Below, one piece after another: positions 1-64,000 of a stretch of 64,000 nucleotides of DNA (its first letter is position 1; the number at the start of each line of letters is the position of its first letter). This DNA is from Verrucomicrobiia bacterium (lineage in GTDB: Bacteria; Verrucomicrobiota; Verrucomicrobiia; Verrucomicrobiales; DEV007). Location: positions 496,001-560,000 of the forward strand of contig JAUIAH010000001.1 of assembly GCA_030425385.1 (NCBI GenBank). The letters run 5' to 3'. The notes under the pieces are model-generated. The model did not search any database, had not been told where the DNA came from, and saw only the letters and a program-made list of their open reading frames with translations. A program made the position numbers and the translations under genes.

Positions 1-1500
<1,500 letters not shown>

Positions 1501-1525
1501 GTGTGAAACGGATTTGCCTTCTAAC

Positions 1526-2989
1526 ATGAACACGCCTCTTTGTTCCCGTCGACACGTCTTGCAATCGTCCTCATTTGGGCTCGGTGCGGTGGCGGCCTCG
1601 TGGCTTTTGAATCAGGACGGTCTCTTGGCTGCGGAGGCGCCGGTGGCGCGGAAGCCTCTCCTGGAGCCGGAAACGCACGATCTCCTTCCCAAGACGGCGG
1701 CGAGTCCGCCTCAAGCGAAGGCGATGATTTCCATGTTCATGTTAGGCGGGCCGAGCCAGATCGATTTGTTTGATCCGAAGCCGGAATTGATCAAGCACCA
1801 CGGCAAGACTTTTGGCGGGGACATCAAGTTCGATAATCCTGCTCAGGCGAGTCGAGAAATCATGGGGCCCGCCTGGAAATACAGGGCTCACGGGCAGTGT
1901 GGGATGGAGCTGTCCGAGTTGCTTCCGCACTTGGGGAAGATCGCGGATGAGATCACCTTGATTCGGTCGATGCACACCGGGGCGAATAATCATTTGCCCT
2001 CGAATTATGCGATGAATACGGGGCAACCGGTGCGAGGACGGCCCGTTCTGGGAAGTTGGCTTTTGCGTGCGTTAGGCAGTGAGACTCAAGAGCTGCCCGC
2101 TTATGTAGCCCTGACAGACCCACGAGGCTTGCCGTTGATTGCGAGTGAGAATTGGCATCAGGGGCGGTTGCCGTCGATCTATCAGGGCACGATGGTGCGT
2201 CCGAAGGAACCGCGCATCTTTAACTTGGAGGCTCCTGCCCATCTTGCCGGAAAGGTGCAGCGTGCGCAGTTGGGTTTGTTAGAACGGATGAACCGCGATC
2301 ACTTGGCGTTGCATCCTGGTGAGGATGATTTGGAAGCGCGTTTGGCGAGCTATGGCTTGGCGGCGCGGATGCAGGAAGCGGCCAAAGAGGCCTTCGACAT
2401 CTCCCGGGAATCAGAGGCGACGAAGGCGATGTACGGGATCCATCACCAAGTGACCAAAGACTACGGCACGCGATGCCTCATCGCTCGGCGTTTGGTGGAA
2501 CGGGGCGTGCGGTTTGTGCAAATCCTTTGTCAGGGTCAGGTCTGGGACCACCACGGATCTATCCTCACGGCGTTGCCGCAACGATGTGAGGAAATTGACC
2601 AACCAGCCGCGGCGTTGGTCCGTGATTTGAAACAGCGCGGCTTATTGGATTCTACCATTGTCCATTGGGGCGGGGAAATGGGACGCTTGCCCGTGGTTCA
2701 GTTCCGACAAGGCCTTGCGGAGCGTTCCAAGATCGGGCGTGATCACAATACTTACGGGTTTAGCATGTGGGTTGCCGGCGGCGGATTCAAGGCGGGGCAT
2801 GTCCATGGCGTGACGGATGAGTTCTCGCATCGGGCTGTGGAGGGTGTGGTGCATCACTATGACTGGTTGGCCACGGTGCTGAACCAGTTCGGGCTCGCGC
2901 ATCATGACCTGAAATTCCGTCTTGGAGCGCGCGATATTCGCTTGGTGGAGCAAGAATCGGCTCGTGTGGTCCGAGAGTTGCTTTCTTAG
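1526..2989 (+). CDS. DUF1501 domain protein, Tat-exported
   Basis: This 487-residue protein belongs to the DUF1501 family (sulfatase-like alkaline phosphatase fold), whose reaction is not established. I chose the ATG at 1526 because it begins a twin-arginine signal (CSRRHVLQSSSFGLGA, then a hydrophobic stretch and AEA). The frame extends upstream to 1247, but there it only shadows the DUF1553 gene. Family landmarks are MISMFMLGGPSQIDLFDPKP near the start, the GANNHLPSNYAMNTG region, and near the C-terminus VHWGGEMGRLP, GRDHNTYGFSMW and VTDEFSHRAVEG. It lies 25 bp after the PSD1 gene and surely shares its transcript. No Shine-Dalgarno precedes the start. Confidence 0.9.
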   Translation: MNTPLCSRRHVLQSSSFGLGAVAASWLLNQDGLLAAEAPVARKPLLEPETHDLLPKTAASPPQAKAMISMFMLGGPSQIDLFDPKPELIKHHGKTFGGDIKFDNPAQASREIMGPAWKYRAHGQCGMELSELLPHLGKIADEITLIRSMHTGANNHLPSNYAMNTGQPVRGRPVLGSWLLRALGSETQELPAYVALTDPRGLPLIASENWHQGRLPSIYQGTMVRPKEPRIFNLEAPAHLAGKVQRAQLGLLERMNRDHLALHPGEDDLEARLASYGLAARMQEAAKEAFDISRESEATKAMYGIHHQVTKDYGTRCLIARRLVERGVRFVQILCQGQVWDHHGSILTALPQRCEEIDQPAAALVRDLKQRGLLDSTIVHWGGEMGRLPVVQFRQGLAERSKIGRDHNTYGFSMWVAGGGFKAGHVHGVTDEFSHRAVEGVVHHYDWLATVLNQFGLAHHDLKFRLGARDIRLVEQESARVVRELLS

Positions 2990-3094
2990 GGAACATCCGC
3001 TAGGGATCTCCTTTCCCTAATCCGTTTGCGGGTGGGATAGCGCTGTGATACCATCCGTCCCTTTAGGGCAAGCCCATTCTTCACCAAATCCTCC

Positions 3095-5200
3095 ATGTCC
3101 GAAAACCCTCTCGACCCCAACTCTCGCGACCAGCGCGGGAGTAGCAAAGACCCCAATTTCAATTGGAGAGGTCTGATTCTACTTTCCATCGCCATGCTTC
3201 TCATTGCGGGTGCTTTCCTCTATGGAGGCAGCAAAGGGAGCCAGCAGGAAATGGGGTATGACACTCTCATCCAGCTACTCGACGAAAGTGCCGCTGCGAA
3301 CACGGACAATGCTCCTGAGAAGGATCCCATTGTGCGCGACGAGCAGGTGCAAATTGTGGGCGATCAGGCGACGGGTGAATTTGCCGTTCAGGGGGTGTTT
3401 CGTCCTCTCGTGTTTACGAAGACGATGGGCAAGGCGACCGACGCGACGAAACCAGAGATGGGATTCCGCACGACGGTGATTCTCAACTATGAAGCGGCGG
3501 CTAATGAGCTGTGGGAGAAATTCAAGGCGGCCAACATCACGCCTCAGCACGTAATCAAGCGGAGTGTGTGGAACAACCCGTTGATGCACTTCCTTCCCAT
3601 CTTCCTCGTCATCCTGCTCCTCTACTTCTTCTTCCGGCATCAACTGCGTTCTGCCGGTCGTGGAGCAATGAGCTTTGGCAAGAGCCGGGCCAAGATGATG
3701 GCTGCTGAGAAGAATAAGGTGACCTTCAAAGACGTCGCAGGGGTGGAGGAAGCCAAGGAAGAGGTTTGGGAGCTCGTGGAGTTCCTCAAAGACCCCAAGA
3801 AATTTCAGAGCCTCGGTGGGAACATTCCCAAGGGCGTTCTGATGGTGGGCCCTCCAGGCACGGGGAAGACCTTGCTTGCTCGTGCCATCGCGGGTGAGGC
3901 CGATGTGCCTTTCTTCAGCATCAGCGGTTCTGATTTCGTGGAGATGTTCGTCGGTGTGGGTGCCTCTCGCGTGCGCGATATGTTTGAACAGGGGAAGAAG
4001 AGTTCGCCCTGCCTGATCTTCATCGATGAGATTGATGCGGTGGGACGTCATCGTGGCCACGGCCTCGGTGGCGGCCATGATGAGCGTGAGCAGACGCTCA
4101 ACGCGCTCCTCGTGGAAATGGACGGCTTTGATACCCAAGAGGGCGTGATCATCATCGCCGCGACTAACCGCCCAGATGTGCTCGATCCTGCGCTCTTGCG
4201 TCCGGGACGTTTCGACCGCCAGGTCACGGTCAATTTGCCCGATGTGAAAGGGCGCGAACAGATTCTTAAAGTGCACGCCAAGCGTGTGAAGATGTCGGAA
4301 GACGTCGATCTCGGGGTGATCGCTCGAGGGACCCCAGGCTATTCTGGAGCGGAGCTTGCCAATGTGATCAATGAAGCGGCTCTCCTCGCTGCCCGCAAGG
4401 GGCTCAAGGGGATCACCCTGGCTGAACTCGAAGAGGCGCGGGATAAGGTTCGTTGGGGGAAAGAGCGTCGCAGCCTCGCGATCAGTGAGAAGGAGAAACA
4501 AGTGACCGCCTATCACGAAGCGGGCCACGCGATTCTCATGATCATGCTTGAGAACACCGAGCCCCTTCACAAAGTCACGATCATTCCCCGAGGCCCCTAC
4601 ATGGGTGCCGCCATGTGGTTGCCCAAGGAGGACAAGTATCAGACGCGGAAGAATGAGATCCTGGACTCGCTCGTGGTCGACATGGGAGGGCGCGTGGCGG
4701 AGGAGCTCGTCTTTGGCGACGTCACCAGTGGTGCCAGCGGCGATATCCGCATGGCGACCAATCTCGCTAAACGCATGGTCTGTGAGTGGGGAATGAGTGA
4801 AGCGCTCGGGATGGTGGAATATGGCGATAATGAGGAGCACGTCTTCCTTGCCAAGGAGATCACCCGTTCGCGCGATTACAGCGAAGCCACCGCTCAGAAG
4901 ATCGATGCGGAAGTGAAGCGGCTCATTGATGAGGCCTATGACAAAGCGAAACGGATGCTGACGGAGAATCGGGACAAGCTTGAAGCGGTGGCGCAGGCGC
5001 TGCTTGAGTTTGAAACGCTCGACGGGGCTCACATCGAAGAGATCGTGGAACATGGCAAGATGTTGAATCCGCCAAGCAGCCCTCAGCCGCCTGAATTGCC
5101 ACCCAAGCACGAGGAGAAGGCTTCCAAGCCCAAGGATGAGAAGCCCTCGATAGATGACGAGCTTCCAGGTGGGCTTACCAGCGCCCCCGCGGGTGCCTGA
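3095..5200 (+). CDS. ftsH: ATP-dependent zinc metalloprotease FtsH
   Basis: Membrane-anchored AAA+ protease that pulls out and degrades membrane and short-lived cytosolic proteins as a hexamer. The 701 residues read: membrane segment at about 26-45, a periplasmic domain, a second membrane segment at about 166-181, then the AAA module with Walker A GPPGTGKT (residues 252-259), Walker [11 protein letters not shown] and the second region of homology ([20 protein letters not shown]). The zinc motif HEAGH is at 474-478, and the third ligand is probably the Asp in [10 protein letters not shown]. The periplasmic domain is longer than in E. coli FtsH, and the last 40 residues are a Pro/Lys/Glu-rich tail. 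The start follows a 105-bp gap and has no Shine-Dalgarno. The stop overlaps the start of the next gene. Confidence 0.97.
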
Positions 5201-5913
5201 TGAGTCAGACGCATCTCATTGTCGGGGCGAGTTCTGCGATCGCGGCACCAACGGTCCAGCGCTTGCTGGACGGTGGGGACCGGGTTCTTGCGGCAAGCCG
5301 TTCCTCTGAGCCCGTCCATATCGCGGGTGGCCAACATCCCTTGCTAGAAACCATTGAGTGGGATCCATGTGCTTCCGGATCCGCAATCGATCTGCCTGAT
5401 TCCGTGGACGGCCTCGTCTACTTCCCAGGCACGATTACCCTGAAACCCTTTCCGCGCCTCACCGAGGATGATTTCCTGGAGGACTATCGGGTCAACGTTC
5501 TTGGTGCTGTGCATGCCATCCAGCACGCGTTGCCAGCGCTCAAGAAGAGTTCCCAGGCATCTATCGTCCTCTTCAGCAGCGTCGCCGCGCAGACCGGCCT
5601 CGCCTTCCACGCGAGCATCGGTGCCGCCAAAGCAGCGGTGGAAGGATTTGGGCGTTCGCTCGCCGCTGAACTGGCCCCCAAGGTTCGGGTCAACATGATC
5701 GCGCCTTCCCTGACCGATACACCACTGGCACAATCCCTGTTGGGAAGCGAAGAACGCCGCCAAGCAGCGGCAGAGCGCCATCCTCTAAAGGCGATTGGCC
5801 ACCCAAGAGATACCGCCGAATTGGTCGTGTATCTTCTCAGCTCGGCATCCCGATTCATGACGGGCCAAACGCTGCGCCCCGACGGAGGTCTCTCTCAGAT
5901 CCGACAGTTTTAA
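5200..5913 (+). CDS. Short-chain dehydrogenase/reductase-like protein lacking the catalytic Tyr
   Basis: A 237-residue Rossmann-fold SDR. The nucleotide-binding loop is VGASSAIAAP (residues 8-17), a loose version of TGxxxGxG. FSSVAAQTG carries the usual catalytic Ser (127), and the C-terminal GQTLRPDGG is typical of the family. In the active-site YxxxK motif the Lys is present (144), but the Tyr position is Ile140 (reads ASIGAAK). I recall a subfamily with this AS-I-xAAK pattern, so it is probably not a sequencing error, but normal SDR chemistry would be impaired. The ATG at 5200 overlaps the ftsH stop (TGATG), so translation is probably coupled to ftsH. Substrate unknown. Confidence 0.85.
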   Translation: MSQTHLIVGASSAIAAPTVQRLLDGGDRVLAASRSSEPVHIAGGQHPLLETIEWDPCASGSAIDLPDSVDGLVYFPGTITLKPFPRLTEDDFLEDYRVNVLGAVHAIQHALPALKKSSQASIVLFSSVAAQTGLAFHASIGAAKAAVEGFGRSLAAELAPKVRVNMIAPSLTDTPLAQSLLGSEERRQAAAERHPLKAIGHPRDTAELVVYLLSSASRFMTGQTLRPDGGLSQIRQF

Positions 5914-5924
5914 TTGGAGTGATC

Positions 5925-5949
5925 GCCGTGCCCCTCTTCGCGGCACGGC
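5925..5949. terminator. Hairpin between convergent genes
   Basis: Perfect 8-bp inverted repeat: GCCGTGCC at 5925-5932 and GGCACGGC at 5942-5949, with a 9-nt loop. It lies in the 55-bp gap between the convergent SDR and beta-propeller genes. Neither side has a strong T run, so termination, possibly in both directions, is inferred from position and stem strength. Confidence 0.5.
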
Positions 5950-5968
5950 CCCCTCAGATGCTATCTGG

Positions 5969-7312
5969 TCAGCCCGTTGGGGCATTGGGCAAGGAGAGAT
6001 CAACGCGGATGATCTCCTTATCATTGCGCACAAAGGCAGAGCGTTCGGCGAAAGCAGGGTGCGTCCAGACGACTCGGCGGCCCCAGGCGCCGTTGGTAGG
6101 CTCCACCACGGATTGGCGTCCCATTTCGCGGTAGCCGTCTTTGGATAGTTCTGCTAGAATGAGATCCCCCATTTCACCAAAGAGCCAATACTGCTCGTTG
6201 GCTTCATGATAGACAAGAAAGGCCGTGCCGTGGCGGGACTTCTTGCGGGCATCGGGTGCGAGTGTGGGTTTGGTAGTGCTCCAGAGCCGCGTGCCGTCTT
6301 CCATCGATACAGCGATGAGCTCACTGCTCTCACTATCCACCCCATAGATGACGCCGTCGCGCACTTGGGGAGCTGCATTCAATGAATAGACCGCTGTGTC
6401 GCTACGACCGCGCCACAACTCTTTCACGGCGGGTTTCGTATCATCCAGCTCTAGCAGAACGGCTACGTCTTTGCCAGGGCCTGAAACGAATAGCTTGTTT
6501 CCCCATTCCCGTGGAGCCATGCGGGAGATGCTATAGACTGGTTCCAAATCCACGGACCAATGGAGATCGCCATTCAAAGGATTCAGAGAGTTCACCGCCT
6601 TGGGATGCCAGAAGAGCAATTGCTCCACACCGCCGTGCTTGAGGATCCGCGGAGGACAATAGCCCGCCTCTTCCGAGCTGAGCGCCTTCCATTTCTCCTC
6701 TCCGGAATCTTTGTCAAAAGCCACTAGCACTTGATTGGCCCCACCCGCCACTCCGTAAACGAACTCGCCGTGGACGAGGGGGTGCGAAGCGTAACCCCAG
6801 CGAGGCGGTTGGCTTCCGTATTTGGCGCAAATGTCATGATTCCATAGCACTGTCCCACTTGCCGCATCCAAGCACCAGAAATGGCCCATCGTTCCTTGGA
6901 AATAGAGTTTCCCATCGATCACCGTCGGTGTCACGCGTGGTCCCCCCGGGTAGGACACGTTGTAGGTCACGGCATGGCTGTGTTCCCATAGCACCTTGCC
7001 CGAGCTGCTATCGAGACACAGGATCCGCTCCTTGCCCGCACGCGGATGGGCTCCCTGGCCGCTCCCGTCAAAGTCGGGATCATCCATCACGAAATCCGCC
7101 ACATAGACCTTCCCATGGGCCACCGCAGGTCCCGCATAGCCGTAGCTCACCGGTGTGCGCCAGAGCACTTTGGCAGGCGCTTCGGGGGAGAGACTACGCC
7201 GCACGCCCATCTCGCGCCACACCCCATCACGGGCCTCCCCCATCCACTGCGGCCAGTCTTCCGCCGACGCCGTGAGGGCGCTCGCGATCAATAACATTGC
7301 AACGGTCTTCAT
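5969..7312 (-). CDS. Secreted PQQ-type beta-propeller (BamB-like) protein
   Basis: 447 residues with a Sec signal peptide (MKTVAMLLIASALTASAEDW). It starts with the WPQWMGEARDGVW motif common to verrucomicrobial and planctomycetal outer-membrane beta-propellers. The repeats are of PQQ/BamB type: GKVYVADF, GKVLWEHS, GKLYFQG, ASGTVLWNHD, GEFVYGV, GDLHWSVD and DGTRLWST. Such proteins are scaffolds (BamB) or, with PQQ bound, dehydrogenases. No dehydrogenase-specific residues can be recognised here, so a structural or carbohydrate-related periplasmic role is as likely. The gene lies 55 bp downstream of the next minus-strand gene and may share its transcript. Confidence 0.85.
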   Translation of the reverse strand: MKTVAMLLIASALTASAEDWPQWMGEARDGVWREMGVRRSLSPEAPAKVLWRTPVSYGYAGPAVAHGKVYVADFVMDDPDFDGSGQGAHPRAGKERILCLDSSSGKVLWEHSHAVTYNVSYPGGPRVTPTVIDGKLYFQGTMGHFWCLDAASGTVLWNHDICAKYGSQPPRWGYASHPLVHGEFVYGVAGGANQVLVAFDKDSGEEKWKALSSEEAGYCPPRILKHGGVEQLLFWHPKAVNSLNPLNGDLHWSVDLEPVYSISRMAPREWGNKLFVSGPGKDVAVLLELDDTKPAVKELWRGRSDTAVYSLNAAPQVRDGVIYGVDSESSELIAVSMEDGTRLWSTTKPTLAPDARKKSRHGTAFLVYHEANEQYWLFGEMGDLILAELSKDGYREMGRQSVVEPTNGAWGRRVVWTHPAFAERSAFVRNDKEIIRVDLSLPNAPTG

Positions 7313-7367
7313 CCCGATAGCCTTTCGAGCCCGCTCACGCTGTCAACTGGTCCCACGCCATTCTAAT

Positions 7368-8144
7368 CTAATGTGTCTGCACACGGCACTGGGCGACCAC
7401 GTCCGACCAGGTGAAACGGTGGCGAAGCATGTCTGCTAGGAAGCGGTTCTTGGGCGTCAGCCTGGCCGCGTCCCGCAGGCGCTCGTGCCGTTCCAAACGG
7501 CTGAAGAGCACCCGTTTGATCGTCGATCTGGGAACGGAATCTTCTCCATAACCGCGCGGCTTGTTTGCCGACCAGTAGCGGACCATGGCGACCCCATTCC
7601 GTTGGAACTGGCCTAGAAACACGACGGAATGTCCCCGTTCCTTGGCACCAATTTCGGAGGTCCACCAGATCTTCATGAAATCTCCAGGCAATGCTCGATC
7701 AAAGCTGGTGAAATTTGTGCCACAGCCCAGCTCGGCAAAGAGTTTGGCCGTACCTGGACCATTGGCATTCCATCGGCCAAAGATCTCTTCCCCATCCTTC
7801 ACCCCAAGATTGGCATAGCGCTCTAAGAGCGTTGGAGAAAGCTTCAGGGCTTTCTGGGAGCGGAGGGATTCGATCACGCGTAGAAAGACCAGATAAGTGG
7901 CTCCCGAACAGAACGATGCCTTCGCAGCGCGGGTGTCTTGGGCAATGCGCTGCCTTTTGAAATCATACTGCACACTTGCCGCGAGGCGGTCCACCGCGGC
8001 TGGACTAGCATCATAACCAAGCCCTTTGGGCATGGAGCGTACCGCATGGAGGACATGCTGATTGAGCACCGGTAGCTTCTTCTCGGCAAGTGCTGGGGCC
8101 ACACAAGCGAGGACGAATAGCAGGCTGACAAGCGAACGTTGCAT
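7368..8144 (-). CDS. Secreted protein with NlpC/P60-like features, hypothetical
   Basis: The ATG at 8144 gives a 258-residue protein with a clear signal peptide (MQRSLVSLLFVLACVAPALA). The frame stays open to 8255, but that extension is Arg-rich and unlike a coding N-terminus. Two segments resemble the papain-like NlpC/P60 fold: ASFCSGATYLVFL, with a Cys at a helix start, and RGHSVVFLGQF, with a His heading a strand, preceded by PGDFMKIWW. This suggests a cell-wall amidase or peptidase, but the similarity is by eye and the third catalytic residue is not clear. It is upstream of the beta-propeller gene on the same strand. Confidence 0.65.
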   Translation of the reverse strand: MQRSLVSLLFVLACVAPALAEKKLPVLNQHVLHAVRSMPKGLGYDASPAAVDRLAASVQYDFKRQRIAQDTRAAKASFCSGATYLVFLRVIESLRSQKALKLSPTLLERYANLGVKDGEEIFGRWNANGPGTAKLFAELGCGTNFTSFDRALPGDFMKIWWTSEIGAKERGHSVVFLGQFQRNGVAMVRYWSANKPRGYGEDSVPRSTIKRVLFSRLERHERLRDAARLTPKNRFLADMLRHRFTWSDVVAQCRVQTH

Positions 8145-8194
8145 CCATCGGACCGTAACCATGAATGGCCCCGCGTCCATGGCCCAAAGCCCTC

Positions 8195-8449
8195 TCACTC
8201 GACGGCGCTGGGAAACCCAGGGCAGATCCCCGACGGTCCTTTCACCTCCACCCATTTGAGAATCCGGCCTTGGCGGCTCGAATGGGCGAATCCGGGTGGG
8301 GGCATCATGACGATCTGTCCAAAGCGATTGGTTTCAATGCGGTAGTCCAAGGAGGCGAGAAAGGAGTCGCCCTCCAGCTCAGCCCACCGTTCACGGTTCA
8401 GCGCATGCTGATCCTCGATGGTGGCAACGCTTACTAAGGCCCCGGACAT
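8195..8449 (-). pseudogene. Truncated Uma2-family (DUF820) protein
   Basis: 84 residues from the ATG at 8449 (in-frame ATG upstream at 8494). The segment RERWAELEGDSFLASLDYRI followed by ETNRFGQIVMMPPPGFAHSS matches the N-terminal third of Uma2-family proteins, which have a PD-(D/E)XK-like fold and usually run to about 190 residues. The reading frame stops after RQGRILKWVEVKGPSGICP and a few more residues. None of the remaining two frames of this strand continues with the expected PDV or EV-SPS motifs. I therefore read it as a remnant that has lost its catalytic half, though a short expressed protein cannot be excluded. Confidence 0.6.
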
Positions 8450-8500
8450 GGCTCGACTATACGGCTCAACGGAGAACGCGCAATGGTCAGCCAAGACCGA

Positions 8501-8794
8501 TCAAACCGTCGCCGGCTCGCGCATTTCCTCTTCGACGACTTGGAAATCCTCATCCTCCTCAAGGGGCGCAAAGCGTTCGGCATTGAACGACCGCTCCAGT
8601 CCGCCCTTGCCAAGTGGATTGTGCAGCTCCACCAGGGTGACCGCCACTTCTGGCTGAAGATTAAAGCCCTGGCCCGGCGCGATGTCACGAATGGTGTAGG
8701 TCTCACCCTCCTTGGGGAGCGCGACATAGTATTCCTCGATCCCCAAAGGAAACTTTCCATCAATGCACGCGACTTTCTGGCCCTGTTGAAGCAT
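8501..8794 (-). CDS. Conserved hypothetical small protein
   Basis: 97 residues from the ATG at 8794 (MLQQGQKVACIDGKFP). The pattern VACIDGKFPLGIEEYYVALP, then KEGETYTIRD, and later SFNAERFAPLEEDEDFQVV, belongs to a family of small basic-to-acidic hypothetical proteins that I associate with Verrucomicrobiota and related phyla. No function is known to me. It probably folds as a small beta barrel with an acidic tail. An in-frame ATG at 8812 is possible, but the shorter start fits the family better. The first 35 bp overlap the 3' end of the upstream membrane-protein gene, so the two are probably co-transcribed. Confidence 0.7.
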   Translation of the reverse strand: MLQQGQKVACIDGKFPLGIEEYYVALPKEGETYTIRDIAPGQGFNLQPEVAVTLVELHNPLGKGGLERSFNAERFAPLEEDEDFQVVEEEMREPATV

Positions 8795-9278
8795 GAGAAA
8801 GCGTCGCCGCAAGCGAGATAAGACGCAACCTGAGAGTGCCGTTTGAAGAATCGGTGACGTCGCCCCCTGAGAAGACTGGTTGGTCGTGCAGGAACCGTGT
8901 TTCAGTCAGGCGCATGCAGCTTCGTTGACGTGGAAAGAACAACAGACCGGGGATTCCAAATTTCAGCAGACCTAGAGCCGCCTGTGTCATGGTGTTAGCC
9001 TCCCCATCTCTGACCGCGATGATTCCGTAGGCAAGGAAGCCAACAAAGTAACTCAGAGCCAAGAACCGAAAGATCACGAACAAACGGGCTGGCCATTGCA
9101 AGGCTGCCGCCAAGGCGATCGGTACTCCCGCTAACAAGATCAGCAACAACTGGCTCCATGCATCTATCTCGGTGTGAAACTGGTAGAACGTCATCAGCAC
9201 CATTGCACTTGTCGCCATCAGAACCACGCTGATGAGAGGCCGCAGGACCGGATTCTTCCCGAAAGGGCGCCGATTCAT
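8760..9278 (-). CDS. Small integral membrane protein, hypothetical
   Basis: 172 residues from the ATG at 9278 (MNRRPFGKNPVLRPLISVVL). Four hydrophobic segments are visible: LISVVLMATSAMVLMTFY, LLLILLAGVPIALAAAL, FRFLALSYFVGFLAYGIIAV and a shorter one around AALGLLKFGIPGLLFF. A polar Arg-rich C-terminal tail follows. Not recognised. The frame is open upstream to 9551, but that part overlaps the continuation of the interrupted gene before it and is low-quality coding. The start lies 19 nt after the downstream stop (9298) of that interrupted gene, which suggests the two once formed, or still form, an operon. Confidence 0.6.
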   Translation of the reverse strand: MNRRPFGKNPVLRPLISVVLMATSAMVLMTFYQFHTEIDAWSQLLLILLAGVPIALAAALQWPARLFVIFRFLALSYFVGFLAYGIIAVRDGEANTMTQAALGLLKFGIPGLLFFPRQRSCMRLTETRFLHDQPVFSGGDVTDSSNGTLRLRLISLAATLSHASTGPESRVH

Positions 9279-9297
9279 TGTTTGTTGATCGTGACCC

Positions 9298-10491
9298 TCA
9301 ACCATTGGCAGCCGGTGGGAAGATCTCCGCGCTGCCATCGCGGGCCTTGGCGGGATCGAGGAGTGTGGCGGGCGTGTATTTGGGGATGATGCCAGGGGTG
9401 GCGAGCACCGCACGTATCTGGTCAATGTCCTGTGGGTGCAGTACGGCAGACCATCTCCCCTGCTGATCCGTCTTGACCGCGCCAAGGGGCGCCTTCTGGC
9501 GGCCGTCGCGCAGGTAGATCTAGGTGTCTGTGATAAGATCGCCTGCTTCACTTAAAGCGACACCGCCGATCTCCTGGGATTCTGTAAGGGTGAACGAAGC
9601 CTGATTGGGAGGAGCGCCGTCGGGAAAGCGCTGGGACGGTGCCACGAGTCCATCCGCCGTGTGTACCCGAAGGGCGAGGTTTGTGCGGTCAAGGTCGACG
9701 CCGATGGGGATCTGCACACGGCCATTCGCATCCGTTTTGTAGGGTCGGTCTGGCAGATCAAACGAATAGTGCCGACCGCTAGCCCACACGTCCGCATCCG
9801 CTACGGGATCTCCCTTGGCGTCCGTCACCGTGACCTCGGTGAATTCACCCACGGTGAGGCCTGGTCCCCAGCCTAACTGATCGACAACATCGAGCGTATT
9901 CGGATCCCATTCCCAATTCATGAGGGTTTCGTAGAGTCTTCCTCCATAACTCATGTTGAGCACGATGCTCCCGTCGTCGTGATTGAAAGAACGGAGAATG
10001 GGAATGACATCGCCCCATTCCGCGCGTTGCACCTCTTTGATTTCTTCCCAGGTGCGGCCATCGCGAAAGACCGTGTTGCGAAACTCGAAGTTATAGCCTT
10101 CGCCTTCTCTGGGTGAATGCAAGTGTTCAGCATCCAGGTAGTCGGGAATTAAATCCTTAAGATCGGCTGGGAAATGTCCGGTGTCCTCCTTAAATTGCAT
10201 CAAGGCGCGATGAATCTGCACCATGTTCTCCCCATCAATCTGCTTGTGCCTCTCGGCCTCTGTCAGTGGGGGATCGGGCTCTGGCCCTAGTTCTTCTGCT
10301 AGTGCAGGTGCAGGCGTTGAATCCTTCTTGGACTGGTCGGGCAGAATCGAGACCGATCGCGAAGACGAAAGCGGACTCATGATCCCTTCTTCTTGGGTCT
10401 TGTTTCCGATCCAAAGCCAAAGAAGCGTGACCAATGCAGCACCCGAAACGAGAACAGCAACCCGACGCGGATTGAGTAGGAATTCCCTCAT
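9298..10491 (-). pseudogene. Carboxypeptidase-regulatory-like protein interrupted by in-frame TAG
   Basis: The reading frame starts at 10491 with a membrane anchor (VAVLVSGAALVTLLWLWIG) and a low-complexity linker. Then comes a region with HRALMQFKEDTGHFPADLKD, of the type seen after type-II-secretion pseudopilin helices, and a carboxypeptidase-regulatory-like domain (VTVTDAKGDPVADADVW, YKTDANGRVQIPIG). After residue 323 there is a TAG (9520-9522). In the same frame translation would continue without a stop for 73 more codons (IYLRDGRQKAPLG, then KTDQQGRWSAVLHPQ) to a TGA at 9298-9300. The continuation repeats the KTD-xxGRW pattern and keeps the GC-rich third positions of the gene. A Trp or Gln codon mutated to TAG, a sequencing error, or amber readthrough would all explain it. 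Confidence 0.7.
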
Positions 10492-10686
10492 CTCTGGACA
10501 CTATCGACTCACGGAATGAGATGCAACGAGATCTAGAAGATCAGCGCGAAAGCGCTCTCCAATGGAGTGAAACCAGCATCGAAGCGAAGGGATTCTGAGG
10601 GTGTAGTGGACTTGCTTAGTTAGCTTAGCGATAGGTAGTTTGCCAAATCCACGGCAAGACCTTGACGGAAGCAGGAGCAGCTTGGC

Positions 10687-12075
10687 TCATGCTTGGCAGA
10701 GGTCTTCGAGATCGTGGACTTTGAGATTCTCCGGCAGCGCGATGCTCTTCCCCGGCCGGGTGCGAACGAAGACGCGCGGCTGAATGGTGGCGAGGTTGGG
10801 ATTGGGAAGCGCCTGGGCTTTACGGGCGAGTTCTTTGGTTAGGCTAGGCCAGGAAGTGACTCGACCCCATTTGCATTCACCGACGTCAATCCAGTCATCG
10901 CCGCGACGTCCAACGAGGTCGATCTGCACGTCTTTGCTCCAATATTCGCCGACGTCGAAAGGGCCAGACACGTCTTCTTTGGCATAGATCTTAGACAGGG
11001 ATTCGCGGCAGAGACGTTTGAAGCAGAGCCCGTAGTAGGCGTCGAGCTTGGGTTGGACGAGGTCGCGGTAGGCCGTGGCGGGAGGCGTTTGTGCTAGGTA
11101 AGAATGGTTTGGAAAGATGAAGTGGAACCAGAATCGGAGGAGGGGGTTTTCGAGGGAGAATCGGACCTGTTTGGCTGCCGGAGGTTTGCCTGTGCTGGGG
11201 TAATGTTTGCGGACGTAACCGAGTTGAATGAGCGTGTTGAGATAGTGTGTGAGACGACGGGGATCGATCCCTGCGCGATTAGCGATATCTTTGTTAGGAT
11301 GAGAACCGTTGGCGAGACAAGTGAGAATCGCGTGATAGATTTCCAGTTCGCGTAATTCCTCACGGAGGAGGAAATCGGCTTCGTAGTGCAAGAGCGCATG
11401 TTCGCCCAAGAAGGCCTCGCGGATGTTTTCCGGAATGGATCGGCCGCGCTTGAACGTGTTGAGGTAGTAGGGGATCCCGCCACAGATAAAGTAGGCGCGG
11501 GCGCGATCGATGAGGGACCAGTTGGGGTGAAAGAGGATCGTTTCGTGAAAGTGAAAGGGTTGAAGCCGGATCTGCGCCGTGCGTCTGCCGAAGAGCGGGC
11601 TCTTCCGCCCCAGAATCTCCCGTTCCATGAATCCCAAGTAAGAGCCGCAAAGGATCAAGACCATCTTGCCGGAGTGTTGCCACTCGCGATCCCAGTATTC
11701 CTGAAGGATCGATGGCAATTCCGGACTCGCCTCGGCCATCCATTGGAATTCATCGAGGCTTAGCACGAGCTTGCGGTCTTTGGGAGCGTGCGCCAGGACG
11801 AGATCGATGGCTTGATTCCAATCCGCTGTCTCGGGTCCATCGAGCGCCGGGATGTCCCAGGTCCGCGCCGCCTCGCGCAGGAATGCCCGACGTTGCATGG
11901 CTGCAGGGGCTTGTTTCCCTGTGAAATAGAGATGCGGCACGTCCTCGAACGCATGCAGTATGAGGGCGCTCTTGCCCACGCGCCGGCCCCCGTAGATCGG
12001 GATGAAGGCGCTTTCGGCTGCGTCATATGCCTCCTGCAGGAGACGGTGCTCAGATTCCCGACCGAAGAACGTCAT
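10687..12075 (-). CDS. Archaeal-type AAA ATPase with DUF234 nuclease-like C-terminus
   Basis: 462 residues. The N-terminal P-loop ATPase has Walker A GGRRVGKSAL (residues 29-38) and Walker B LVLSLDEFQWM, of the STAND-like archaeal ATPase group. A winged-helix region follows (NKDIANRAGIDPRRLTHYLN, then TLIQLGYVRK). The C-terminal DUF234 domain contains QIDLVGRRGDDWIDVGECKW, which has the D-(x)n-ExK spacing of PD-(D/E)XK nucleases. The cellular role of the family is unknown; the genes are patchily distributed and probably mobile. It stands alone, with tandem palindromic sites immediately upstream of its start (12076-12116) that may be used for autoregulation. Confidence 0.85.
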   Translation of the reverse strand: MTFFGRESEHRLLQEAYDAAESAFIPIYGGRRVGKSALILHAFEDVPHLYFTGKQAPAAMQRRAFLREAARTWDIPALDGPETADWNQAIDLVLAHAPKDRKLVLSLDEFQWMAEASPELPSILQEYWDREWQHSGKMVLILCGSYLGFMEREILGRKSPLFGRRTAQIRLQPFHFHETILFHPNWSLIDRARAYFICGGIPYYLNTFKRGRSIPENIREAFLGEHALLHYEADFLLREELRELEIYHAILTCLANGSHPNKDIANRAGIDPRRLTHYLNTLIQLGYVRKHYPSTGKPPAAKQVRFSLENPLLRFWFHFIFPNHSYLAQTPPATAYRDLVQPKLDAYYGLCFKRLCRESLSKIYAKEDVSGPFDVGEYWSKDVQIDLVGRRGDDWIDVGECKWGRVTSWPSLTKELARKAQALPNPNLATIQPRVFVRTRPGKSIALPENLKVHDLEDLCQA

Positions 12076-12116
12076 TTCATCTAAGTAGACTTAGTCAAAG
12101 TGCGCTTTGTCAAAGT
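12076..12116 (-). promoter_or_regulatory. Tandem palindromic repeats upstream of the DUF234 ATPase
   Basis: Read on the minus strand there are two adjacent 15-bp repeats, ACTTTGACAAAGCGC (12116-12102) and ACTTTGACTAAGTCT (12101-12087). A decayed third copy starting ACTTAGATGAA (12086-12076) abuts the start codon at 12075. CTTTGACAAAG is a perfect palindrome around a central A, and the second copy differs by one base in the arm. The layout resembles an operator array for a dimeric DNA-binding protein overlapping the promoter or leader. Binding by the ATPase's own winged helix is a guess. Confidence 0.5.
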
Positions 12117-12258
12117 ATGCTTGGATGAACAGATCCCTACAGGACAATCGATTAGCCTTCCGCCAAGAGCACGTTGACCACTTCAACCACCACAGGCGCG
12201 GCGTCTATCGCCTCCGTCTCAATCGAAATCACTTGTTCAACTGAACCCGAACGAAAGA

Positions 12259-12286
12259 AGCCCCGTGGCGTTTCCACCACGGGGCT
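12259..12286 (-). terminator. Rho-independent terminator of the pyruvate phosphate dikinase gene
   Basis: Perfect 10-bp stem AGCCCCGTGG (12259-12268) and CCACGGGGCT (12277-12286) with an 8-nt loop, 58 bp beyond the ppdK stop. On the minus strand the stem is followed by TCTTTCGTTC, a moderate T-rich tail. A second small hairpin (CTTTCCT/AGGAAAG, 12303-12321) lies between it and the stop codon. The rest of the 268-bp gap up to 12075 contains no gene that I can see. Confidence 0.75.
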
Positions 12287-12343
12287 CTTGGTAAAGCGGG
12301 GGCTTTCCTCTAGCAGGAAAGGTCTCGCTGGCTGATGCCAGGG

Positions 12344-15133
12344 TTAGCTGATCTCACCACGGGCTTGGCCCTTCTCTTCGAGAGCCGCTTGGGCGGCGGC
12401 GAGTTTGGCGACCGGGATGCGGAAGGGGCTACAACTGACGTAGTTTAGTCCCGTGCGGTGGCAGAACTTGACAGAGGCAGGGTCACCACCGTGCTCGCCA
12501 CAGATACCGATCTTGAGATCGTTGACGGTCTTGCGTCCGCGTTGGACGCCAATTTCCACCAGCTGACCAACACCCGTCTGATCGAGGCTGGCGAAGGGGT
12601 TGTTGGCGACGATCTCAGCATCTTGATAGTCCGGCAAGAAGCTGGAGCTGTCATCGCGGCTGAGGCCGAGACAGGTCTGGGTGAGGTCATTCGTGCCGAA
12701 GCTGAAGAACTCGGCGTGCTCAGCGACTTCGTCAGCGGTGAGGGCGGCGCGGGGGATCTCGACCATGGTGCCAACCTGATACTTGAGCTGCGCCTTGGTG
12801 AGGCCGTGCTTCTCACGCACTTCCTCAGCAGCTTCGTCGATGACGGCTTTCTGCAGCTCTAACTCTTTGGCGTAGCTGACTAGCGGAACCATGATTTCAG
12901 GAACCACCGTCTTGCGCGTCTTCTTGCTCACTTCAACGGCGGCCTCAAGAATGGCCGTGGCCTGCATCTTGGTGATCTCGGGGTAGACGATGCCGAGGCG
13001 GCAACCGCGGTGACCGAGCATGGGGTTCTCTTCATGGAGGGCTTCGATCCGGCCTTTGATGAAGGCGGGTGTGACCTTGATCTTCTTGGCGAGATCCTTG
13101 ATCTGCGCTGGGGTCATGGTGCCGATGAACTCATGCAAGGGTGGGTCTAACAGACGGATCGTGGCCGGCCGGCCTTGCAGCGCGGTGAAGATGCCGACGA
13201 AGTCTTTCTTCTGGTAAGGAAGAAGTTTCTTCAGGGCTTTGGCGCGATCTTTCTCTGTCTCGGCGAGGATCATTTGCCGCACGGCATCGATCCGGTTGCC
13301 TTCGAAGAACATGTGTTCTGTCCGGGTGAGACCGATGCCTTCGGCACCGAACTTGACGGCCGTTTCCACCTGTCCAGGCGTGTCGGAGTTGGTGCGCACT
13401 CCAAGCGTGCGGAGCTTGTCAGCCCATCCCATGAGCTGGGTGAACTTCTTGTAGGTTTCGCTCCGCTTGGCAGCGGCTTTGCCTTCGATGAGGCCTTGGA
13501 TGACCTTGGACTCGGAAGTGCTGATGGCGCCTGCGTAAACGTTGCCGACGAAGCCGTTGAGGGAGAGTTCGTCGCCTTCCTTCAGAGTGACGCCGTTTCC
13601 TGACAGTCTCTTCTTACCGTAGTCGATGGTCATGCCGTGGGCACCACAGACGCAGATCTTGCCCATTTGGCGGGCGACGAGAGCAGCGTGTGAGGAGGCG
13701 CCGCCTTCGGTCGTGAGAATGCCCTCAGCGGCGATCATTCCGCGCAAGTCTTCCGGAGAGGTGGCTTGGCGGACGAGGATAACTTTCTCCCCTTTGGCAG
13801 CAGCCGCGACGGCCGTTTCAGCGGTGAAATAGATCTTGCCTGTAGCGGCCCCGGGTCCGGCGGGGAGACCTTCACCGACCTTGGTGGCTTTCTTCTCAGC
13901 TGCCGCGTCGAAGATCGGCGCTAACAGATGGCTCAAGTCATCGGCAGGGATGCGGAGAATGGCCTCTTCCTTGGTGATGAGGCGTTCCTTGACCATGTCG
14001 AGAGCGATGTTGACGGCGGCGAATCCGGTGCGCTTGCCGTTACGCGTCTGGAGCATCCAGAGTTTGCCCTCTTCAATGGTGAACTCGACGTCCTGGACAT
14101 CGCGGAAGTGTTTCTCAAGGACTTTGCGAACCTTGAGGAGTTCTTTGTGAGACTTCGGCAGGTCCTTAGCCATCTGGGCCACCTGCTTGGGTGTGCGGAC
14201 TCCGGCGACGACATCTTCGCCTTGGGCATCGATGAGATACTCACCGTAGAACACGTTCTCACCCGTGGCAGGGTCGCGAGTGAAGGCGACGCCTGTTCCA
14301 GAAGCGGGACCGGTGTTGCCAAAGACCATGGCTTGCACGTTGACGGCGGTGCCCCATTCAGCAGGGATGCCATACTTGGCGCGGTAAACCTTAGCGCGGT
14401 CGTTGTTCCAAGAATTAAAGACGGCGTTCACAGCGCCATAGAGCTGCTCCATGGGGTCCTCGGGGAAATTCTCGCCCGAGCGCTTCTTGATGAGCTTCTT
14501 GAACTCAGCCACGACCCAGCGGAGATCGTCTTCTTCGAGCCCAGAGTCGTCTTTCACGCCGGCCTTGTCCTTGGCTTTGTCGAGAATGACTTCGTAAGGA
14601 TCATGGTGTTCGTTGGCGTGCTGCTCTGCACCCATCACGACCTCGCCGTACATTTGTAAGAACCGACGGTAACTGTCCCACGCGAATTTGGGATTGTTGG
14701 TCTTGGCGGCAAGCGCCTCGACGACTTCGTCGTTGATCCCGAGGTTGAGGATGGTGTCCATCATGCCGGGCATGGACTCACGGGCACCGGAACGAACGGA
14801 TAGAAGGAGCGGGTTGTTGAGGTCGCCAAACTTCTTGCCCATGACTTTCTCGATCTTAGCGATGTTCGCTTTGATCTCGGAATCGAGGGTCTTGGGGTAG
14901 GTCTTGTTGTTAGCGTAGTAGTAGGTGCAGACCTCTGTGGTGATGGTCATGCCTGCAGGGACTGGAAGCCCGATGAGAGACATTTCGGAAAGGTTTGCTC
15001 CCTTGCCACCGAGGAGGGCTTTCTGCGAGCCGTCGCCATCGGCTTTGCCGCCTCCAAAGAAGTAGACGGATTTCTTGAGGCCGCGCTTGGCGGCCTTCTT
15101 ACGTGCGGCTTTCTTCGCCGATTTCTTTGCCAT
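12344..15133 (-). CDS. ppdK: Pyruvate, phosphate dikinase with Lys/Ala-rich N-terminal tail
   Basis: Catalyses the reversible conversion of ATP, phosphate and pyruvate to PEP, AMP and pyrophosphate; a link between glycolysis and gluconeogenesis. The 929 residues contain the ATP-grasp start ([20 protein letters not shown]), the swivelling phosphohistidine motif ([19 protein letters not shown]) and the PEP/pyruvate barrel ([18 protein letters not shown] and ICGEHGGDP). I chose the ATG at 15133 rather than the in-frame ATG at 15187. Even so, the protein carries about 20 extra residues, [18 protein letters not shown], before the usual VYFFGGG start. This looks like a histone-H1-type basic tail and is not needed for catalysis. 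No Shine-Dalgarno is present. Confidence 0.95.
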
Positions 15134-15353
15134 GATGTTTGGGTAGTGTGGTTGTGAGCTTTGTTCGAAGCACTCACCGGAGATCACACAGACTGTTGGG
15201 ATGGCTCCGGCAAATGAGGCGCAATGGTAGCCGAGACCCTATGCCTGTCAAATAGGGGTTTGGGGCGCTCCTGCAGGCCGTGTTGCCGTGCTCTCGTTAG
15301 TCACCTAACAGACCAAGCGTGGCGGTAGGCCTGCCGTTAGTGACGCCTGCCAT
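15134..15353 (-). other. Intergenic region: end of ThuA-like gene and leader of ppdK
   Basis: 220 bp without a gene. It holds two short inverted repeats, GTTAG-TCAC-CTAAC (15296-15309) and the near-perfect palindrome CGGTAGGCCTGCCG (15323-15336). These may end transcription of the upstream ThuA-like gene. No convincing -35/-10 pair was found for ppdK. Confidence 0.4.
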
Positions 15354-16172
15354 TCACGGCTTCGGTGGTAAGGTGAGATCCTCTTCGGCCAGGGCGACAG
15401 GTGCTCCCGATGCGGGCACCTCGACTTTCGCCGTCCAGAGGATACCGTTGATGATCATCCGGCGAAACGCCTCAATCTTGAAGTTGCGATAGAAATGCCC
15501 TAACGTCGTGGCGAAAGCGCGTCCACCGTCTTCGCGTTCATGCACCCAGGCGACGGTGAGGTCTTGGCCCTTGGTGTGCACTTGGAGAAGGGGTTTCCCC
15601 TGCCCGATCTTGGGATTGAGGTAGAACTCATCGTTCAGTTCATAGGGCGCCCAACCGCGTTGGATGGGGTGGTTAGGCTGAAGGGATGTTAGGAGGGATT
15701 CATCCATGGCGATACCAACGTTGCTGATCCAGGTGCCGCCGAGGTAGTGCATCCACTGGGTGCCCAAGCGTTCGAAGTTCTTCTCGTAGACGGTCGATGC
15801 CCAGTGGATGGTCACGAGGCCGACGCCTGCATCCATGAGCGTCTGGAAAGCTTTCGCATTCGGCCCGTCGAGTAGGATTTCTGCGGCCGGACTCGTGTAG
15901 ACCACGATGGTGGAGACGCCTTCGAGTACCTTGGGATCGGTGGGCCAGCCATTGGAGACGATGGTTTCCACGCCGTCCACCTGACGTAGGCATTTCGTTA
16001 GCATCGTGCAGGTGGGGAGATACATGTGGGTTCCCCAGGGATGATCGGGATCCTTTCCTAGCAGAAGAATCTTGGTGGGCTTTGGAGTCGGCTGGTCCTC
16101 AGCAAGGGCAAGGAAGGCGAGCCCGCAGAGGAGGGAGCCGAGATAAAGAGCTTCTAGAAGGCGTGTCTTCAT
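15354..16172 (-). CDS. Secreted ThuA-like domain protein
   Basis: 272 residues with a signal peptide (LLEALYLGSLLCGLAFLALA). The body fits the ThuA (trehalose-utilisation-like, PF06283) family, which has a class-I glutamine amidotransferase-like fold without proven enzyme activity. It shows KILLLGKDPDHPWGTHMYLP, a central GVGLVTIHWASTVYE and the C-terminal signature GRAFATTLGHFYRNFK, then FRRMIINGILWTAK. In Verrucomicrobiota such proteins are usually encoded near sugar dehydrogenases or glycoside-degradation genes, but none lie beside this one. Probably single-gene transcription. Confidence 0.85.
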   Translation of the reverse strand: MKTRLLEALYLGSLLCGLAFLALAEDQPTPKPTKILLLGKDPDHPWGTHMYLPTCTMLTKCLRQVDGVETIVSNGWPTDPKVLEGVSTIVVYTSPAAEILLDGPNAKAFQTLMDAGVGLVTIHWASTVYEKNFERLGTQWMHYLGGTWISNVGIAMDESLLTSLQPNHPIQRGWAPYELNDEFYLNPKIGQGKPLLQVHTKGQDLTVAWVHEREDGGRAFATTLGHFYRNFKIEAFRRMIINGILWTAKVEVPASGAPVALAEEDLTLPPKP

Positions 16173-16232
16173 TGGGCGGACGCTAACGTTTGTGATCTTA
16201 CGAGGGAAGCCTTTGCTCGGTAAACTGGCGAC

Positions 16233-16287
16233 AGGAATCCGCCGCTACGGGGATTGCTGGCACCTACAGAGGTAGCGGTGGATTCCT
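16233..16287. repeat. Long imperfect inverted repeat in intergenic region
   Basis: Arms of 16 bp (16233-16248 and 16272-16287, cores AATCCGCCGCTAC and GTAGCGGTGGATT) pair with a single G-T wobble around a 23-nt loop. It lies in the 269-bp gap between the DUF3160 gene and the ThuA-like gene, both on the minus strand, 60 bp upstream of the ThuA start. The rest of the gap holds no gene that I can see. It may be a terminator-like hairpin for no visible gene end, a leader structure, or a REP-like palindromic element. Confidence 0.6.
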
Positions 16288-16441
16288 AGCCGCCGGGGAC
16301 CGTGTTGACACGTTCCCATCGTTCGATTGATTCACCCAGCGCATCCCGTCTGGTCGTTTGGCGATCCGCGCGCAGGGAACGCCAACATCTCATTCCTTCG
16401 AGAATGAGCCACCTCAACAGCTTGTAGGTCTAACAACGTTT

Positions 16442-18973
16442 CTATTTCTCAATCAGGTAGGTGCTAGTCCAGCCGGGACGCGGTGGCGTCTCCCCGTTAC
16501 CTAAACGCGTGCGCCATGCGGAGTCCGTTAGGCGTTCAAGAAAGGGTTCAATCATTTCGTAGTAACTCATGACGGGGCCAACGAAGACACAGGACTGCTC
16601 CCCGTGTTCGGCAACCATGACCATGAGATCGACATTGCCCGTGGCCTGATGAAGGACGCCGCCTGGATTCATGTGGCAATCCGATGGACTGTCCGTATGG
16701 ACATCGACGACTAAGGCGTCCCAGGCTTCGGAAGGGTGCTCGTGACCACCCGGGCCGAAGTGGCCGGGATCATAGTAGAGCTGAGGATACCAGCCGGTGT
16801 AGCGGCGCACACCTGTGTACTCGTCCCAAGTGGCTTCCACCAAGCTCTTCATGAAATCGCGGTCGTCCGGAGTGCGTTCGGCTCCTTCGAGTTGCTTGGT
16901 AGAAAGCGTCGCCAGGCGGTCCATCGTCGTGGCGAAATGGTTGAAATGTGAGGTCATCTTCTCCTTGAAATCCATCGACGGTTCCTCTGGAGAGATGAGT
17001 GTCAGTTCACTGGCTAAAGCCTCCATCTCTCGAGCCATGGTAGCCATGGATTGCCAGAAGCGAACGCGGGGTTCAACGTAGCCTGCGGGATAATCACAGA
17101 GGAAGGGCGGCGTGTAGGACTGCTTCACGTAGAGGACCGTGTCGTGACGGAGTTCTGTCCAGGAAGCGAGTTGCGTGTTGAGCGTTCGCTTGGCCCAAGC
17201 TCCCGTCCGCATGCATTGGGGGAAACGATCGCTGGTCGTGGGCTCTGACAATTGTCGAAGACAGCCTAACCAATGTTGATAGACGCTGCTTTTCCAGAAG
17301 GCGTCCGTTTGCGCCTCTAAGGTTTCGTGGGCGGCGGCTAGGTAGGGTTGATAGGGAAAGCCGTCACGGAAAGGGATACCCTCGGGATCACGCATGCGCT
17401 TCGCGAGCAGCGGTACGACGGCGCGATTTCCTAAGGCTGAGAAGGCGACATCCAAACTGCTGGGCAGGCGTCGAGCAAAGGGCAAGCGATTGTAGGTTAC
17501 TTCAGAGAACACCCAGCTGTCTGGCGTGAATCGCTGGCCGAAGAACGTGAAGGACCGTGGGAGAACGGTCTCGTCATCGCAGCTGCGAATGGGATGCCCA
17601 GCCACTTCTTGGCGGCCATAAGGACCGGTGACGATACGTTCCTGAAGGCGCTCCAAGGTCGCCGCGTCGACGAAGTCCTCGAAGCGACTGAGTTCCTCTT
17701 CATCGAGGAGGGCAAGCATCTGAGGAGGCGTCATCGAATCTGACAAACCCACCATCCAACCGATGACTTTCTCGATGGCGTGCCAACGCTCAAGTTGGCC
17801 ACTGTCGCGAAGGAGGAGACTGAGCGAGACGGCGCCGCTGAGTTGCCTAAGGGTGCCTGTGTCAGGATGCCCGCCGCCCATGCGGAAATCGATGCGGCCC
17901 AGCCACATGAGCGTCCGAAAGTAGCTGGCCAGCGTGGGCGATTTGTCGTAGTGCCCTCGGACTTTGAACTGGGAGAAGTCAGTGAATCGATGAAGACTTG
18001 GGTTGATGCCGAAGGGATCATCGCGAGCGAAACGTTGGTGCCCTTCGATCCACGTGAGCCACTGCGTGACCTTGGAAGTTTGATCGCTCAGAAAGGGTGC
18101 TTCCTGCGGATCGAAACCGGGCGTATCAAGATGCGTTAGGCTCTGGGCAATCGCGAGGTAGAAATCCACGTCTCGCAGTCCTTCAGCTAGGGGGCCATCG
18201 CCATGAGCTTCCCATACGGCGGGAAAAGCCTGCCGCATTTGCCCAATCATCTCAGTCACTTCACGGTGTAGATAGAAGCTCTCAAGCTCCGCCAAGATAT
18301 TCTGATAGGATTGATGCCAGGCGTGCAGGGCCGCATCCGTGGAGAAGAACACCGGCAAGTCATCCGTCCAAATATCGTAGAAGAGGTCGACAAAAGTCTG
18401 GCGAGAAACCCGCTCGGTGACGACAAAACCATTTCTTGAGACCATTTCCTTCTCAGGCTCGGTAAGGCGGAACGCCGGGTGCGCCTCGAGGAGGTCCCAA
18501 TAGGTCGACGCCGTCACGTCCAAATCGATCGCCTCCAGGTAAGTGGTCTCTGGAGCATAACGTTGTTCGAATTCGGAGATTGTCAGGTCGGCGACTTCGT
18601 TAAGGAAGAAATCCTTCTGAGCTCCATAGTCGACGACCATAGCACTATTCTTATCAAAGAACTGGAATCGGCGTTCGCGCCCAAGCCGGTAGAATCGTTG
18701 TCCATCGCCCTGCCTAGGCTCAACGACAAGGCGGAGGCGCTTGGTCCCAGGCTCCGCCCAGAGGGGCTCTCCCAAGGGCTCCCACGATTCCAGATCATCG
18801 CTTTGGTAACTTTGATAGCGTAATATGAGCGGCGGGCCGGTCCAGCGGGGAAAGGTAGGCTCCCATTCCAACTGGAGCCCATCGGCTGTCCAAAGGGGAT
18901 TTAATTCCTCTGCTTGGGGAGCACACACGGCCCCAAGCAGAGCGACGACTGCCAACAGACTTTGCGTCTTCAT
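16442..18973 (-). CDS. Secreted DUF3160 protein
   Basis: 843 residues from the ATG at 18973 (MKTQSLLAVVALLGAVCAPQ, a signal peptide; the longer frame to 19009 adds nothing signal-like). Residues about 25-105 form a small beta module with SYQSDDLESWEPLGEP and GQRFYRLGRERR, a pattern common near the termini of verrucomicrobial surface proteins. The large remainder is the DUF3160 domain: VFFSTDAALHAWHQSYQNIL, LMWLGRIDFRMGG, and near the end PGGVLHQATGNVDLMVMVAE. The function of DUF3160 is unknown; the largely helical periplasmic domain is found in bacteria and archaea. Separated by 66 bp from folP, same strand. Confidence 0.85.
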   Translation of the reverse strand: MKTQSLLAVVALLGAVCAPQAEELNPLWTADGLQLEWEPTFPRWTGPPLILRYQSYQSDDLESWEPLGEPLWAEPGTKRLRLVVEPRQGDGQRFYRLGRERRFQFFDKNSAMVVDYGAQKDFFLNEVADLTISEFEQRYAPETTYLEAIDLDVTASTYWDLLEAHPAFRLTEPEKEMVSRNGFVVTERVSRQTFVDLFYDIWTDDLPVFFSTDAALHAWHQSYQNILAELESFYLHREVTEMIGQMRQAFPAVWEAHGDGPLAEGLRDVDFYLAIAQSLTHLDTPGFDPQEAPFLSDQTSKVTQWLTWIEGHQRFARDDPFGINPSLHRFTDFSQFKVRGHYDKSPTLASYFRTLMWLGRIDFRMGGGHPDTGTLRQLSGAVSLSLLLRDSGQLERWHAIEKVIGWMVGLSDSMTPPQMLALLDEEELSRFEDFVDAATLERLQERIVTGPYGRQEVAGHPIRSCDDETVLPRSFTFFGQRFTPDSWVFSEVTYNRLPFARRLPSSLDVAFSALGNRAVVPLLAKRMRDPEGIPFRDGFPYQPYLAAAHETLEAQTDAFWKSSVYQHWLGCLRQLSEPTTSDRFPQCMRTGAWAKRTLNTQLASWTELRHDTVLYVKQSYTPPFLCDYPAGYVEPRVRFWQSMATMAREMEALASELTLISPEEPSMDFKEKMTSHFNHFATTMDRLATLSTKQLEGAERTPDDRDFMKSLVEATWDEYTGVRRYTGWYPQLYYDPGHFGPGGHEHPSEAWDALVVDVHTDSPSDCHMNPGGVLHQATGNVDLMVMVAEHGEQSCVFVGPVMSYYEMIEPFLERLTDSAWRTRLGNGETPPRPGWTSTYLIEK

Positions 18974-19039
18974 CGTGCCAATGTAGTGGCCCGCCCCGCA
19001 AATCGTCAAGCCAAAGGTTGGCTTAACAACCTTTGAGGA

Positions 19040-19918
19040 TCAGACCTGATCGACTGTCTCCACTGCCCACGTGACTTTCAGTGCCTCGAACATCGCGCCG
19101 ACGGCGTGGACGCGGAAGATGGAGGCACCGCGCTTCACTCCAGCGACAAGGCATGCCACCGTGCCAGCGTCGCGCTCGTTGGGATTGGGCAAGTTGAGAA
19201 CCTCGCCGATGACGGTCTTGCGAGAAATGGGCAAGAGCACTGGGCAGCGATAGCGTTCGGTGAGTTGGCTGAGTCCCTGGAGGAGACTCAAGTTGTCGTC
19301 CCGTTGCTTGGCGAAGTCGATCCCGGGATCGAGGATGATCTGAGAATCGCGAAGCCCTGCCTCGCGTGCCCGCACAAGGCGGTCATCGAAGAATTGAATG
19401 AGGGCTTGCCAGAGGTCGTCGTAGGCTTGGTGTGCATGTGAGACCTTGGGGAGCCCTACCGTGTGCATGATGAGAAGGGTAGTGTCGTGGTGGGCACAGA
19501 GCAGGGCGTTGTCAGGCGAAACCAATCCTCCGATGTCATTGAGGATATCAATGCCTAACGGAAGCACCTTCTTGGCGACTTCGGGTCGCCAAGTGTTCAC
19601 AGAGATCAGCGGTGGCCACACTTGGAATTCGTCGCGCGGCGTCACGTTGGCGAGGCTCTCTTCCAGCCCTTCAAGGACTGGTCGTAAGCGGGCGACCTCT
19701 TCTTCAGAAGCAATGGGGCCACGATTGGTGCGGGCGCTTTCGGCACCGATGTCGAGGATATCCGCCCCTTCGCGAACCAGGCGAGCTGCCTGAGCGAGGG
19801 CTTTGTCCGGATCCAGAGTGCCGTCGTCACAGAAGGAGTCGTCGTTCACATTGACGATCCCCATGAGTAAAGGGCGTCGTGGAAACGTGATCTCCCGTTG
19901 GCGCAAGTGTAAGTGCAT
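19040..19918 (-). CDS. folP: Dihydropteroate synthase, divergent
   Basis: Folate pathway TIM barrel joining p-aminobenzoate to the pterin pyrophosphate. In 292 residues the family order is kept: LMGIVNVNDDSFCDDG (usual NVTPDSFSDGG), DILDIGAESARTNRG (usual DIGGESTRPG), LISVNTWRPEVA (usual SIDT), NDIGGL, ILDPGIDFAKQRDDNL, PISRKTVIG with the pterin-binding Lys, and the closing FRVHAV (usual RVHD). The loops that bind pABA and sulfonamides are therefore unusual: T-P becomes N-D and T-R-P becomes A-R-T. It could be the only folP or a DHPS-like paralogue; a second copy would have to be sought elsewhere in the genome. It lies 5 nt after hisJ and is surely in the same transcript. Confidence 0.85.
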   Translation of the reverse strand: MHLHLRQREITFPRRPLLMGIVNVNDDSFCDDGTLDPDKALAQAARLVREGADILDIGAESARTNRGPIASEEEVARLRPVLEGLEESLANVTPRDEFQVWPPLISVNTWRPEVAKKVLPLGIDILNDIGGLVSPDNALLCAHHDTTLLIMHTVGLPKVSHAHQAYDDLWQALIQFFDDRLVRAREAGLRDSQIILDPGIDFAKQRDDNLSLLQGLSQLTERYRCPVLLPISRKTVIGEVLNLPNPNERDAGTVACLVAGVKRGASIFRVHAVGAMFEALKVTWAVETVDQV

Positions 19919-19923
19919 GACGG

Positions 19924-20739
19924 CTAGTCCAAAGGGAGCAAGCGGCGCTCGCGTCGTGCGTAGCGGGCCAGCGACGTGTACCCAGACCGCTTGGCGAGAG
20001 CGCGGGCCGCTTCGAAATCGCGCCCCACCTCTTCTGGGGCATGCGCGTCCGAACTAATGACCAAGGGGATCGCAGCCTTGGCGGCAAGTGTTAGAAACGC
20101 CTCGGTAGGATACATCTCCCCGATGGGCTTGTGCAGACCGGCCGTATTGATCTCTGTGCCGATCTTCGCGCTCTTCATGGCGTCAATCCCTTGGCGATAG
20201 TATGGGGTGAGGTCACCCTCGGGGACGTCTCCAAACTTCTTGGGGAGATCGGGATGGGCCATGAAATCGAACTGACCTGTGGCACAGGCCGCGGCAAAGA
20301 GTTCCCAGTAGCGCGCCCACATTTCCTCAGGTGAATAGCGAGCCTGCACCTGACTGAGATGCTCCGGATGATCGACAACTAAGCTGTCTGTTAGGTAATG
20401 GACGCTACCGATGAGATAGTCCCACGGGGCCAGGGTGCTTAGTTCGGCGATCCAATCCTCCAGTCCGGGCAGGTAATCGACTTCTAATCCAAGCCGGACG
20501 ACCACCCCTTCCTGTCGGCCGCGCTCGCGTGCAGTCGCCACCATGTCCACATAGCGAGGCAGTTCGTCCCGCTCCATGCGCCAATCATCGAAGGGGTCCG
20601 GCATGGGGCTGTGGCAGGCAAAGCCGATCTCAGTCAGTCCCCTTTGAGCCGCCTGGTCCACGTAGGCTACCGGGTTGCCGGTGGCGTGATGGCACAGCGG
20701 TGTGTGCATATGATAGTCTGCCAGGGCGTTGAGGCTCAT
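19924..20739 (-). CDS. hisJ: Histidinol-phosphatase, PHP family (HisJ type)
   Basis: 271 residues from the ATG at 20739 (MSLNALADYHMHTPLCHHAT); the upstream in-frame extension to 20814 is not protein-like. PHP metal-binding motifs are DYHMHTPLC, EIGFACHSPMP, GLEVDYLPG, IGSVHYL, FMAHPDLPKKFG, and the C-terminal ISSDAHAPEEVG. This pattern matches the HisJ/HisK monofunctional histidinol-phosphate phosphatase of histidine biosynthesis, step eight. The folP gene follows 5 nt downstream, and an ABC exporter is divergently transcribed from the 113-bp gap upstream. Confidence 0.88.
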   Translation of the reverse strand: MSLNALADYHMHTPLCHHATGNPVAYVDQAAQRGLTEIGFACHSPMPDPFDDWRMERDELPRYVDMVATARERGRQEGVVVRLGLEVDYLPGLEDWIAELSTLAPWDYLIGSVHYLTDSLVVDHPEHLSQVQARYSPEEMWARYWELFAAACATGQFDFMAHPDLPKKFGDVPEGDLTPYYRQGIDAMKSAKIGTEINTAGLHKPIGEMYPTEAFLTLAAKAAIPLVISSDAHAPEEVGRDFEAARALAKRSGYTSLARYARRERRLLPLD

Positions 20740-20852
20740 GGTCTTGGAGGGACCGCGACCCTCGGCGTGATTCTGGCAAAGACCAGGGAAAAATCGTGTC
20801 GCGCGCTTGATCATTTCCTTGTTTGCCCGGCGATTGTGCTGAAGATCACCGG

Positions 20853-22640
20853 GTGAGTAGCCTCAAACGCTTTGCCCCCTATTACGGGCTCCTAGCGCCA
20901 TACAAAGTCGTCTTCGTCCTGGCGATTCTTTGTGGGCTGATCTATGCGGTCTCAAGTGGGCTTGGCTTTCCCTGGGTCGTGAAGGAAGTGTTCCCAGTCA
21001 TCTTCGACAATGATGCGGAAATGGCGGGAAATGTGGCGTCTGCGGCGGGTGATCGCGACCGGATGCTCTTGCAAACCATTCTTCTCTTACCCTTGATCAT
21101 CCTCGTGCGGGCGGTGGCGGGATTTCTCAATGTGTATCTCATGGCGTATTGCGGGGTGAGAGTGCTAGAGAAAGTTCGGGGCGATGTCTTTTCGAAATTG
21201 CAGGACCTGCACGTGGGCTACTTTCAACATACGAACAAGGGCGATCTGATCAGTCGCTTGATGGTGGATTGCAATTTGGTGAAACATTGTGTGGTTGAGG
21301 TGTCTAACAGTCTTATTAAAGAGCCGTTCACCTTTCTTGCCGCACTGGGTTATCTCGTGTGGTTGTCCGTTCAGCATCAAGAGAACCTCTTTCTCCTCTT
21401 CTGTCTGGCCGCCATTCCCATTTGCGTGCTGCCTATTCGTCATATTGGCAAGAAACTCACGCGGCGTGCCAAGCAATTGCAGAAACAGAGCGGTACCGTC
21501 ACGGAAGTGGCCTCGGAGAACTTCGGAGCTGTCCGCGAGGTGCGCGCGTTCACGTTAGAAGACCGGGAGCGGGGTAAGTTTGCCCAGGCAGTGTCGAAAT
21601 ACCTGCGCTTTCAGTTAGGCGTGGTGAAATATGATAAGAGCTTGTCTCCTGTGATCGAGATCATCACCGGATTGGCGATCACTATTGCGATCTATGCCGC
21701 GGCGCGTTCCGAGTGGGATTTGAAGGCCGATCAAGTGACGTCGCTCTTTCTGGCCTTGCATATGTGTTATCAGCCCATCAAGAAGATTGGGAGCATCAAT
21801 AACCAATTGAAACGAGGGATCGCTTCATTGGATCGCATTGAAGAGATTCTGCATGCGCCGGTATTGATCGAAGATAAGCCGGATGCCCGTATGTTGCCTG
21901 AGCCTGTGCAGGGTCGGATCACGTTTGAGAATGTCAGTTTCCGATACGATGAAGAAGGCACCGTGCCCGTGCTGCGGCGCTTGGATGGGGAATTGGAGCC
22001 TGGCAAAGCCTACGCATTGGTCGGTCCTAGCGGTGCGGGGAAGTCGACGTTTATCAACTTAGTGCTTCGCTTCTATGATCCGACGGAAGGGCGGATTCTG
22101 ATCGATGGGATTGATCTGCGAGACCTCAAACAAGGCAATTTGAGGGGGCATATGGGGTTGGTGCCTCAGGATCCCGTGCTCTTCAATGACACCATTCGTG
22201 AGAATATCCGTCTCAGCCGGCCCGATGCGACTGAAGCGGAGATTGTGAAAGCGGCGGCGAAGGCGAATGCGCTAGGGTTCATCGAGAATGAGCCACAGGG
22301 GTTCGATACCCTGGTGGGGGATCGTGGCACGCGACTGTCCGGGGGGCAGAAGCAGCGGATAGCCATCGCGCGTGCCTTTCTCCGCAATCCCCCGATTCTG
22401 ATTCTAGATGAAGCGTCTTCTGCTTTGGACTCTGAGAGTGAAAGCCGGGTCCAAGCCGAGTTGCAGACGTTGATGGAAGGGAAGACGGTCTTGATGATTG
22501 CGCACCGCTTTGCCACCCTGAAGTTAGCGGATGAAATCCTCGTCTTTGATCAAGGAGAACTGACCGCGCGGGGCGACCACGACGCCCTCATGAAGCTCAG
22601 TCCAGTCTATCAGAATCTTTACCAGAAACAGGAACTCTAA
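20853..22640 (+). CDS. ABC transporter, fused permease-ATPase (MsbA-like)
   Basis: A GTG at 20853 gives 595 residues (VSSLKRFAPYYGLLAPYKVV); a frame extension to 20823 exists but lacks a better start. The N-terminal half is the six-helix ABC-exporter domain, with a coupling segment around VGYFQHTNKGDLISRLMVD. The C-terminal ATPase has Walker A GPSGAGKS, the Q-loop VPQDPVLFND, the signature LSGGQKQRIAIARA, Walker B ILILDEASSALD and the H-loop MIAHRF. Half-transporters of this type work as homodimers and export lipids such as lipid A precursors, or drugs. The gene is followed after 19 bp by a methyltransferase, probably co-transcribed. Confidence 0.9.
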   Translation: MSSLKRFAPYYGLLAPYKVVFVLAILCGLIYAVSSGLGFPWVVKEVFPVIFDNDAEMAGNVASAAGDRDRMLLQTILLLPLIILVRAVAGFLNVYLMAYCGVRVLEKVRGDVFSKLQDLHVGYFQHTNKGDLISRLMVDCNLVKHCVVEVSNSLIKEPFTFLAALGYLVWLSVQHQENLFLLFCLAAIPICVLPIRHIGKKLTRRAKQLQKQSGTVTEVASENFGAVREVRAFTLEDRERGKFAQAVSKYLRFQLGVVKYDKSLSPVIEIITGLAITIAIYAAARSEWDLKADQVTSLFLALHMCYQPIKKIGSINNQLKRGIASLDRIEEILHAPVLIEDKPDARMLPEPVQGRITFENVSFRYDEEGTVPVLRRLDGELEPGKAYALVGPSGAGKSTFINLVLRFYDPTEGRILIDGIDLRDLKQGNLRGHMGLVPQDPVLFNDTIRENIRLSRPDATEAEIVKAAAKANALGFIENEPQGFDTLVGDRGTRLSGGQKQRIAIARAFLRNPPILILDEASSALDSESESRVQAELQTLMEGKTVLMIAHRFATLKLADEILVFDQGELTARGDHDALMKLSPVYQNLYQKQEL

Positions 22641-22659
22641 CTTTATTCGAATCCCATCC

Positions 22660-23349
22660 GTGAGCAACGCTGACTTCTTCGATCGCGCCTACGCCGACAA
22701 CGGTCCCAAGATCCTCAATGGCTTTTCTCGGCCAGTCTATCATAATCTCATGGGAGCGCTTTACGGGCATCAGTTTGATAAGATGGGCTACGGCGGCATG
22801 ATCCGCCACACGGAGGCTGGCATGCTTTACGAGTGGGCCAGCGAGGTTCCGCGTGGTGGTACCATTGTGGAAATCGGCTGCTATGGCGGCCTCTCCACGA
22901 GCTATCTCGTCAAGGGTTCGGAAGGGCGGGACGTGCAGATTGTGTCCATTGATCCCTTTGACTCCGACCTGAATGTCCAGGCAGAGCGTACGGATGGCTG
23001 CGTGGCTCTCGAAGACAAGCCTAACAAAGAACTGGTCGCTGAGCGTATGGCCGGTCTAGGCGCAGGAGATCGCGTGACTCTGATCGAGGGTTATTCGCAG
23101 GAAGTGGTGAAGGATTGGGATCGCGCCATCGACTTTCTTTGGATCGATGGGAACCACGACCAGGCCTATTTGGACTACACGGACTGGTCGCCCCATCTTA
23201 AGGTGGGCGGCCGGATTGGCTTTCACGATGCCCATCCCCGCTATGGTTATCCACAGGTTGCGGAGGATGTGCGGAAAGCGCTAGACAGCGACCAGTGGAC
23301 GCGCCTTGAACACGTGAAGAGCATCATCTGCGCCGTCAAAGCGCGGTGA
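22660..23349 (+). CDS. Class I SAM-dependent methyltransferase (Methyltransf_24-like)
   Basis: 229 residues from a GTG at 22660. The Rossmann-type SAM site is GGTIVEIGCYGGLSTSYL, followed by the acidic end of strand two (VQIVSIDPF), and later FLWIDGNHDQAYLDYTDW and GGRIGFHDAHPRYG. The IDGNHxxxxVxxD pattern is typical of the Methyltransf_24 group, which includes sugar and cephalosporin-type O-methyltransferases. The metal-binding Asp-His-Asp-like residues fit an O-methyltransferase. Substrate unknown. It probably shares the transcript of the ABC exporter. Its stop lies 3 bp from the stop of the convergent next gene. Confidence 0.85.
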   Translation: MSNADFFDRAYADNGPKILNGFSRPVYHNLMGALYGHQFDKMGYGGMIRHTEAGMLYEWASEVPRGGTIVEIGCYGGLSTSYLVKGSEGRDVQIVSIDPFDSDLNVQAERTDGCVALEDKPNKELVAERMAGLGAGDRVTLIEGYSQEVVKDWDRAIDFLWIDGNHDQAYLDYTDWSPHLKVGGRIGFHDAHPRYGYPQVAEDVRKALDSDQWTRLEHVKSIICAVKAR

Positions 23350-23352
23350 TGT

Positions 23353-23928
23353 TTACTTGTCGTCTTTGATGTTGAAGACCTTTGGCTCTTGGGCATCGAG
23401 CGAGACCTTCCAGACGGTACCTTCCTTCACCACGGAGACAAAGGCGAGCTCGGAAAAGGCTTTGCCTTCGGCCGCGAACTCTTTGCGGATCACCACATGC
23501 ACCATGTCTTTCCCTTCGGGAACGGTGCCCAGGGTCTTCATGGCGAGCGTCTTCTTCATCGCTGCAATGTGCTTGTCTGGATCGACCAGGCGCTTTGTCT
23601 TGGCCATTCCGCGACGGATGAACACTTCAGAGGGCGACATCTTGTCAAGATCGCCGATTTTGGACATGCCAAGCAGGCGCAAGAGTTCTTCCTCTTCCGC
23701 CATGGTCGGTGCCCGGTTGAGGTAGCGTTTCTGAAACTCCTTGAGATTCTGGAGACTCTTCGTTTCCACAAGCTTCACCGCCTCGTCCCAGGAGTGAACA
23801 TGGATCGCCTTCATGTACTTCTCCGCCACTTTATAAGCAGGGTGCAGGTTTCCCTGAGCCGAGGCTCCTGTCAGCGCCAGCAACAGGATACCGATGGAGA
23901 GCAAGAACGAACGTCGAAGAGCAGTCAT
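23353..23928 (-). CDS. Secreted hypothetical protein
   Basis: 191 residues with a clear signal peptide (RRSFLLSIGILLLALTGASA). The mature part begins with a helical segment (HPAYKVAEKYMKAIHVHSWD) and ends with an alternating beta region (VHVVIRKEFAAEG, ELAFVSVVKEGTVWKVSL). This arrangement resembles NTF2-like (SnoaL/DUF4878-type) domains, where the last strands end in W-K-V. No catalytic residues are identifiable. A single gene, convergent with the methyltransferase and divergent from the PEP-CTERM gene. Confidence 0.75.
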   Translation of the reverse strand: MTALRRSFLLSIGILLLALTGASAQGNLHPAYKVAEKYMKAIHVHSWDEAVKLVETKSLQNLKEFQKRYLNRAPTMAEEEELLRLLGMSKIGDLDKMSPSEVFIRRGMAKTKRLVDPDKHIAAMKKTLAMKTLGTVPEGKDMVHVVIRKEFAAEGKAFSELAFVSVVKEGTVWKVSLDAQEPKVFNIKDDK

Positions 23929-24040
23929 AGTAGATCGGACTATGGGGGGAGTGGGCGGAATGGCAAGCAGATGGCACCTTGTAACGATCAGGTCAGAAAT
24001 GGTGAAAGGTCTTGAAGGTTAGGGGAATTTGATAAATGCT

Positions 24041-24044
24041 GGAG
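24041..24044 (+). promoter_or_regulatory. Shine-Dalgarno of the PEP-CTERM gene
   Basis: GGAG, 5 nt before the ATG at 24050. It decides this start over the in-frame ATA/ATG-like upstream codons and is one of very few clear ribosome binding sites in the window. Confidence 0.65.
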
Positions 24045-24049
24045 ATGCT

Positions 24050-24625
24050 ATGAGAATCTTCCTCCTCCCTCTCTTAGGATTCCTTTCCGCGCCGATGGCT
24101 CTTGCGGGCTTGATGTTTACCCTATCAGACAACGGAGCTGGGGGAATTGATGTGGTTGGCACGGGAAGTGGAAGTATTACTGCGGACAAGACGGATGACA
24201 CTTGGGAGATTAACAAGTTCCAGGTTGATTTCATTGAGGATTCGTTTGGGACAAGTATTAGGCATGCAAACACCGTAACAGGAACGTTGACCAATACCTC
24301 CACGATGGTCAGTGTTCCTGTCACTCAGTTCAGTCTTGACCGGGATACCGGTTCGATGTTGGAAGATGATATTAGATTTAAGACCGATTCGATCGCGTTT
24401 TTGACGGATCACACCTTCACATTCTCGTTGAATGCAACGTTTGACTCTTCAAACGCAGCCTTTTCAGATTTGATTCCAGGAATGACCCTAGATCTTGGAG
24501 GAGGTTCCGATGAGATCTTTGGTACTACTAGCTTAACCGTTGTCCCGGAGCCCTCTGCTTTCCTCACTTCCGCGATGCTTGGATTGTTCCTGTTGAGGCG
24601 TCGGAAGACGACGCGCCTTTCCTGA
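24050..24625 (+). CDS. PEP-CTERM sorting-domain protein
   Basis: 191 residues beginning with a signal peptide (MRIFLLPLLGFLSAPMALAG). The middle is a Ser/Thr/Asp-rich beta domain without recognised family. The C-terminus is a textbook PEP-CTERM signal: VPEPSAF, a hydrophobic helix (LTSAMLGLFLL) and the basic tail RRRKTTR. Such proteins are processed by exosortase and delivered to the cell surface or extracellular polysaccharide. No exosortase or PEP-CTERM gene cluster lies in the window; the proteins are usually scattered. The gene is visibly richer in A and T than its neighbours. Confidence 0.85.
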   Translation: MRIFLLPLLGFLSAPMALAGLMFTLSDNGAGGIDVVGTGSGSITADKTDDTWEINKFQVDFIEDSFGTSIRHANTVTGTLTNTSTMVSVPVTQFSLDRDTGSMLEDDIRFKTDSIAFLTDHTFTFSLNATFDSSNAAFSDLIPGMTLDLGGGSDEIFGTTSLTVVPEPSAFLTSAMLGLFLLRRRKTTRLS

Positions 24626-24647
24626 GGGTAGGGGGTTTCTGGCGAGC

Positions 24648-26111
24648 GTGTTGGCAGCTACAGATGGGCTTCTCGGTCCGGCGGGATTGACCGTCGTTGG
24701 CTGCTATTTGCTTGTGCTGATCTTGCTTGGGTGGCTGGGCCACCGGGCGAAGAAAGAGAATTCGCTCGCCGATTTCTATCTTGGGGGGCGTGGGATGGGC
24801 TTGGTGGTGCTGTTGCTGACGTTGTATGCGACACAGTACAGTGGGAATACCATGCTGGGGTTCGTGGGGAGTGCGTACCGCCAGGGGTATCAGTTCCTCG
24901 TGGCGGTGACCTTCATGATGGCGATCGTGGGGTTTTATCTGATCTATGCGCCCAAACTGCATCGCTTGTCGCATGAGCGGCATTATGTGACGATTGGCGA
25001 TTTCTTGCAGGATCGGTATCGGTCCACACCCTTGACGCTGTTCGCCACGATGTTGGGCGTGGTGGCGCTGGGTAATTACATCCTTACCAATCTCAAGGCC
25101 TTGGGATTGCTGGTCGAGATCGTGACTGGGATTGAAGGCAGTTATATCCCTGGTGTGATCATACTGGCCGTGATCATGCTGGTCTATGAGTTGTTAGGCG
25201 GCTTGCGATCGGTGGCGTGGACGGATGTGTTGCAGGGCTCGCTGTTGCTGGTCGGGGTGATGTCCATCTTCATTGTTTCGCAGGTGGCATTTGGAGGGAT
25301 GGTGGAGGCGGCCACGGTGATTCGCGAAACGCGCCCGGAGTTGATGGAAGTGCCCTCGTGGTCCGACAAAGTGAATTGGCTTTGCCGCGTTCTGTTGGTT
25401 GGGCTGGGCATTTGCATGTATCCGCATGCCATCCAGCGGATCTATGCCGCGAAGGATTCGGCAACCTTGCGGCGTTCCTTTCAGTTCATGGTGTTTCTGC
25501 CCTTGGTCACGACCTTCCTCATGATGTTGTTGGGGATCATGGGGGTGGCCCAATTTCCCAATTTGGTGACCGAGGCCCAGGATCGCAGTGATTCGGTGAC
25601 CTTACTTTGGTTGGAGGCGATCGTGCAGGAGGTGCCTGCGATGCGTTGGATCGTGGTGGTGTGCATCAGTGCCATTCTCGCGGCGACGATGTCGACCGTG
25701 GATTCGGCGTTGTTAGCCATCGCCTCGCTCATGGCGAAAGACGTTTATCCGAAGATCGCTCCCGGGATGAAGATTGAGCGCTTGCAGCTCCTGGGGAAAT
25801 GGACTTCCGCCGCGGTCATGGCGCTGGCCGTGCTGTTGGCGATCCTTCTCAAAGACAGCCAGTCGATCTGGGCATTGATCAAGTTGAAGCTGGAGCTGCT
25901 GTGTCAGGTGACCCCTGCGGTTCTCCTTGGCATCCACTGGCGGCGTATGCGGAAAGGGCCGGTTCTGTGGGGAATGGTCATCGGTACGGCGTTCGCCGTC
26001 GTTTTCCAGCGTTCAGACGCGGCCTTATTCGATGTGGTACCCCCTGGCTTGGTGGGATTGGCACTAAATTTTATGATCGTTGTGGGGGGAACCCTTCAGA
26101 AACGTGCCTGA
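24648..26111 (+). CDS. Sodium:solute symporter family protein
   Basis: 487 residues, with a GTG start at 24648. It has about 13 hydrophobic segments and the SSS-family landmarks: LADFYLGGRGMGL after the first helix, TQYSGNTMLGFVGSAYRQG, the helix around VTIGDFLQDRY, LLGGLRSVAWTDVLQG, and AILAATMSTVDSALLAIASL, which contains the sodium-site Ser/Asp residues. The substrate cannot be read from the sequence; sugars, amino acids and carboxylates are all known in the family. It lies 22 bp after the PEP-CTERM gene on the same strand. Confidence 0.9.
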   Translation: MLAATDGLLGPAGLTVVGCYLLVLILLGWLGHRAKKENSLADFYLGGRGMGLVVLLLTLYATQYSGNTMLGFVGSAYRQGYQFLVAVTFMMAIVGFYLIYAPKLHRLSHERHYVTIGDFLQDRYRSTPLTLFATMLGVVALGNYILTNLKALGLLVEIVTGIEGSYIPGVIILAVIMLVYELLGGLRSVAWTDVLQGSLLLVGVMSIFIVSQVAFGGMVEAATVIRETRPELMEVPSWSDKVNWLCRVLLVGLGICMYPHAIQRIYAAKDSATLRRSFQFMVFLPLVTTFLMMLLGIMGVAQFPNLVTEAQDRSDSVTLLWLEAIVQEVPAMRWIVVVCISAILAATMSTVDSALLAIASLMAKDVYPKIAPGMKIERLQLLGKWTSAAVMALAVLLAILLKDSQSIWALIKLKLELLCQVTPAVLLGIHWRRMRKGPVLWGMVIGTAFAVVFQRSDAALFDVVPPGLVGLALNFMIVVGGTLQKRA

Positions 26112-26277
26112 TGAATGGAGTTTAAGCTCGCGAGTACTTTCTCATCTTAGTATCTTAAAACTGCTGTGTTGGGCCATCTTGACGACCATTTGCCTTGCGT
26201 TCTCAAGGTTAAGAGACAGGTTCGATAAGTTCTTTCGGATTTCCTAATATTCTTTTATCATCGCTTCCCTTCCCCTC

Positions 26278-28704
26278 ATGGATCAAGGTTCCGCTCACTC
26301 GTCAACTCGTTCCTGGTCGCTCCTAAGCGATGGCTTGGAGCCGCGGGTGGCGTCTGGGGCGATTGGGTTTGGACGCGGATTCTCTCTTCCTGATGAGAAT
26401 CGTCTCCCGATGCTTGGCCCCCAAGTGGCCCGTGGCTTCGCGAAGCGCCGCCTTCCTCGCGTGATCGGTTCCCCGTCAGAGGAGGTGCGTGAAGACGCCG
26501 ACCATGCCATTCGCGTGGATCGCTTGATCCAGGAAGAGGATGAGCCTACCTCAGCGCCGGTCGCCGAGACCGTGCCCGTCGAAGAGGTAGTCACGGCACC
26601 AGAGCCCGATTCCGAGCCCGTGCCCGAAGTCGAGGCAATGCCTGTGGCCGAAGAGGAGGCAGTTGCCATAGACAACGAGATCAAGGAGGCCGACGAATTT
26701 CAACAACCGCAAGCTCCCACACCTGTATCCGAGGCGCCCGCTCCTCGTCCGGAAGAAGGTGATGACCGCAAGACCGCAATCAACAACCAAGCAAGTGTCC
26801 CTGCTGAACCGGCCGAGGCGCTGACGACCGACTCCACATCCATGACTTCTCCTTCGTCTCATCAACTACCGGGCAATGGCTTCTCGGTTTGGACCCAATC
26901 CCCTCCACCTGTGCACGCGATCCAATTGCGTTCGAATGACGGTGGTGGGGCTGCCGACACGCCTCCGGCAGGTGGCGGCGGCGACTCTGGTTCTGGATCG
27001 GGTGGCAGCGGGGATTCCGGCAGTCATTTCGAAACGCATCCGCCTGCGCCATCTCCGAAGCGATCGGGTGGCGGTGGATTCATGAAATGGGCCGCCATCT
27101 TCCTCTTTCTCTGTGCCCTGGCAGCCTTCTTGAGCACGGATAGCAAGTTGAAGGAAGCTGAGGAAGCGAACGAAGGCCTCACCTCTGAGAACGATAGTCT
27201 TGCCAAGGAGAAACAGCAGTTCCACGACAGCTGGGTCGAAGAGCAAGGCAAGACGGCTAAGTTGACGGAAGAAGTGAGCGGTTTGGAAACGTCCCTCGCC
27301 GATTCCAAGACAAAGATCACTGAGTTAACGGCGCAGAAAGAAGGTCTTAGCAAGACGATCGATGAACTGCGCGGCTCCCTCGCCATGGCGATTGAGGATC
27401 ACAAGAACACCGAGGCTTCGTTGCAGAAAGTGATCAAAGGCTTGGAGACCAAGAATGCGGAGCTGACGAGCAATTTGCAGCAAGAGCAACAAGCGTTGAA
27501 GACCCTCGACACGCGCTTGGCGGAGGTCATGGCGGAGCTCGAGCAGGCTAAGAATGCTAATCAGGCCTTGGTGGAAGAGAACGCCGGTTTGAAAGACAAG
27601 GTGTCCCAGTTGCAATCCACCCTCGATAAGACAGTGAAAGATGCCGAGGCGAAGGAAGCGGAATTGCGCAAACAGTTAGAGGAACTCAAGAGCGCTAACG
27701 AGTCCCTCACCAAGTCCGTGGAAGACATGAAGGGCAAGTTGGAGGCTAAGGACGAAGCGCTCGCTGAGGAAGAGAAAGCGGGCGCCAACGCCCAAAGCCA
27801 GATCGAATCACTCGCAGAGAAGCTGCAACAAGCTGTGGCTGCCCGTGACAACCTCGATGAGGAAAAGCAGGCGCTGACAGAATCCTTAGGGAAGCTCAGG
27901 ACGCAGTTGCAAGCGGCAGGCCAGGACGCTTCCAAGGTAGCTCTGCAAGAGCGCCTAGAGAAACTCGAAACCGAAGGCGTGCGTTCGACAGAGCGCATCA
28001 AGGAATTGACCGAGACGCGTGATGCTCTCTTGCAGCGCAACCAGGATCTTCAAAGCGCGGTGGAAGCATTGAATGGCGACCTTTCCAAGCTCGCCGAGAA
28101 AGAAGAAACGGAAGAATCAGCCCTCACTGCCCGGATCCAGGAGCTCACGAAGACAAATTCGGAATTAAAGAAATCGTTAGACGATCAGCGCAAGCAGTTC
28201 AATCAACTCCTCCGGGACGCGAACCGCGGCGAAGCCGTCACGCAGCCCAGTGCCGGATCTGATCCAGCCGTCCTCAAAGGTGCTCTCCAAGATTTGAAGA
28301 AGACTCTCGGGCAAACGTTAGAGCGCGAATCCGATTCCAAAGCGCAGTTATCGGAAATGCTCGTTTCCCACACTGACGAAATGCTCAAGCTCAACACGCG
28401 TATGGCCGCGACGGAGAACGAGCTGGATCTGGCTAAGAAGCTTTTGTCCGAGTTGGACGCCCTCCGCGACGAGGTCCATCATCTCCGTGAGCAGGGTCGT
28501 ACCCTAGAATCCGAGCTTGCCCAGCGCGCCACCCATATCACGACCCTCAACGACGACAACCAGTCCTGGGAAAAAGAGACGGCGCGATTGCGGCTCTTGT
28601 TAGAAACAGAGAAGATTGCTCAGAACAAACTCCGCGTGTTCGTCGGTGATCTTCAGAAGCGCTTGGATGCGCTTGAGCAGCCTGCTGCGGTTGCCAATAA
28701 GTAA
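26278..28704 (+). CDS. Bitopic membrane protein with a 500-residue coiled coil
   Basis: 808 residues, not recognised. Residues 1-65 are an Arg/Gly-containing segment, 80-175 are Pro/Glu-rich (PVEEVVTAPEPDSEPVPEV), and 180-265 are a Gly/Ser-rich linker (GGGGDSGSGSGGSGDSGS). A single membrane helix follows (FMKWAAIFLFLCALAAFL, about 268-286). From there to the end runs an almost unbroken heptad-repeat coiled coil of Glu, Lys, Leu and Ala. The topology rule (basic residues before the helix) places the coiled coil in the periplasm. A structural, envelope-tethering or polymer-forming role would fit. Its 166-bp upstream gap is AT-rich and probably holds the promoter. Convergent with the DUF3307 gene, 22 bp away. 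Confidence 0.8.
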   Translation: MDQGSAHSSTRSWSLLSDGLEPRVASGAIGFGRGFSLPDENRLPMLGPQVARGFAKRRLPRVIGSPSEEVREDADHAIRVDRLIQEEDEPTSAPVAETVPVEEVVTAPEPDSEPVPEVEAMPVAEEEAVAIDNEIKEADEFQQPQAPTPVSEAPAPRPEEGDDRKTAINNQASVPAEPAEALTTDSTSMTSPSSHQLPGNGFSVWTQSPPPVHAIQLRSNDGGGAADTPPAGGGGDSGSGSGGSGDSGSHFETHPPAPSPKRSGGGGFMKWAAIFLFLCALAAFLSTDSKLKEAEEANEGLTSENDSLAKEKQQFHDSWVEEQGKTAKLTEEVSGLETSLADSKTKITELTAQKEGLSKTIDELRGSLAMAIEDHKNTEASLQKVIKGLETKNAELTSNLQQEQQALKTLDTRLAEVMAELEQAKNANQALVEENAGLKDKVSQLQSTLDKTVKDAEAKEAELRKQLEELKSANESLTKSVEDMKGKLEAKDEALAEEEKAGANAQSQIESLAEKLQQAVAARDNLDEEKQALTESLGKLRTQLQAAGQDASKVALQERLEKLETEGVRSTERIKELTETRDALLQRNQDLQSAVEALNGDLSKLAEKEETEESALTARIQELTKTNSELKKSLDDQRKQFNQLLRDANRGEAVTQPSAGSDPAVLKGALQDLKKTLGQTLERESDSKAQLSEMLVSHTDEMLKLNTRMAATENELDLAKKLLSELDALRDEVHHLREQGRTLESELAQRATHITTLNDDNQSWEKETARLRLLLETEKIAQNKLRVFVGDLQKRLDALEQPAAVANK

Positions 28705-28726
28705 GAGTAGAAAGGAGGAAGTCAGG

Positions 28727-29152
28727 TCAAGGCCATTGGATCCCTGCTAGGAAGAGGCCCACGTAGACCGCCTTACACACCACGTGAAGGATTTGGTCTG
28801 TATAGAAGCCCGTCATCCCTTCATTCTTCACGAAGTCAATCGTCCAGTGGAGGAGGAACTCGATCATGCTGAGAATCACGCTTCCCGTGATCAGCCACAC
28901 CATCGCGGCGTGCACGCAGCAGTGGATCGTGAGGCAGAAGAACCACATTCCCCGGGGCCATTCCTTGCCACCGGTGATGGCCGATAGATCCGCGTGCCGA
29001 TCCTTTCCCACCGCGAGGAAATCACCCTGAAGGGGAAAGTCTCCAAGAGCATGTCCCAACACCAGCGCCCACAGAAGGACAAGGGCATTCCACCACGCAG
29101 GAAGATCCGCACGAATGATCTCCGCATGGGCGAATTGGAAGAGGGTTTCCAT
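28727..29152 (-). CDS. DUF3307 family membrane protein
   Basis: 141 residues with about four membrane helices. The DUF3307 pattern is present: LGHALGDFPLQGDFLAVGK, then a histidine pair in LTIHCCVHAAMVW, and EFLLHWTIDFVKNEG. The conserved His and Asp residues inside helices suggest a metal-binding or transport role, but none has been shown. The start follows an inverted repeat (29164-29189) by 11 nt. Confidence 0.8.
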   Translation of the reverse strand: METLFQFAHAEIIRADLPAWWNALVLLWALVLGHALGDFPLQGDFLAVGKDRHADLSAITGGKEWPRGMWFFCLTIHCCVHAAMVWLITGSVILSMIEFLLHWTIDFVKNEGMTGFYTDQILHVVCKAVYVGLFLAGIQWP

Positions 29153-29163
29153 AAATCAAGTCC

Positions 29164-29189
29164 CTGATTCACCGTGGACGGTGAATCAG
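29164..29189 (-). terminator. Inverted repeat, probable terminator of the cNMP-fold gene
   Basis: Perfect 11-bp stem CTGATTCACCG (29164-29174) and CGGTGAATCAG (29179-29189) with a TGGA loop, between the stop at 29239 and the DUF3307 start at 29152. On the minus strand it is followed by GGACTTGATTT, a weak T tail. It could also fold in the DUF3307 leader. Confidence 0.6.
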
Positions 29190-29238
29190 AGTGGAAGGGA
29201 GGAGGTGACGTGAGTGGTGATCTCGTAAGAGACCTGAT

Positions 29239-29715
29239 CTAGAAGGAGCCGCGCCCCAGGGTCTTGCGAATGAACGAGACCTTCTCATTGGTCTCGCGAA
29301 GGCGGCGGCTGAGTTGGGTCGAAATGTGCACCATGAGCTGAGCGGCGGCCGCTGGGTTCTCACGCATGAACTCATCCAGAGTCGGACGGTCCATCCGCCA
29401 GATCTGGGAGAACTCCATCCCGGTCACCGTGGCGCTCGCGGTCTGGGGATCAAAGATATTCACCTCACCTACCACATCGCCAGGGCCAATACGGCCGAGC
29501 AATACGCGGCGACCATCCTCTTCCGTGGTCACATGCAATCGCCCCGCGATGATGAAATAGAGAGAATCCTGGCTCTGACCCTCCTCGATAAGGACCCGAT
29601 CTGGATGGACTGGTAAAAACTCCCCATAACCGCTCAAGAGGCGACGATCATCGTCGTTGATCTCGGCGAGAAATCCGATGGCTGGCAATTCCGGTTGGTT
29701 AAGATCGGTTGACAT
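29239..29715 (-). CDS. Stand-alone cyclic nucleotide-binding-fold protein
   Basis: 158 residues: one cNMP-binding (CRP-type) beta-roll domain plus a C-terminal helix of about 35 residues, with no DNA-binding domain. The roll reads RVLIEEGQSQDSLYFIIAGR, then RIGPGDVVGEVNIFDP and SATVTGMEFSQIWRM. In the phosphate-binding cassette the Arg that normally contacts the cyclic phosphate (R-S/A-A in CRP) is replaced: the sequence reads QTASATV. True cyclic nucleotide binding is therefore uncertain, and the protein may be a structural or protein-binding homologue. It is divergent from the FHA-cyclase gene, with 277 bp between the starts. Confidence 0.85.
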   Translation of the reverse strand: MSTDLNQPELPAIGFLAEINDDDRRLLSGYGEFLPVHPDRVLIEEGQSQDSLYFIIAGRLHVTTEEDGRRVLLGRIGPGDVVGEVNIFDPQTASATVTGMEFSQIWRMDRPTLDEFMRENPAAAAQLMVHISTQLSRRLRETNEKVSFIRKTLGRGSF

Positions 29716-29942
29716 AGGTGTGAGCTGAATCTTTGGAGCTTGTAAACAGACGAGGATTTGCAGATAAGTACCACAACGAACCCTGCTGCCGCTAAGAAAG
29801 TTTCTATCACATAATCGCTCCTAGGTCTACATCTCCCTCGCACCGAAAGTCCTCAGCCATGCGAAAAGCTCGCAGGGACAACGCTCACTTTCAGGAACGT
29901 CCCTTTACAAGGTGGAAGAACGGCGTCGCGAAAAGTCCGCCA

Positions 29943-29972
29943 TTGCTCGAAGAGCGATAGTTAATATATATT
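29943..29972 (+). promoter_or_regulatory. Possible promoter of the FHA-cyclase gene
   Basis: TTGCTC (29943-29948) and TATATT (29967-29972), 18 bp apart, in an AT-rich stretch ending 20 nt before the ATG at 29993. They resemble -35 and -10 elements of a housekeeping sigma factor. Prediction by eye only. Confidence 0.3.
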
Positions 29973-29992
29973 CAAATATTAGTATAACCACC

Positions 29993-30919
29993 ATGTCAGG
30001 ACACCTTCTCGAGGTCAGCACCAAGCGGACCATTCCCCTTCAGGACACGATGCTCCTTGGGCGAAAGAAGGATTGTCATATCCGTCTGACCGATTCGCGT
30101 GTGTCCCGCCAGCATGCGATGATTCGTCGCCAGGATGATGGCGCCTACTGGTATTACGACCTGGGGAGTTCCAATGGGAGCTATATCAACGACCAGCGTG
30201 TCATCACGACCCGGAAACTTGCGAATGAGGACACCATTCGCATCTGTGACCACGAGTATCGCTTCGACAGCGGCGAGGCGACGGGAACGGATCGTGAAGA
30301 CGATAGCCTTGATGCGACCATTTCAGAGATCCGCACCATCCCAGTGGTGATGCTCGTGAGTGACATCAAGGGGTTCACGAAGATCTCGGAGGCCCTTCCG
30401 CCCGATGTTCTCGCCCAGACGATCGGGAGTTGGTATCGCGAGTGTGATGACGTGCTTGGTACTCATGGAGCGACGGTGGACAAGTTCATCGGGGACGCGG
30501 TCTTGGCTTACTGGATGGACGTCAATCCCGAGGTGCGGGCTCGGGCCCTGGCTGGAGCCAAGGCGCTCCGCGAGGCGTGTGACCGAATCTCGAGTGATCA
30601 CGCCGCGACCTTTGCCGAACACGATCTCCGACTGGAGAGCGGCATTGGCCTTCATCTGGGGAAAGTGGCTCATGGCCAGATGGGGCAGGGCACCTTCACC
30701 ATGTTAGGCGATGCCGTGAATATCACTTTCCGCCTCGAATCCCTCACGCGACCTCTCGACCGGAACATCCTCGTGAGTGAGGAATTCCTTTCCGGGTGGA
30801 ACGAGGGCTATGATTTCTGCCGTCATGAAGGCAGCCACATCGTCAAAGGCCGCACCACTCCCTTGGAGGTGTATTCCGTCGAGCGCTTCCCCGAAGACTC
30901 CCCGGTCGCGGCCGCCTAG
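29993..30919 (+). CDS. FHA domain-class III adenylate/guanylate cyclase
   Basis: 308 residues from the ATG at 29993 (MSGHLLEVSTKRTIPL); the frame upstream to 29912 lies in AT-rich leader DNA. The N-terminal FHA phosphothreonine-binding domain has LLGRKKDCHIRL, SRVSRQHAMI and DLGSSNGSYIND. The C-terminal catalytic domain keeps both metal-binding Asp residues (LVSDIKGFTKIS and DKFIGDAVLAYW), the base-recognising Lys (DKF) and Asp (MLGDAVN), and the transition-state Asn and Arg (VNITFRLES). It should therefore be active, probably making cAMP. The FHA domain implies control by, or recruitment to, a Thr-phosphorylated partner, so a Ser/Thr kinase elsewhere in the genome is expected. Its stop overlaps that of the convergent rfbD. 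Confidence 0.9.
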   Translation: MSGHLLEVSTKRTIPLQDTMLLGRKKDCHIRLTDSRVSRQHAMIRRQDDGAYWYYDLGSSNGSYINDQRVITTRKLANEDTIRICDHEYRFDSGEATGTDREDDSLDATISEIRTIPVVMLVSDIKGFTKISEALPPDVLAQTIGSWYRECDDVLGTHGATVDKFIGDAVLAYWMDVNPEVRARALAGAKALREACDRISSDHAATFAEHDLRLESGIGLHLGKVAHGQMGQGTFTMLGDAVNITFRLESLTRPLDRNILVSEEFLSGWNEGYDFCRHEGSHIVKGRTTPLEVYSVERFPEDSPVAAA

Positions 30920-31788
30920 CCTAACGAATCAATCCACCGTACCTTCTTCAGGTAGACAGCCAAAGCCTCTTGCCAGGGGCGCATCTGATAGCCTGTGAGG
31001 CGCCTGAGATGATCCACAGCCATCGCTGTATGCACGGGGCGCGCCGCTCTAAAGGCCTTCATGTCGACGAGTTGCTGTCTGGCAATCTCTGGCTGTGTTC
31101 CCCCGCGAATCCGAAAGGCCTCCGTCGCGATCCCATGCCAACTGGTTGGTCCGGGATTGCACACGTGCACGATCCCTCCAGGCGTGTCGGTGACTTCTAA
31201 CAAACGATCAAATGCGATCGCCGCATCATCCACATAGGTCGGGCAGGAAACCTTGTCGTCGATCGCTGCGAGTGGCTCCCCCTTGGCGGCACGTTCTAAC
31301 ATCGCCTCAACAAAGCCAGGCCGTTCAGGGCCAAACAACCAAGAAACGCGGGCGACCCAAGCATGAGGATGCGCCTTCAGGACCGCCTCCTCACCCGCTA
31401 GCTTGGTCCTACCATAGTGATTGATGGGTTTGGTAGGATCTGTCTCCACGCACTCTCCGGCCCTGTCTCCGGCAAAGACATAGTCGGTCGAGACGTGCAC
31501 CATCGGTAGGGAGCGGGCTGCGCAGACCTCAGCCAGAATCCCCGGAGCCACGGCATTGACGCGATACGCAAGGTCTGGCTCATCCTCACAGGCTTCGAGA
31601 ATGGTCATCGCCGCGGGATGCAAGAGCACGTCGAAGGCAGCATCCTTTAACGAATCGGCGAGGGTCTCAGGTCGGCTGACATCGAGCCGCTGACGATCCA
31701 GGGCGAGCACCTCGTTTCCTAAGGCGCGGTGGTGACGCGCCAGGGCACCGCCCAAGCGACCGGTGACTCCTGTGATGGCTACCTTCAT
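30916..31788 (-). CDS. rfbD: dTDP-4-dehydrorhamnose reductase-like (RfbD family)
   Basis: 290 residues of the extended SDR family that reduces dTDP-4-keto-rhamnose in dTDP-L-rhamnose synthesis. Motifs: ITGVTGRLGGALARH (NADPH site), VNAVAPGILAEVC, MVHVSTDYVFAGD, the catalytic HYGRTKLAGE (YxxxK), ARVSWLFGPERPGFVE and DDKVSCPTYVDDAA. No rfbA, rfbB or rfbC lies next to it, so the substrate could be another nucleotide-sugar or the S-adenosylmethionine synthetase beta-type role. It overlaps the sufS stop by 4 bp (ATGA) at its start. At its end it shares CTAG with the stop of the convergent cyclase gene. Confidence 0.8.
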   Translation of the reverse strand: MKVAITGVTGRLGGALARHHRALGNEVLALDRQRLDVSRPETLADSLKDAAFDVLLHPAAMTILEACEDEPDLAYRVNAVAPGILAEVCAARSLPMVHVSTDYVFAGDRAGECVETDPTKPINHYGRTKLAGEEAVLKAHPHAWVARVSWLFGPERPGFVEAMLERAAKGEPLAAIDDKVSCPTYVDDAAIAFDRLLEVTDTPGGIVHVCNPGPTSWHGIATEAFRIRGGTQPEIARQQLVDMKAFRAARPVHTAMAVDHLRRLTGYQMRPWQEALAVYLKKVRWIDSLG

Positions 31789-33026
31789 GAGAAGAATCCT
31801 TGTACCTTCTTCAAGCTGCGGAGGAATACCTCGACCTCCTCAGCAGTATTGTAGAAGGCGAATGAGGCGCGTGTCGTCGCTGGCACGCCAAGCCGATCCA
31901 TCAAGGGCTGCGCGCAATGATGCCCCACGCGAATCGCTACCCCGTCTTGATCTAGAAAGGTGCCAATGTCGTGAGGATGCACGCCTTGTAGCGCGAACGA
32001 AACCACGGCTGCTCGCGGTGCTTGAGGACCATACACGGTGACACCCTTCATGTCGTGCAGACCGCTCATCGCTGCTTGCAGAACGGCTTGTTCTTGTGTG
32101 TGGATGGCTTCCCAGCCCACGGACTCCAGGTAATCAAAGGCGGCGGCCAGACCGAGCGCCGCGCTGATGTTAGGAGTGCCTGCCTCGAAACGCTCTGGAA
32201 TGGAGCGATAGGTGGACTCGTCGATCCGCACGCGCTCGATCATGTCCCCGCCGCCCTGATAAGGAGGCATGGCGTTGAGGAGATCCGCCTTTCCATAGAG
32301 CACGCCGATCCCGTCCGGCCCAAAGACTTTGTGGCCCGAGAACGTGTAGAAATCGCACTCCAAAGCTGCTACATTGACAGGTCCATGGGGAACCGCTTGC
32401 GCGCCGTCAATGAGAATGGGAATGCCTCGCGCTTTCGCCAAACGCACCATTTCAGCTACCGGATTGATCGTTCCTAACACATTGGAAATATGCCCAAACG
32501 CCACCATCCGTGTGCGCTTGTTGAGAGCGCTTTCATAAGCGGCGAGATCAATTTCACCGGCGTCCGAGATCGGGGCGGCACGCACCGTGGCACCCTTTTC
32601 GCGAGCCACCAATTGCCAGGGCACGATGTTGGCATGGTGCTCCATCTGCGTCACGAGGATCTCGTCGCCAGGTGCGAGCTGATCCTTGAGGAAACACTGC
32701 GCCACCAGATTGATGGCCTCCGTCGCTCCGCGCACAAAGATCACCTCCCTCGCTTCCGGCGCTCCAATCGCTTGTGCGATGCGCGCACGAGCGGCGTCGT
32801 AGCGTTGGGTTGCCTCCACGCTCAGCGTGTGCACGCCTCGATGAATGTTAGCATTCTCGTGCGCGTAGAAGTGTGACACCGCATCGATCACGGCTTGTGG
32901 CTTCTGAGCGGTGGCCGCGTTGTCGAGATAGACAAGCGGCTTCCCGTGAACTTCCCGATCAAGGATCGGGAAATCACTCCGCACAGCCGTGACGTCGAAA
33001 GCGGTAGGAATCGACGTCGTATGCAT
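31785..33026 (-). CDS. sufS: Cysteine desulfurase, SufS type
   Basis: A PLP enzyme that takes sulfur from cysteine for iron-sulfur cluster assembly. From the ATG at 33026 (MHTTSIPTAFDVTAVR) there are 413 residues. The PLP lysine is K233 in FSGHKVFGPDGIGVLYG, with the cofactor Asp in LIDGAQAVPHG. The active-site Cys is C371 in RVGHHCAQPLMDRLGV, the class II (SufS) loop. No other suf genes are adjacent; instead it sits between tkt (13 bp upstream) and rfbD (4-bp overlap), apparently one operon. Confidence 0.93.
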   Translation of the reverse strand: MHTTSIPTAFDVTAVRSDFPILDREVHGKPLVYLDNAATAQKPQAVIDAVSHFYAHENANIHRGVHTLSVEATQRYDAARARIAQAIGAPEAREVIFVRGATEAINLVAQCFLKDQLAPGDEILVTQMEHHANIVPWQLVAREKGATVRAAPISDAGEIDLAAYESALNKRTRMVAFGHISNVLGTINPVAEMVRLAKARGIPILIDGAQAVPHGPVNVAALECDFYTFSGHKVFGPDGIGVLYGKADLLNAMPPYQGGGDMIERVRIDESTYRSIPERFEAGTPNISAALGLAAAFDYLESVGWEAIHTQEQAVLQAAMSGLHDMKGVTVYGPQAPRAAVVSFALQGVHPHDIGTFLDQDGVAIRVGHHCAQPLMDRLGVPATTRASFAFYNTAEEVEVFLRSLKKVQGFFS

Positions 33027-33039
33027 GCTAGAGAAGAGC

Positions 33040-35022
33040 CTACGCGAGGCTGCGGACGGCGTCAATGAGCGCCTCCGACGTCATGCCTAGCTGCTGCATC
33101 GCCGTGCCACCTGGAGCGCTGATACCGAAGCGATCGATGCCTAACACTTGGCCCTGATCACCCACATACTTCCACCAGAGTCCGCTGACGCCCGCTTCCA
33201 TGGCCACGCGCTTGCGGCACGCGGGTGGCAAGACCTCGTCGCGATAGTCGGCCTCTTGGCGATCGAAGCGCTCCATGCAGGGCATGGAGACCACGCGCGT
33301 GCCAGGACCCAATTTCTCGGCAGCGGCCACGGCGTGCTGCACCTCACTTCCGCTCGCCAAGAGGATCGTCTCTAAAGGCCCCGTTTCTTTTACTAACACA
33401 TAGCCGCCACGCACGACGCCTTCGCGGCGTGCGGCCACGCTTGCCACATTGAGCATGGGAACGCCCTGGCGCGTGAGCAATAACATCGTGGGGCCACAGG
33501 TCTTTTCCAGTCCAGCGACGAAGGCCCCCGCCGTCTCTTCTGGATCTGCCGGACGAATCACATCGAGTCCAGGGATGACACGCAGTCCTGAACAGGTCTC
33601 CACCGGCTGGTGCGTGGGGCCGTCCTCGCCCACGCCAATGGAGTCGTGCGTGAAGACATAGAGCACTGGCAATTTCGCCAACGCCGCCAGGCGGATAGAC
33701 GGCCGGAGATAGTCGGCAAAGACCGCGAACGTTGCTCCCGAGGCGCGGAAGATACCATCGTAGGCCAGGCCATTGAGAATGGCGCCCATGGCGTGTTCGC
33801 GAATGCCAAACCAGAGATTGCGACCACTGTAGTCGTCTTTGCCGAAATCACCGGCACCTTTCAAATAGTTCTTCGTCGAGCCATAGAGGTCGGCGCTCCC
33901 ACCAATCAAGAGGGGTAAGGCGTCTGCTAGTGGCTGCAACACTTCGCCACCCGCAGCGCGCGTGGCCAGCTTGGCGTCTTCGGCAAACGCCGGAATGTGT
34001 TCTAACAAATCGTCGGGAAGCACATTGCCCACTCCATCTTCTAGCTGTTTCGCCAATTTGGGATTCGCTGCCTTCCAGGCGTCGTAAGTCTCTTGCCAGG
34101 CAGCGTGATCTGCCGCGAGGTCCTTGGCGCGGGCATCGAAGAATGCACGCACGTCATCAGAAACGAAGAAGGTCTCCTCGGGAAGCCCCAACCCTTTCCT
34201 GGCAGATTCCGCATAAGCCGCGCCGCCTTCGCCATGGCCTTTGGCCGTACCCGCTACTTCCGGGATGCCCCGCCCAATCTCCGTCTTGGCGATGATCAGC
34301 TTCGGCTTGCCATTGTCGTTTGCTTTCGCCTCGCTGAAGGCATTGGAAACGGCTTCCATGTCGTGACCATTGATCGTCACGACATCGAATCCGTAGGCTT
34401 CGTAGCGCTTGGCGGTGTCCTCGCTCTGTGTCACCTCAGCCATCGCATCGAGAGTGACGTCGTTGGAATCGTAGATGAGGATGTAATTGTCCAAGCCCAG
34501 ATGCCCAGCCAGAGCCGATGCTTCTTGCGCCACCCCCTCTTGCAAACACCCATCGCCTGCTAACACCACCACGTGCTGATCAAAGACGGTGTGGTCTGCG
34601 GTGTTGAAACGTGCTGCCGCCATCTTCGCGGAGATCGCGTAGCCCACGCCATTTCCCACGCCTTGACCCAGGGGCCCACTCGTGGCCTCCACTCCCGGCG
34701 TTTCCCCAAACTCAGGATGCCCAGGTGTCTTACTATGCAGCTGGCGGAAATTTCTCACCTCATCAAGTGGCAAATCGTAGCCGGAAAGATGCAGCCATCC
34801 GTAAAGGAACATGCTCCCATGGCCCGCAGACAGGATCAAGCGATCGCGATTCAGCCATTTCGGAGCGGCTGGATCGTAACGCAAGCCTTCCCCAAAGAGC
34901 ACTGCCCCAATCTCCGCGGCTCCGAGAGGCAACCCCAAATGGCCTGAACTGCAGGCGTGAATGGCATCAATGGCCAGGCCCCGAGCCTGGTTGGCGGCGT
35001 CAGCAAGTGTCTTGGTATCCAT
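33040..35022 (-). CDS. tkt: Transketolase
   Basis: Thiamine-diphosphate enzyme of the pentose phosphate pathway, moving two-carbon units between sugar phosphates. The 660-residue length is typical. N-terminal motifs are [57 protein letters not shown] and the ThDP-binding [16 protein letters not shown]...YDSN. In the pyrimidine domain come [16 protein letters not shown] and [18 protein letters not shown]. The C-terminal domain ends with [17 protein letters not shown]. First gene of a tkt-sufS-rfbD run. Confidence 0.96.
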
Positions 35023-35161
35023 GGGGCGACGTAAGAAGAGAAACCACGTCTTTCAAGCGGAGATCGCGCCTAATCAGGCTGCTAGTCTTGAGGGAATCAC
35101 CTTGATTCAGAAGGTTCGGTTCTTCCTGGCGAGGCTCCGATCCGAGCGCTATTCTTTCGGA

Positions 35162-35968
35162 ATGAACAGCCCGTTTCCCGGCATGGATCCCTACTTGGAG
35201 CCGTATTGGAGTGACGTCCATACGAGGCTGATGATCCACTTGAGCAATCAACTCCAGCGACAGTTGCCACAGGGATTGCGGGCGGCGGTGGAAGAGAGTG
35301 TGCGGATTGATGATGAGGACGGATTCGAAATAGAGCCTTCCCTTTACATACCCGATGTCGCGGTGTCAGAGGCGTTTGGCGGGTCAGCGCATCCGCCCTC
35401 TCCAGCGTCGGAGATGGTCCTGGCAGAGCCTGTTTGTGTGCATGCGCGCCCTTCGAAGGAGCGGCACATTGAGATTGTAGCGACGCGCTCGGGGCACCAC
35501 GTGGTGACCGTTATCGAGGTGCTCAGTCCGACAAACAAATCGAGCGAACGCGAGCGGTCGAAGTTCCTCGATAAACGAGATCGCTATTTGGCGAGTGAGG
35601 CGAATTATGTGGAAATCGATCTCTTGCGAGGCGGCGCGCCGCTGCCGCCAAGTGTGCCCGAGGAAAGGGAATCGGTCGATGTCAGCGACTACGTTGTTAG
35701 GGTGTTTCGTTCGTATAAAGAAATCTGGGAAATCTACCCTATCCATTTGCGGGAGCGGTTGCCTGCCTTTCGCATCCCGTTGCGACACCGTGATCCTGAC
35801 GTTGCCATTGATTTGCAAAGAGCGATCGATGCCGCCTATGAGGAGGGAGCTTATGATCGTGCAATCAATTACACCGCGCCTCCGAGTCCTCCTTTCAGCG
35901 ATGAAGATAGCTCATGGGCAGTCACGGTGCTGGCGCCTCTAGGCGATCACAAGCGCCCAGAGTCATAA
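35162..35968 (+). CDS. DUF4058 family protein
   Basis: 268 residues from the ATG at 35162, which gives the characteristic family start MNSPFPGMDPYLEPYWSDVH; the open frame upstream to 34961 overlaps tkt and is a shadow. Further family features: PDVAVSE, HIEIVATRSGHHVVTVIEVL, SPTNKSSERERSKFLDKRD, and VEIDLLRGG. The E-V-L-SP-xNK segment resembles Uma2/PD-(D/E)XK proteins, suggesting a nuclease-like fold, but no activity is known. DUF4058 genes are common in cyanobacteria and planctomycetes and often multi-copy. Confidence 0.85.
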   Translation: MNSPFPGMDPYLEPYWSDVHTRLMIHLSNQLQRQLPQGLRAAVEESVRIDDEDGFEIEPSLYIPDVAVSEAFGGSAHPPSPASEMVLAEPVCVHARPSKERHIEIVATRSGHHVVTVIEVLSPTNKSSERERSKFLDKRDRYLASEANYVEIDLLRGGAPLPPSVPEERESVDVSDYVVRVFRSYKEIWEIYPIHLRERLPAFRIPLRHRDPDVAIDLQRAIDAAYEEGAYDRAINYTAPPSPPFSDEDSSWAVTVLAPLGDHKRPES

Positions 35969-35998
35969 GATCGATTCGATCAGAAGGTGATGGTTTAT

Positions 35999-36946
35999 TT
36001 ATCCACGTGCCCCCGCCGCTTCTTGGAGGGCGGATCGCATGACGTCGATGGGGGCGGGGCGGTTGAACCAGGTTTCTAGTGAAATGATGCCTTGATGAAG
36101 GAGCATGGGGAGTCCGTTGATGGCGCGGGCGCCTGCGGCTTCGGCGGCGGCGAGAAGCTTGGTGCGGGCGGGTTTGTAGACCATGTCGACGACGAGATGG
36201 TGGGGCTGGAGGAGTCCGTTAGGGAGGAGGTCTGGATCAGACCGCTTCATGCCGAGGGACGTGCCGTTGATGATGAGGTCCGTGTGGTCGAGTTGATGGG
36301 CGAGAGACTCGGCTTCCCAAGGGCAGACTTCTAGGCGCTCGACCGGGCCTAGCAGGTGATCGTCTTGGAAATGGGGGCGGAGCTCTTCTGCCAAGGTCTG
36401 GACTTTCTCCATCGTCCGATTTACGAGAACCAGTCGCTCACACTTTTCGAGAGCACATTGGATCGCGACGGCACGCCCAGCGCCGCCACCGGCTCCGAGG
36501 ATGAGGATGCGGAGGTCTTTGGCATCGACTTGAAAGGCTTCGCGCAGGCAGCGGAGGAATCCTGGGCCATCGGAATTGAATCCTAACAAGTGTCCGTCTT
36601 CTTCGACGACAACGGTATTGACCGCGCCGAGCTTCTCGGCCAGGGCGTCTACCTCATCGACATTGCGGAGGGCGTTAAACTTGTGCGGGATGGTGACGTT
36701 CGTGCCGACGAATCCGAGTTTGGGGAGGAGGCGTATGGCTTCGGGAAAGTCGTCCTCACGGATGTGCAAGCGGATGTAGCGTCCGGGAATCTCGAGTGCC
36801 TCGAGGGCCGGATTCATCATTTGCGGGGAGAGCGAGTGGGCCACGGGATCGCCGAAGACAGCGAGGATGGGGCGTTCGTTCGCGGCCCATGCGGGAGGCT
36901 GGGCCTGCCACTGACGGAGATCGGTGAGGGTGTAGACGTCGCTCAT
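35999..36946 (-). CDS. aroE: Shikimate dehydrogenase
   Basis: NADPH-dependent reduction of 3-dehydroshikimate in aromatic amino acid synthesis. 315 residues, longer than the usual 270-290 because of about 25 extra N-terminal residues before FGDPVAHSLSPQMMN, which binds shikimate. The catalytic Lys is K89 in NVTIPHKFNALR; the partner Asp is in FNSDGPGFLRCL (usual NTDG). The NADP site is LILGAGGGAGRAV with NRTMEK, and the end contains DMVYKPARTKLL and NGLPMLLHQG. It lies 36 bp after the OmpA-like gene on the same strand. Confidence 0.94.
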   Translation of the reverse strand: MSDVYTLTDLRQWQAQPPAWAANERPILAVFGDPVAHSLSPQMMNPALEALEIPGRYIRLHIREDDFPEAIRLLPKLGFVGTNVTIPHKFNALRNVDEVDALAEKLGAVNTVVVEEDGHLLGFNSDGPGFLRCLREAFQVDAKDLRILILGAGGGAGRAVAIQCALEKCERLVLVNRTMEKVQTLAEELRPHFQDDHLLGPVERLEVCPWEAESLAHQLDHTDLIINGTSLGMKRSDPDLLPNGLLQPHHLVVDMVYKPARTKLLAAAEAAGARAINGLPMLLHQGIISLETWFNRPAPIDVMRSALQEAAGARG

Positions 36947-36982
36947 GCACGCACTTTGGAGGGCGTTGGGCCGAACGGGAAC

Positions 36983-38335
36983 TTAGAAATCGAGGTAGAT
37001 CTCCGCCCGTCGATTCCGCTTGCGACCAGTGGGATTGTCGGTGCCGTCTGGGTTGAGGTTGGGACTCAAGGGAAGGCGTTCGCCAAAGGCTTCGAGCGTG
37101 ACTTGATTGGCGTTGACCCCAAGGGATTTCAGGGCTTCAGCCACGCGTTTGGCGCGGCGCTGGGAGAGGGCGTCATTGTATTGATCTTCTCCAAGGGCGT
37201 CGGCATGTCCACCGATGCGAATGCGCTTCTCATCGCTGTATTTAAGGAGGGCGGCGACCACTGCGAGCTGCTGGAGGGAGCGGCGGGTGAGCTTGTCGTC
37301 GTCGTACCCGAAGAAGAGCACGAGGGAGTCGCCACCCGAGGGAGAGGTGACGAGGGGCGCAGCGAAGGCGTCTTCTTCACGAGCCATGCCGGCAAACTCA
37401 CGCATCAGACGGGACAAATTCACCTGATCGACTTTCCAGCCATCCACATCTTTGCGCATTTCGAGACCGAACTCCGAATCGAGGTCGTAGGCTTCGGAGC
37501 GTACCTTGGCAATGACCCAAGCGCGGTCTTCCGAGACGCTTGTGGTTCGCAGAGGCTGGTGTGAGGCCAGGCGAAAGCCTGCCTCCTCAAAGATGATCCC
37601 GAGTGCGGCGAGGCGTTCGTTGGGGACTCGTGCGGCGTCGACGACAGATCGCAGGGTTGCGAAATCGCGTTTCTGTAAGAGCTGGACAAACTGACGGGCT
37701 TGACTAAGGACCGCGCTGGGCTCGGCGACGGAGGCGGTGACTTCTTCGGGTAGGGTGACCTTGCGGAGTTGCCAATCGCCGGTGGCGTCGGCGGCGTAGT
37801 CTAACACCATCTGATGACGCTCGCCGGTGCTCGGATGGAGCAAATTGATTGCCCACCGTTGAGTGCCTGCTTCATCTCCGAGATCAGTCACCGGTTGTTT
37901 GGGATCAATGGCGATGGCGGCGGCGTCTAATCCCGCGAGAAGAGCCTGCTGTTGGGACTGATCAAGATGGGATCCTAACAGAGCCTGCACCCCGTCGGCA
38001 TCTCGCAACATGAGGTGTCGGGCAAGAGACGTGATCTCGCTGGTGGGGGCGGGAGACGGAGGGAGAGGGGCGACGGGAGCGCTACCGCCGGGCGGCGTTG
38101 GATCCGCCGACCCGTCAGGTGTGTCGGGCGAGGAGTGTTCTACCCGAGGTCCCCCGGGTTCGACGATGCCAGTGCTGGGTCCTTGTCGTTGGTGAATCCA
38201 GTAGAAGAGCCCACCAGCGCCCCCTAACGAAACGGCCGTGATAAGCCCAGCAAGGAGCACGCCGTGATTGCTTCCAGGGCGGTAAGAGGAATGGTAGTCT
38301 TCGGGGGCATCCATAAGGCGGTGGAGCCATATCAT
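36983..38335 (-). CDS. Membrane-anchored OmpA/MotB-domain protein
   Basis: 450 residues (alternative ATG at 38314). An N-terminal membrane helix (GVLLAGLITAVSLGGAGGLFYW) is followed by a Pro-rich linker of about 50 residues. A middle region of roughly 250 residues is unrecognised but holds two similar segments (HLMLRDADGVQALLGSHL and FVQLLQKRDFATLRSVVDAA), probably helical repeats. The C-terminal OmpA-like peptidoglycan-binding domain runs from LVLFFGYDDDKLTRRSLQQL through GHADALGEDQYNDALSQRRA to RKRNRRAEIYL. The start is 3 nt from the htrA-type stop, so it is coupled to the protease and likely acts with it in the envelope. Confidence 0.85.
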   Translation of the reverse strand: MIWLHRLMDAPEDYHSSYRPGSNHGVLLAGLITAVSLGGAGGLFYWIHQRQGPSTGIVEPGGPRVEHSSPDTPDGSADPTPPGGSAPVAPLPPSPAPTSEITSLARHLMLRDADGVQALLGSHLDQSQQQALLAGLDAAAIAIDPKQPVTDLGDEAGTQRWAINLLHPSTGERHQMVLDYAADATGDWQLRKVTLPEEVTASVAEPSAVLSQARQFVQLLQKRDFATLRSVVDAARVPNERLAALGIIFEEAGFRLASHQPLRTTSVSEDRAWVIAKVRSEAYDLDSEFGLEMRKDVDGWKVDQVNLSRLMREFAGMAREEDAFAAPLVTSPSGGDSLVLFFGYDDDKLTRRSLQQLAVVAALLKYSDEKRIRIGGHADALGEDQYNDALSQRRAKRVAEALKSLGVNANQVTLEAFGERLPLSPNLNPDGTDNPTGRKRNRRAEIYLDF

Positions 38336-38338
38336 CGC

Positions 38339-39889
38339 CTAACCAAGCGGCATTTGCAAAGGGACGGTTCCCTTTCGGCCTGGGGCACTGATGGTTAGGA
38401 GAACGCTTTCGGCGTCCTTGCGTTCGCGGATCAGTTCGTAAAATTCTTTCGGCGTTTGAGCAGGGCGTTCGTCTACGCGATGAATGAGCAGCCCTGGTTG
38501 TAAGCCCTTGGCGGCGGCGGCCGAGTTTTCCCGTATGGCCGTGATTTCCACCATGGGTTGCGATGGGGCGTAGCCACGCCGCAAGCGTTCGTTGGCGGCA
38601 ACGTAATGAACCCGCAAGCCGGTGCGCTCCCAGATCTCGCGAATCAAGGGTGCCTGCGGTTCCGGGATATCGACCGATCCCGGATGACGGATGACAGCTG
38701 CCACCTCTAGCTCTTTACCCTCTCGCATGATTCCCAATCGGATTTCCTGATCGATGGGCGATTCCTGAATGTGCTGAACGAGTTCGGAGATGCCCTGGAA
38801 TGCCTGGCCTTCGAAGCGCATGATGACGTCACCCTTGCGCAGGCCTGCGTGGTAAGCTGGCGAACCTGCTAGGGTGCCATTGACGAAACAGCCATCGGTG
38901 TTGGGCAAGCGGAGCGAGATGGCGTCATGCGGATAGACTTCTTTGAGATAAACGCCGAGGTAGCCATAAAGCGGGCGCTCCAGGTTGTCGCGCACCCGTT
39001 CCCACACCGCACGCACGGTGTTGGAAGGGATCGCCAATCCATAGGAGGGACTCGTTTCCTCAGCGGGGCTGGATCCATGATAGACAGCGCTATTGATCCC
39101 GATCACTTGGCCAACGACGTTGACCAAGGGGCCGCCAGAGTTGCCCTGATTCAAGACGGTGTTGGTTTGTAAGAGTGGGGGAGAACTATCACTGATGCGA
39201 CGTGGGCGAGCGCTGCTGATGACGCCGTTGGTGAACGTGCCATCGAGTCCGAAGGGGCTGCCCATAGAGAAGACCATGTCTCCTTGCCGAACCTTCTCTG
39301 AATCGCCGAAGGGTAGGCTGGGGAAGGTGACATCGGTCGCGCCCTCGATCTTGAGGACGGCGATGTCGACGACGTGGTCATGCCCCACATGGCGAGCCGC
39401 ATACTGGCGCTGATCGGCGGTTGTGATGATGATCTGCTCGGCCGCATCCACGACGTGATGATTGGTGATCACCCAGCCTTCTTCATCTACGATCACCCCT
39501 GAACCATGTCCGGGTTCAAAGGCCGTCCAATCGTGTTCGTAGAACGGGCTGTTGATGGACAAGGCCATGGGGGCGCGTTTCTCCGTTTCAATCGATACCA
39601 CGGCGGGAGCGATGGCGGCGGCGAGCTTGGCCTGTTCGCGACTTACCATGGCAAGGATCGGCACTTCTCCGAGAACGACAGGGGTCTTCTGAGTCTCGCG
39701 TTTGGTAGCCGGTTCCGAAACCTCTTCCTCTTCTTCAGGGTGGATTAGAGGTGAGAATGTGGCCTTCTCACCACGAAGGAGTTGGAACAATCCGTAATCT
39801 CCTTGCGACCCACGCAGCCAGTAAGTCAGCAGCAGGGCGGCACAGCATACGATCATGAGCACACTGAGGCGGCGGACTCCATCGTTCAT
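38339..39889 (-). CDS. HtrA/DegQ-type serine protease with PDZ domains
   Basis: 516 residues. A single N-terminal membrane helix (LSVLMIVCCAALLLTYWL) anchors a periplasmic protease. The trypsin-like triad is His145 (VITNHHVVDAAE), Asp175 (HVVDIAVLKIEG) and Ser251 (LNQGNSGGPLVNVVG). PDZ1 begins near YLGVYLKEVYPHDAIS with AGLRKGDVIMRFEGQ. PDZ2 is near the end (AKGLQPGLLIHRVDERPAQT). It probably degrades or refolds misfolded envelope proteins. The DUF-like OmpA gene follows 3 nt downstream, and the Hsp70 pair is divergent from a 132-bp gap upstream. Confidence 0.93.
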   Translation of the reverse strand: MNDGVRRLSVLMIVCCAALLLTYWLRGSQGDYGLFQLLRGEKATFSPLIHPEEEEEVSEPATKRETQKTPVVLGEVPILAMVSREQAKLAAAIAPAVVSIETEKRAPMALSINSPFYEHDWTAFEPGHGSGVIVDEEGWVITNHHVVDAAEQIIITTADQRQYAARHVGHDHVVDIAVLKIEGATDVTFPSLPFGDSEKVRQGDMVFSMGSPFGLDGTFTNGVISSARPRRISDSSPPLLQTNTVLNQGNSGGPLVNVVGQVIGINSAVYHGSSPAEETSPSYGLAIPSNTVRAVWERVRDNLERPLYGYLGVYLKEVYPHDAISLRLPNTDGCFVNGTLAGSPAYHAGLRKGDVIMRFEGQAFQGISELVQHIQESPIDQEIRLGIMREGKELEVAAVIRHPGSVDIPEPQAPLIREIWERTGLRVHYVAANERLRRGYAPSQPMVEITAIRENSAAAAKGLQPGLLIHRVDERPAQTPKEFYELIRERKDAESVLLTISAPGRKGTVPLQMPLG

Positions 39890-40021
39890 CCGGCCAGCTT
39901 AGGGGGAAATGGGGTTCGTTCCACTGAAATTCGCCTTTCTGGCAGGGAAGGCGCTTCTGCCAAGATGCTCCTTGCATGCGGTTTCGCTTGCGCGAAGCAT
40001 CCTGCCAACGTCTAGGCAATC

Positions 40022-41866
40022 ATGTCCACCACGCACGTCATCGGGATCGATCTTGGAACGAGCAATAGCGCCATCACGCTGACCGCCCTTGATGGCGGGG
40101 AAACCGCCGTGCATGAAGTGCTGCAAGTCACCGGCCCCAACCGTCTCGAAGCCAAGCCAGGACTCGCTTCTGCCCTGTATCTGGCGCAGCCAAACGAGTT
40201 TCCAGAGGGCGCTTTGCAGCTTCCCTGGCAGGCGGAAGCGCCTCTGTGGGCGGTTGGGGAATTTGCTAGAAATCACGGTGCCCAAGTGATCGATCGCCTC
40301 ATCAGTTCCGCCAAATCTTGGTTGTCGAATCCCCACATCGATCCCCGTTCGCGCATCCTTCCGTGGAACACAGGATTACCCGAGGAGGAGAAATGGTCGC
40401 CAGTCGAAGCCTCGACGCGCTACCTCGCCCATATGCGAGATGCCCTCATTCATGAGTCGCAATCGAGCGAGCAGCCCATCGATATGGAATCGACAGCGGT
40501 GGTGATCACCGTCCCGGCGTCGTTTCAAGAAGTGGCAAGGAACCTCACGTTGGAGGCGGCGACGGCCGCCGGATTTGGAGAGGTCATTCTGCTAGAAGAG
40601 CCGCAAGCGGCCTTCTACGCCTGGCTGGATCGTGTGGGCGATGCTTGGTCTGAACAACTGGCGCCGGGGCAAATCGTGCTCGTTTGCGATGTGGGTGGAG
40701 GCACGTCAGATTTCAGTCTCATTGCCGTGAGCGAGACGGAAGAGGGTGAACTGGCGCTCGAACGTGTGAGTGTGGGAGCGCATCTCTTGTTAGGCGGGGA
40801 CAACATGGATCTCTCGCTCGCCTACATCGCGCAGGCGCAGCTGGCCGAGCAAGGCCATGACATTGATGACTGGCAGCTGTGGGCCCTGGTCCACGCATGC
40901 CGCGCGGCAAAGGTCGCCTTCTTCACGGATCCCGATCTGAGTGAGCAATCCGTCGCCATTCCCTCGCGCGGGTCGAGTCTCATGGCGGGATCGCTCTCAG
41001 CCACGCTCACGCGCGAGAGTGTGGAATCGATGATTCTGGAAGGCTTCTTCCCGCTCACAGCGGCCGATGCCTTGCCCGATGAGGATGCTTCCGGCCTGCA
41101 AGAACTTGGGCTGCCGTATGCAGCAGACCCTGTCATTAGCAAACACTTGGCGGCCTTTCTGCGCAATAGCCTCACGAACGTCCAATCCAATGAAGCCTTT
41201 CAACACTTGGCGGAATCCCACGGCCAAGCAGGGTTCTTGCGACCAGATGCCGTCCTCTTTAATGGTGGCGCTTTCAAAGCGGAGCCTCTGCGCGAGCGCG
41301 TGATGGCTTTGTTAGCATCCTGGGCGGGCGACCACAGTGTGCGTGCGCTCGACGGGGATGAACCAGCACTGGCGGTGGCCAAGGGCGCCGGGGTTTATGG
41401 GCGTATTCGTGAGAGCGGCCAGGGAATTCGCATTCGGGCTGGGGTGGCGCGTTCTTACTACGTTGGGTTGGAGAGTGGCATGCCGAAAGTGCCCGGCTTC
41501 AAACCCCCTATCAAAGCGCTTTGTGTGGTTCCGCAAGGGATGGAAGAGGGATCGGAATGCCTCATCGATGGGCAGGAGTTTGGACTGATCATCGGGCAAC
41601 CAGCTGAATTCCGCTTCTTCAGTTCTGATGTGCGTGCGGGCGACGAAGCGGGTGGCATCCTGCCAAACGCCGAGCGCGAATTGGCGGAGAATGCCTGTTT
41701 GCAAGCCACCTTGCCCGCCATGGAAGGCTATGAGGCAGGTGATCGTATTCCCGTAAAGATTCAGGTGGTGGTGACAGAGTTAGGGCATCTTGAGCTCTGG
41801 ATGCAGCACGAACCTTCTGGCGAGCGGTGGAAATTTGAACTTCAGGTGCGTGACAACGATTCTTGA
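40022..41866 (+). CDS. Hsp70-family protein, first of a tandem pair
   Basis: 614 residues with an Hsp70/actin-type ATPase: phosphate 1 VIGIDLGTSNSAITLT, connect 1/phosphate 2 VLVCDVGGGTSDFSLIAV, ITVPASF and EEPQAAFYAWLD, and the adenosine region LFNGGAFKAEPLRERV. The signature EEPQAAFYxWL is shared with its neighbour and differs from DnaK. The C-terminal 180 residues are a short beta-domain without a DnaK-like lid. The closest described arrangement is the proteobacterial and planctomycetal gene pair annotated Hsp70/DUF3731, whose clients are unknown. The second gene starts 3 nt after the stop, so the two are probably made in fixed ratio. Confidence 0.88.
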   Translation: MSTTHVIGIDLGTSNSAITLTALDGGETAVHEVLQVTGPNRLEAKPGLASALYLAQPNEFPEGALQLPWQAEAPLWAVGEFARNHGAQVIDRLISSAKSWLSNPHIDPRSRILPWNTGLPEEEKWSPVEASTRYLAHMRDALIHESQSSEQPIDMESTAVVITVPASFQEVARNLTLEAATAAGFGEVILLEEPQAAFYAWLDRVGDAWSEQLAPGQIVLVCDVGGGTSDFSLIAVSETEEGELALERVSVGAHLLLGGDNMDLSLAYIAQAQLAEQGHDIDDWQLWALVHACRAAKVAFFTDPDLSEQSVAIPSRGSSLMAGSLSATLTRESVESMILEGFFPLTAADALPDEDASGLQELGLPYAADPVISKHLAAFLRNSLTNVQSNEAFQHLAESHGQAGFLRPDAVLFNGGAFKAEPLRERVMALLASWAGDHSVRALDGDEPALAVAKGAGVYGRIRESGQGIRIRAGVARSYYVGLESGMPKVPGFKPPIKALCVVPQGMEEGSECLIDGQEFGLIIGQPAEFRFFSSDVRAGDEAGGILPNAERELAENACLQATLPAMEGYEAGDRIPVKIQVVVTELGHLELWMQHEPSGERWKFELQVRDNDS

Positions 41867-41869
41867 TTG

Positions 41870-44698
41870 ATGAAGCCCAGTCTCTTCAGCATTGGCATCG
41901 ATCTTGGTACGACCAATTCGGCCATCGCTTACAACCGGCTGACCGATGACCAATCGCTGTCGGAAACCTTTCATCCGGCTCAATGGGATAGCCTTACGAG
42001 CGTGGGAGAAGCCTCCACGCTTCCATCTTTCCTCTATCTTCCCACCGATGGTGAAGCTGCTCAGGCAGGCCTCGAGGAAGCCGCTTCCCGATGGATGGTG
42101 GGCCTCTTTGCTAGGAAACAATCCGCAGAGACGCCTGGTCGCGTCGTGCACTCGGCGAAATCCTGGCTTTGTCACCACGCAGTGGATCGGTCGGCTGATT
42201 TCCTCCCCTGGGCCTCTGATATTCTCACGGAATCGGAGAAGATCTCGCCGCTCTATGCATCGGCCCTCATCCTCGCCACGCTGAAAGCTTCCTGGGATCA
42301 GCAGTTTGCGGAGCTGGGCCCGCAAGGAGCCTTCGCGGCCCAGCAGATTACCATCACTGTCCCGGCGTCTTTCGATGCGGCGGCGCAGAAGCTCACGCTT
42401 GAAGCAGCACAAATGGCGGGATTTCCAGACAATGTCAGGCTCATTGAAGAGCCCCAGGCAGCATTCTATCGATGGCTGGAATTTCAAACCGCGGGCGGTG
42501 GCTTTCAGAAGGCCTTGCCCATCGAAGGCGACGAGGGGAAACACGTTATCGTCGTCGATATCGGTGGGGGCACGTCAGACTTCAGTCTCTTTCGCCTCAC
42601 GGCCGATGGGGAGCAGCCGAAGATTGAGCGGACAGCGGTCAGTGATCACATTCTGTTAGGGGGTGACAACGTGGACCTTGCTCTTGCCTATATGGTGCAA
42701 GCGCGTTTGGAGGGGCAGGGACACGAAGTGGGTGGATCGCAATGGCCGTTCCTCGTCGCGCGCTGTCGCGATCTGAAAGAACGGGTGCTCGCCACCGCGG
42801 GGCCCGATGAGGAAATGTTCTCTGTTTCCATTCCCGGACGCGGCTCCAGGCTTCTCGCCTCGACCCTCACCGAACGCCTATCTCGCCAAGATATCTTGGC
42901 GATGCTGTTAGATGGTTTCTTTCCTCTTTGTCCTGCGGATGCGGAGCCCGAACGTTCTGAGGTTGCTCTAAAAGAATGGGGGCTTCCCTATGCTTCTGAT
43001 AGTGCCGTGACGAGGTATCTTGCTGAGTTCCTCAGCGGTCAGCCTCGCATTGATGCGGTGCTCTTCAACGGAGGCACGCTTTACCCCACTATCTTGCAAG
43101 AGCGGTTGCGTGATCTCATCGCTTCCTGGCAAGGTGGGGAAGCTCCCCTCATTCTCGAGAATCAAGAGCCGGACCTTGCGGTCGCTCGTGGAGCGGCCCG
43201 CTATGGCTGGTTAAGCAGTCGCGAATCCATTCAGATCGAGGCGGGCGCCGCGCGAGCCCTCTACCTCGAGGTGCAGCAGGCCAGCACTAACAAAGGCCCG
43301 ATGGCCGTGTGTCTCCTCCCTAAGGGGACGGCTCTCGAAGAGGAAGTCACCGTGGACGTTGAGGGACTTAAACTGCGCATCGATCAGCCGGTGCGCTTTC
43401 AAACCTACTATTCCACGAAGCGCAATCGGGACCATGCTGGGGACATGGTGGCTCTGAAGAAAGGGGGCTTCCACGCACTCCCGCCCCTTCAAACCGTCGC
43501 GCGGCTGCCCGAGCGGCAATCCAAGCCAGAGGACGGGCAGGTTCCTATCCGTCTCACCGCGCGCATGAATGCGGTAGGGCTCCTGCAAGTTTCCTGTGAG
43601 AGTTTGTTAGAAGGCGTAAACGAGCGCTGGCCGCTTGATTTCAATCTTCGTGCGGTGACCGTGGGGACGGCAGACGCGTGCCAGGAAGATCGCCAAGGGG
43701 CAGCGGTCGCGGGAGACCCGGGGGTCACCTCTGGAAAACTGGAAGAAGGCCTGCACGTTTTGAAAAGTCAGTTCCGGCCGATGGCGGGGGGGAAGCAACG
43801 GTCTAGCAAGAAGGCAAAGAAGAAAGCGGCCAAGCCCGAGAAAGTCACTCCTAGCCGTGTCTTTCGTGCTCTTGAGGAAACGTTAGAGCTTCCGAAGCAA
43901 GATTGGAATTGGATGCTCGTCCGAAGTCTGTGGCCTGCGTTAGAAGAACGTGAGGAAGGTCGTCGCCGCTCCATCGAGCACGAGGAAACATGGCTGAGCT
44001 TGGTGGGCTACATGCTCCGGCCAGGCTATGGCGCGCATCTCGACCACGAGCGTATGACTTCTCTCTGGCAAATCCTCCAGGGTGGTCTTGGTTTTCCTAA
44101 CAAACGGGTTAAGCTTCAAGAGTACATTCTCTGGCGGCGTCTTTCCGGTGGGCTTGATCGCGACCAGCAGGAAAGATTGCTGCGCCGGGAATCGACCCTT
44201 CTCGAACAGGCAAAGAATCCCGCTGCTGAATTGGTCCGCATGGCCGGGTCGTTCGAGCGGGTCTCTCAAGAGAAGAAACGGGAACTCATCTCCCTCTTTC
44301 TGGAGCGTGCTGTGGAGGCGCTCGACCAAGGAAAGACGGCAGATGCGACTTTGGTGGCATTATCCCTCCTTCTTAACCGCGCGCCTTTGTATGCGGGCCC
44401 CGAAGCTGTGGTCCCTCCCGATCTTGTTGAGGATGCCTACGAGCGCTTGCGCACCTTCTCATGGGACGTGGAGACGCACCGTGAGATGGCGACGCTCTTT
44501 CTCCGGGCGGCCCGCGTGGTCGACAATCCCTACCTCGACCTCGCCAAGCCCCTCCGGAAGAAGATCGCGAATCAATTGGAAAAGGCCGGTTTGCCTCCAA
44601 ACCGGACCGTCATCATCCGAGACTATGCCCCTTTGGAAAAGACCGATCGAGCCGGGCTCCTCGGAGAGTCTCTTCCTGCAGGTATTCTGATAGATTAG
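41870..44698 (+). CDS. Hsp70-family protein with DUF3731-like C-terminal extension
   Basis: 942 residues from the ATG at 41870 (an adjacent TTG at 41867 adds one residue). The ATPase has FSIGIDLGTTNSAIAYNRL, VVDIGGGTSDFSLFRL, EEPQAAFYRWLE and LFNGGTLYPTILQERL, parallel to the upstream gene. After a beta-domain comes a Lys-rich linker (KQRSSKKAKKKAAKPEK), then a helical C-terminal domain of about 300 residues (VFRALEETLELPKQDWNWML, LWPALEEREEGRRRSI, GGLGFPNKRVKLQEYILWRR). This fits DUF3731, found only on such Hsp70s. DnaJ and GrpE partners are not nearby. A chaperone or signalling complex of the two proteins is likely but inferred. Confidence 0.88.
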   Translation: MKPSLFSIGIDLGTTNSAIAYNRLTDDQSLSETFHPAQWDSLTSVGEASTLPSFLYLPTDGEAAQAGLEEAASRWMVGLFARKQSAETPGRVVHSAKSWLCHHAVDRSADFLPWASDILTESEKISPLYASALILATLKASWDQQFAELGPQGAFAAQQITITVPASFDAAAQKLTLEAAQMAGFPDNVRLIEEPQAAFYRWLEFQTAGGGFQKALPIEGDEGKHVIVVDIGGGTSDFSLFRLTADGEQPKIERTAVSDHILLGGDNVDLALAYMVQARLEGQGHEVGGSQWPFLVARCRDLKERVLATAGPDEEMFSVSIPGRGSRLLASTLTERLSRQDILAMLLDGFFPLCPADAEPERSEVALKEWGLPYASDSAVTRYLAEFLSGQPRIDAVLFNGGTLYPTILQERLRDLIASWQGGEAPLILENQEPDLAVARGAARYGWLSSRESIQIEAGAARALYLEVQQASTNKGPMAVCLLPKGTALEEEVTVDVEGLKLRIDQPVRFQTYYSTKRNRDHAGDMVALKKGGFHALPPLQTVARLPERQSKPEDGQVPIRLTARMNAVGLLQVSCESLLEGVNERWPLDFNLRAVTVGTADACQEDRQGAAVAGDPGVTSGKLEEGLHVLKSQFRPMAGGKQRSSKKAKKKAAKPEKVTPSRVFRALEETLELPKQDWNWMLVRSLWPALEEREEGRRRSIEHEETWLSLVGYMLRPGYGAHLDHERMTSLWQILQGGLGFPNKRVKLQEYILWRRLSGGLDRDQQERLLRRESTLLEQAKNPAAELVRMAGSFERVSQEKKRELISLFLERAVEALDQGKTADATLVALSLLLNRAPLYAGPEAVVPPDLVEDAYERLRTFSWDVETHREMATLFLRAARVVDNPYLDLAKPLRKKIANQLEKAGLPPNRTVIIRDYAPLEKTDRAGLLGESLPAGILID

Positions 44699-44938
44699 AG
44701 GTGCTAGGAAGGATCCGCATCATGCAGGGAAGATTTCCTGTAAGATTGCGCGAGCTGCAGCGTAGACCTTCTTAAGGCTTCCAAGATATCAACAATAGAG
44801 GCGCAAATTTGCAAGCTGAGTCTGAATTCCATAAAAAACCGATATTTCCGTATCGGATTCAATTAGCAAATCTGAGAATTTATCATTGACCGCGGTCTGA
44901 AACCATCAGATAATAACAATCGGGGAAGGAGTGCACGA
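44699..44938. other. AT-rich intergenic region upstream of the SET-domain gene
   Basis: About 240 bp with no gene. It is clearly richer in A and T than its surroundings (for example around 44800-44890) and holds a small hairpin, CCGATA-TTTCCG-TATCGG (44839-44856). It should contain the promoter of the SET-domain gene and the end of the Hsp70 transcript, but no clear terminator was found. Confidence 0.5.
44926..44931 (+). promoter_or_regulatory. Strong Shine-Dalgarno ahead of the SET-domain gene
   Basis: AAGGAG is positioned 7 nt before an in-frame ATT (44939) and 9 nt before an out-of-frame TTG (44941). The conventional start for the SET protein, TTG at 44963, is 31 nt away with no site of its own. 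The element therefore either supports a rare ATT start or serves a 35-codon overlapping leader frame (44941-45048). Confidence 0.5.
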
Positions 44939-44962
44939 ATTTGTCATTTACCCAAAGAAGCA

Positions 44963-45553
44963 TTGAAGAAGCACGACTCCCATTTCTTGAAGCGGCGCGA
45001 GACCTCGCGCGGCGATTTGGGTGTCTTTGCCACCAGACCCATCCGTAGAGGAACCTTCCTGGCCTCGTTCAACGGACCAATCTTTGAATGGACGACGGTC
45101 CGCGATTCCATCCCAAATGAGGGACCCTACTACCACCGGGATCATGCCATCCAGTTCGGGGAGTTTAAGGCCAGAGATTCCGTCGGGCTCGCTCGCTATT
45201 TCAACCACTCCTGTAGTCCGAATGCCGGTATCCGTAATCTCTTCGATATTCACGCCATGCGGGATATCAAGGTGGGCGAAGAGCTCTGTTGGGACTATGC
45301 GATGACGGAGGACACGTTCTGGTCGATGAAATGCCAGTGTGGGTCACCGGATTGTCGTAAGTTGATTGCCGGATACCGCTTCCTGCCTCCTGCGCGTCGT
45401 TGGGCATACAAGGGCTTCATTTCCGAATGGCTTCTCGATCCTCATCGGCCCTTTGTGGGGCATGCCGTAGATGCCTTTGAGCGGTTCAGATACCCGATTC
45501 CGCCTCTGGGTCCCTTCCGGATGATTGGAGAGCGGGAGGCCCTAGCTGGCTAA
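44963..45553 (+). CDS. SET-domain protein (lysine methyltransferase-like)
   Basis: 196 residues from TTG 44963. The SET fold is clear: GVFATRPIRRGTFLASFNGP (N-terminal strand and SAM loop), LARYFNHSCSPNAGIRN (the NHSCxPN knot motif) and IKVGEELCWDYAM. The zinc-binding post-SET cysteines CQCGSPDC are also present. These are the marks of a protein-lysine methyltransferase; bacterial targets may be ribosomal proteins or DNA-binding proteins, but none is indicated here. The start is doubtful: the frame stays open upstream to 44876 without ATG or GTG, and a good Shine-Dalgarno points to ATT 44939, which would add eight residues. The stop overlaps that of the convergent kinase gene. Confidence 0.85.
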   Translation: MKKHDSHFLKRRETSRGDLGVFATRPIRRGTFLASFNGPIFEWTTVRDSIPNEGPYYHRDHAIQFGEFKARDSVGLARYFNHSCSPNAGIRNLFDIHAMRDIKVGEELCWDYAMTEDTFWSMKCQCGSPDCRKLIAGYRFLPPARRWAYKGFISEWLLDPHRPFVGHAVDAFERFRYPIPPLGPFRMIGEREALAG

Positions 45554-48297
45554 ACAATGCATGGCGCTTCGTCGATCACTCTCCTGATGGTTCGCGCCAA
45601 CTCTTCGGAATCATAGGGCTTTTGCACGAAACCTTCAGGCTTGGCGCCGGTCTCCTCTGCGAACTCCTCTAAATCCACCAGGTATCCACTGCAGACGACG
45701 ACTGGAATTTGCTTGTATTGACCAGCACGCAGGCGGCGAAAGGTCTCTCTTCCGGACAGTTTGGGCATGGTCAGATCGAGCATCATGACCGAGATCTCAT
45801 CTTGATACTCCTCCAACTTCGCTAGGGCATCCTCGCCGTCATCTGCCGTGATGATCCGATATCCGTGATGCTTGAGCACACCTTCACCAACCATCCGCAC
45901 GACCAATTCATCGTCGACGAGGAGCACCGTCTCAGTGCCACCCATCACGGGTTTGCTGTCTTCGATCATATCAGAAGTCTCTTGTTCGTCGCTCGCACCT
46001 CGAGGCAGATAGATGTGGAATGTTGTTCCAACGTCTTCCTCGGAGTCGCAGGAAATCCATCCCCCATGTTGCTGGATGATACCATAGGAGGTCGCTAGTC
46101 CCAGTCCAGTGCCTTTACCCTGCTCTTTGGTGGTGAAGAAGGGCTCAAAGATCTTGCTACGAACTTCAGAACTCATTCCCGAACCAGTGTCTTCAACGGA
46201 GATTCGGACATAATCTCCCGGGTTGGCGTCATTGACCAGAGAGGCATGAAATTCATCAATCTCCAGATTGGAGCTGGCGATGCGGATACGCCCCTTGGCT
46301 TCCCCAATGGCGTCCTTGGCATTGACGGCCATGTTCATGATCACTTGCTGAACTTGATTCGGGTCGGCACTGACAGACCAGAGCTCATCGTCGAGTTCCA
46401 GCACGATCTGAATGCCTGGATCAATCGAATGGACGAGGAGATCGCGAACTTCTTCCGCGATCTCGTTGACCCGGCACTTCTGAATCTTGAGATGACTTAG
46501 TCGGGAGAATCCTAGCAATTGCTTCACCAACTCCGCGGCCCGTTGACCGGCGTGCTTGGCGGACGCCACTAGTTTATCCACTTTGGCTTGATCAATCCCC
46601 TCATTCATCTGCACCAAGGAGAGATTGCCGATGATTCCGGTGAGAAGATTGTTGAAGTCATGCGCGACCCCGCCCGCGAGGCGCCCAATGGCTTCCATCT
46701 TCTGAGCTTGGCGCAATCCATTCTCTAGCTGGCGTTGCTCGGTGAGATCGCGAAACATCCATAAACGGGCAAAGGTCACATTCGAAGCATTCTTCACGGG
46801 AGCACTGTAGATGGAGACAACCATCTCCCGTGGTTTCGAGACCGCCCATTCTTCTTCCTCGACGATGCTAAGACTCTCATTACAGAGCTGCCAGTGAGAT
46901 GCGAAGTCGGAGTTCTCGACGAAGCAATCCCGCATCTCCTTTTGAAGATCGCCAACCGTCAATCCGTCAACATCATCGATATCAAACATTTCGAGGAAAC
47001 GGCGATTCGCTGTCAACACCTTGCCGTCCGTCTTGACGACGACGATGGCTTCTTGGGTAGAATCGTAGGAGGCTCGTAGCTGTGCGGTGAGATCTGCGAG
47101 CTGCTCCTGACTCTGGCGAAGGTTCTGGGTCCTCTCCTGTACGAGGGATTCTAATTCTTCGCGGTGATCTTTGAGTTCCTCCACCATCTGGTTGAAATCG
47201 CGAGCCAAGTGGCGCAATTCAATTGGACCTTCCTCTGGAATGGACGTTTGGAGCTGGCCTCTTGCGATGTTTCGGGTCGCCCGTGATAATTTGGTGATTG
47301 GTCCAGATATTTTATTGGAGAGGAGGAGACCTAACAGGCCCGCTGCGAGGAGAGTAAGGATCCCGGCGAGAATCAGGTATTCGTTGGATTGACGGACCAA
47401 GTCGCGCGCTTCCTCCTTAGATTCCAGAGCGATGAGGTAGAGGTCCGTTGATAAACGGGATTTCGACTTGGGGATTAGCTGAGCGACGTAAAGATCATCG
47501 CCCCGCTCGCCATCGGAACGCATTGCCCACTGTGAAAGATTTGTCTCTTCGTCGAATTTCTCATTGAAGACACGATCGATGTCTGGATGAAAGAGAAGGT
47601 TGTGATTCTCATCAACGAGGAGGAATCGGCCCGTCTTGCCAAATCGAGCTTGATGGAGAAGGGCCCAAATCGTGCCACTGAAATCGAACTCCGCGCGAAC
47701 CACATACTTGGAAGGTTCGAGTCCTTCGGGTCCCACGGGAATGTAGTAGGTGACTTCTAAGGCAACGCTGTTGGCGTAGGGAGGCACGTTTGGACCCGCT
47801 ACAAGGATTTGCCCTTTGGATGCGTCTTTCAGCCAAGTTGTTTGGTCTTGGTCAGGATTACCTCCACTCTTGCTGACGACAGGATAGCCTCCTTGCTCCT
47901 CTTTCCGCTCCTTCCTCGTATCTTTCTCTAAGAGGGTGATGTCAGTGAAGTGACTGTACGATCTGACAACGCGCTCGAATTCTGCGCGAACTTTGTTATT
48001 CTGTTCCTCCGAGACAGAAGGATCATTCAGAGTGGGATTGCTGCTAAGATTTTTGAGGTTATTCCAGGCACCATCAAGAGTGCTTTCGACGCTCTGCGCC
48101 GCTCCACGAGCGATCTCATAGATCTTTTCGTATTCTGATTTGGTGATCGCACGACTGGTGATCGTTTGCGTGACGATAAGAAGGATTGCTATCGGCAGCA
48201 ATCCCGCAAATAAAAGTCCCAAGAGGAGACGGTTCCGAATCGTTTTCCCTAGCATGGGAAAGCGGACTGGAGGTTTCGATGATTCACGATTCTTCAT
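45550..48297 (-). CDS. Hybrid histidine kinase: extracytoplasmic sensor-HAMP-PAS-HisKA-HATPase-REC
   Basis: 915 residues from the ATG at 48297, which overlaps the end of the upstream binding-protein gene by 14 bp. Order: membrane helix ([19 protein letters not shown]), a periplasmic sensor of about 270 residues of the dCache type ([18 protein letters not shown] is typical), a second helix ([20 protein letters not shown]), HAMP ([16 protein letters not shown]), a coiled coil, PAS ([20 protein letters not shown]), and HisKA with the phospho-His in [14 protein letters not shown]. The HATPase has DTGSGMS and [12 protein letters not shown]. The C-terminal receiver has [19 protein letters not shown] and a conserved Lys in VQKPYD. 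The output is probably through a phosphotransfer partner elsewhere. The overlap suggests that the PotD-like protein feeds this sensor. Confidence 0.9.
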
Positions 48298-49432
48298 CCT
48301 CACTCGAGGAGGTCGCGACCATTCGGGAGCGCAACGCTTTCTCGAATGCTTGCCATCCTTCATGGATGATTCGCTGACGATTGGGTGACCCTTCTACGTT
48401 GGCCCACATCGATTGGGGATCACCCTCGACATAGGCAACGGAATCGAGAAGCTCGGGATCGAGTTTCTTAATGTAGGGGCGCGCATTCTTGTTTGCGGAA
48501 GCAGCGCAGGCGTAGACGGCACATTCCGCTGCGACCTTGGGATCCATCATGAAGTTAACGAAACGGTGAGCCGCACGCCAGCGTTTGGAGTCTCGAGGAA
48601 TAGTGAAGTTATCGACCCACTTTGTAGTCCCTTCTTTCGGGAAGAAATATCCAATCTTGCCCTCCTCGTCAGCGTCTAACGCTTGAGCAAGATCAACGCT
48701 ATAGATCATGGTCGCCCAAACACTATCATCCAACAGCTGTTTATGGGCCTCAACGTCTGAGCCAACGGTGACCTCTTGATTGGTAGCAAGCTCCATCAAT
48801 TTCTCAGAGACTTTCTGAAGATGAGTCGCTTCTTCCGAGTCGTGAGGGTAGCCTAGAAAGTTCAGAAGATTGGTGGTGCACTCGATCCGGTCATCGATCA
48901 CGGAGACTTTCCCACGGAGACTTGGATCAAAGAGGAGTGCCCAACTGGGCTCTGGTTCGTTGACGTGGTTCTTGTTGTAAGCGACCAATGTGGTACCCCA
49001 GCAGTAAGGTATCGAATGGAGAGCGCCGTCTTTCCCATAGCTCACATGGCTCTCATCAATATTCGTGAGGTTCGTCAAAAGGCCCTTGTCGAATTCGCGG
49101 ATGACGCGAGTCCGGCGCATCCTTTCAAGCCTCAGATCGTCCATCACCACCACATCATACTTGCCAGGGTTTGACTTAATGAGTTCCATCATCTCATCTC
49201 CCGATTCATAAGTCTCGTAGGAGACCTTGATTCCTGTTTCAGCGGTGAAGCGCTCAAGCAGCGCATCTTCAAAGTACTCTCCCCAGGAGTAGAGGATGAT
49301 GCCATCGCCTTCAGAGTCCGAGGGGGGCTGGTTTAGGCTGAGAGACGTGGATTCACTCTCATTCTTTGAGCAGGAACAAATTGCCGCCAAGCACAGGAAG
49401 ATGGCTAGAGGAATAGAGAATTTGTGAACCAT
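48284..49432 (-). CDS. PotD-like periplasmic binding lipoprotein
   Basis: 382 residues. The N-terminal signal ends in a lipobox-like LAAICSCSK, so the protein is probably lipid-anchored. The fold matches the spermidine/putrescine-binding family (PotD/PotF): ILYSWGEYFEDALLERFTAE, SYETYESGDEMMELIKS, YDVVVMDD, IPYCWGTTLVAYNK, LFDPSLRGKVSVIDD and FTIPRDSKRWRAAHRFVNF. No potABC-type permease or ATPase genes are nearby. Instead it overlaps the hybrid histidine kinase by 14 bp, so it may act as a ligand-presenting co-sensor for polyamines or similar cations. The upstream 187-bp gap is AT-rich and shared with the divergent MATE gene. Confidence 0.85.
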   Translation of the reverse strand: MVHKFSIPLAIFLCLAAICSCSKNESESTSLSLNQPPSDSEGDGIILYSWGEYFEDALLERFTAETGIKVSYETYESGDEMMELIKSNPGKYDVVVMDDLRLERMRRTRVIREFDKGLLTNLTNIDESHVSYGKDGALHSIPYCWGTTLVAYNKNHVNEPEPSWALLFDPSLRGKVSVIDDRIECTTNLLNFLGYPHDSEEATHLQKVSEKLMELATNQEVTVGSDVEAHKQLLDDSVWATMIYSVDLAQALDADEEGKIGYFFPKEGTTKWVDNFTIPRDSKRWRAAHRFVNFMMDPKVAAECAVYACAASANKNARPYIKKLDPELLDSVAYVEGDPQSMWANVEGSPNRQRIIHEGWQAFEKALRSRMVATSSSEDEES

Positions 49433-49619
49433 GACAACAAATCTTACTCCACTATATTATTTAGGCACGCTATTCCCATCATAATCTTGATAGATTTATG
49501 AGTAGGTGACAACTTTGCGGTTGAGCCAAGTTTCTAGACGCAAATTCGATAATAGTTTGGTGTCAAAGCTCTCATTCTGGTGCTTCCCGTGCGACTGAGT
49601 GCCTTCGCGCTGACTCTTC

Positions 49620-50987
49620 ATGGCTGGATCGGATCATCCCACTCCCTCCGACTGCCGTGCCTCATCTGTGCTCAAGCTTGCTTGGCCGATGACGGCATCT
49701 CAGGCAGCGCTGGTGCTTATGCAACTGGCAGATCTATGGATGGTCTGCCGACTGGGGCCTCACGAAACGCAGGCCATTGGCACAGCGGCTTTGATGACGC
49801 TGTCCGTGAGTACGTTTGGCTCTGGCTTCTTGATCACGGTCGTGAATGCACTTGTGGGGCATGCTTTTGGGGCGAATGATAGAGCGAAGACCTATTTGCT
49901 TGCCTGGCAAAGCATCTGGTCTGCGTGCGTGATTGGGTTCTTGGGATTGCTGCTATTTCCAGCTGCGCCGGGTTTCTTTGCTCTTATTGGTCATCCAGAA
50001 CGGGTTCAAGTGCTTGAATATCGTTACTTTCAAGTGGGGTTATTTGGTATCATTCCCCAATTGGTGGTGTTGGCATTTGGTCACTATTTTTTGGCAACAG
50101 GGAGGCCAAAAGTCTTGATGATGACGCTTTTCATCACTGTCGTTCTAAACGTCATCTTCAATTTCCTGCTTATCTTCGGCGCCTATGGATGTCCGCGGAT
50201 GGGTTTTACGGGAGCTGCCTTGGGAACTGCTATCGCCAATGGTGTTGGTGTATTTATCCTTGGGGGTGTGTTTATCTTCCAGCGTGATGGCCTTCCTAGG
50301 CGGGCCAAATCCCCGCGATTCTCCCTGACCTATTTGCGATTGATGTTTCGGGTGGGGGTTCCTGCTGGGATCCAGGATGCTGTGGAGTGCGGGGCATTCG
50401 GGATTCTACTGATGTTTCTGGTGAACAAGTTTGGTGCGTTGCACTTAGAGGCGTCATCCATCCTGTTGCGATGTCTTCAAATGGTTTCATTGCCTGCCGA
50501 TGGTATTGGGGCATCGGTGATGGCGCTGGTGGCGAAGCAAATTGGTGCGGCGAGTATTGGGAAAGCACAAGAGATCGCCCTCATTGGGTTCCGATTGATC
50601 GCGATCTATATGTCTGCGATGGCTGTCTTGTTTTACGTCTTCCGCGAGCCCTTGTTACAGATGTTTACGGCGGACATACGCGTGGTCGAGATTGGCAGCC
50701 AAGTCATGGTGTGTATCGCCCTTGTTCAACTCTTTGATGCGATGACGATCAATTATATCCATACACTTCAGGGAGCGGGCGACAGTGCCTGGCCTTCGGT
50801 CGTTAATCTGGTGTTGATCTCCGTGGTGATGCTAGGCGGAGGCATGCTTGTTTTGAATCATGCGCCCTTTCTAGCGTCATTCGGCATTTGGAGTCTGGCC
50901 GCGATGCTGACGGGTGCGCAGGGACTTGCCTTTCTACTTCGATGGCTGTACGGGCCCTGGAAGTCCTTGGTCTTATTCAAAGATTAG
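49620..50987 (+). CDS. MATE-family efflux transporter
   Basis: 455 residues with 12 hydrophobic segments in two halves, as expected for Na+- or H+-driven multidrug and toxin exporters. Typical landmarks are WPMTASQAALVLMQLADLWM near the start, LVGHAFGANDRAKTY, the ATGRPKVLM loop, and in the second half GVPAGIQDAVECGAFGILLM and YIHTLQGAGDSAWPSVVN. Subfamily looks closer to NorM than to DinF, but this is not certain. The ATG at 49620 lacks a Shine-Dalgarno. The stop overlaps the end of the convergent small membrane protein gene by 11 bp. Confidence 0.92.
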   Translation: MAGSDHPTPSDCRASSVLKLAWPMTASQAALVLMQLADLWMVCRLGPHETQAIGTAALMTLSVSTFGSGFLITVVNALVGHAFGANDRAKTYLLAWQSIWSACVIGFLGLLLFPAAPGFFALIGHPERVQVLEYRYFQVGLFGIIPQLVVLAFGHYFLATGRPKVLMMTLFITVVLNVIFNFLLIFGAYGCPRMGFTGAALGTAIANGVGVFILGGVFIFQRDGLPRRAKSPRFSLTYLRLMFRVGVPAGIQDAVECGAFGILLMFLVNKFGALHLEASSILLRCLQMVSLPADGIGASVMALVAKQIGAASIGKAQEIALIGFRLIAIYMSAMAVLFYVFREPLLQMFTADIRVVEIGSQVMVCIALVQLFDAMTINYIHTLQGAGDSAWPSVVNLVLISVVMLGGGMLVLNHAPFLASFGIWSLAAMLTGAQGLAFLLRWLYGPWKSLVLFKD

Positions 50988-51255
50988 ACAGGTGCTCCCG
51001 TTGAGTTTGACGGTGGAAGGCTCGCGATTGGCGTAGGGCCACGCAGAAGAATAGGGTAAGGGGAAAGGCGATGAATGCACCTACAGCGTATGCCAGTTGG
51101 AGGGTGTTCGGTGTTCTCTCAGGGAGAACGCTTGCATCGCCCAGAGGATAAGGAGTGGGAGCGGCGAACGTGTTGGAAAAGAAGTGGTGAGTTGCCACTG
51201 CCGTCAGCGTCAAGATCAGCAAGATGTAGATGGCAATGGTGGATCGGGTAGCCAT
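50977..51255 (-). CDS. Small membrane protein, hypothetical
   Basis: 92 residues with two clear membrane helices (IAIYILLILTLTAVATHHFF and AYAVGAFIAFPLTLFFCVAL) and a basic C-terminal tail. Not recognised. Its coding sequence is compositionally normal and it overlaps only the last 11 bp of the MATE gene, so it is probably a real gene. Confidence 0.6.
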   Translation of the reverse strand: MATRSTIAIYILLILTLTAVATHHFFSNTFAAPTPYPLGDASVLPERTPNTLQLAYAVGAFIAFPLTLFFCVALRQSRAFHRQTQREHLSNL

Positions 51256-51358
51256 GTCGCCGCACTGTAGACATAACTACTCTATTTTTCAATATTACCA
51301 TACTTTGGTGAATCGGTTTCTTATATATGAATTGCGATGGCGAACGGATTCCAACGAA

Positions 51359-51389
51359 ATGGGGGTGAAGCCGGTGGCCTCACCCCCAT
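51359..51389 (-). terminator. Rho-independent terminator of the LamG gene
   Basis: Perfect 10-bp stem ATGGGGGTGA (51359-51368) and TCACCCCCAT (51380-51389) with an 11-nt loop, 28 bp beyond the stop of the giant LamG gene. On the minus strand it is followed by TTCGTT. Position and strength support termination. Confidence 0.7.
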
Positions 51390-51417
51390 GGTTGTGAGTT
51401 TCGCTCCTGATTTGGCG

Positions 51418-54400
51418 CTAGTTTTCGATGGCTCGGTAGTAGCCTTCGGGACTGTCGATGCGCGAGGCGTCTGTGTCTTCGTAGGTGATGGCTCCGCTGA
51501 GACCGGATTGGATGACGCTCCAGGTTTGGAGATCTGGGGAGTACTCGATGGCGTAGGTTTTGCCGGCTTCCCCTGTGAAGGAGATTCCCAGGCTACTTGG
51601 GCCCGCGACGACACTTCCAATGGTGGGGCGATCGGTGTTGCCGCCTGGATCACCACCGCCTGGATCGCCGCCGCTGAGTTGGTCGGGGCGGGTCCCCTGG
51701 GCGAGGGCGACGATGGCTTCTTCCGGGAGGGCGGAGGCGAAGACGGCGAATTCGTCGATGAGGCCGTCGACGAGGCTGGCTCCGGTTGCGGCTCCACTGA
51801 TGTAGAGGGCAGTGAATCCTTCAGGGAGTGGGGCGGTGTTTTCGCCTTCTAGCACGTTGACGCCGTCTAGCCAGATGGCTTTGTTCGGGCCGTCTTTGAC
51901 GAAGGCGTAGTGATGCCAACCTTCGGCGTAGCCTTCGGGGGCGGGACCACTGAGGCGTTGGGTGGCGCCGTCACAACAGCCTGCGGTGTCGAAGTAATAG
52001 TTGCCATCTCCCCAGGAGACGTGGGCTTGGGCGGCGCGATCCCCGCCCGCTCCCGTGGCGGTCGTCCAGAAGGAGCTGGAGCTGACGACGCTATTGAGGT
52101 TCTGCCAGAAGGAGAAAGTCACTTTGTCGGCCGCTTGCGCCTCGTCCATGAAGCCGACGTTGGCCTGATCCACCACCACCTGACCGGTGCTGCCGTCGAA
52201 GGCCGCGTCTCCCGCTTGCCCGGTGCGCCCTGCTCCGCTGGCGGTGTAGGTGCCACCCGGTGTGATGCGGCCGACCGCGCCTTGAAAGCGGTCGAAAGCG
52301 ATGCTGGCGCTATCTGTATCATCAAAGTCCCAGAGAGCGGCGAGTGCATATGGTCGTTCCCCGTTGACGGGCTTGTCCGCGGCGGAGGCTGGATCGGTTC
52401 CGCGGAGAACTTCGAATCCGTCTCCTGCTCCATCGCCATCTGAGTCCAGCGCGTTTGGATTGGATCCCGCAGCGATCTCATCTCCATCACTGAGTCCGTC
52501 GCCGTCGGTGTCGGCAACCGTGGGATCGGTCTCGGTCTCGTCGCCGTCACTGAGCCCGTCGCCGTCGGTGTCTGCGACTGTGGGATCAGTGCCCGCGCTT
52601 TGCTCGCCGAGATTGTTGAGACCATCGGCGTCGGGGTCGTCCTCTGGCCCTTGGTCGTTGTTGCCGAAATAGCCTTCTTCAAAGAAGTTGTTGAGGCCGT
52701 CGCCGTCATCATCGGCGATGGCGTCGCCAAAAGCTGGCAGCAGCACGAAGTTGCCTTCATTGAAACTTTCGACCGCGCCGAGGGCCGTGTTGACGAAGAG
52801 TTCCACGTGAGCACCTCCGGTGCGTTCGAAATAGAAGAATTCGAGGGTGTGTTCGCCCTCGGTGAGGTCGATGGTTCCAAAGGTGTCCGCGGAACCGCGC
52901 GGATCGGTAAACTCGGCGACCAATTGGCCATCAATGTTTAATTCAAAGCCATCGTCTGAATTGACGCCAAAAGTTCGTGGTCCTGCTTGGGTGATATTGA
53001 TCTTTCCGGTGACGTAAACTCCGAACTGATCACGATCGGCGAAGCTGTCCCATAGCGGAAACGGGAGTTCGTTTTGAGGGAAATTGCCCTGGGCATTGTC
53101 ACGGAAATTGATGTAGGTGAAATTGTCAACGTGTTCCGCGCTGACTTGAGAGCGATCGGCGAGCACTTCCTTGAAGGCATCCATGGTGGTGAAATCGACG
53201 TTGGAACCGCCTTGGATTGTTCTCACGAGGAACGTCCCGAGACTACTGTTAGCATCGAGCGGATCGGAACCGAAGCGTTGTTCGACTCCATCGTCATTGC
53301 CATCGCCGTCCGTATCGGCGAGGAGAGGATCCGTCTCCGTGTCATTCACTTCTTCGCCATCGGAAAGGCCATCGCCGTCGGTGTCCGCGACCAGAGGATC
53401 CGTGTTATAGGTTGTCGCTTCCTCGTCATCGGAAAGACCATCGCGATCGGTATCGACAGCCCCTTCGGGTACGAGTGGTTGGCCAGGGTTATTCATCAAA
53501 TAGGCGACTTGGTCTTCTGACAGAGCCATGTCATAAAGCTGGATATCGTCTAACGAACCTTGAAAGGGGAGGGCGCCTTCTCCAAAGGCGCCGGCATAGA
53601 AATTTCCGACGTCTTCGAAGAGGGGAACGTCGCCACTCACGACTTCGGAACCGTCTACCCAGATGGAGCCCGTTTGCGTGGTGTGATCATACCGTTGGAC
53701 GACGTGGTAAGTCGTGCCGGCTACGAGGCCGAGACCATCCGTAAGCAATAAAGCATCCGCTACCCCGTCGGCGTCGCCATACCAGACGAGCTCGCCGCTG
53801 CCTTCCAAGATGCTGAAAGACGGGTTCTCGAGACCTTTGGCGACGACGGTGCGGAAGTCGGCATTGGCGATATCACCAAGAGAATTGGGCGTCATCCAAA
53901 GCGAGATGGTGAAACTTTGTAATTGGTTGCTTGGCAAGCTTGCCACGGTGAGCGCGCCTCCGCCAGTGAAGGATGCGGAGGTTGTGGTGCCATCTTTCAA
54001 CCCCGCCTGACCGAGGGTGATCGATCCCGTATTGTTGCGATATTCGCCAATGCGGCCATTGCCGGTCGCGTCGCTGGCGCCGGAATCAACACTCGATTCG
54101 TCCAAACGATAATGAGCGATGGGGCCGACAGGATTGACCACGCTCACGCGCACGGTGACATTGATATCTTGGTCATCCGCGTCCGCGTCATTGGACTTCA
54201 CATTCAAATCGACGGAGAACGCACCGAACTTGCCTTGATTATTGAAGCTTAAAACCAATTGATCGGTAGCATTGGGTTCCAAAGTCTTGGGAAAGGTGGA
54301 CACCAAGGTGAAGTTCTCGGTATCGCCACCGGTGATGTCGACAGCACTGATCGTCAATGCGGTGGCCCCTGGCTCGTCCGCTTTGATTGTATTCTTCAAC

Positions 54401-55260
54401 GTGAAGCCGATCTCTTGATTGCCGTTGATAGCTGGCAACGAACCGCCATTCAATCCCTGGCCTTCATTCAAATTGATGCCAGGATTCGAATTGTCGATGA
54501 TTGTGAGGATAGAACTTGAAGGGTCTGCCAAGGTTTGCACTTGGTCCTCGCTGAGAGCCCCGGCAAAGACGGCAAAGTCATCGATCCGTCCGCCGAAATT
54601 GTTGCCACCATCGACGGCGCTCCCAATGAAGAGATCTTGGAAAGCTTCATTGAACTCGCCGGTGTTCTCATTCTCAATGATCAATTCACCATTGGCATAC
54701 AAATATTTGTTAGGGCCGTCTTTGACAAAGGAGAAATGAATCCATTCGTCCTCCCAAGGGAGGTCGCTGGCATCCGTGAAGGTGCGCTGAGTGGCGGCAT
54801 CGCAGCAGCCGCCAGTCGAATCGAAATAAACACTGCCGTTGCCCCAGGGCGTGTGCACCTGGGCGGCCCGATCCATGCCATCGGCGCGCGACCAGAACGC
54901 GGAGGAATTGCGGATGGGCTCGTCCCATTTTTGCCAGAAGACGAAGGTCAATTGGTCGCGGGCTCCGCCTTTGTTGAGAAAGCCGGCCTGAGTGGCTTCC
55001 GTCCCGACAATCGCGACGGTGCTGCCCGATTCGGAGAAATCCATGGCGAAATCACCCGCCCCGGTGCGCCCTTCGGCATAAGTGGCGACGCGAATCTCGC
55101 CCTGGATGCCATTCACGACGTCGGTTGCGACGTCGGCGGAATCGGAGTCGTTGAAATCCCACCAGGCGAGGAGTTCGACGTCGCCACGTTCCTGTGCAGT
55201 TGCGAGGCTTAGCGAGAATGCTAAGCCAAGGCAAGGCCCTATCAATTGTCTGAGTTTCAT
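51418..55260 (-). CDS. Giant secreted LamG / PA14 / thrombospondin type-3 repeat protein
   Basis: 1280 residues from the ATG at 55260 (signal peptide MKLRQLIGPCLGLAFSLSLA). Domains in order: LamG-like 1 (WWDFNDSDSADV to FAVFAGALSEDQV); an immunoglobulin-like choice-of-anchor region (TLEPNATDQLVLSFNNQGKF); LamG-like 2; Ca-binding type-3 repeats (DTDGDGLSDGEEVNDTETDP); a PA14-type carbohydrate-binding domain (GVNSDDGFELNIDGQLV, EFFYFERTGGAHVELFV); more type-3 repeats; LamG-like 3, a near copy of the first with the shared GCCDxATQR cysteine pair; and a C-terminal module with IEYSPDLQTWSVI and GYYRAIEN. This is a surface or extracellular adhesin/glycan-binding protein. No PEP-CTERM or other sorting tail is present. 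Confidence 0.9.
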   Translation of the reverse strand: MKLRQLIGPCLGLAFSLSLATAQERGDVELLAWWDFNDSDSADVATDVVNGIQGEIRVATYAEGRTGAGDFAMDFSESGSTVAIVGTEATQAGFLNKGGARDQLTFVFWQKWDEPIRNSSAFWSRADGMDRAAQVHTPWGNGSVYFDSTGGCCDAATQRTFTDASDLPWEDEWIHFSFVKDGPNKYLYANGELIIENENTGEFNEAFQDLFIGSAVDGGNNFGGRIDDFAVFAGALSEDQVQTLADPSSSILTIIDNSNPGINLNEGQGLNGGSLPAINGNQEIGFTLKNTIKADEPGATALTISAVDITGGDTENFTLVSTFPKTLEPNATDQLVLSFNNQGKFGAFSVDLNVKSNDADADDQDINVTVRVSVVNPVGPIAHYRLDESSVDSGASDATGNGRIGEYRNNTGSITLGQAGLKDGTTTSASFTGGGALTVASLPSNQLQSFTISLWMTPNSLGDIANADFRTVVAKGLENPSFSILEGSGELVWYGDADGVADALLLTDGLGLVAGTTYHVVQRYDHTTQTGSIWVDGSEVVSGDVPLFEDVGNFYAGAFGEGALPFQGSLDDIQLYDMALSEDQVAYLMNNPGQPLVPEGAVDTDRDGLSDDEEATTYNTDPLVADTDGDGLSDGEEVNDTETDPLLADTDGDGNDDGVEQRFGSDPLDANSSLGTFLVRTIQGGSNVDFTTMDAFKEVLADRSQVSAEHVDNFTYINFRDNAQGNFPQNELPFPLWDSFADRDQFGVYVTGKINITQAGPRTFGVNSDDGFELNIDGQLVAEFTDPRGSADTFGTIDLTEGEHTLEFFYFERTGGAHVELFVNTALGAVESFNEGNFVLLPAFGDAIADDDGDGLNNFFEEGYFGNNDQGPEDDPDADGLNNLGEQSAGTDPTVADTDGDGLSDGDETETDPTVADTDGDGLSDGDEIAAGSNPNALDSDGDGAGDGFEVLRGTDPASAADKPVNGERPYALAALWDFDDTDSASIAFDRFQGAVGRITPGGTYTASGAGRTGQAGDAAFDGSTGQVVVDQANVGFMDEAQAADKVTFSFWQNLNSVVSSSSFWTTATGAGGDRAAQAHVSWGDGNYYFDTAGCCDGATQRLSGPAPEGYAEGWHHYAFVKDGPNKAIWLDGVNVLEGENTAPLPEGFTALYISGAATGASLVDGLIDEFAVFASALPEEAIVALAQGTRPDQLSGGDPGGGDPGGNTDRPTIGSVVAGPSSLGISFTGEAGKTYAIEYSPDLQTWSVIQSGLSGAITYEDTDASRIDSPEGYYRAIEN
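52481..52590. repeat. 60-bp tandem repeat encoding type-3 calcium-binding repeats
   Basis: Bases 52481-52530 and 52541-52590 are about 86 percent identical over 50 bp. They encode two copies of the SDGDETETDPTVADTDGDGL type. Similar units lie at 53280-53450. Recent duplication or gene conversion within the LamG gene. Confidence 0.7.
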
Positions 55261-55384
55261 TTCTGTGTGTTGGTTGGGTTGGGGTTCGCATTGGAGTCGT
55301 GCTCTCAATGCGGGCGGACACTGTAGGAAGTGAGCGAACGCACGGCCAGAGGAATCGCGCTTTCCTTGATTGAGGCTCGTGTCC

Positions 55385-55390
55385 GGAGGG
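55385..55390 (+). promoter_or_regulatory. Shine-Dalgarno of the carbohydrate-binding-like gene
   Basis: GGAGGG, 5 nt before the ATG at 55396, deciding that start over in-frame codons at 55330 and 55411. One of the few clear ribosome binding sites here. Confidence 0.6.
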
Positions 55391-55395
55391 CTCCC

Positions 55396-56292
55396 ATGGC
55401 AGGATTCATCATGCGTATCCCATTTGGTTTCCTTCTGGCCATCTCCGCAATGGCGTTCACCGGCGCCGTTGCCATGGAGGTGAATGATCTCGGGGTCATC
55501 ACGTTGTCGGCGTCGACGGGTTCCGTGGAGGGTGATGTGTTATCCCTCCCTTTCGAGAGCCCACGCTGGGGCATGTATTCGTTAACGTTCGATTTCGAGC
55601 CTGGCACGGAAGTGACGACGCGGATGGCGGACGTGGTTCTTTCTCTCCAGGGCAAAGAGACCAAGGATACCGTGATTCTGCCAGGAAACGCGCTTCGGCT
55701 AGGTGAGCGCGCGGGTTTCCTTCCACGGTGTTATCTCTCGAAAAGCGGCCCGTGTGTGCTGCAACTCACTGTTCCCGTCTATGCCGGTAAGGTTCGACAA
55801 GTGATCCTCACGCCTGCGTGCGAAGGGACGGCGTCCTTAACGAGCCAAGAGGGAATCTTGGTGCTCCCTGCAGATCAGGCCACGGTGTTTGGGCGAATGT
55901 TACGCTACGAACCTCAACCGAAGAAATTATGCATCGGTTATTGGGTGAATCCCAAGGACTTTGCGCGGTGGAAGGCGACGTTGGAGGCCCCGGCGACGTA
56001 TGAGGTGACGCTCTTTCAAGGTTGTGGGGCGCCGCATGGTGGGAGCGCGGCAGAGATCGTGGTGCGGTTTGGAACCTTTACAAAAGTGTTGCCGTTCACC
56101 GTCGTCGAGACGGGAGGTTTCCAGGACTTCGTTCCGGTGAAGGTGGGCACTGTGAATCTGCCAGACCCTCGATCAATGGAGGGCCTTCAGACGCCAGAGC
56201 CCAAGCTGGTCGTCGACGTGCGAGCCAAGGATGTGGCGCACAAGGCGGTGATGGACATTCAGAAAGTGGTGCTCAGGAAGGTGACTCCGTGA
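55396..56292 (+). CDS. Secreted protein with a carbohydrate-binding-like C-terminal domain
   Basis: 298 residues with a signal peptide (FIMRIPFGFLLAISAMAFTG). The N-terminal part is an unrecognised beta-domain (ESPRWGMYSLTFDFEPGTEV). The C-terminal 110 residues follow a pattern seen behind alpha-L-fucosidases and sulfatases in Verrucomicrobiota: CIGYWVNPKDFARWKATLEA, EVTLFQGCGAPHGGSAAEIV, PFTVVETGGFQDFVPVKVG and a closing VMDIQKVVL strand. This is a jelly-roll, probably sugar-binding, module. No catalytic domain is attached. The last 20 bp overlap the end of selA on the other strand. Confidence 0.75.
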   Translation: MAGFIMRIPFGFLLAISAMAFTGAVAMEVNDLGVITLSASTGSVEGDVLSLPFESPRWGMYSLTFDFEPGTEVTTRMADVVLSLQGKETKDTVILPGNALRLGERAGFLPRCYLSKSGPCVLQLTVPVYAGKVRQVILTPACEGTASLTSQEGILVLPADQATVFGRMLRYEPQPKKLCIGYWVNPKDFARWKATLEAPATYEVTLFQGCGAPHGGSAAEIVVRFGTFTKVLPFTVVETGGFQDFVPVKVGTVNLPDPRSMEGLQTPEPKLVVDVRAKDVAHKAVMDIQKVVLRKVTP

Positions 56293-57658
56293 GGGCCCCA
56301 CGGATGGTGGCGACGACGGCGTCATCTTGCCGAGGAAACACCGTGCGGAGATCAATGCGAAAGAGATCTTCCATGATGTAGCCCATGAGTGGCAGCGGCT
56401 GCAGGCGGAGGCGGTTGGCGAACTCGGGCGCCTTCCAACGATGCGACGACAGTTCCAGAGTGACCGAGGGAATGGCGGACTTGGGCATGGTGCCACCGCC
56501 CACCTGGGAAATGCCCGTTCCAATGGCCCAATCAATCGGAAGGTCTTCGAGTGCTTTGCCGATGGCTTCCGCGCGCGCCTGTAGGGATTCCATGGAGGTT
56601 TGAATCATCGTGAGAAGGGGCAAGGGAGCCACTTCATTGGCCGAGCGCGCGTCGAGGTAGCTTTGAGCGGTGCTCTCTAGCAGACTGAGAATGAGTTTAT
56701 CGCAGCGTAAGGCGCGAAAGAAGGGCTCTTTCTTCAAGCCGCGCACCAGGTCCGCGCGCCCGGCAATCATGCCGGCTTGAGGCCCGCCGAAGATCTTGTC
56801 GCCACTGAAGCAGACGAGATCGACCCCTCGCTTAAGGATCTCGTTAGGCAATGGCTCGTGTTCGAGTGAAGCTAACTGATCGGTATTCACCATGGCGCCG
56901 CTACCCAAATCCTCGACAAAGGGGAGATGGTGCTCGCGTGCGAGGGTCGCCATTTCCTCGGTGCTGGGAGAATCGACGAAACCTTCCATCCAGAAGTTGC
57001 TGCGGTGCACCTTCAGGAGCATGGCCGTGTCTGGGCCAATCGCTCTGGCATAATCCTCAAGAGACGTCTTATTGGTCGCCCCAACCTCGCGCAGGCGGGC
57101 GCCACTGGCTTCCATGATCTCAGGCACGCGAAACCCACCGCCGATCTCGACCAATTCGCCACGTGAGATGAGCACGTCTTTCTTCCCGGTGTTGGCGGTG
57201 AAGAGACGGAGAATGAGCACCAAGGCAGAGGCGCAGTTATTGACGACCGTCGCGGCTTCGGCATCGACGAGGTTGGCTAACAAATGCTCGAAGTAGCGCC
57301 CGCGTTTGCCGCGCCCTCCGGAATCGAGATCAATCTCAAGATTATTGTAGTTGGTGGCGATGTCTTGGAGACGCCCCACCGCGGACTCATCGAGTGGTGA
57401 GCGCCCGAGGTTGGTGTGAATCAGGACTCCCGTACCGTTGATCACGGGGCGAATGCGGGTCCGATCCATCTGGGCAAGGTCACGAGCAATTGCCCTGACA
57501 AAGTGATCGAAATCGGAAACGCCTTTCTTTGCGTCACGCTTGGCTTGGAGCGCGTCTCGCACCACTTGGGTGACGAGTGGACGCGGGATGGGTTGATTCC
57601 CCAGAGCCTTCAGCACCTTCTCAACGGCGGGCAACGCCCGGGGATTGGCGGCACTCAT
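56273..57658 (-). CDS. selA: L-seryl-tRNA(Sec) selenium transferase
   Basis: A PLP enzyme that converts Ser-tRNA(Sec) to Sec-tRNA(Sec) with selenophosphate. 461 residues, the normal length. Motifs: PVINGTGVLIHTNLGRSPLD, GGRGKRGRYFEHLL, VVNNCASALVLIL, REVGATNKTSLEDY, HRSNFWMEGF, VEDLGSGAMVN and the PLP lysine K288 in FSGDKIFGGPQAG. It predicts that the organism makes selenoproteins, but selB, selD and the Sec-tRNA gene are not in the window. Its start overlaps the preceding secreted-protein gene by 4 bp (ATGA), an odd partner. Confidence 0.95.
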   Translation of the reverse strand: MSAANPRALPAVEKVLKALGNQPIPRPLVTQVVRDALQAKRDAKKGVSDFDHFVRAIARDLAQMDRTRIRPVINGTGVLIHTNLGRSPLDESAVGRLQDIATNYNNLEIDLDSGGRGKRGRYFEHLLANLVDAEAATVVNNCASALVLILRLFTANTGKKDVLISRGELVEIGGGFRVPEIMEASGARLREVGATNKTSLEDYARAIGPDTAMLLKVHRSNFWMEGFVDSPSTEEMATLAREHHLPFVEDLGSGAMVNTDQLASLEHEPLPNEILKRGVDLVCFSGDKIFGGPQAGMIAGRADLVRGLKKEPFFRALRCDKLILSLLESTAQSYLDARSANEVAPLPLLTMIQTSMESLQARAEAIGKALEDLPIDWAIGTGISQVGGGTMPKSAIPSVTLELSSHRWKAPEFANRLRLQPLPLMGYIMEDLFRIDLRTVFPRQDDAVVATIRGALTESPS

Positions 57659-58308
57659 GGATGATTGGAAGCCGTTTCAGCGGGAGGTGTCTGGGGCTGC
57701 TGGCGGCGCAAGGCGGGCGGCGGGGCTGGGACCTTGTCTTTGTCCATGCGGAGCGCTTGAAAGATGAGATTCAAGTTGTGCTGGAGCACGGTCGGGAACG
57801 TCACGCGTCCCGGCTCTACTTTTGATTCATTGGATAGCTTCTCTGTTAGATTAGCCACCAGATCGGCACCGAGTGAGACGACGGATTCGGCGGGAGAGGG
57901 TGCTACGGTGGAACTCGCTTGGCTGGCTCCGCGCACGCCACCGGCAATGAGATCACTGGTGATGCGTTTCCCTTGGATGCTGATCGAGCTCCGAGTGGTC
58001 GTGAGCTTGCCGTTCTTGTCGACCGTGATTTCCAGGCTGGCATGGTCGTCAGAGGCAAAGAGACCGCGCACGTGATCAATCCTCACAGAAATGTAGAGTC
58101 CTCCATCGGGGGTGCGCGTGATTTCGGGGCGATAGGTCCGATAGCGATTATCGGACATCTCGTAATCGGCGAGCTTCTTCTTGCGGCCGTCCCAACCACC
58201 GAGGCTTTGACCAAAGCGCTCGAAATCCAGCACGACCCCCGCGTGGGCGGCTCCAGAGAGCGCGACCCCGAGGAGGGCGATGAGCAGGCGTGTGCGAAGC
58301 AAGTTCAT
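57655..58308 (-). CDS. Secreted hypothetical protein
   Basis: 217 residues from the ATG at 58308, which starts a signal peptide (NLLRTRLLIALLGVALSGAA); an in-frame start at 58347 exists. The mature part has a beta-rich section (GGLYISVRIDHVRGLFASDD, LEITVDKNGKLTTTRSSISI) and then a helical region. It ends in a Pro-rich tail (RRQQPQTPPAETA). Not recognised. It overlaps the selA start by 4 bp, so expression of selA depends on its translation. Confidence 0.7.
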   Translation of the reverse strand: MNLLRTRLLIALLGVALSGAAHAGVVLDFERFGQSLGGWDGRKKKLADYEMSDNRYRTYRPEITRTPDGGLYISVRIDHVRGLFASDDHASLEITVDKNGKLTTTRSSISIQGKRITSDLIAGGVRGASQASSTVAPSPAESVVSLGADLVANLTEKLSNESKVEPGRVTFPTVLQHNLNLIFQALRMDKDKVPAPPPALRRQQPQTPPAETASNHP

Positions 58309-58350
58309 GGAGCCAGCGTAACGCGAACTTAGTCGACTTTCAATCACGGC

Positions 58351-59316
58351 CTATTCAGGCCAATGCACGCGGCTCTCCTTCTCAAGCCAAGCGGGATCCG
58401 TGAGCCAGGGAGAGAATGCTCTGGGAATCTCCGAGCGCCAAACCATCCGTTCGCTGGTGGTCGGATGTTGAAATGCGAGGATCCAGGCGTGGAGCATGAG
58501 CCGGTCGACAGAGTCCCCTTTGTGGGGACGTCCATAGATCACATCGCCAAGCAAGGGGTGTCCGAGGCTCTGGCAGTGTACCCGGATCTGGTGGGTGCGC
58601 CCCGTGTGCAAATGGCAGTGCACCAACGTTGCTCCATCGATAGAGGCGCCACAGTGATAGTCAGTGACGGCAGGCTTGCCGCGATTCGCCTCTACCACGG
58701 CCATCTTCTGGCGGTTTACAGGGTGGCGCCCAAGGTGATTCGATACCGTGCCGGAGGGGAACGAGGGGCGACCACGGACCACGGCTAGATAGTGTTTCTG
58801 CACGCGGCGTTCCGAGAATTGTGTCGTCAAGGCGCGGTGCGTGGGATCGTTCTTGGCCACCACCATGGCACCGCTCGTGTCTTTGTCTAACCGATGCACG
58901 ATGCCAGGACGCTCCACACCCCCGATGCTCGAAAGGCCGCCGCAGTGGGCGAGGAGGCCGTTGACCAAGGTGCCGCTATGGTTTCCCGCCCCAGGGTGCA
59001 CGACCAATCCGCTCGGTTTATCCAAGACTAACAGATCGTCGTCTTCGTGTAAGATGGACAAGTCCATGGGTTCTGCCACGGCTTTAGCAGGTTCCACCTC
59101 TGGGATGGCGATCTCAATGGTTTCGTCGAGGACAGCCGGTTGGCGGGCCTTCACTGGTCTCCCCTGTACGCGCACGTGGCCGTCTTTGATCAAGGCTTGC
59201 ATGCGCGAGCGCGACAGCTGTGGGAAGGCCTTTGCTAGGACGACATCAAGTCGTTTGCCTACCTGGTCGGCATCCGTTAGTTGAAATTGAAGCGTCTCCG
59301 GCATGGGCGAGTCCAC
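58351..59316 (-). CDS. rluD: Pseudouridine synthase, RluA/RluD family
   Basis: 321 residues. An N-terminal S4 RNA-binding domain (RLDVVLAKAFPQLSRSRMQA) is followed by the synthase domain with the catalytic Asp in GIVHRLDKDTSGAMVVAK. Other family segments are LLVLDKPSGLVVHPGAGNHS, HYLAVVRG, and LHTGRTHQIRVHCQSLGHPL. RluD makes three pseudouridines in helix 69 of 23S rRNA; RluC is the main alternative, but the S4 plus HPGAGN pattern favours RluD. It lies 39 bp after the ethylene-receptor-like kinase gene and may be read through from it. Confidence 0.9.
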   Translation of the reverse strand: MDSPMPETLQFQLTDADQVGKRLDVVLAKAFPQLSRSRMQALIKDGHVRVQGRPVKARQPAVLDETIEIAIPEVEPAKAVAEPMDLSILHEDDDLLVLDKPSGLVVHPGAGNHSGTLVNGLLAHCGGLSSIGGVERPGIVHRLDKDTSGAMVVAKNDPTHRALTTQFSERRVQKHYLAVVRGRPSFPSGTVSNHLGRHPVNRQKMAVVEANRGKPAVTDYHCGASIDGATLVHCHLHTGRTHQIRVHCQSLGHPLLGDVIYGRPHKGDSVDRLMLHAWILAFQHPTTSERMVWRSEIPRAFSPWLTDPAWLEKESRVHWPE

Positions 59317-59355
59317 TCTAGGATAGAGGGCGCCGTTCGTCTATGGGATAGGCCT

Positions 59356-60933
59356 TCACTCTGCGGGCAGCACAAAACGCACCTCCGTCCCTTTGCCATC
59401 GCTGACGGGACTGATCAGTTCGAGCTGACCATCGTGGGCTTCAACGAACTGTTTGACGATGGAGAGTCCCAGGCCAACCCCCGTGGTCTTCTGGTTGGGC
59501 AGGCGGAAGAAGCGTTCAAACACCTGTGCGTGAAATTCGGGATCAATGCCAGGGCCTTGATCGCGGACATAGAAACAAATGCCGTCCACGGCTGAACGCG
59601 CTCCCGTGTCCACGGAAGATCTAGCAGCGGAGTGCCGGAGACTGTTCGTGAGGAGATTCACGAGGACATGGACAATCTTGGCGCGATCAACGCGAATGCT
59701 AGCGTGAGGAACTTCGTTGTGCACATTGACCTGAATGTGAGACCTCTTGGCAAGGTTGCTGACACTGGTGATGGCCTCTTGTAGCAATTCCTCGCAGGGA
59801 ACATCGGTTTCTTCCAGGTCGTGGAGGCCACGCTGCAGACGCGTCATGTCGAGCAATGATCGCAGGGTGGACGTGATCCGGTCCGTTTCCAACTGAGCAA
59901 TGCCTAGCAATTCTTGCTCTTCTTCGCCAAGAGAAGTCATGCGTTTCTTGAGCAATGAGAGACTCGTTTGAATGCTCGTCACCGGGGTGCGCAGTTCGTG
60001 ACTCACGGTGCCGATGAGGTCCGATTTGATCTCGTCGAGCAGATGGAAATCCGTGACGTCCTGGAGCAGGGCGACGACACCATGGGTCGCCTGTTCATCG
60101 GAGGTGGCGACCACACGGCAGAGACGGAAATTGGGTCTCCCCGCGATTCGATACTGATGAACGTCGCGAAAACCTTGCGGAATGCTGTTATCGCCACTGG
60201 TGAGGACTTTCTCGACTTCCTTGCTCACCGCTGGAGGAAGGTCCGATTGGCAATCAATGGCCACCCGGAAGCTATGGGCGGCGGAATTCTGATACTCAAG
60301 TTCCCCATTTGCATTGATGAGATAAAGTGGATCGGGAATGGCCTCAATGATGCCATTGAGATGCTGCGTGCGTTTGGCCACACGCGCTTCGAGGGTGCGA
60401 TTCAATTCATTGATCCGCTGCTCTGCTTCTTCGTGATCGCGAATCCGATCCGTGAGTTCTGCGTTGAGCGTGCGAAGCTGTGCCGGGCTTGGCAAGCGCA
60501 GCGTGGCCGGTAGGATGCGGACTAGCAGAATGGCGGTGGCTAACGAAATCACTGCGGTGATGGCCTTGATGACTCCCGAGAGATAGTATTGGGGTTTCCA
60601 GATCACCCAGATCTCCATGAGATGCGTGGTGCCACAGGCGAGGATAAAGCAAGCGAAGCAGAGGAAAATCCAGTGATACGCGAGGTCTGTGCGTTTCTTC
60701 ACAAAGATCCAAAGAAAGATGGGGATCGAGTAGTAAGAGATCGCGATGACGGCATCCGAGGCGATGTGAAGCCAGAGGATGTTGCTGTTCCAGAGATAGC
60801 AATGTCCATGAGGCATGAATCCTTCCGTACTGGAAAGAAACTGCCATGCGAAGGCCGCCGCCGCCAGGAGGGCCACGCTGGTGGCGATGGTAACCATCAA
60901 CGTCCTTTGGGGCAGCCGTAGAGCGATGCTCAT
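59356..60933 (-). CDS. Ethylene-receptor-like sensor histidine kinase
   Basis: 525 residues. The N-terminal membrane domain (about 12-140) matches the ethylene-binding domain of plant ETR1 and cyanobacterial SynEtr1: ASDAVIAISYYSIP, then WIFLCFACFILACGTTHLME. Aligned with ETR1, all residues required for copper or ethylene binding are conserved at identical spacing: D60, Y67, I70, P71, I97, C100 and H104 (ETR1 D25, Y32, I35, P36, I62, C65, H69). A coiled coil and a PAS-like domain follow (GIIEAIPDPLYLINANGELE). HisKA has the phospho-acceptor H312 (TVSHELRTPVTS). The HATPase has LVNLLTNSLRHS, DQGPGIDPEF and TGVGLGLSIVKQFV. The start overlaps the upstream response regulator stop by 4 bp, so the two form a two-component system. 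Confidence 0.92.
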   Translation of the reverse strand: MSIALRLPQRTLMVTIATSVALLAAAAFAWQFLSSTEGFMPHGHCYLWNSNILWLHIASDAVIAISYYSIPIFLWIFVKKRTDLAYHWIFLCFACFILACGTTHLMEIWVIWKPQYYLSGVIKAITAVISLATAILLVRILPATLRLPSPAQLRTLNAELTDRIRDHEEAEQRINELNRTLEARVAKRTQHLNGIIEAIPDPLYLINANGELEYQNSAAHSFRVAIDCQSDLPPAVSKEVEKVLTSGDNSIPQGFRDVHQYRIAGRPNFRLCRVVATSDEQATHGVVALLQDVTDFHLLDEIKSDLIGTVSHELRTPVTSIQTSLSLLKKRMTSLGEEEQELLGIAQLETDRITSTLRSLLDMTRLQRGLHDLEETDVPCEELLQEAITSVSNLAKRSHIQVNVHNEVPHASIRVDRAKIVHVLVNLLTNSLRHSAARSSVDTGARSAVDGICFYVRDQGPGIDPEFHAQVFERFFRLPNQKTTGVGLGLSIVKQFVEAHDGQLELISPVSDGKGTEVRFVLPAE

Positions 60934-62300
60934 GCCTGAAGTTGCGAGGCATCCGCGAGTTCGCGGCGTTTCCGATAGAGCGTCGTGGGATCAATGCCGA
61001 GGACTTCGGCAGCTTCGGAAAGGGTTTCGCATGCGTCGATCACACGACGCACATGTTCGCGCTCGATCTCTTTGAGGGTGCACCGATCTCCTAAGTGGAT
61101 GGAATCACTAGCATCATCCACGTTGTTATCATTCGTATTCGACTGCACGATCGTGGAGATGTTAGGATCAATAGAGATGGGAATACAATCCGCAAGCAGG
61201 ACCTGACGTTCGATGAAATTGCGAAGCTCACGAATATTGCCGGGCCAATTGTGGCGTCGAATCAGATCCCAGCTAGCCTCGTCAAAGTCGACCGCACGTC
61301 TGCCGAATTCTGTCCCGTAGCGTGCCAAGAAAGTTCGGGCGATGAGTTCGAGATCTTCTTTCCGTTCTCGAAGGGGCGGCATGTTGATTGACACCACGTT
61401 GAGTCGGTAAAAGAGATCCTCGCGAAACTCCCCTAGGGCGACGCTTTCTTTAAGGTCGCGATTGGTGGCGGCGATCACTCTCACATCAGCACTATGAACG
61501 GAGCTCTCGCCAAGACGCTCGTAGAGTTGTTCTTGCAGGAGGCGAAGGAGCTTGGGTTGCACGGATGGAGGGAGATCGCCAATCTCATCGAGAAAGAGCG
61601 TGCCTCCTTCGGCCGCGTGAACGAATCCCCAGTGATCCTTGATTGCTCCGGTGAACGCGCCGCGCACGTGCCCGAAAAGCTCGCTCGCAAAGAGATCGGA
61701 AGTGAGCGCGGGGCAATTGACGGTAATGAATGGGCCGTCCTTGCGGGCCCCGCGATCGTGGATGGCTTTGGCGAGAACGGTCTTGCCCGTGCCGCTTTCC
61801 CCTAGAATAAGGACTCCTGTGTCCACCTTGGCCACCTTGTCCACGACGGACCAGATGGAGCGCATCTTGGGGCAATTGGTCTCAGGTGATGGGGTAGCGG
61901 AGTCTAACTGACCCTCAAGGTGTCGCAGCCGCCCCTTCAGGCGTCGCTGATTCTCGATCTTCGTGAGGACAAGCTCGACCTGTTCTTCGGTGAACGGCTT
62001 CTCCACGTACTCGGTGGCCCCCTCATGCATGGCTTTCACTGCCGAGGACACCGACGCGTGGGCCGTGAACACGACGACGTCCGGTCCATTCTCGATGGAG
62101 ACTATCTCTGAGAGACGATCGAGGCTACAAACCGAGCCTAACTGAAGGTCGAGGAAGACGACGTCGATCGGTTTCGCCTCCAGTGTCGCGAACATGACCT
62201 CCAACGACTCCGCCGTGGCTACCCCATGTCCCAGGTCCTGGATGATCAGACTCGTCGTTGTGCGAATGCTGGGTTCGTCGTCGACAATGAGAACATCCAT
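60930..62300 (-). CDS. Sigma54-dependent response regulator, NtrC family
   Basis: 456 residues. Receiver: acidic pocket DVLIVDDEPS, phospho-acceptor D51 (VVFLDLQLGS), Thr in VVFTAHAS and the Lys in YVEKPFTEEQ. Central AAA+ domain: Walker A GESGTGKT (167-174), the sigma54-contacting loop GAFTGA (214-219), GTLFLDEIGDLP and RLNVVSINMPPLRERKED. C-terminal Fis-type helix-turn-helix (LSEAAEVLGIDPTTLYRKRR). It activates RNA polymerase with sigma54 on phosphorylation by the kinase encoded next. I found no convincing -24/-12 promoter in the window, so its targets are probably elsewhere. Confidence 0.94.
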   Translation of the reverse strand: MDVLIVDDEPSIRTTTSLIIQDLGHGVATAESLEVMFATLEAKPIDVVFLDLQLGSVCSLDRLSEIVSIENGPDVVVFTAHASVSSAVKAMHEGATEYVEKPFTEEQVELVLTKIENQRRLKGRLRHLEGQLDSATPSPETNCPKMRSIWSVVDKVAKVDTGVLILGESGTGKTVLAKAIHDRGARKDGPFITVNCPALTSDLFASELFGHVRGAFTGAIKDHWGFVHAAEGGTLFLDEIGDLPPSVQPKLLRLLQEQLYERLGESSVHSADVRVIAATNRDLKESVALGEFREDLFYRLNVVSINMPPLRERKEDLELIARTFLARYGTEFGRRAVDFDEASWDLIRRHNWPGNIRELRNFIERQVLLADCIPISIDPNISTIVQSNTNDNNVDDASDSIHLGDRCTLKEIEREHVRRVIDACETLSEAAEVLGIDPTTLYRKRRELADASQLQA

Positions 62301-62389
62301 GAGACAAAGATGTCACGAGGGCGGCAACAATGGCAAATGCGCTCTCAATTTGATCATACTGACCTTGTTGAAATCCGGCCAGAAACCAA

Positions 62390-64000
62390 TTACAAAGATA
62401 GTCCTGTTCCCCCGGTGAATGGAAGCGGATCCGCAATGTCGAGATCACCCAAGGCGAAAGGATTCTCATCGAGGTCCTCTACGGGCGAGAGGATGGAGAC
62501 GCCTTCCAAGTTGTTTCCTAATAGGCTGCCAGAGATCCCTTCCGAGAGATCAAGTGGCCCATTCGAAAGGTCGAGATCAAGTTCGCCCAACCGAAAGGCA
62601 TACACAGCCACATCACTGGGCAAGTGAGCAAGGTCGCCCGGAGGGGGGTAGGCCCGCGCGACCAACGATAGCAAGAGTTGGTCGTCGCCAGCGTGGAACC
62701 GGTGGATCTCTAAGTTCTCTACCAGTTCAAGACCACCTGTGGGTTGTTGAGAATCACTGATTCCGGGATCGGACCCATCCAGTGTATAAAAGATGCGGGT
62801 CCCTTCGACCAGGTCTTGTGTATTGATCACATTCTCGATCGTCACGCCCCCAATGAAAGAGCCGGTGGCATCCGAATTGCCCGTAAACGAAATGACTGGC
62901 GGCTCTAATTTCTGAGCGGGCTGGATGTGATAAACCATCTCGACAACGTCACTCGCGTGGTAGTTGTCCTCCATGCCGAGAGGAGCTAGCATGCGAGCGC
63001 GCACGCGAACGGGCCGTGGCTCTGGAGAAAAGGGAAGGTGGAGAATAGGAAAGGGCGCCGCGTAGGGAGTCTGCACGGTGGCATCGGGAAGCGCGCCCTC
63101 GATCACGCTGTGTTCGAGGTCGTAGACTACCCGAGCTCCCAGGGGTGCATTGGAACCAGGAGTGATCTGCACCATGGCTCCGCCGGCGATATTGGTATCT
63201 CCCGGAGAAATATGCGGTGGCTCAAGGGTGACCGCAGGATCGATAATAATGTTCGTCGTGGTCGTGGAATCGACTTGAAAGCATCCCAGGTCTTTCAGGG
63301 GAGGGAAGATCTTGGTGGCAAGTTCATAGACCTTGGGTTCCGCGCTGTCATTCACCAATTCGAACGCCCCATCGTAGGGAATGCCATTGAGCAATTCGCC
63401 CGTGGGACCGAGAGAGGGTTCGCTGCCATCCAACGTATAGGCAATCCGCGTGCCGAAGGGAAGCTGCCGCGTGGCCGTGATGGAAACGGTCGTACTTCTC
63501 ATAAAGCGGCTTCCTGAGAAGGGGTAGATCAATGCGAGATTCAAGTTCAGGAGAGGCATCGATTCATAGGTGTGACTGATGATTTCACTGTCATAGACAC
63601 GCGTCGTTGACGACACACAATAGGCGGAGACTTCGGTGTCTGCCGGGACGGAAATGGGATCGTCGTATTCGAGCCACCCGTCATCATTCAGTTGATAGAG
63701 GATCCTTGAGACATCGCCGAGATTGGGATTGGAGAGGACTAGTTCTTTGTCGAACTCTGCCTCACAGCAAGTGCTGGACGGAATGGAGAAATCAGGTGGT
63801 GCCAATTGGACCGTGATCACGGCATCATCGATCGTGCTCTCTGTGTAGTGAGGCTGATCTTCATAGCTGATGGCTTTTGCCCAAATCGTGGCTCCGCCAG
63901 GGTAATGCTCAAGATTGGCAAGCACGGGGCCACTATAATCTATCCATGAAGAGCCATTGATCGCATAGACGATCTTGGCCACGGCTGGATCATTCTCATG
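62390..64000 (-). CDS. Multi-repeat surface protein with chitobiase C-terminal-like domains, 5'-truncated
   Basis: The frame is open to the last base, so the N-terminus lies outside; about 536 residues are visible. It consists of repeated beta-sandwich units of about 110 residues of the chitobiase/beta-hexosaminidase C-terminal type: IVYAINGSSWIDYSGPV, ISYEDQPHYTES, RIAYTLDGSEPSLGPTG, RVVYDLEHS, RIFYTLDGSDPGISDSQQP. The V-x-YTLDG-S-xP signature is typical. The C-terminal 70 residues are Asp/Leu/Gly-rich (LDLDLSNGPLDLSEGISG) and may be a secretion or assembly tail. Such repeats occur in large extracellular polymer-binding proteins. The gene is 89 bp from the response regulator gene, same strand. 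Confidence 0.85.
   Translation of the reverse strand, partial: HENDPAVAKIVYAINGSSWIDYSGPVLANLEHYPGGATIWAKAISYEDQPHYTESTIDDAVITVQLAPPDFSIPSSTCCEAEFDKELVLSNPNLGDVSRILYQLNDDGWLEYDDPISVPADTEVSAYCVSSTTRVYDSEIISHTYESMPLLNLNLALIYPFSGSRFMRSTTVSITATRQLPFGTRIAYTLDGSEPSLGPTGELLNGIPYDGAFELVNDSAEPKVYELATKIFPPLKDLGCFQVDSTTTTNIIIDPAVTLEPPHISPGDTNIAGGAMVQITPGSNAPLGARVVYDLEHSVIEGALPDATVQTPYAAPFPILHLPFSPEPRPVRVRARMLAPLGMEDNYHASDVVEMVYHIQPAQKLEPPVISFTGNSDATGSFIGGVTIENVINTQDLVEGTRIFYTLDGSDPGISDSQQPTGGLELVENLEIHRFHAGDDQLLLSLVARAYPPPGDLAHLPSDVAVYAFRLGELDLDLSNGPLDLSEGISGSLLGNNLEGVSILSPVEDLDENPFALGDLDIADPLPFTGGTGLSL

Follow-up and report, generated by a model that had tools for sequence, protein, structure and literature searches.

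The minus strand of the window (the whole 64,000-nucleotide stretch of DNA analysed here) carries a gene interrupted by an in-frame TAG codon, which is best explained, with a probability of about 0.74, as a recent nonsense substitution in an accessory gene. Before the substitution, the gene would have encoded 397 residues, counting the one lost at the stop, arranged as a probable membrane anchor, a helical stretch, and two CarboxypepD_reg/CnaB-like β-sandwiches. The codon with which the third strand of the second sandwich begins would then have become TAG, for which one G-to-A transition would be enough if the ancestral codon was TGG, as in the closest orthologue. Release factor 1 would terminate translation at this codon to give a 323-residue protein, in which the last domain would be left incomplete and probably unfolded. 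We infer that the stop is present in the organism, beyond the consensus sequence, and that this would be the fate of the truncated protein. The preliminary description had left the choice between amber suppression, a sequencing error, and a recent nonsense mutation, a frame that the present analysis supports, with mutation favoured over consensus error.

Gene Layout

The interrupted frame opens with an ATG at 10491 and remains open in the same frame beyond the TAG as far as a TGA (Table 1), through an extension that contains no Met codons. The TGA is separated by 19 nt (9297–9279) from the likely ATG of the downstream gene, which lies in the next frame; this ATG is our choice of start, the mechanically predicted ORF opening at the upstream GTG. 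A Pfam search with the downstream gene gave no match above cut-off. The coordinates of the TAG, the extension, and the 19-nt gap had been given exactly in the preliminary description.

Table 1. Coordinates of the interrupted gene and its downstream neighbour.
Feature	Position	Strand	Description	Basis
ORF before stop	9523..10491	-	323 codons; N-terminal hydrophobic helix, helical stretch, first β-sandwich, two strands of second	sequence and structure model of the G011 orthologue
In-frame TAG	9520..9522	-	aligned residue in 6 orthologues: Trp (n = 1), Arg (n = 5)	
Extension	9301..9519	-	73 sense codons; predicted remainder of second β-sandwich and C-terminus	
TGA	9298..9300	-	stop of full-length frame	
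Downstream gene	8760..9278	-	172 aa, hydrophobic; frame open back to GTG 9551	

Orthologues and the C-Terminal Extension

Orthologues were sought in 386 genomes of the order, a set sampled evenly from a larger group and containing the organism's own genome, using the orthologue from genome G011 as the query at E ≤ 1e-20. Seven matches were obtained, comprising that of the own genome, flagged with one TAG, and six from the 385 other genomes. The window protein by itself retrieved no relatives from genome contigs, and an alignment (A1) used as the query retrieved four loci. The closest of the six orthologues, that of G011, is 48.7% identical (187/384 residues) and is the sole representative of the same family; the others range from 34 to 44% identity. 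Two predicted proteins of 472 aa (L086 and L156) are identical in the last 130 residues compared and were counted as one, and the most divergent orthologue (L160) is 503 aa long.

None of the six orthologues contains an internal stop. The codon aligned with the TAG is TGG in G011 and an Arg codon in the other five (AGG, CGA, CGT, CGT, and CGG), which supplies the orthologue residue that the preliminary description had asked for at this position. The 73-codon extension aligns with the C-termini of all six orthologues and is identical to that of G011 at 29 of 73 residues; every orthologue reaches the same end, with that of G053 running past it by a further stretch. The orthologues continue through the TAG column to the same C-terminus, which shows that the extension is coding and that its 73 codons are the genuine C-terminus of the gene. 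The earlier impression that the protein continues logically past the TAG is thus borne out; orthologues ending at the stop, which were to have counted against it, were looked for, and all six that were found continue.

Predicted Domain Organization

The gene had been described as encoding a regulatory-domain protein, a label that is loose, in that the Pfam match is to CarboxypepD_reg (PF13620), a structural domain, with a score below the cut-off. The window protein scores 16.9 bits up to the stop and 21 bits when read through it, and the G011 orthologue scores 29.3 bits, so that both fall short of the curated cut-off of 32.3. The orthologue from G011 was modelled with moderate confidence (pLDDT 68.7, pTM 0.52); the model contains an N-terminal helix (residues 4–34), a second helix (79–105), a mixed region, and two β-sandwiches. 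The N-terminal hydrophobic helix is a probable membrane anchor, and the helical stretch of the pre-stop ORF may be pilin-like. Fold matches of the model in the PDB include pilin, CnaB-like, and carboxypeptidase-D-like sandwiches, mostly with low TM scores over the query; among them are CnaB2 (8bdw, TMt 0.56) and the NTE domain of SusC (9hfj, TMt 0.70), both likenesses being those of a moderate model. Profile similarity to CarboxypepD_reg and to Big_1 (PF02369) is likewise weak and differs from membership in lying below the curated cut-offs. A PADLOC search with the protein gave no hit.

In this moderate model, Trp337 of the G011 orthologue, the residue aligned to the TAG, opens a strand (337–342) that is the third of the second β-sandwich. 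Because the TAG falls at the opening of this strand, truncation would remove most of the second CnaB/CarboxypepD-like sandwich, and the first sandwich, together with the anchor and the middle region, would remain in the 323-residue product.

Constraint, Age, and Distribution

The sequence beyond the stop appears undamaged. The 73 codons contain neither a second stop nor a frameshift, and conserved residues are retained, although the lack of a second stop dates little by itself because only 17 of the 657 possible single base changes would create one. At the 12 usable post-stop columns where five other orthologues agree, two of these five being close relatives (401/426 residues identical), the window differs at none. 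Upstream of the stop (residues 80–323), it differs at 23 of 114 agreed columns, compared with between 0 and 4 in each of the others. The longer and most divergent L160 orthologue was left out of this count. With the G037 orthologue as reference, the window has 10 unique changes after the stop and G011 has 9; before it, the counts are 42 and 15, respectively. These counts suggest post-stop constraint without visible relaxation. The intact frame and the unchanged conserved columns, taken together, point to a young event, and the stop looks recent; at 48.7% identity, the closest orthologue is too distant for dating from synonymous sites. Two features expected of a recently nonsense-mutated gene are present, namely orthologues that are open at the stop and a post-stop sequence that is orthologue-like and undamaged. 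The strong divergence of the pre-stop region counts against the preferred reading, in that it may reflect a basal position, or else a relaxation that had affected the entire gene at an earlier time.

The matches indicate that the gene is patchily distributed across the order and accessory. At 1e-20, the search gave no match in any of the three other members of the genus that it covered. Of 73 further members of the family, G011 alone matches strongly, and 11 more have partial matches with E values of 3e-16 or weaker. Such patchiness suggests that loss of the gene is probably tolerated, and together with a pre-stop protein much more diverged than those of relatives in other families it perhaps reflects loss or transfer of the gene.

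Possible Consensus Error or Minor Allele

A rather unlikely alternative, though the strongest of those considered, is that the TAG is a consensus error, or a minority or mixed-strain allele captured in the assembly, and that the organism's own gene is intact. The interruption consists of a single substitution with all else intact, in a genome of 74 contigs that is 95.5% complete, as such an error or allele would have it. Against this, none of the 157 family matches listed (84 sulfatase and 73 ABC-domain) contains an in-frame stop within the matched stretch, to which the count is confined, which argues that stop-making errors are rare in the assembly, even though such errors do happen. A methylation-linked base-calling error at a Dcm-type hotspot, which would involve a CCTGG site if Trp were ancestral, was considered and rejected, as the genome shows no depletion of CCWGG (observed/expected 0.976) and has fewer CTAGG sites than expected (0.838) rather than an excess of them. 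One C5-methyltransferase was found, on contig C67; its solved relatives include a cytosine methyltransferase, DNMT1, HaeIII, and HhaI, and they give no indication of its specificity.

At G000:C10:29292-30764, two sulfatase pieces corresponding to profile positions 151–301 and then 2–124 lie in an order opposite to that of the domain; these appear to be partial or rearranged genes.

Decoding of TAG

Were the TAG read through or suppressed at a low level, the gene would yield a long protein alongside the short one, with the long form still under selection. This is an improbable reading of the data, although the post-stop codons do appear unrelaxed and Belinky et al. (2021; PMC7918605) place many in-frame stops of bacterial genes within frames of dN/dS below 1. 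The same study describes most such stops as short-lived, and none of the six orthologues has the stop in common with the window. A more specific and even less probable form of the idea is that the stop is tolerated and partly read through, with a near-cognate tRNA decoding it in the absence of dedicated machinery, and so sets the ratio of a one-sandwich (short) to a two-sandwich (long) anchored protein.

TAG is a stop in ordinary use in this genome. The gene for release factor 1, prfA, is present (471.7 bits, cut-off 423.25), and the 598 ORFs of at least 300 aa end in 269 TGA, 176 TAG, and 153 TAA codons, so that neither loss of RF1 nor avoidance of TAG as a terminator is seen. Extensions of 40 codons or more with a coding-like score (0.2 or higher) occur after 20 of 281 TAG (7.1%), 20 of 431 TGA (4.6%), and 25 of 252 TAA codons (9.9%). 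Genome-wide amber readthrough was rejected on this ground, the value for TAG lying between those for TGA and TAA at the thresholds tried. Nine candidates passed a filter whose overlap rule left out the TAG gene at 9520-9522 itself, and which hence gives no census of interrupted genes. Five extensions and three cores among them were inspected piecewise; since each core covers almost all of its own main domain, none of the three represents a gene interrupted within a domain. Neither a recoding signal nor an unusual fold was seen in the RNA surrounding and following the TAG (z 0.15).

A further TAG lies on the minus strand at L089 8084-8374 (G000:C55), where an almost complete DegT/DnrJ aminotransferase ORF precedes the stop and a piece matching the tail of a second DegT domain (profile 272–359 of 360) comes after it in frame. 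The second piece is likely the remnant of a duplicate.

No tRNA with a CUA anticodon was found among those examined, and the window contains no tRNA genes. ARAGORN reported no CUA anticodon over the 42 loci that hold RF00005 matches, or over 110 loci in total (90 calls, with overlaps). RF00005 matches listed number 62, with 150 of 213 candidates scored. This survey is incomplete, in that the RF00005 search missed at least one tRNA found by ARAGORN (L041 9203-9278) and the genome is 95.5% complete. Several tRNAs of a cluster on contig C38 that ARAGORN missed were read by eye and include no CUA anticodon, the single CUA-like hairpin there being the antisense of a Leu tRNA. Pyrrolysine decoding likewise finds no counterpart here, as the best PylS match scores 29.1 bits against a cut-off of 178.15 and most control genomes also have sub-cut-off matches. 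Recoding is therefore unsupported, and the amber suppression raised in the preliminary description finds no support, given no CUA tRNA among those examined, no PylS above cut-off, the presence of RF1, and the ordinary use of TAG.

The C38 cluster is of note in its own right. It comprises about 25 tRNA or tRNA-like genes (L041 7132-14805; G000:C38, about 43.1–50.8 kb), and directly follows a match to the GOLLD RNA (RF02032, model 1–416 of 416) whose 91.2 bits fall short of the gathering score of 150. Within the cluster lies a gene for a 593-aa VWA-type protein, in which Pfam detects a weak VWA and no TROVE and which may be Ro60/TROVE-like; ThiF, SPFH, and HNH genes adjoin the cluster. One of its tRNAs (L041 8986-9071) matches the tRNA-Sec model at 32.5 bits, below gathering, and has a loop read as anticodon UCU, giving an Arg anticodon on a Ser/Sec-like body.

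Selenocysteine is inserted at UGA. The preliminary description had rightly excluded it here, the codon being TAG, and had correctly noted selA in the window; the gene lies at 56300-57640 on the minus strand (490.6 bits). A tRNA-Sec is encoded at G000:C41:75455-75544 (65.1 bits), and with both genes present the organism probably makes selenoproteins.

Extension Length and Gene End

The length of the extension is by itself unremarkable in this genome. In-frame extensions of at least 73 codons follow 170 of 964 mechanically predicted ORFs of at least 150 aa (1.63 of 8.01 Mb), after 64 TGA, 54 TAA, and 52 TAG stops; it is homology to the orthologue C-termini that takes the present extension beyond chance expectation. 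Its codon score (0.25, compared with 0.19 for the pre-stop ORF) is only the 32nd highest of the 303 extensions with 40 or more codons. That TAG is the old end of a shorter gene, with an open frame beyond it by chance, is scarcely credible, since equally long extensions do arise in those 170 ORFs through chance or a following gene but the 73 codons here match the C-terminus of all six orthologues found and, in the moderate G011 model, the stop interrupts a domain that has reached only its second strand.

Comparison With Known Systems

The preferred reading, a recent nonsense substitution, adds one more young lesion in an accessory gene and carries little weight in itself. For annotation, it would make the locus an interrupted gene rather than a complete 323-residue protein. 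Orthologues, stop usage, the tRNA set, and the release factor jointly tell a broken gene from recoding.

Pyrrolysine and other amber-recoding systems share with this gene an in-frame TAG with coding sequence beyond it. The present case differs in having no PylS above cut-off, no CUA tRNA found, RF1 present, and TAG as a normal stop. Another parallel comes from Belinky et al. (2021; PMC7918605), who describe in-frame stops as widespread in bacterial genes and mostly short-lived, with readthrough suggested for many. That study used stops common to two or more species, whereas the stop described here is seen in one genome only. The likeness lies in an in-frame stop within an otherwise intact frame, and the present stop fits the short-lived class.
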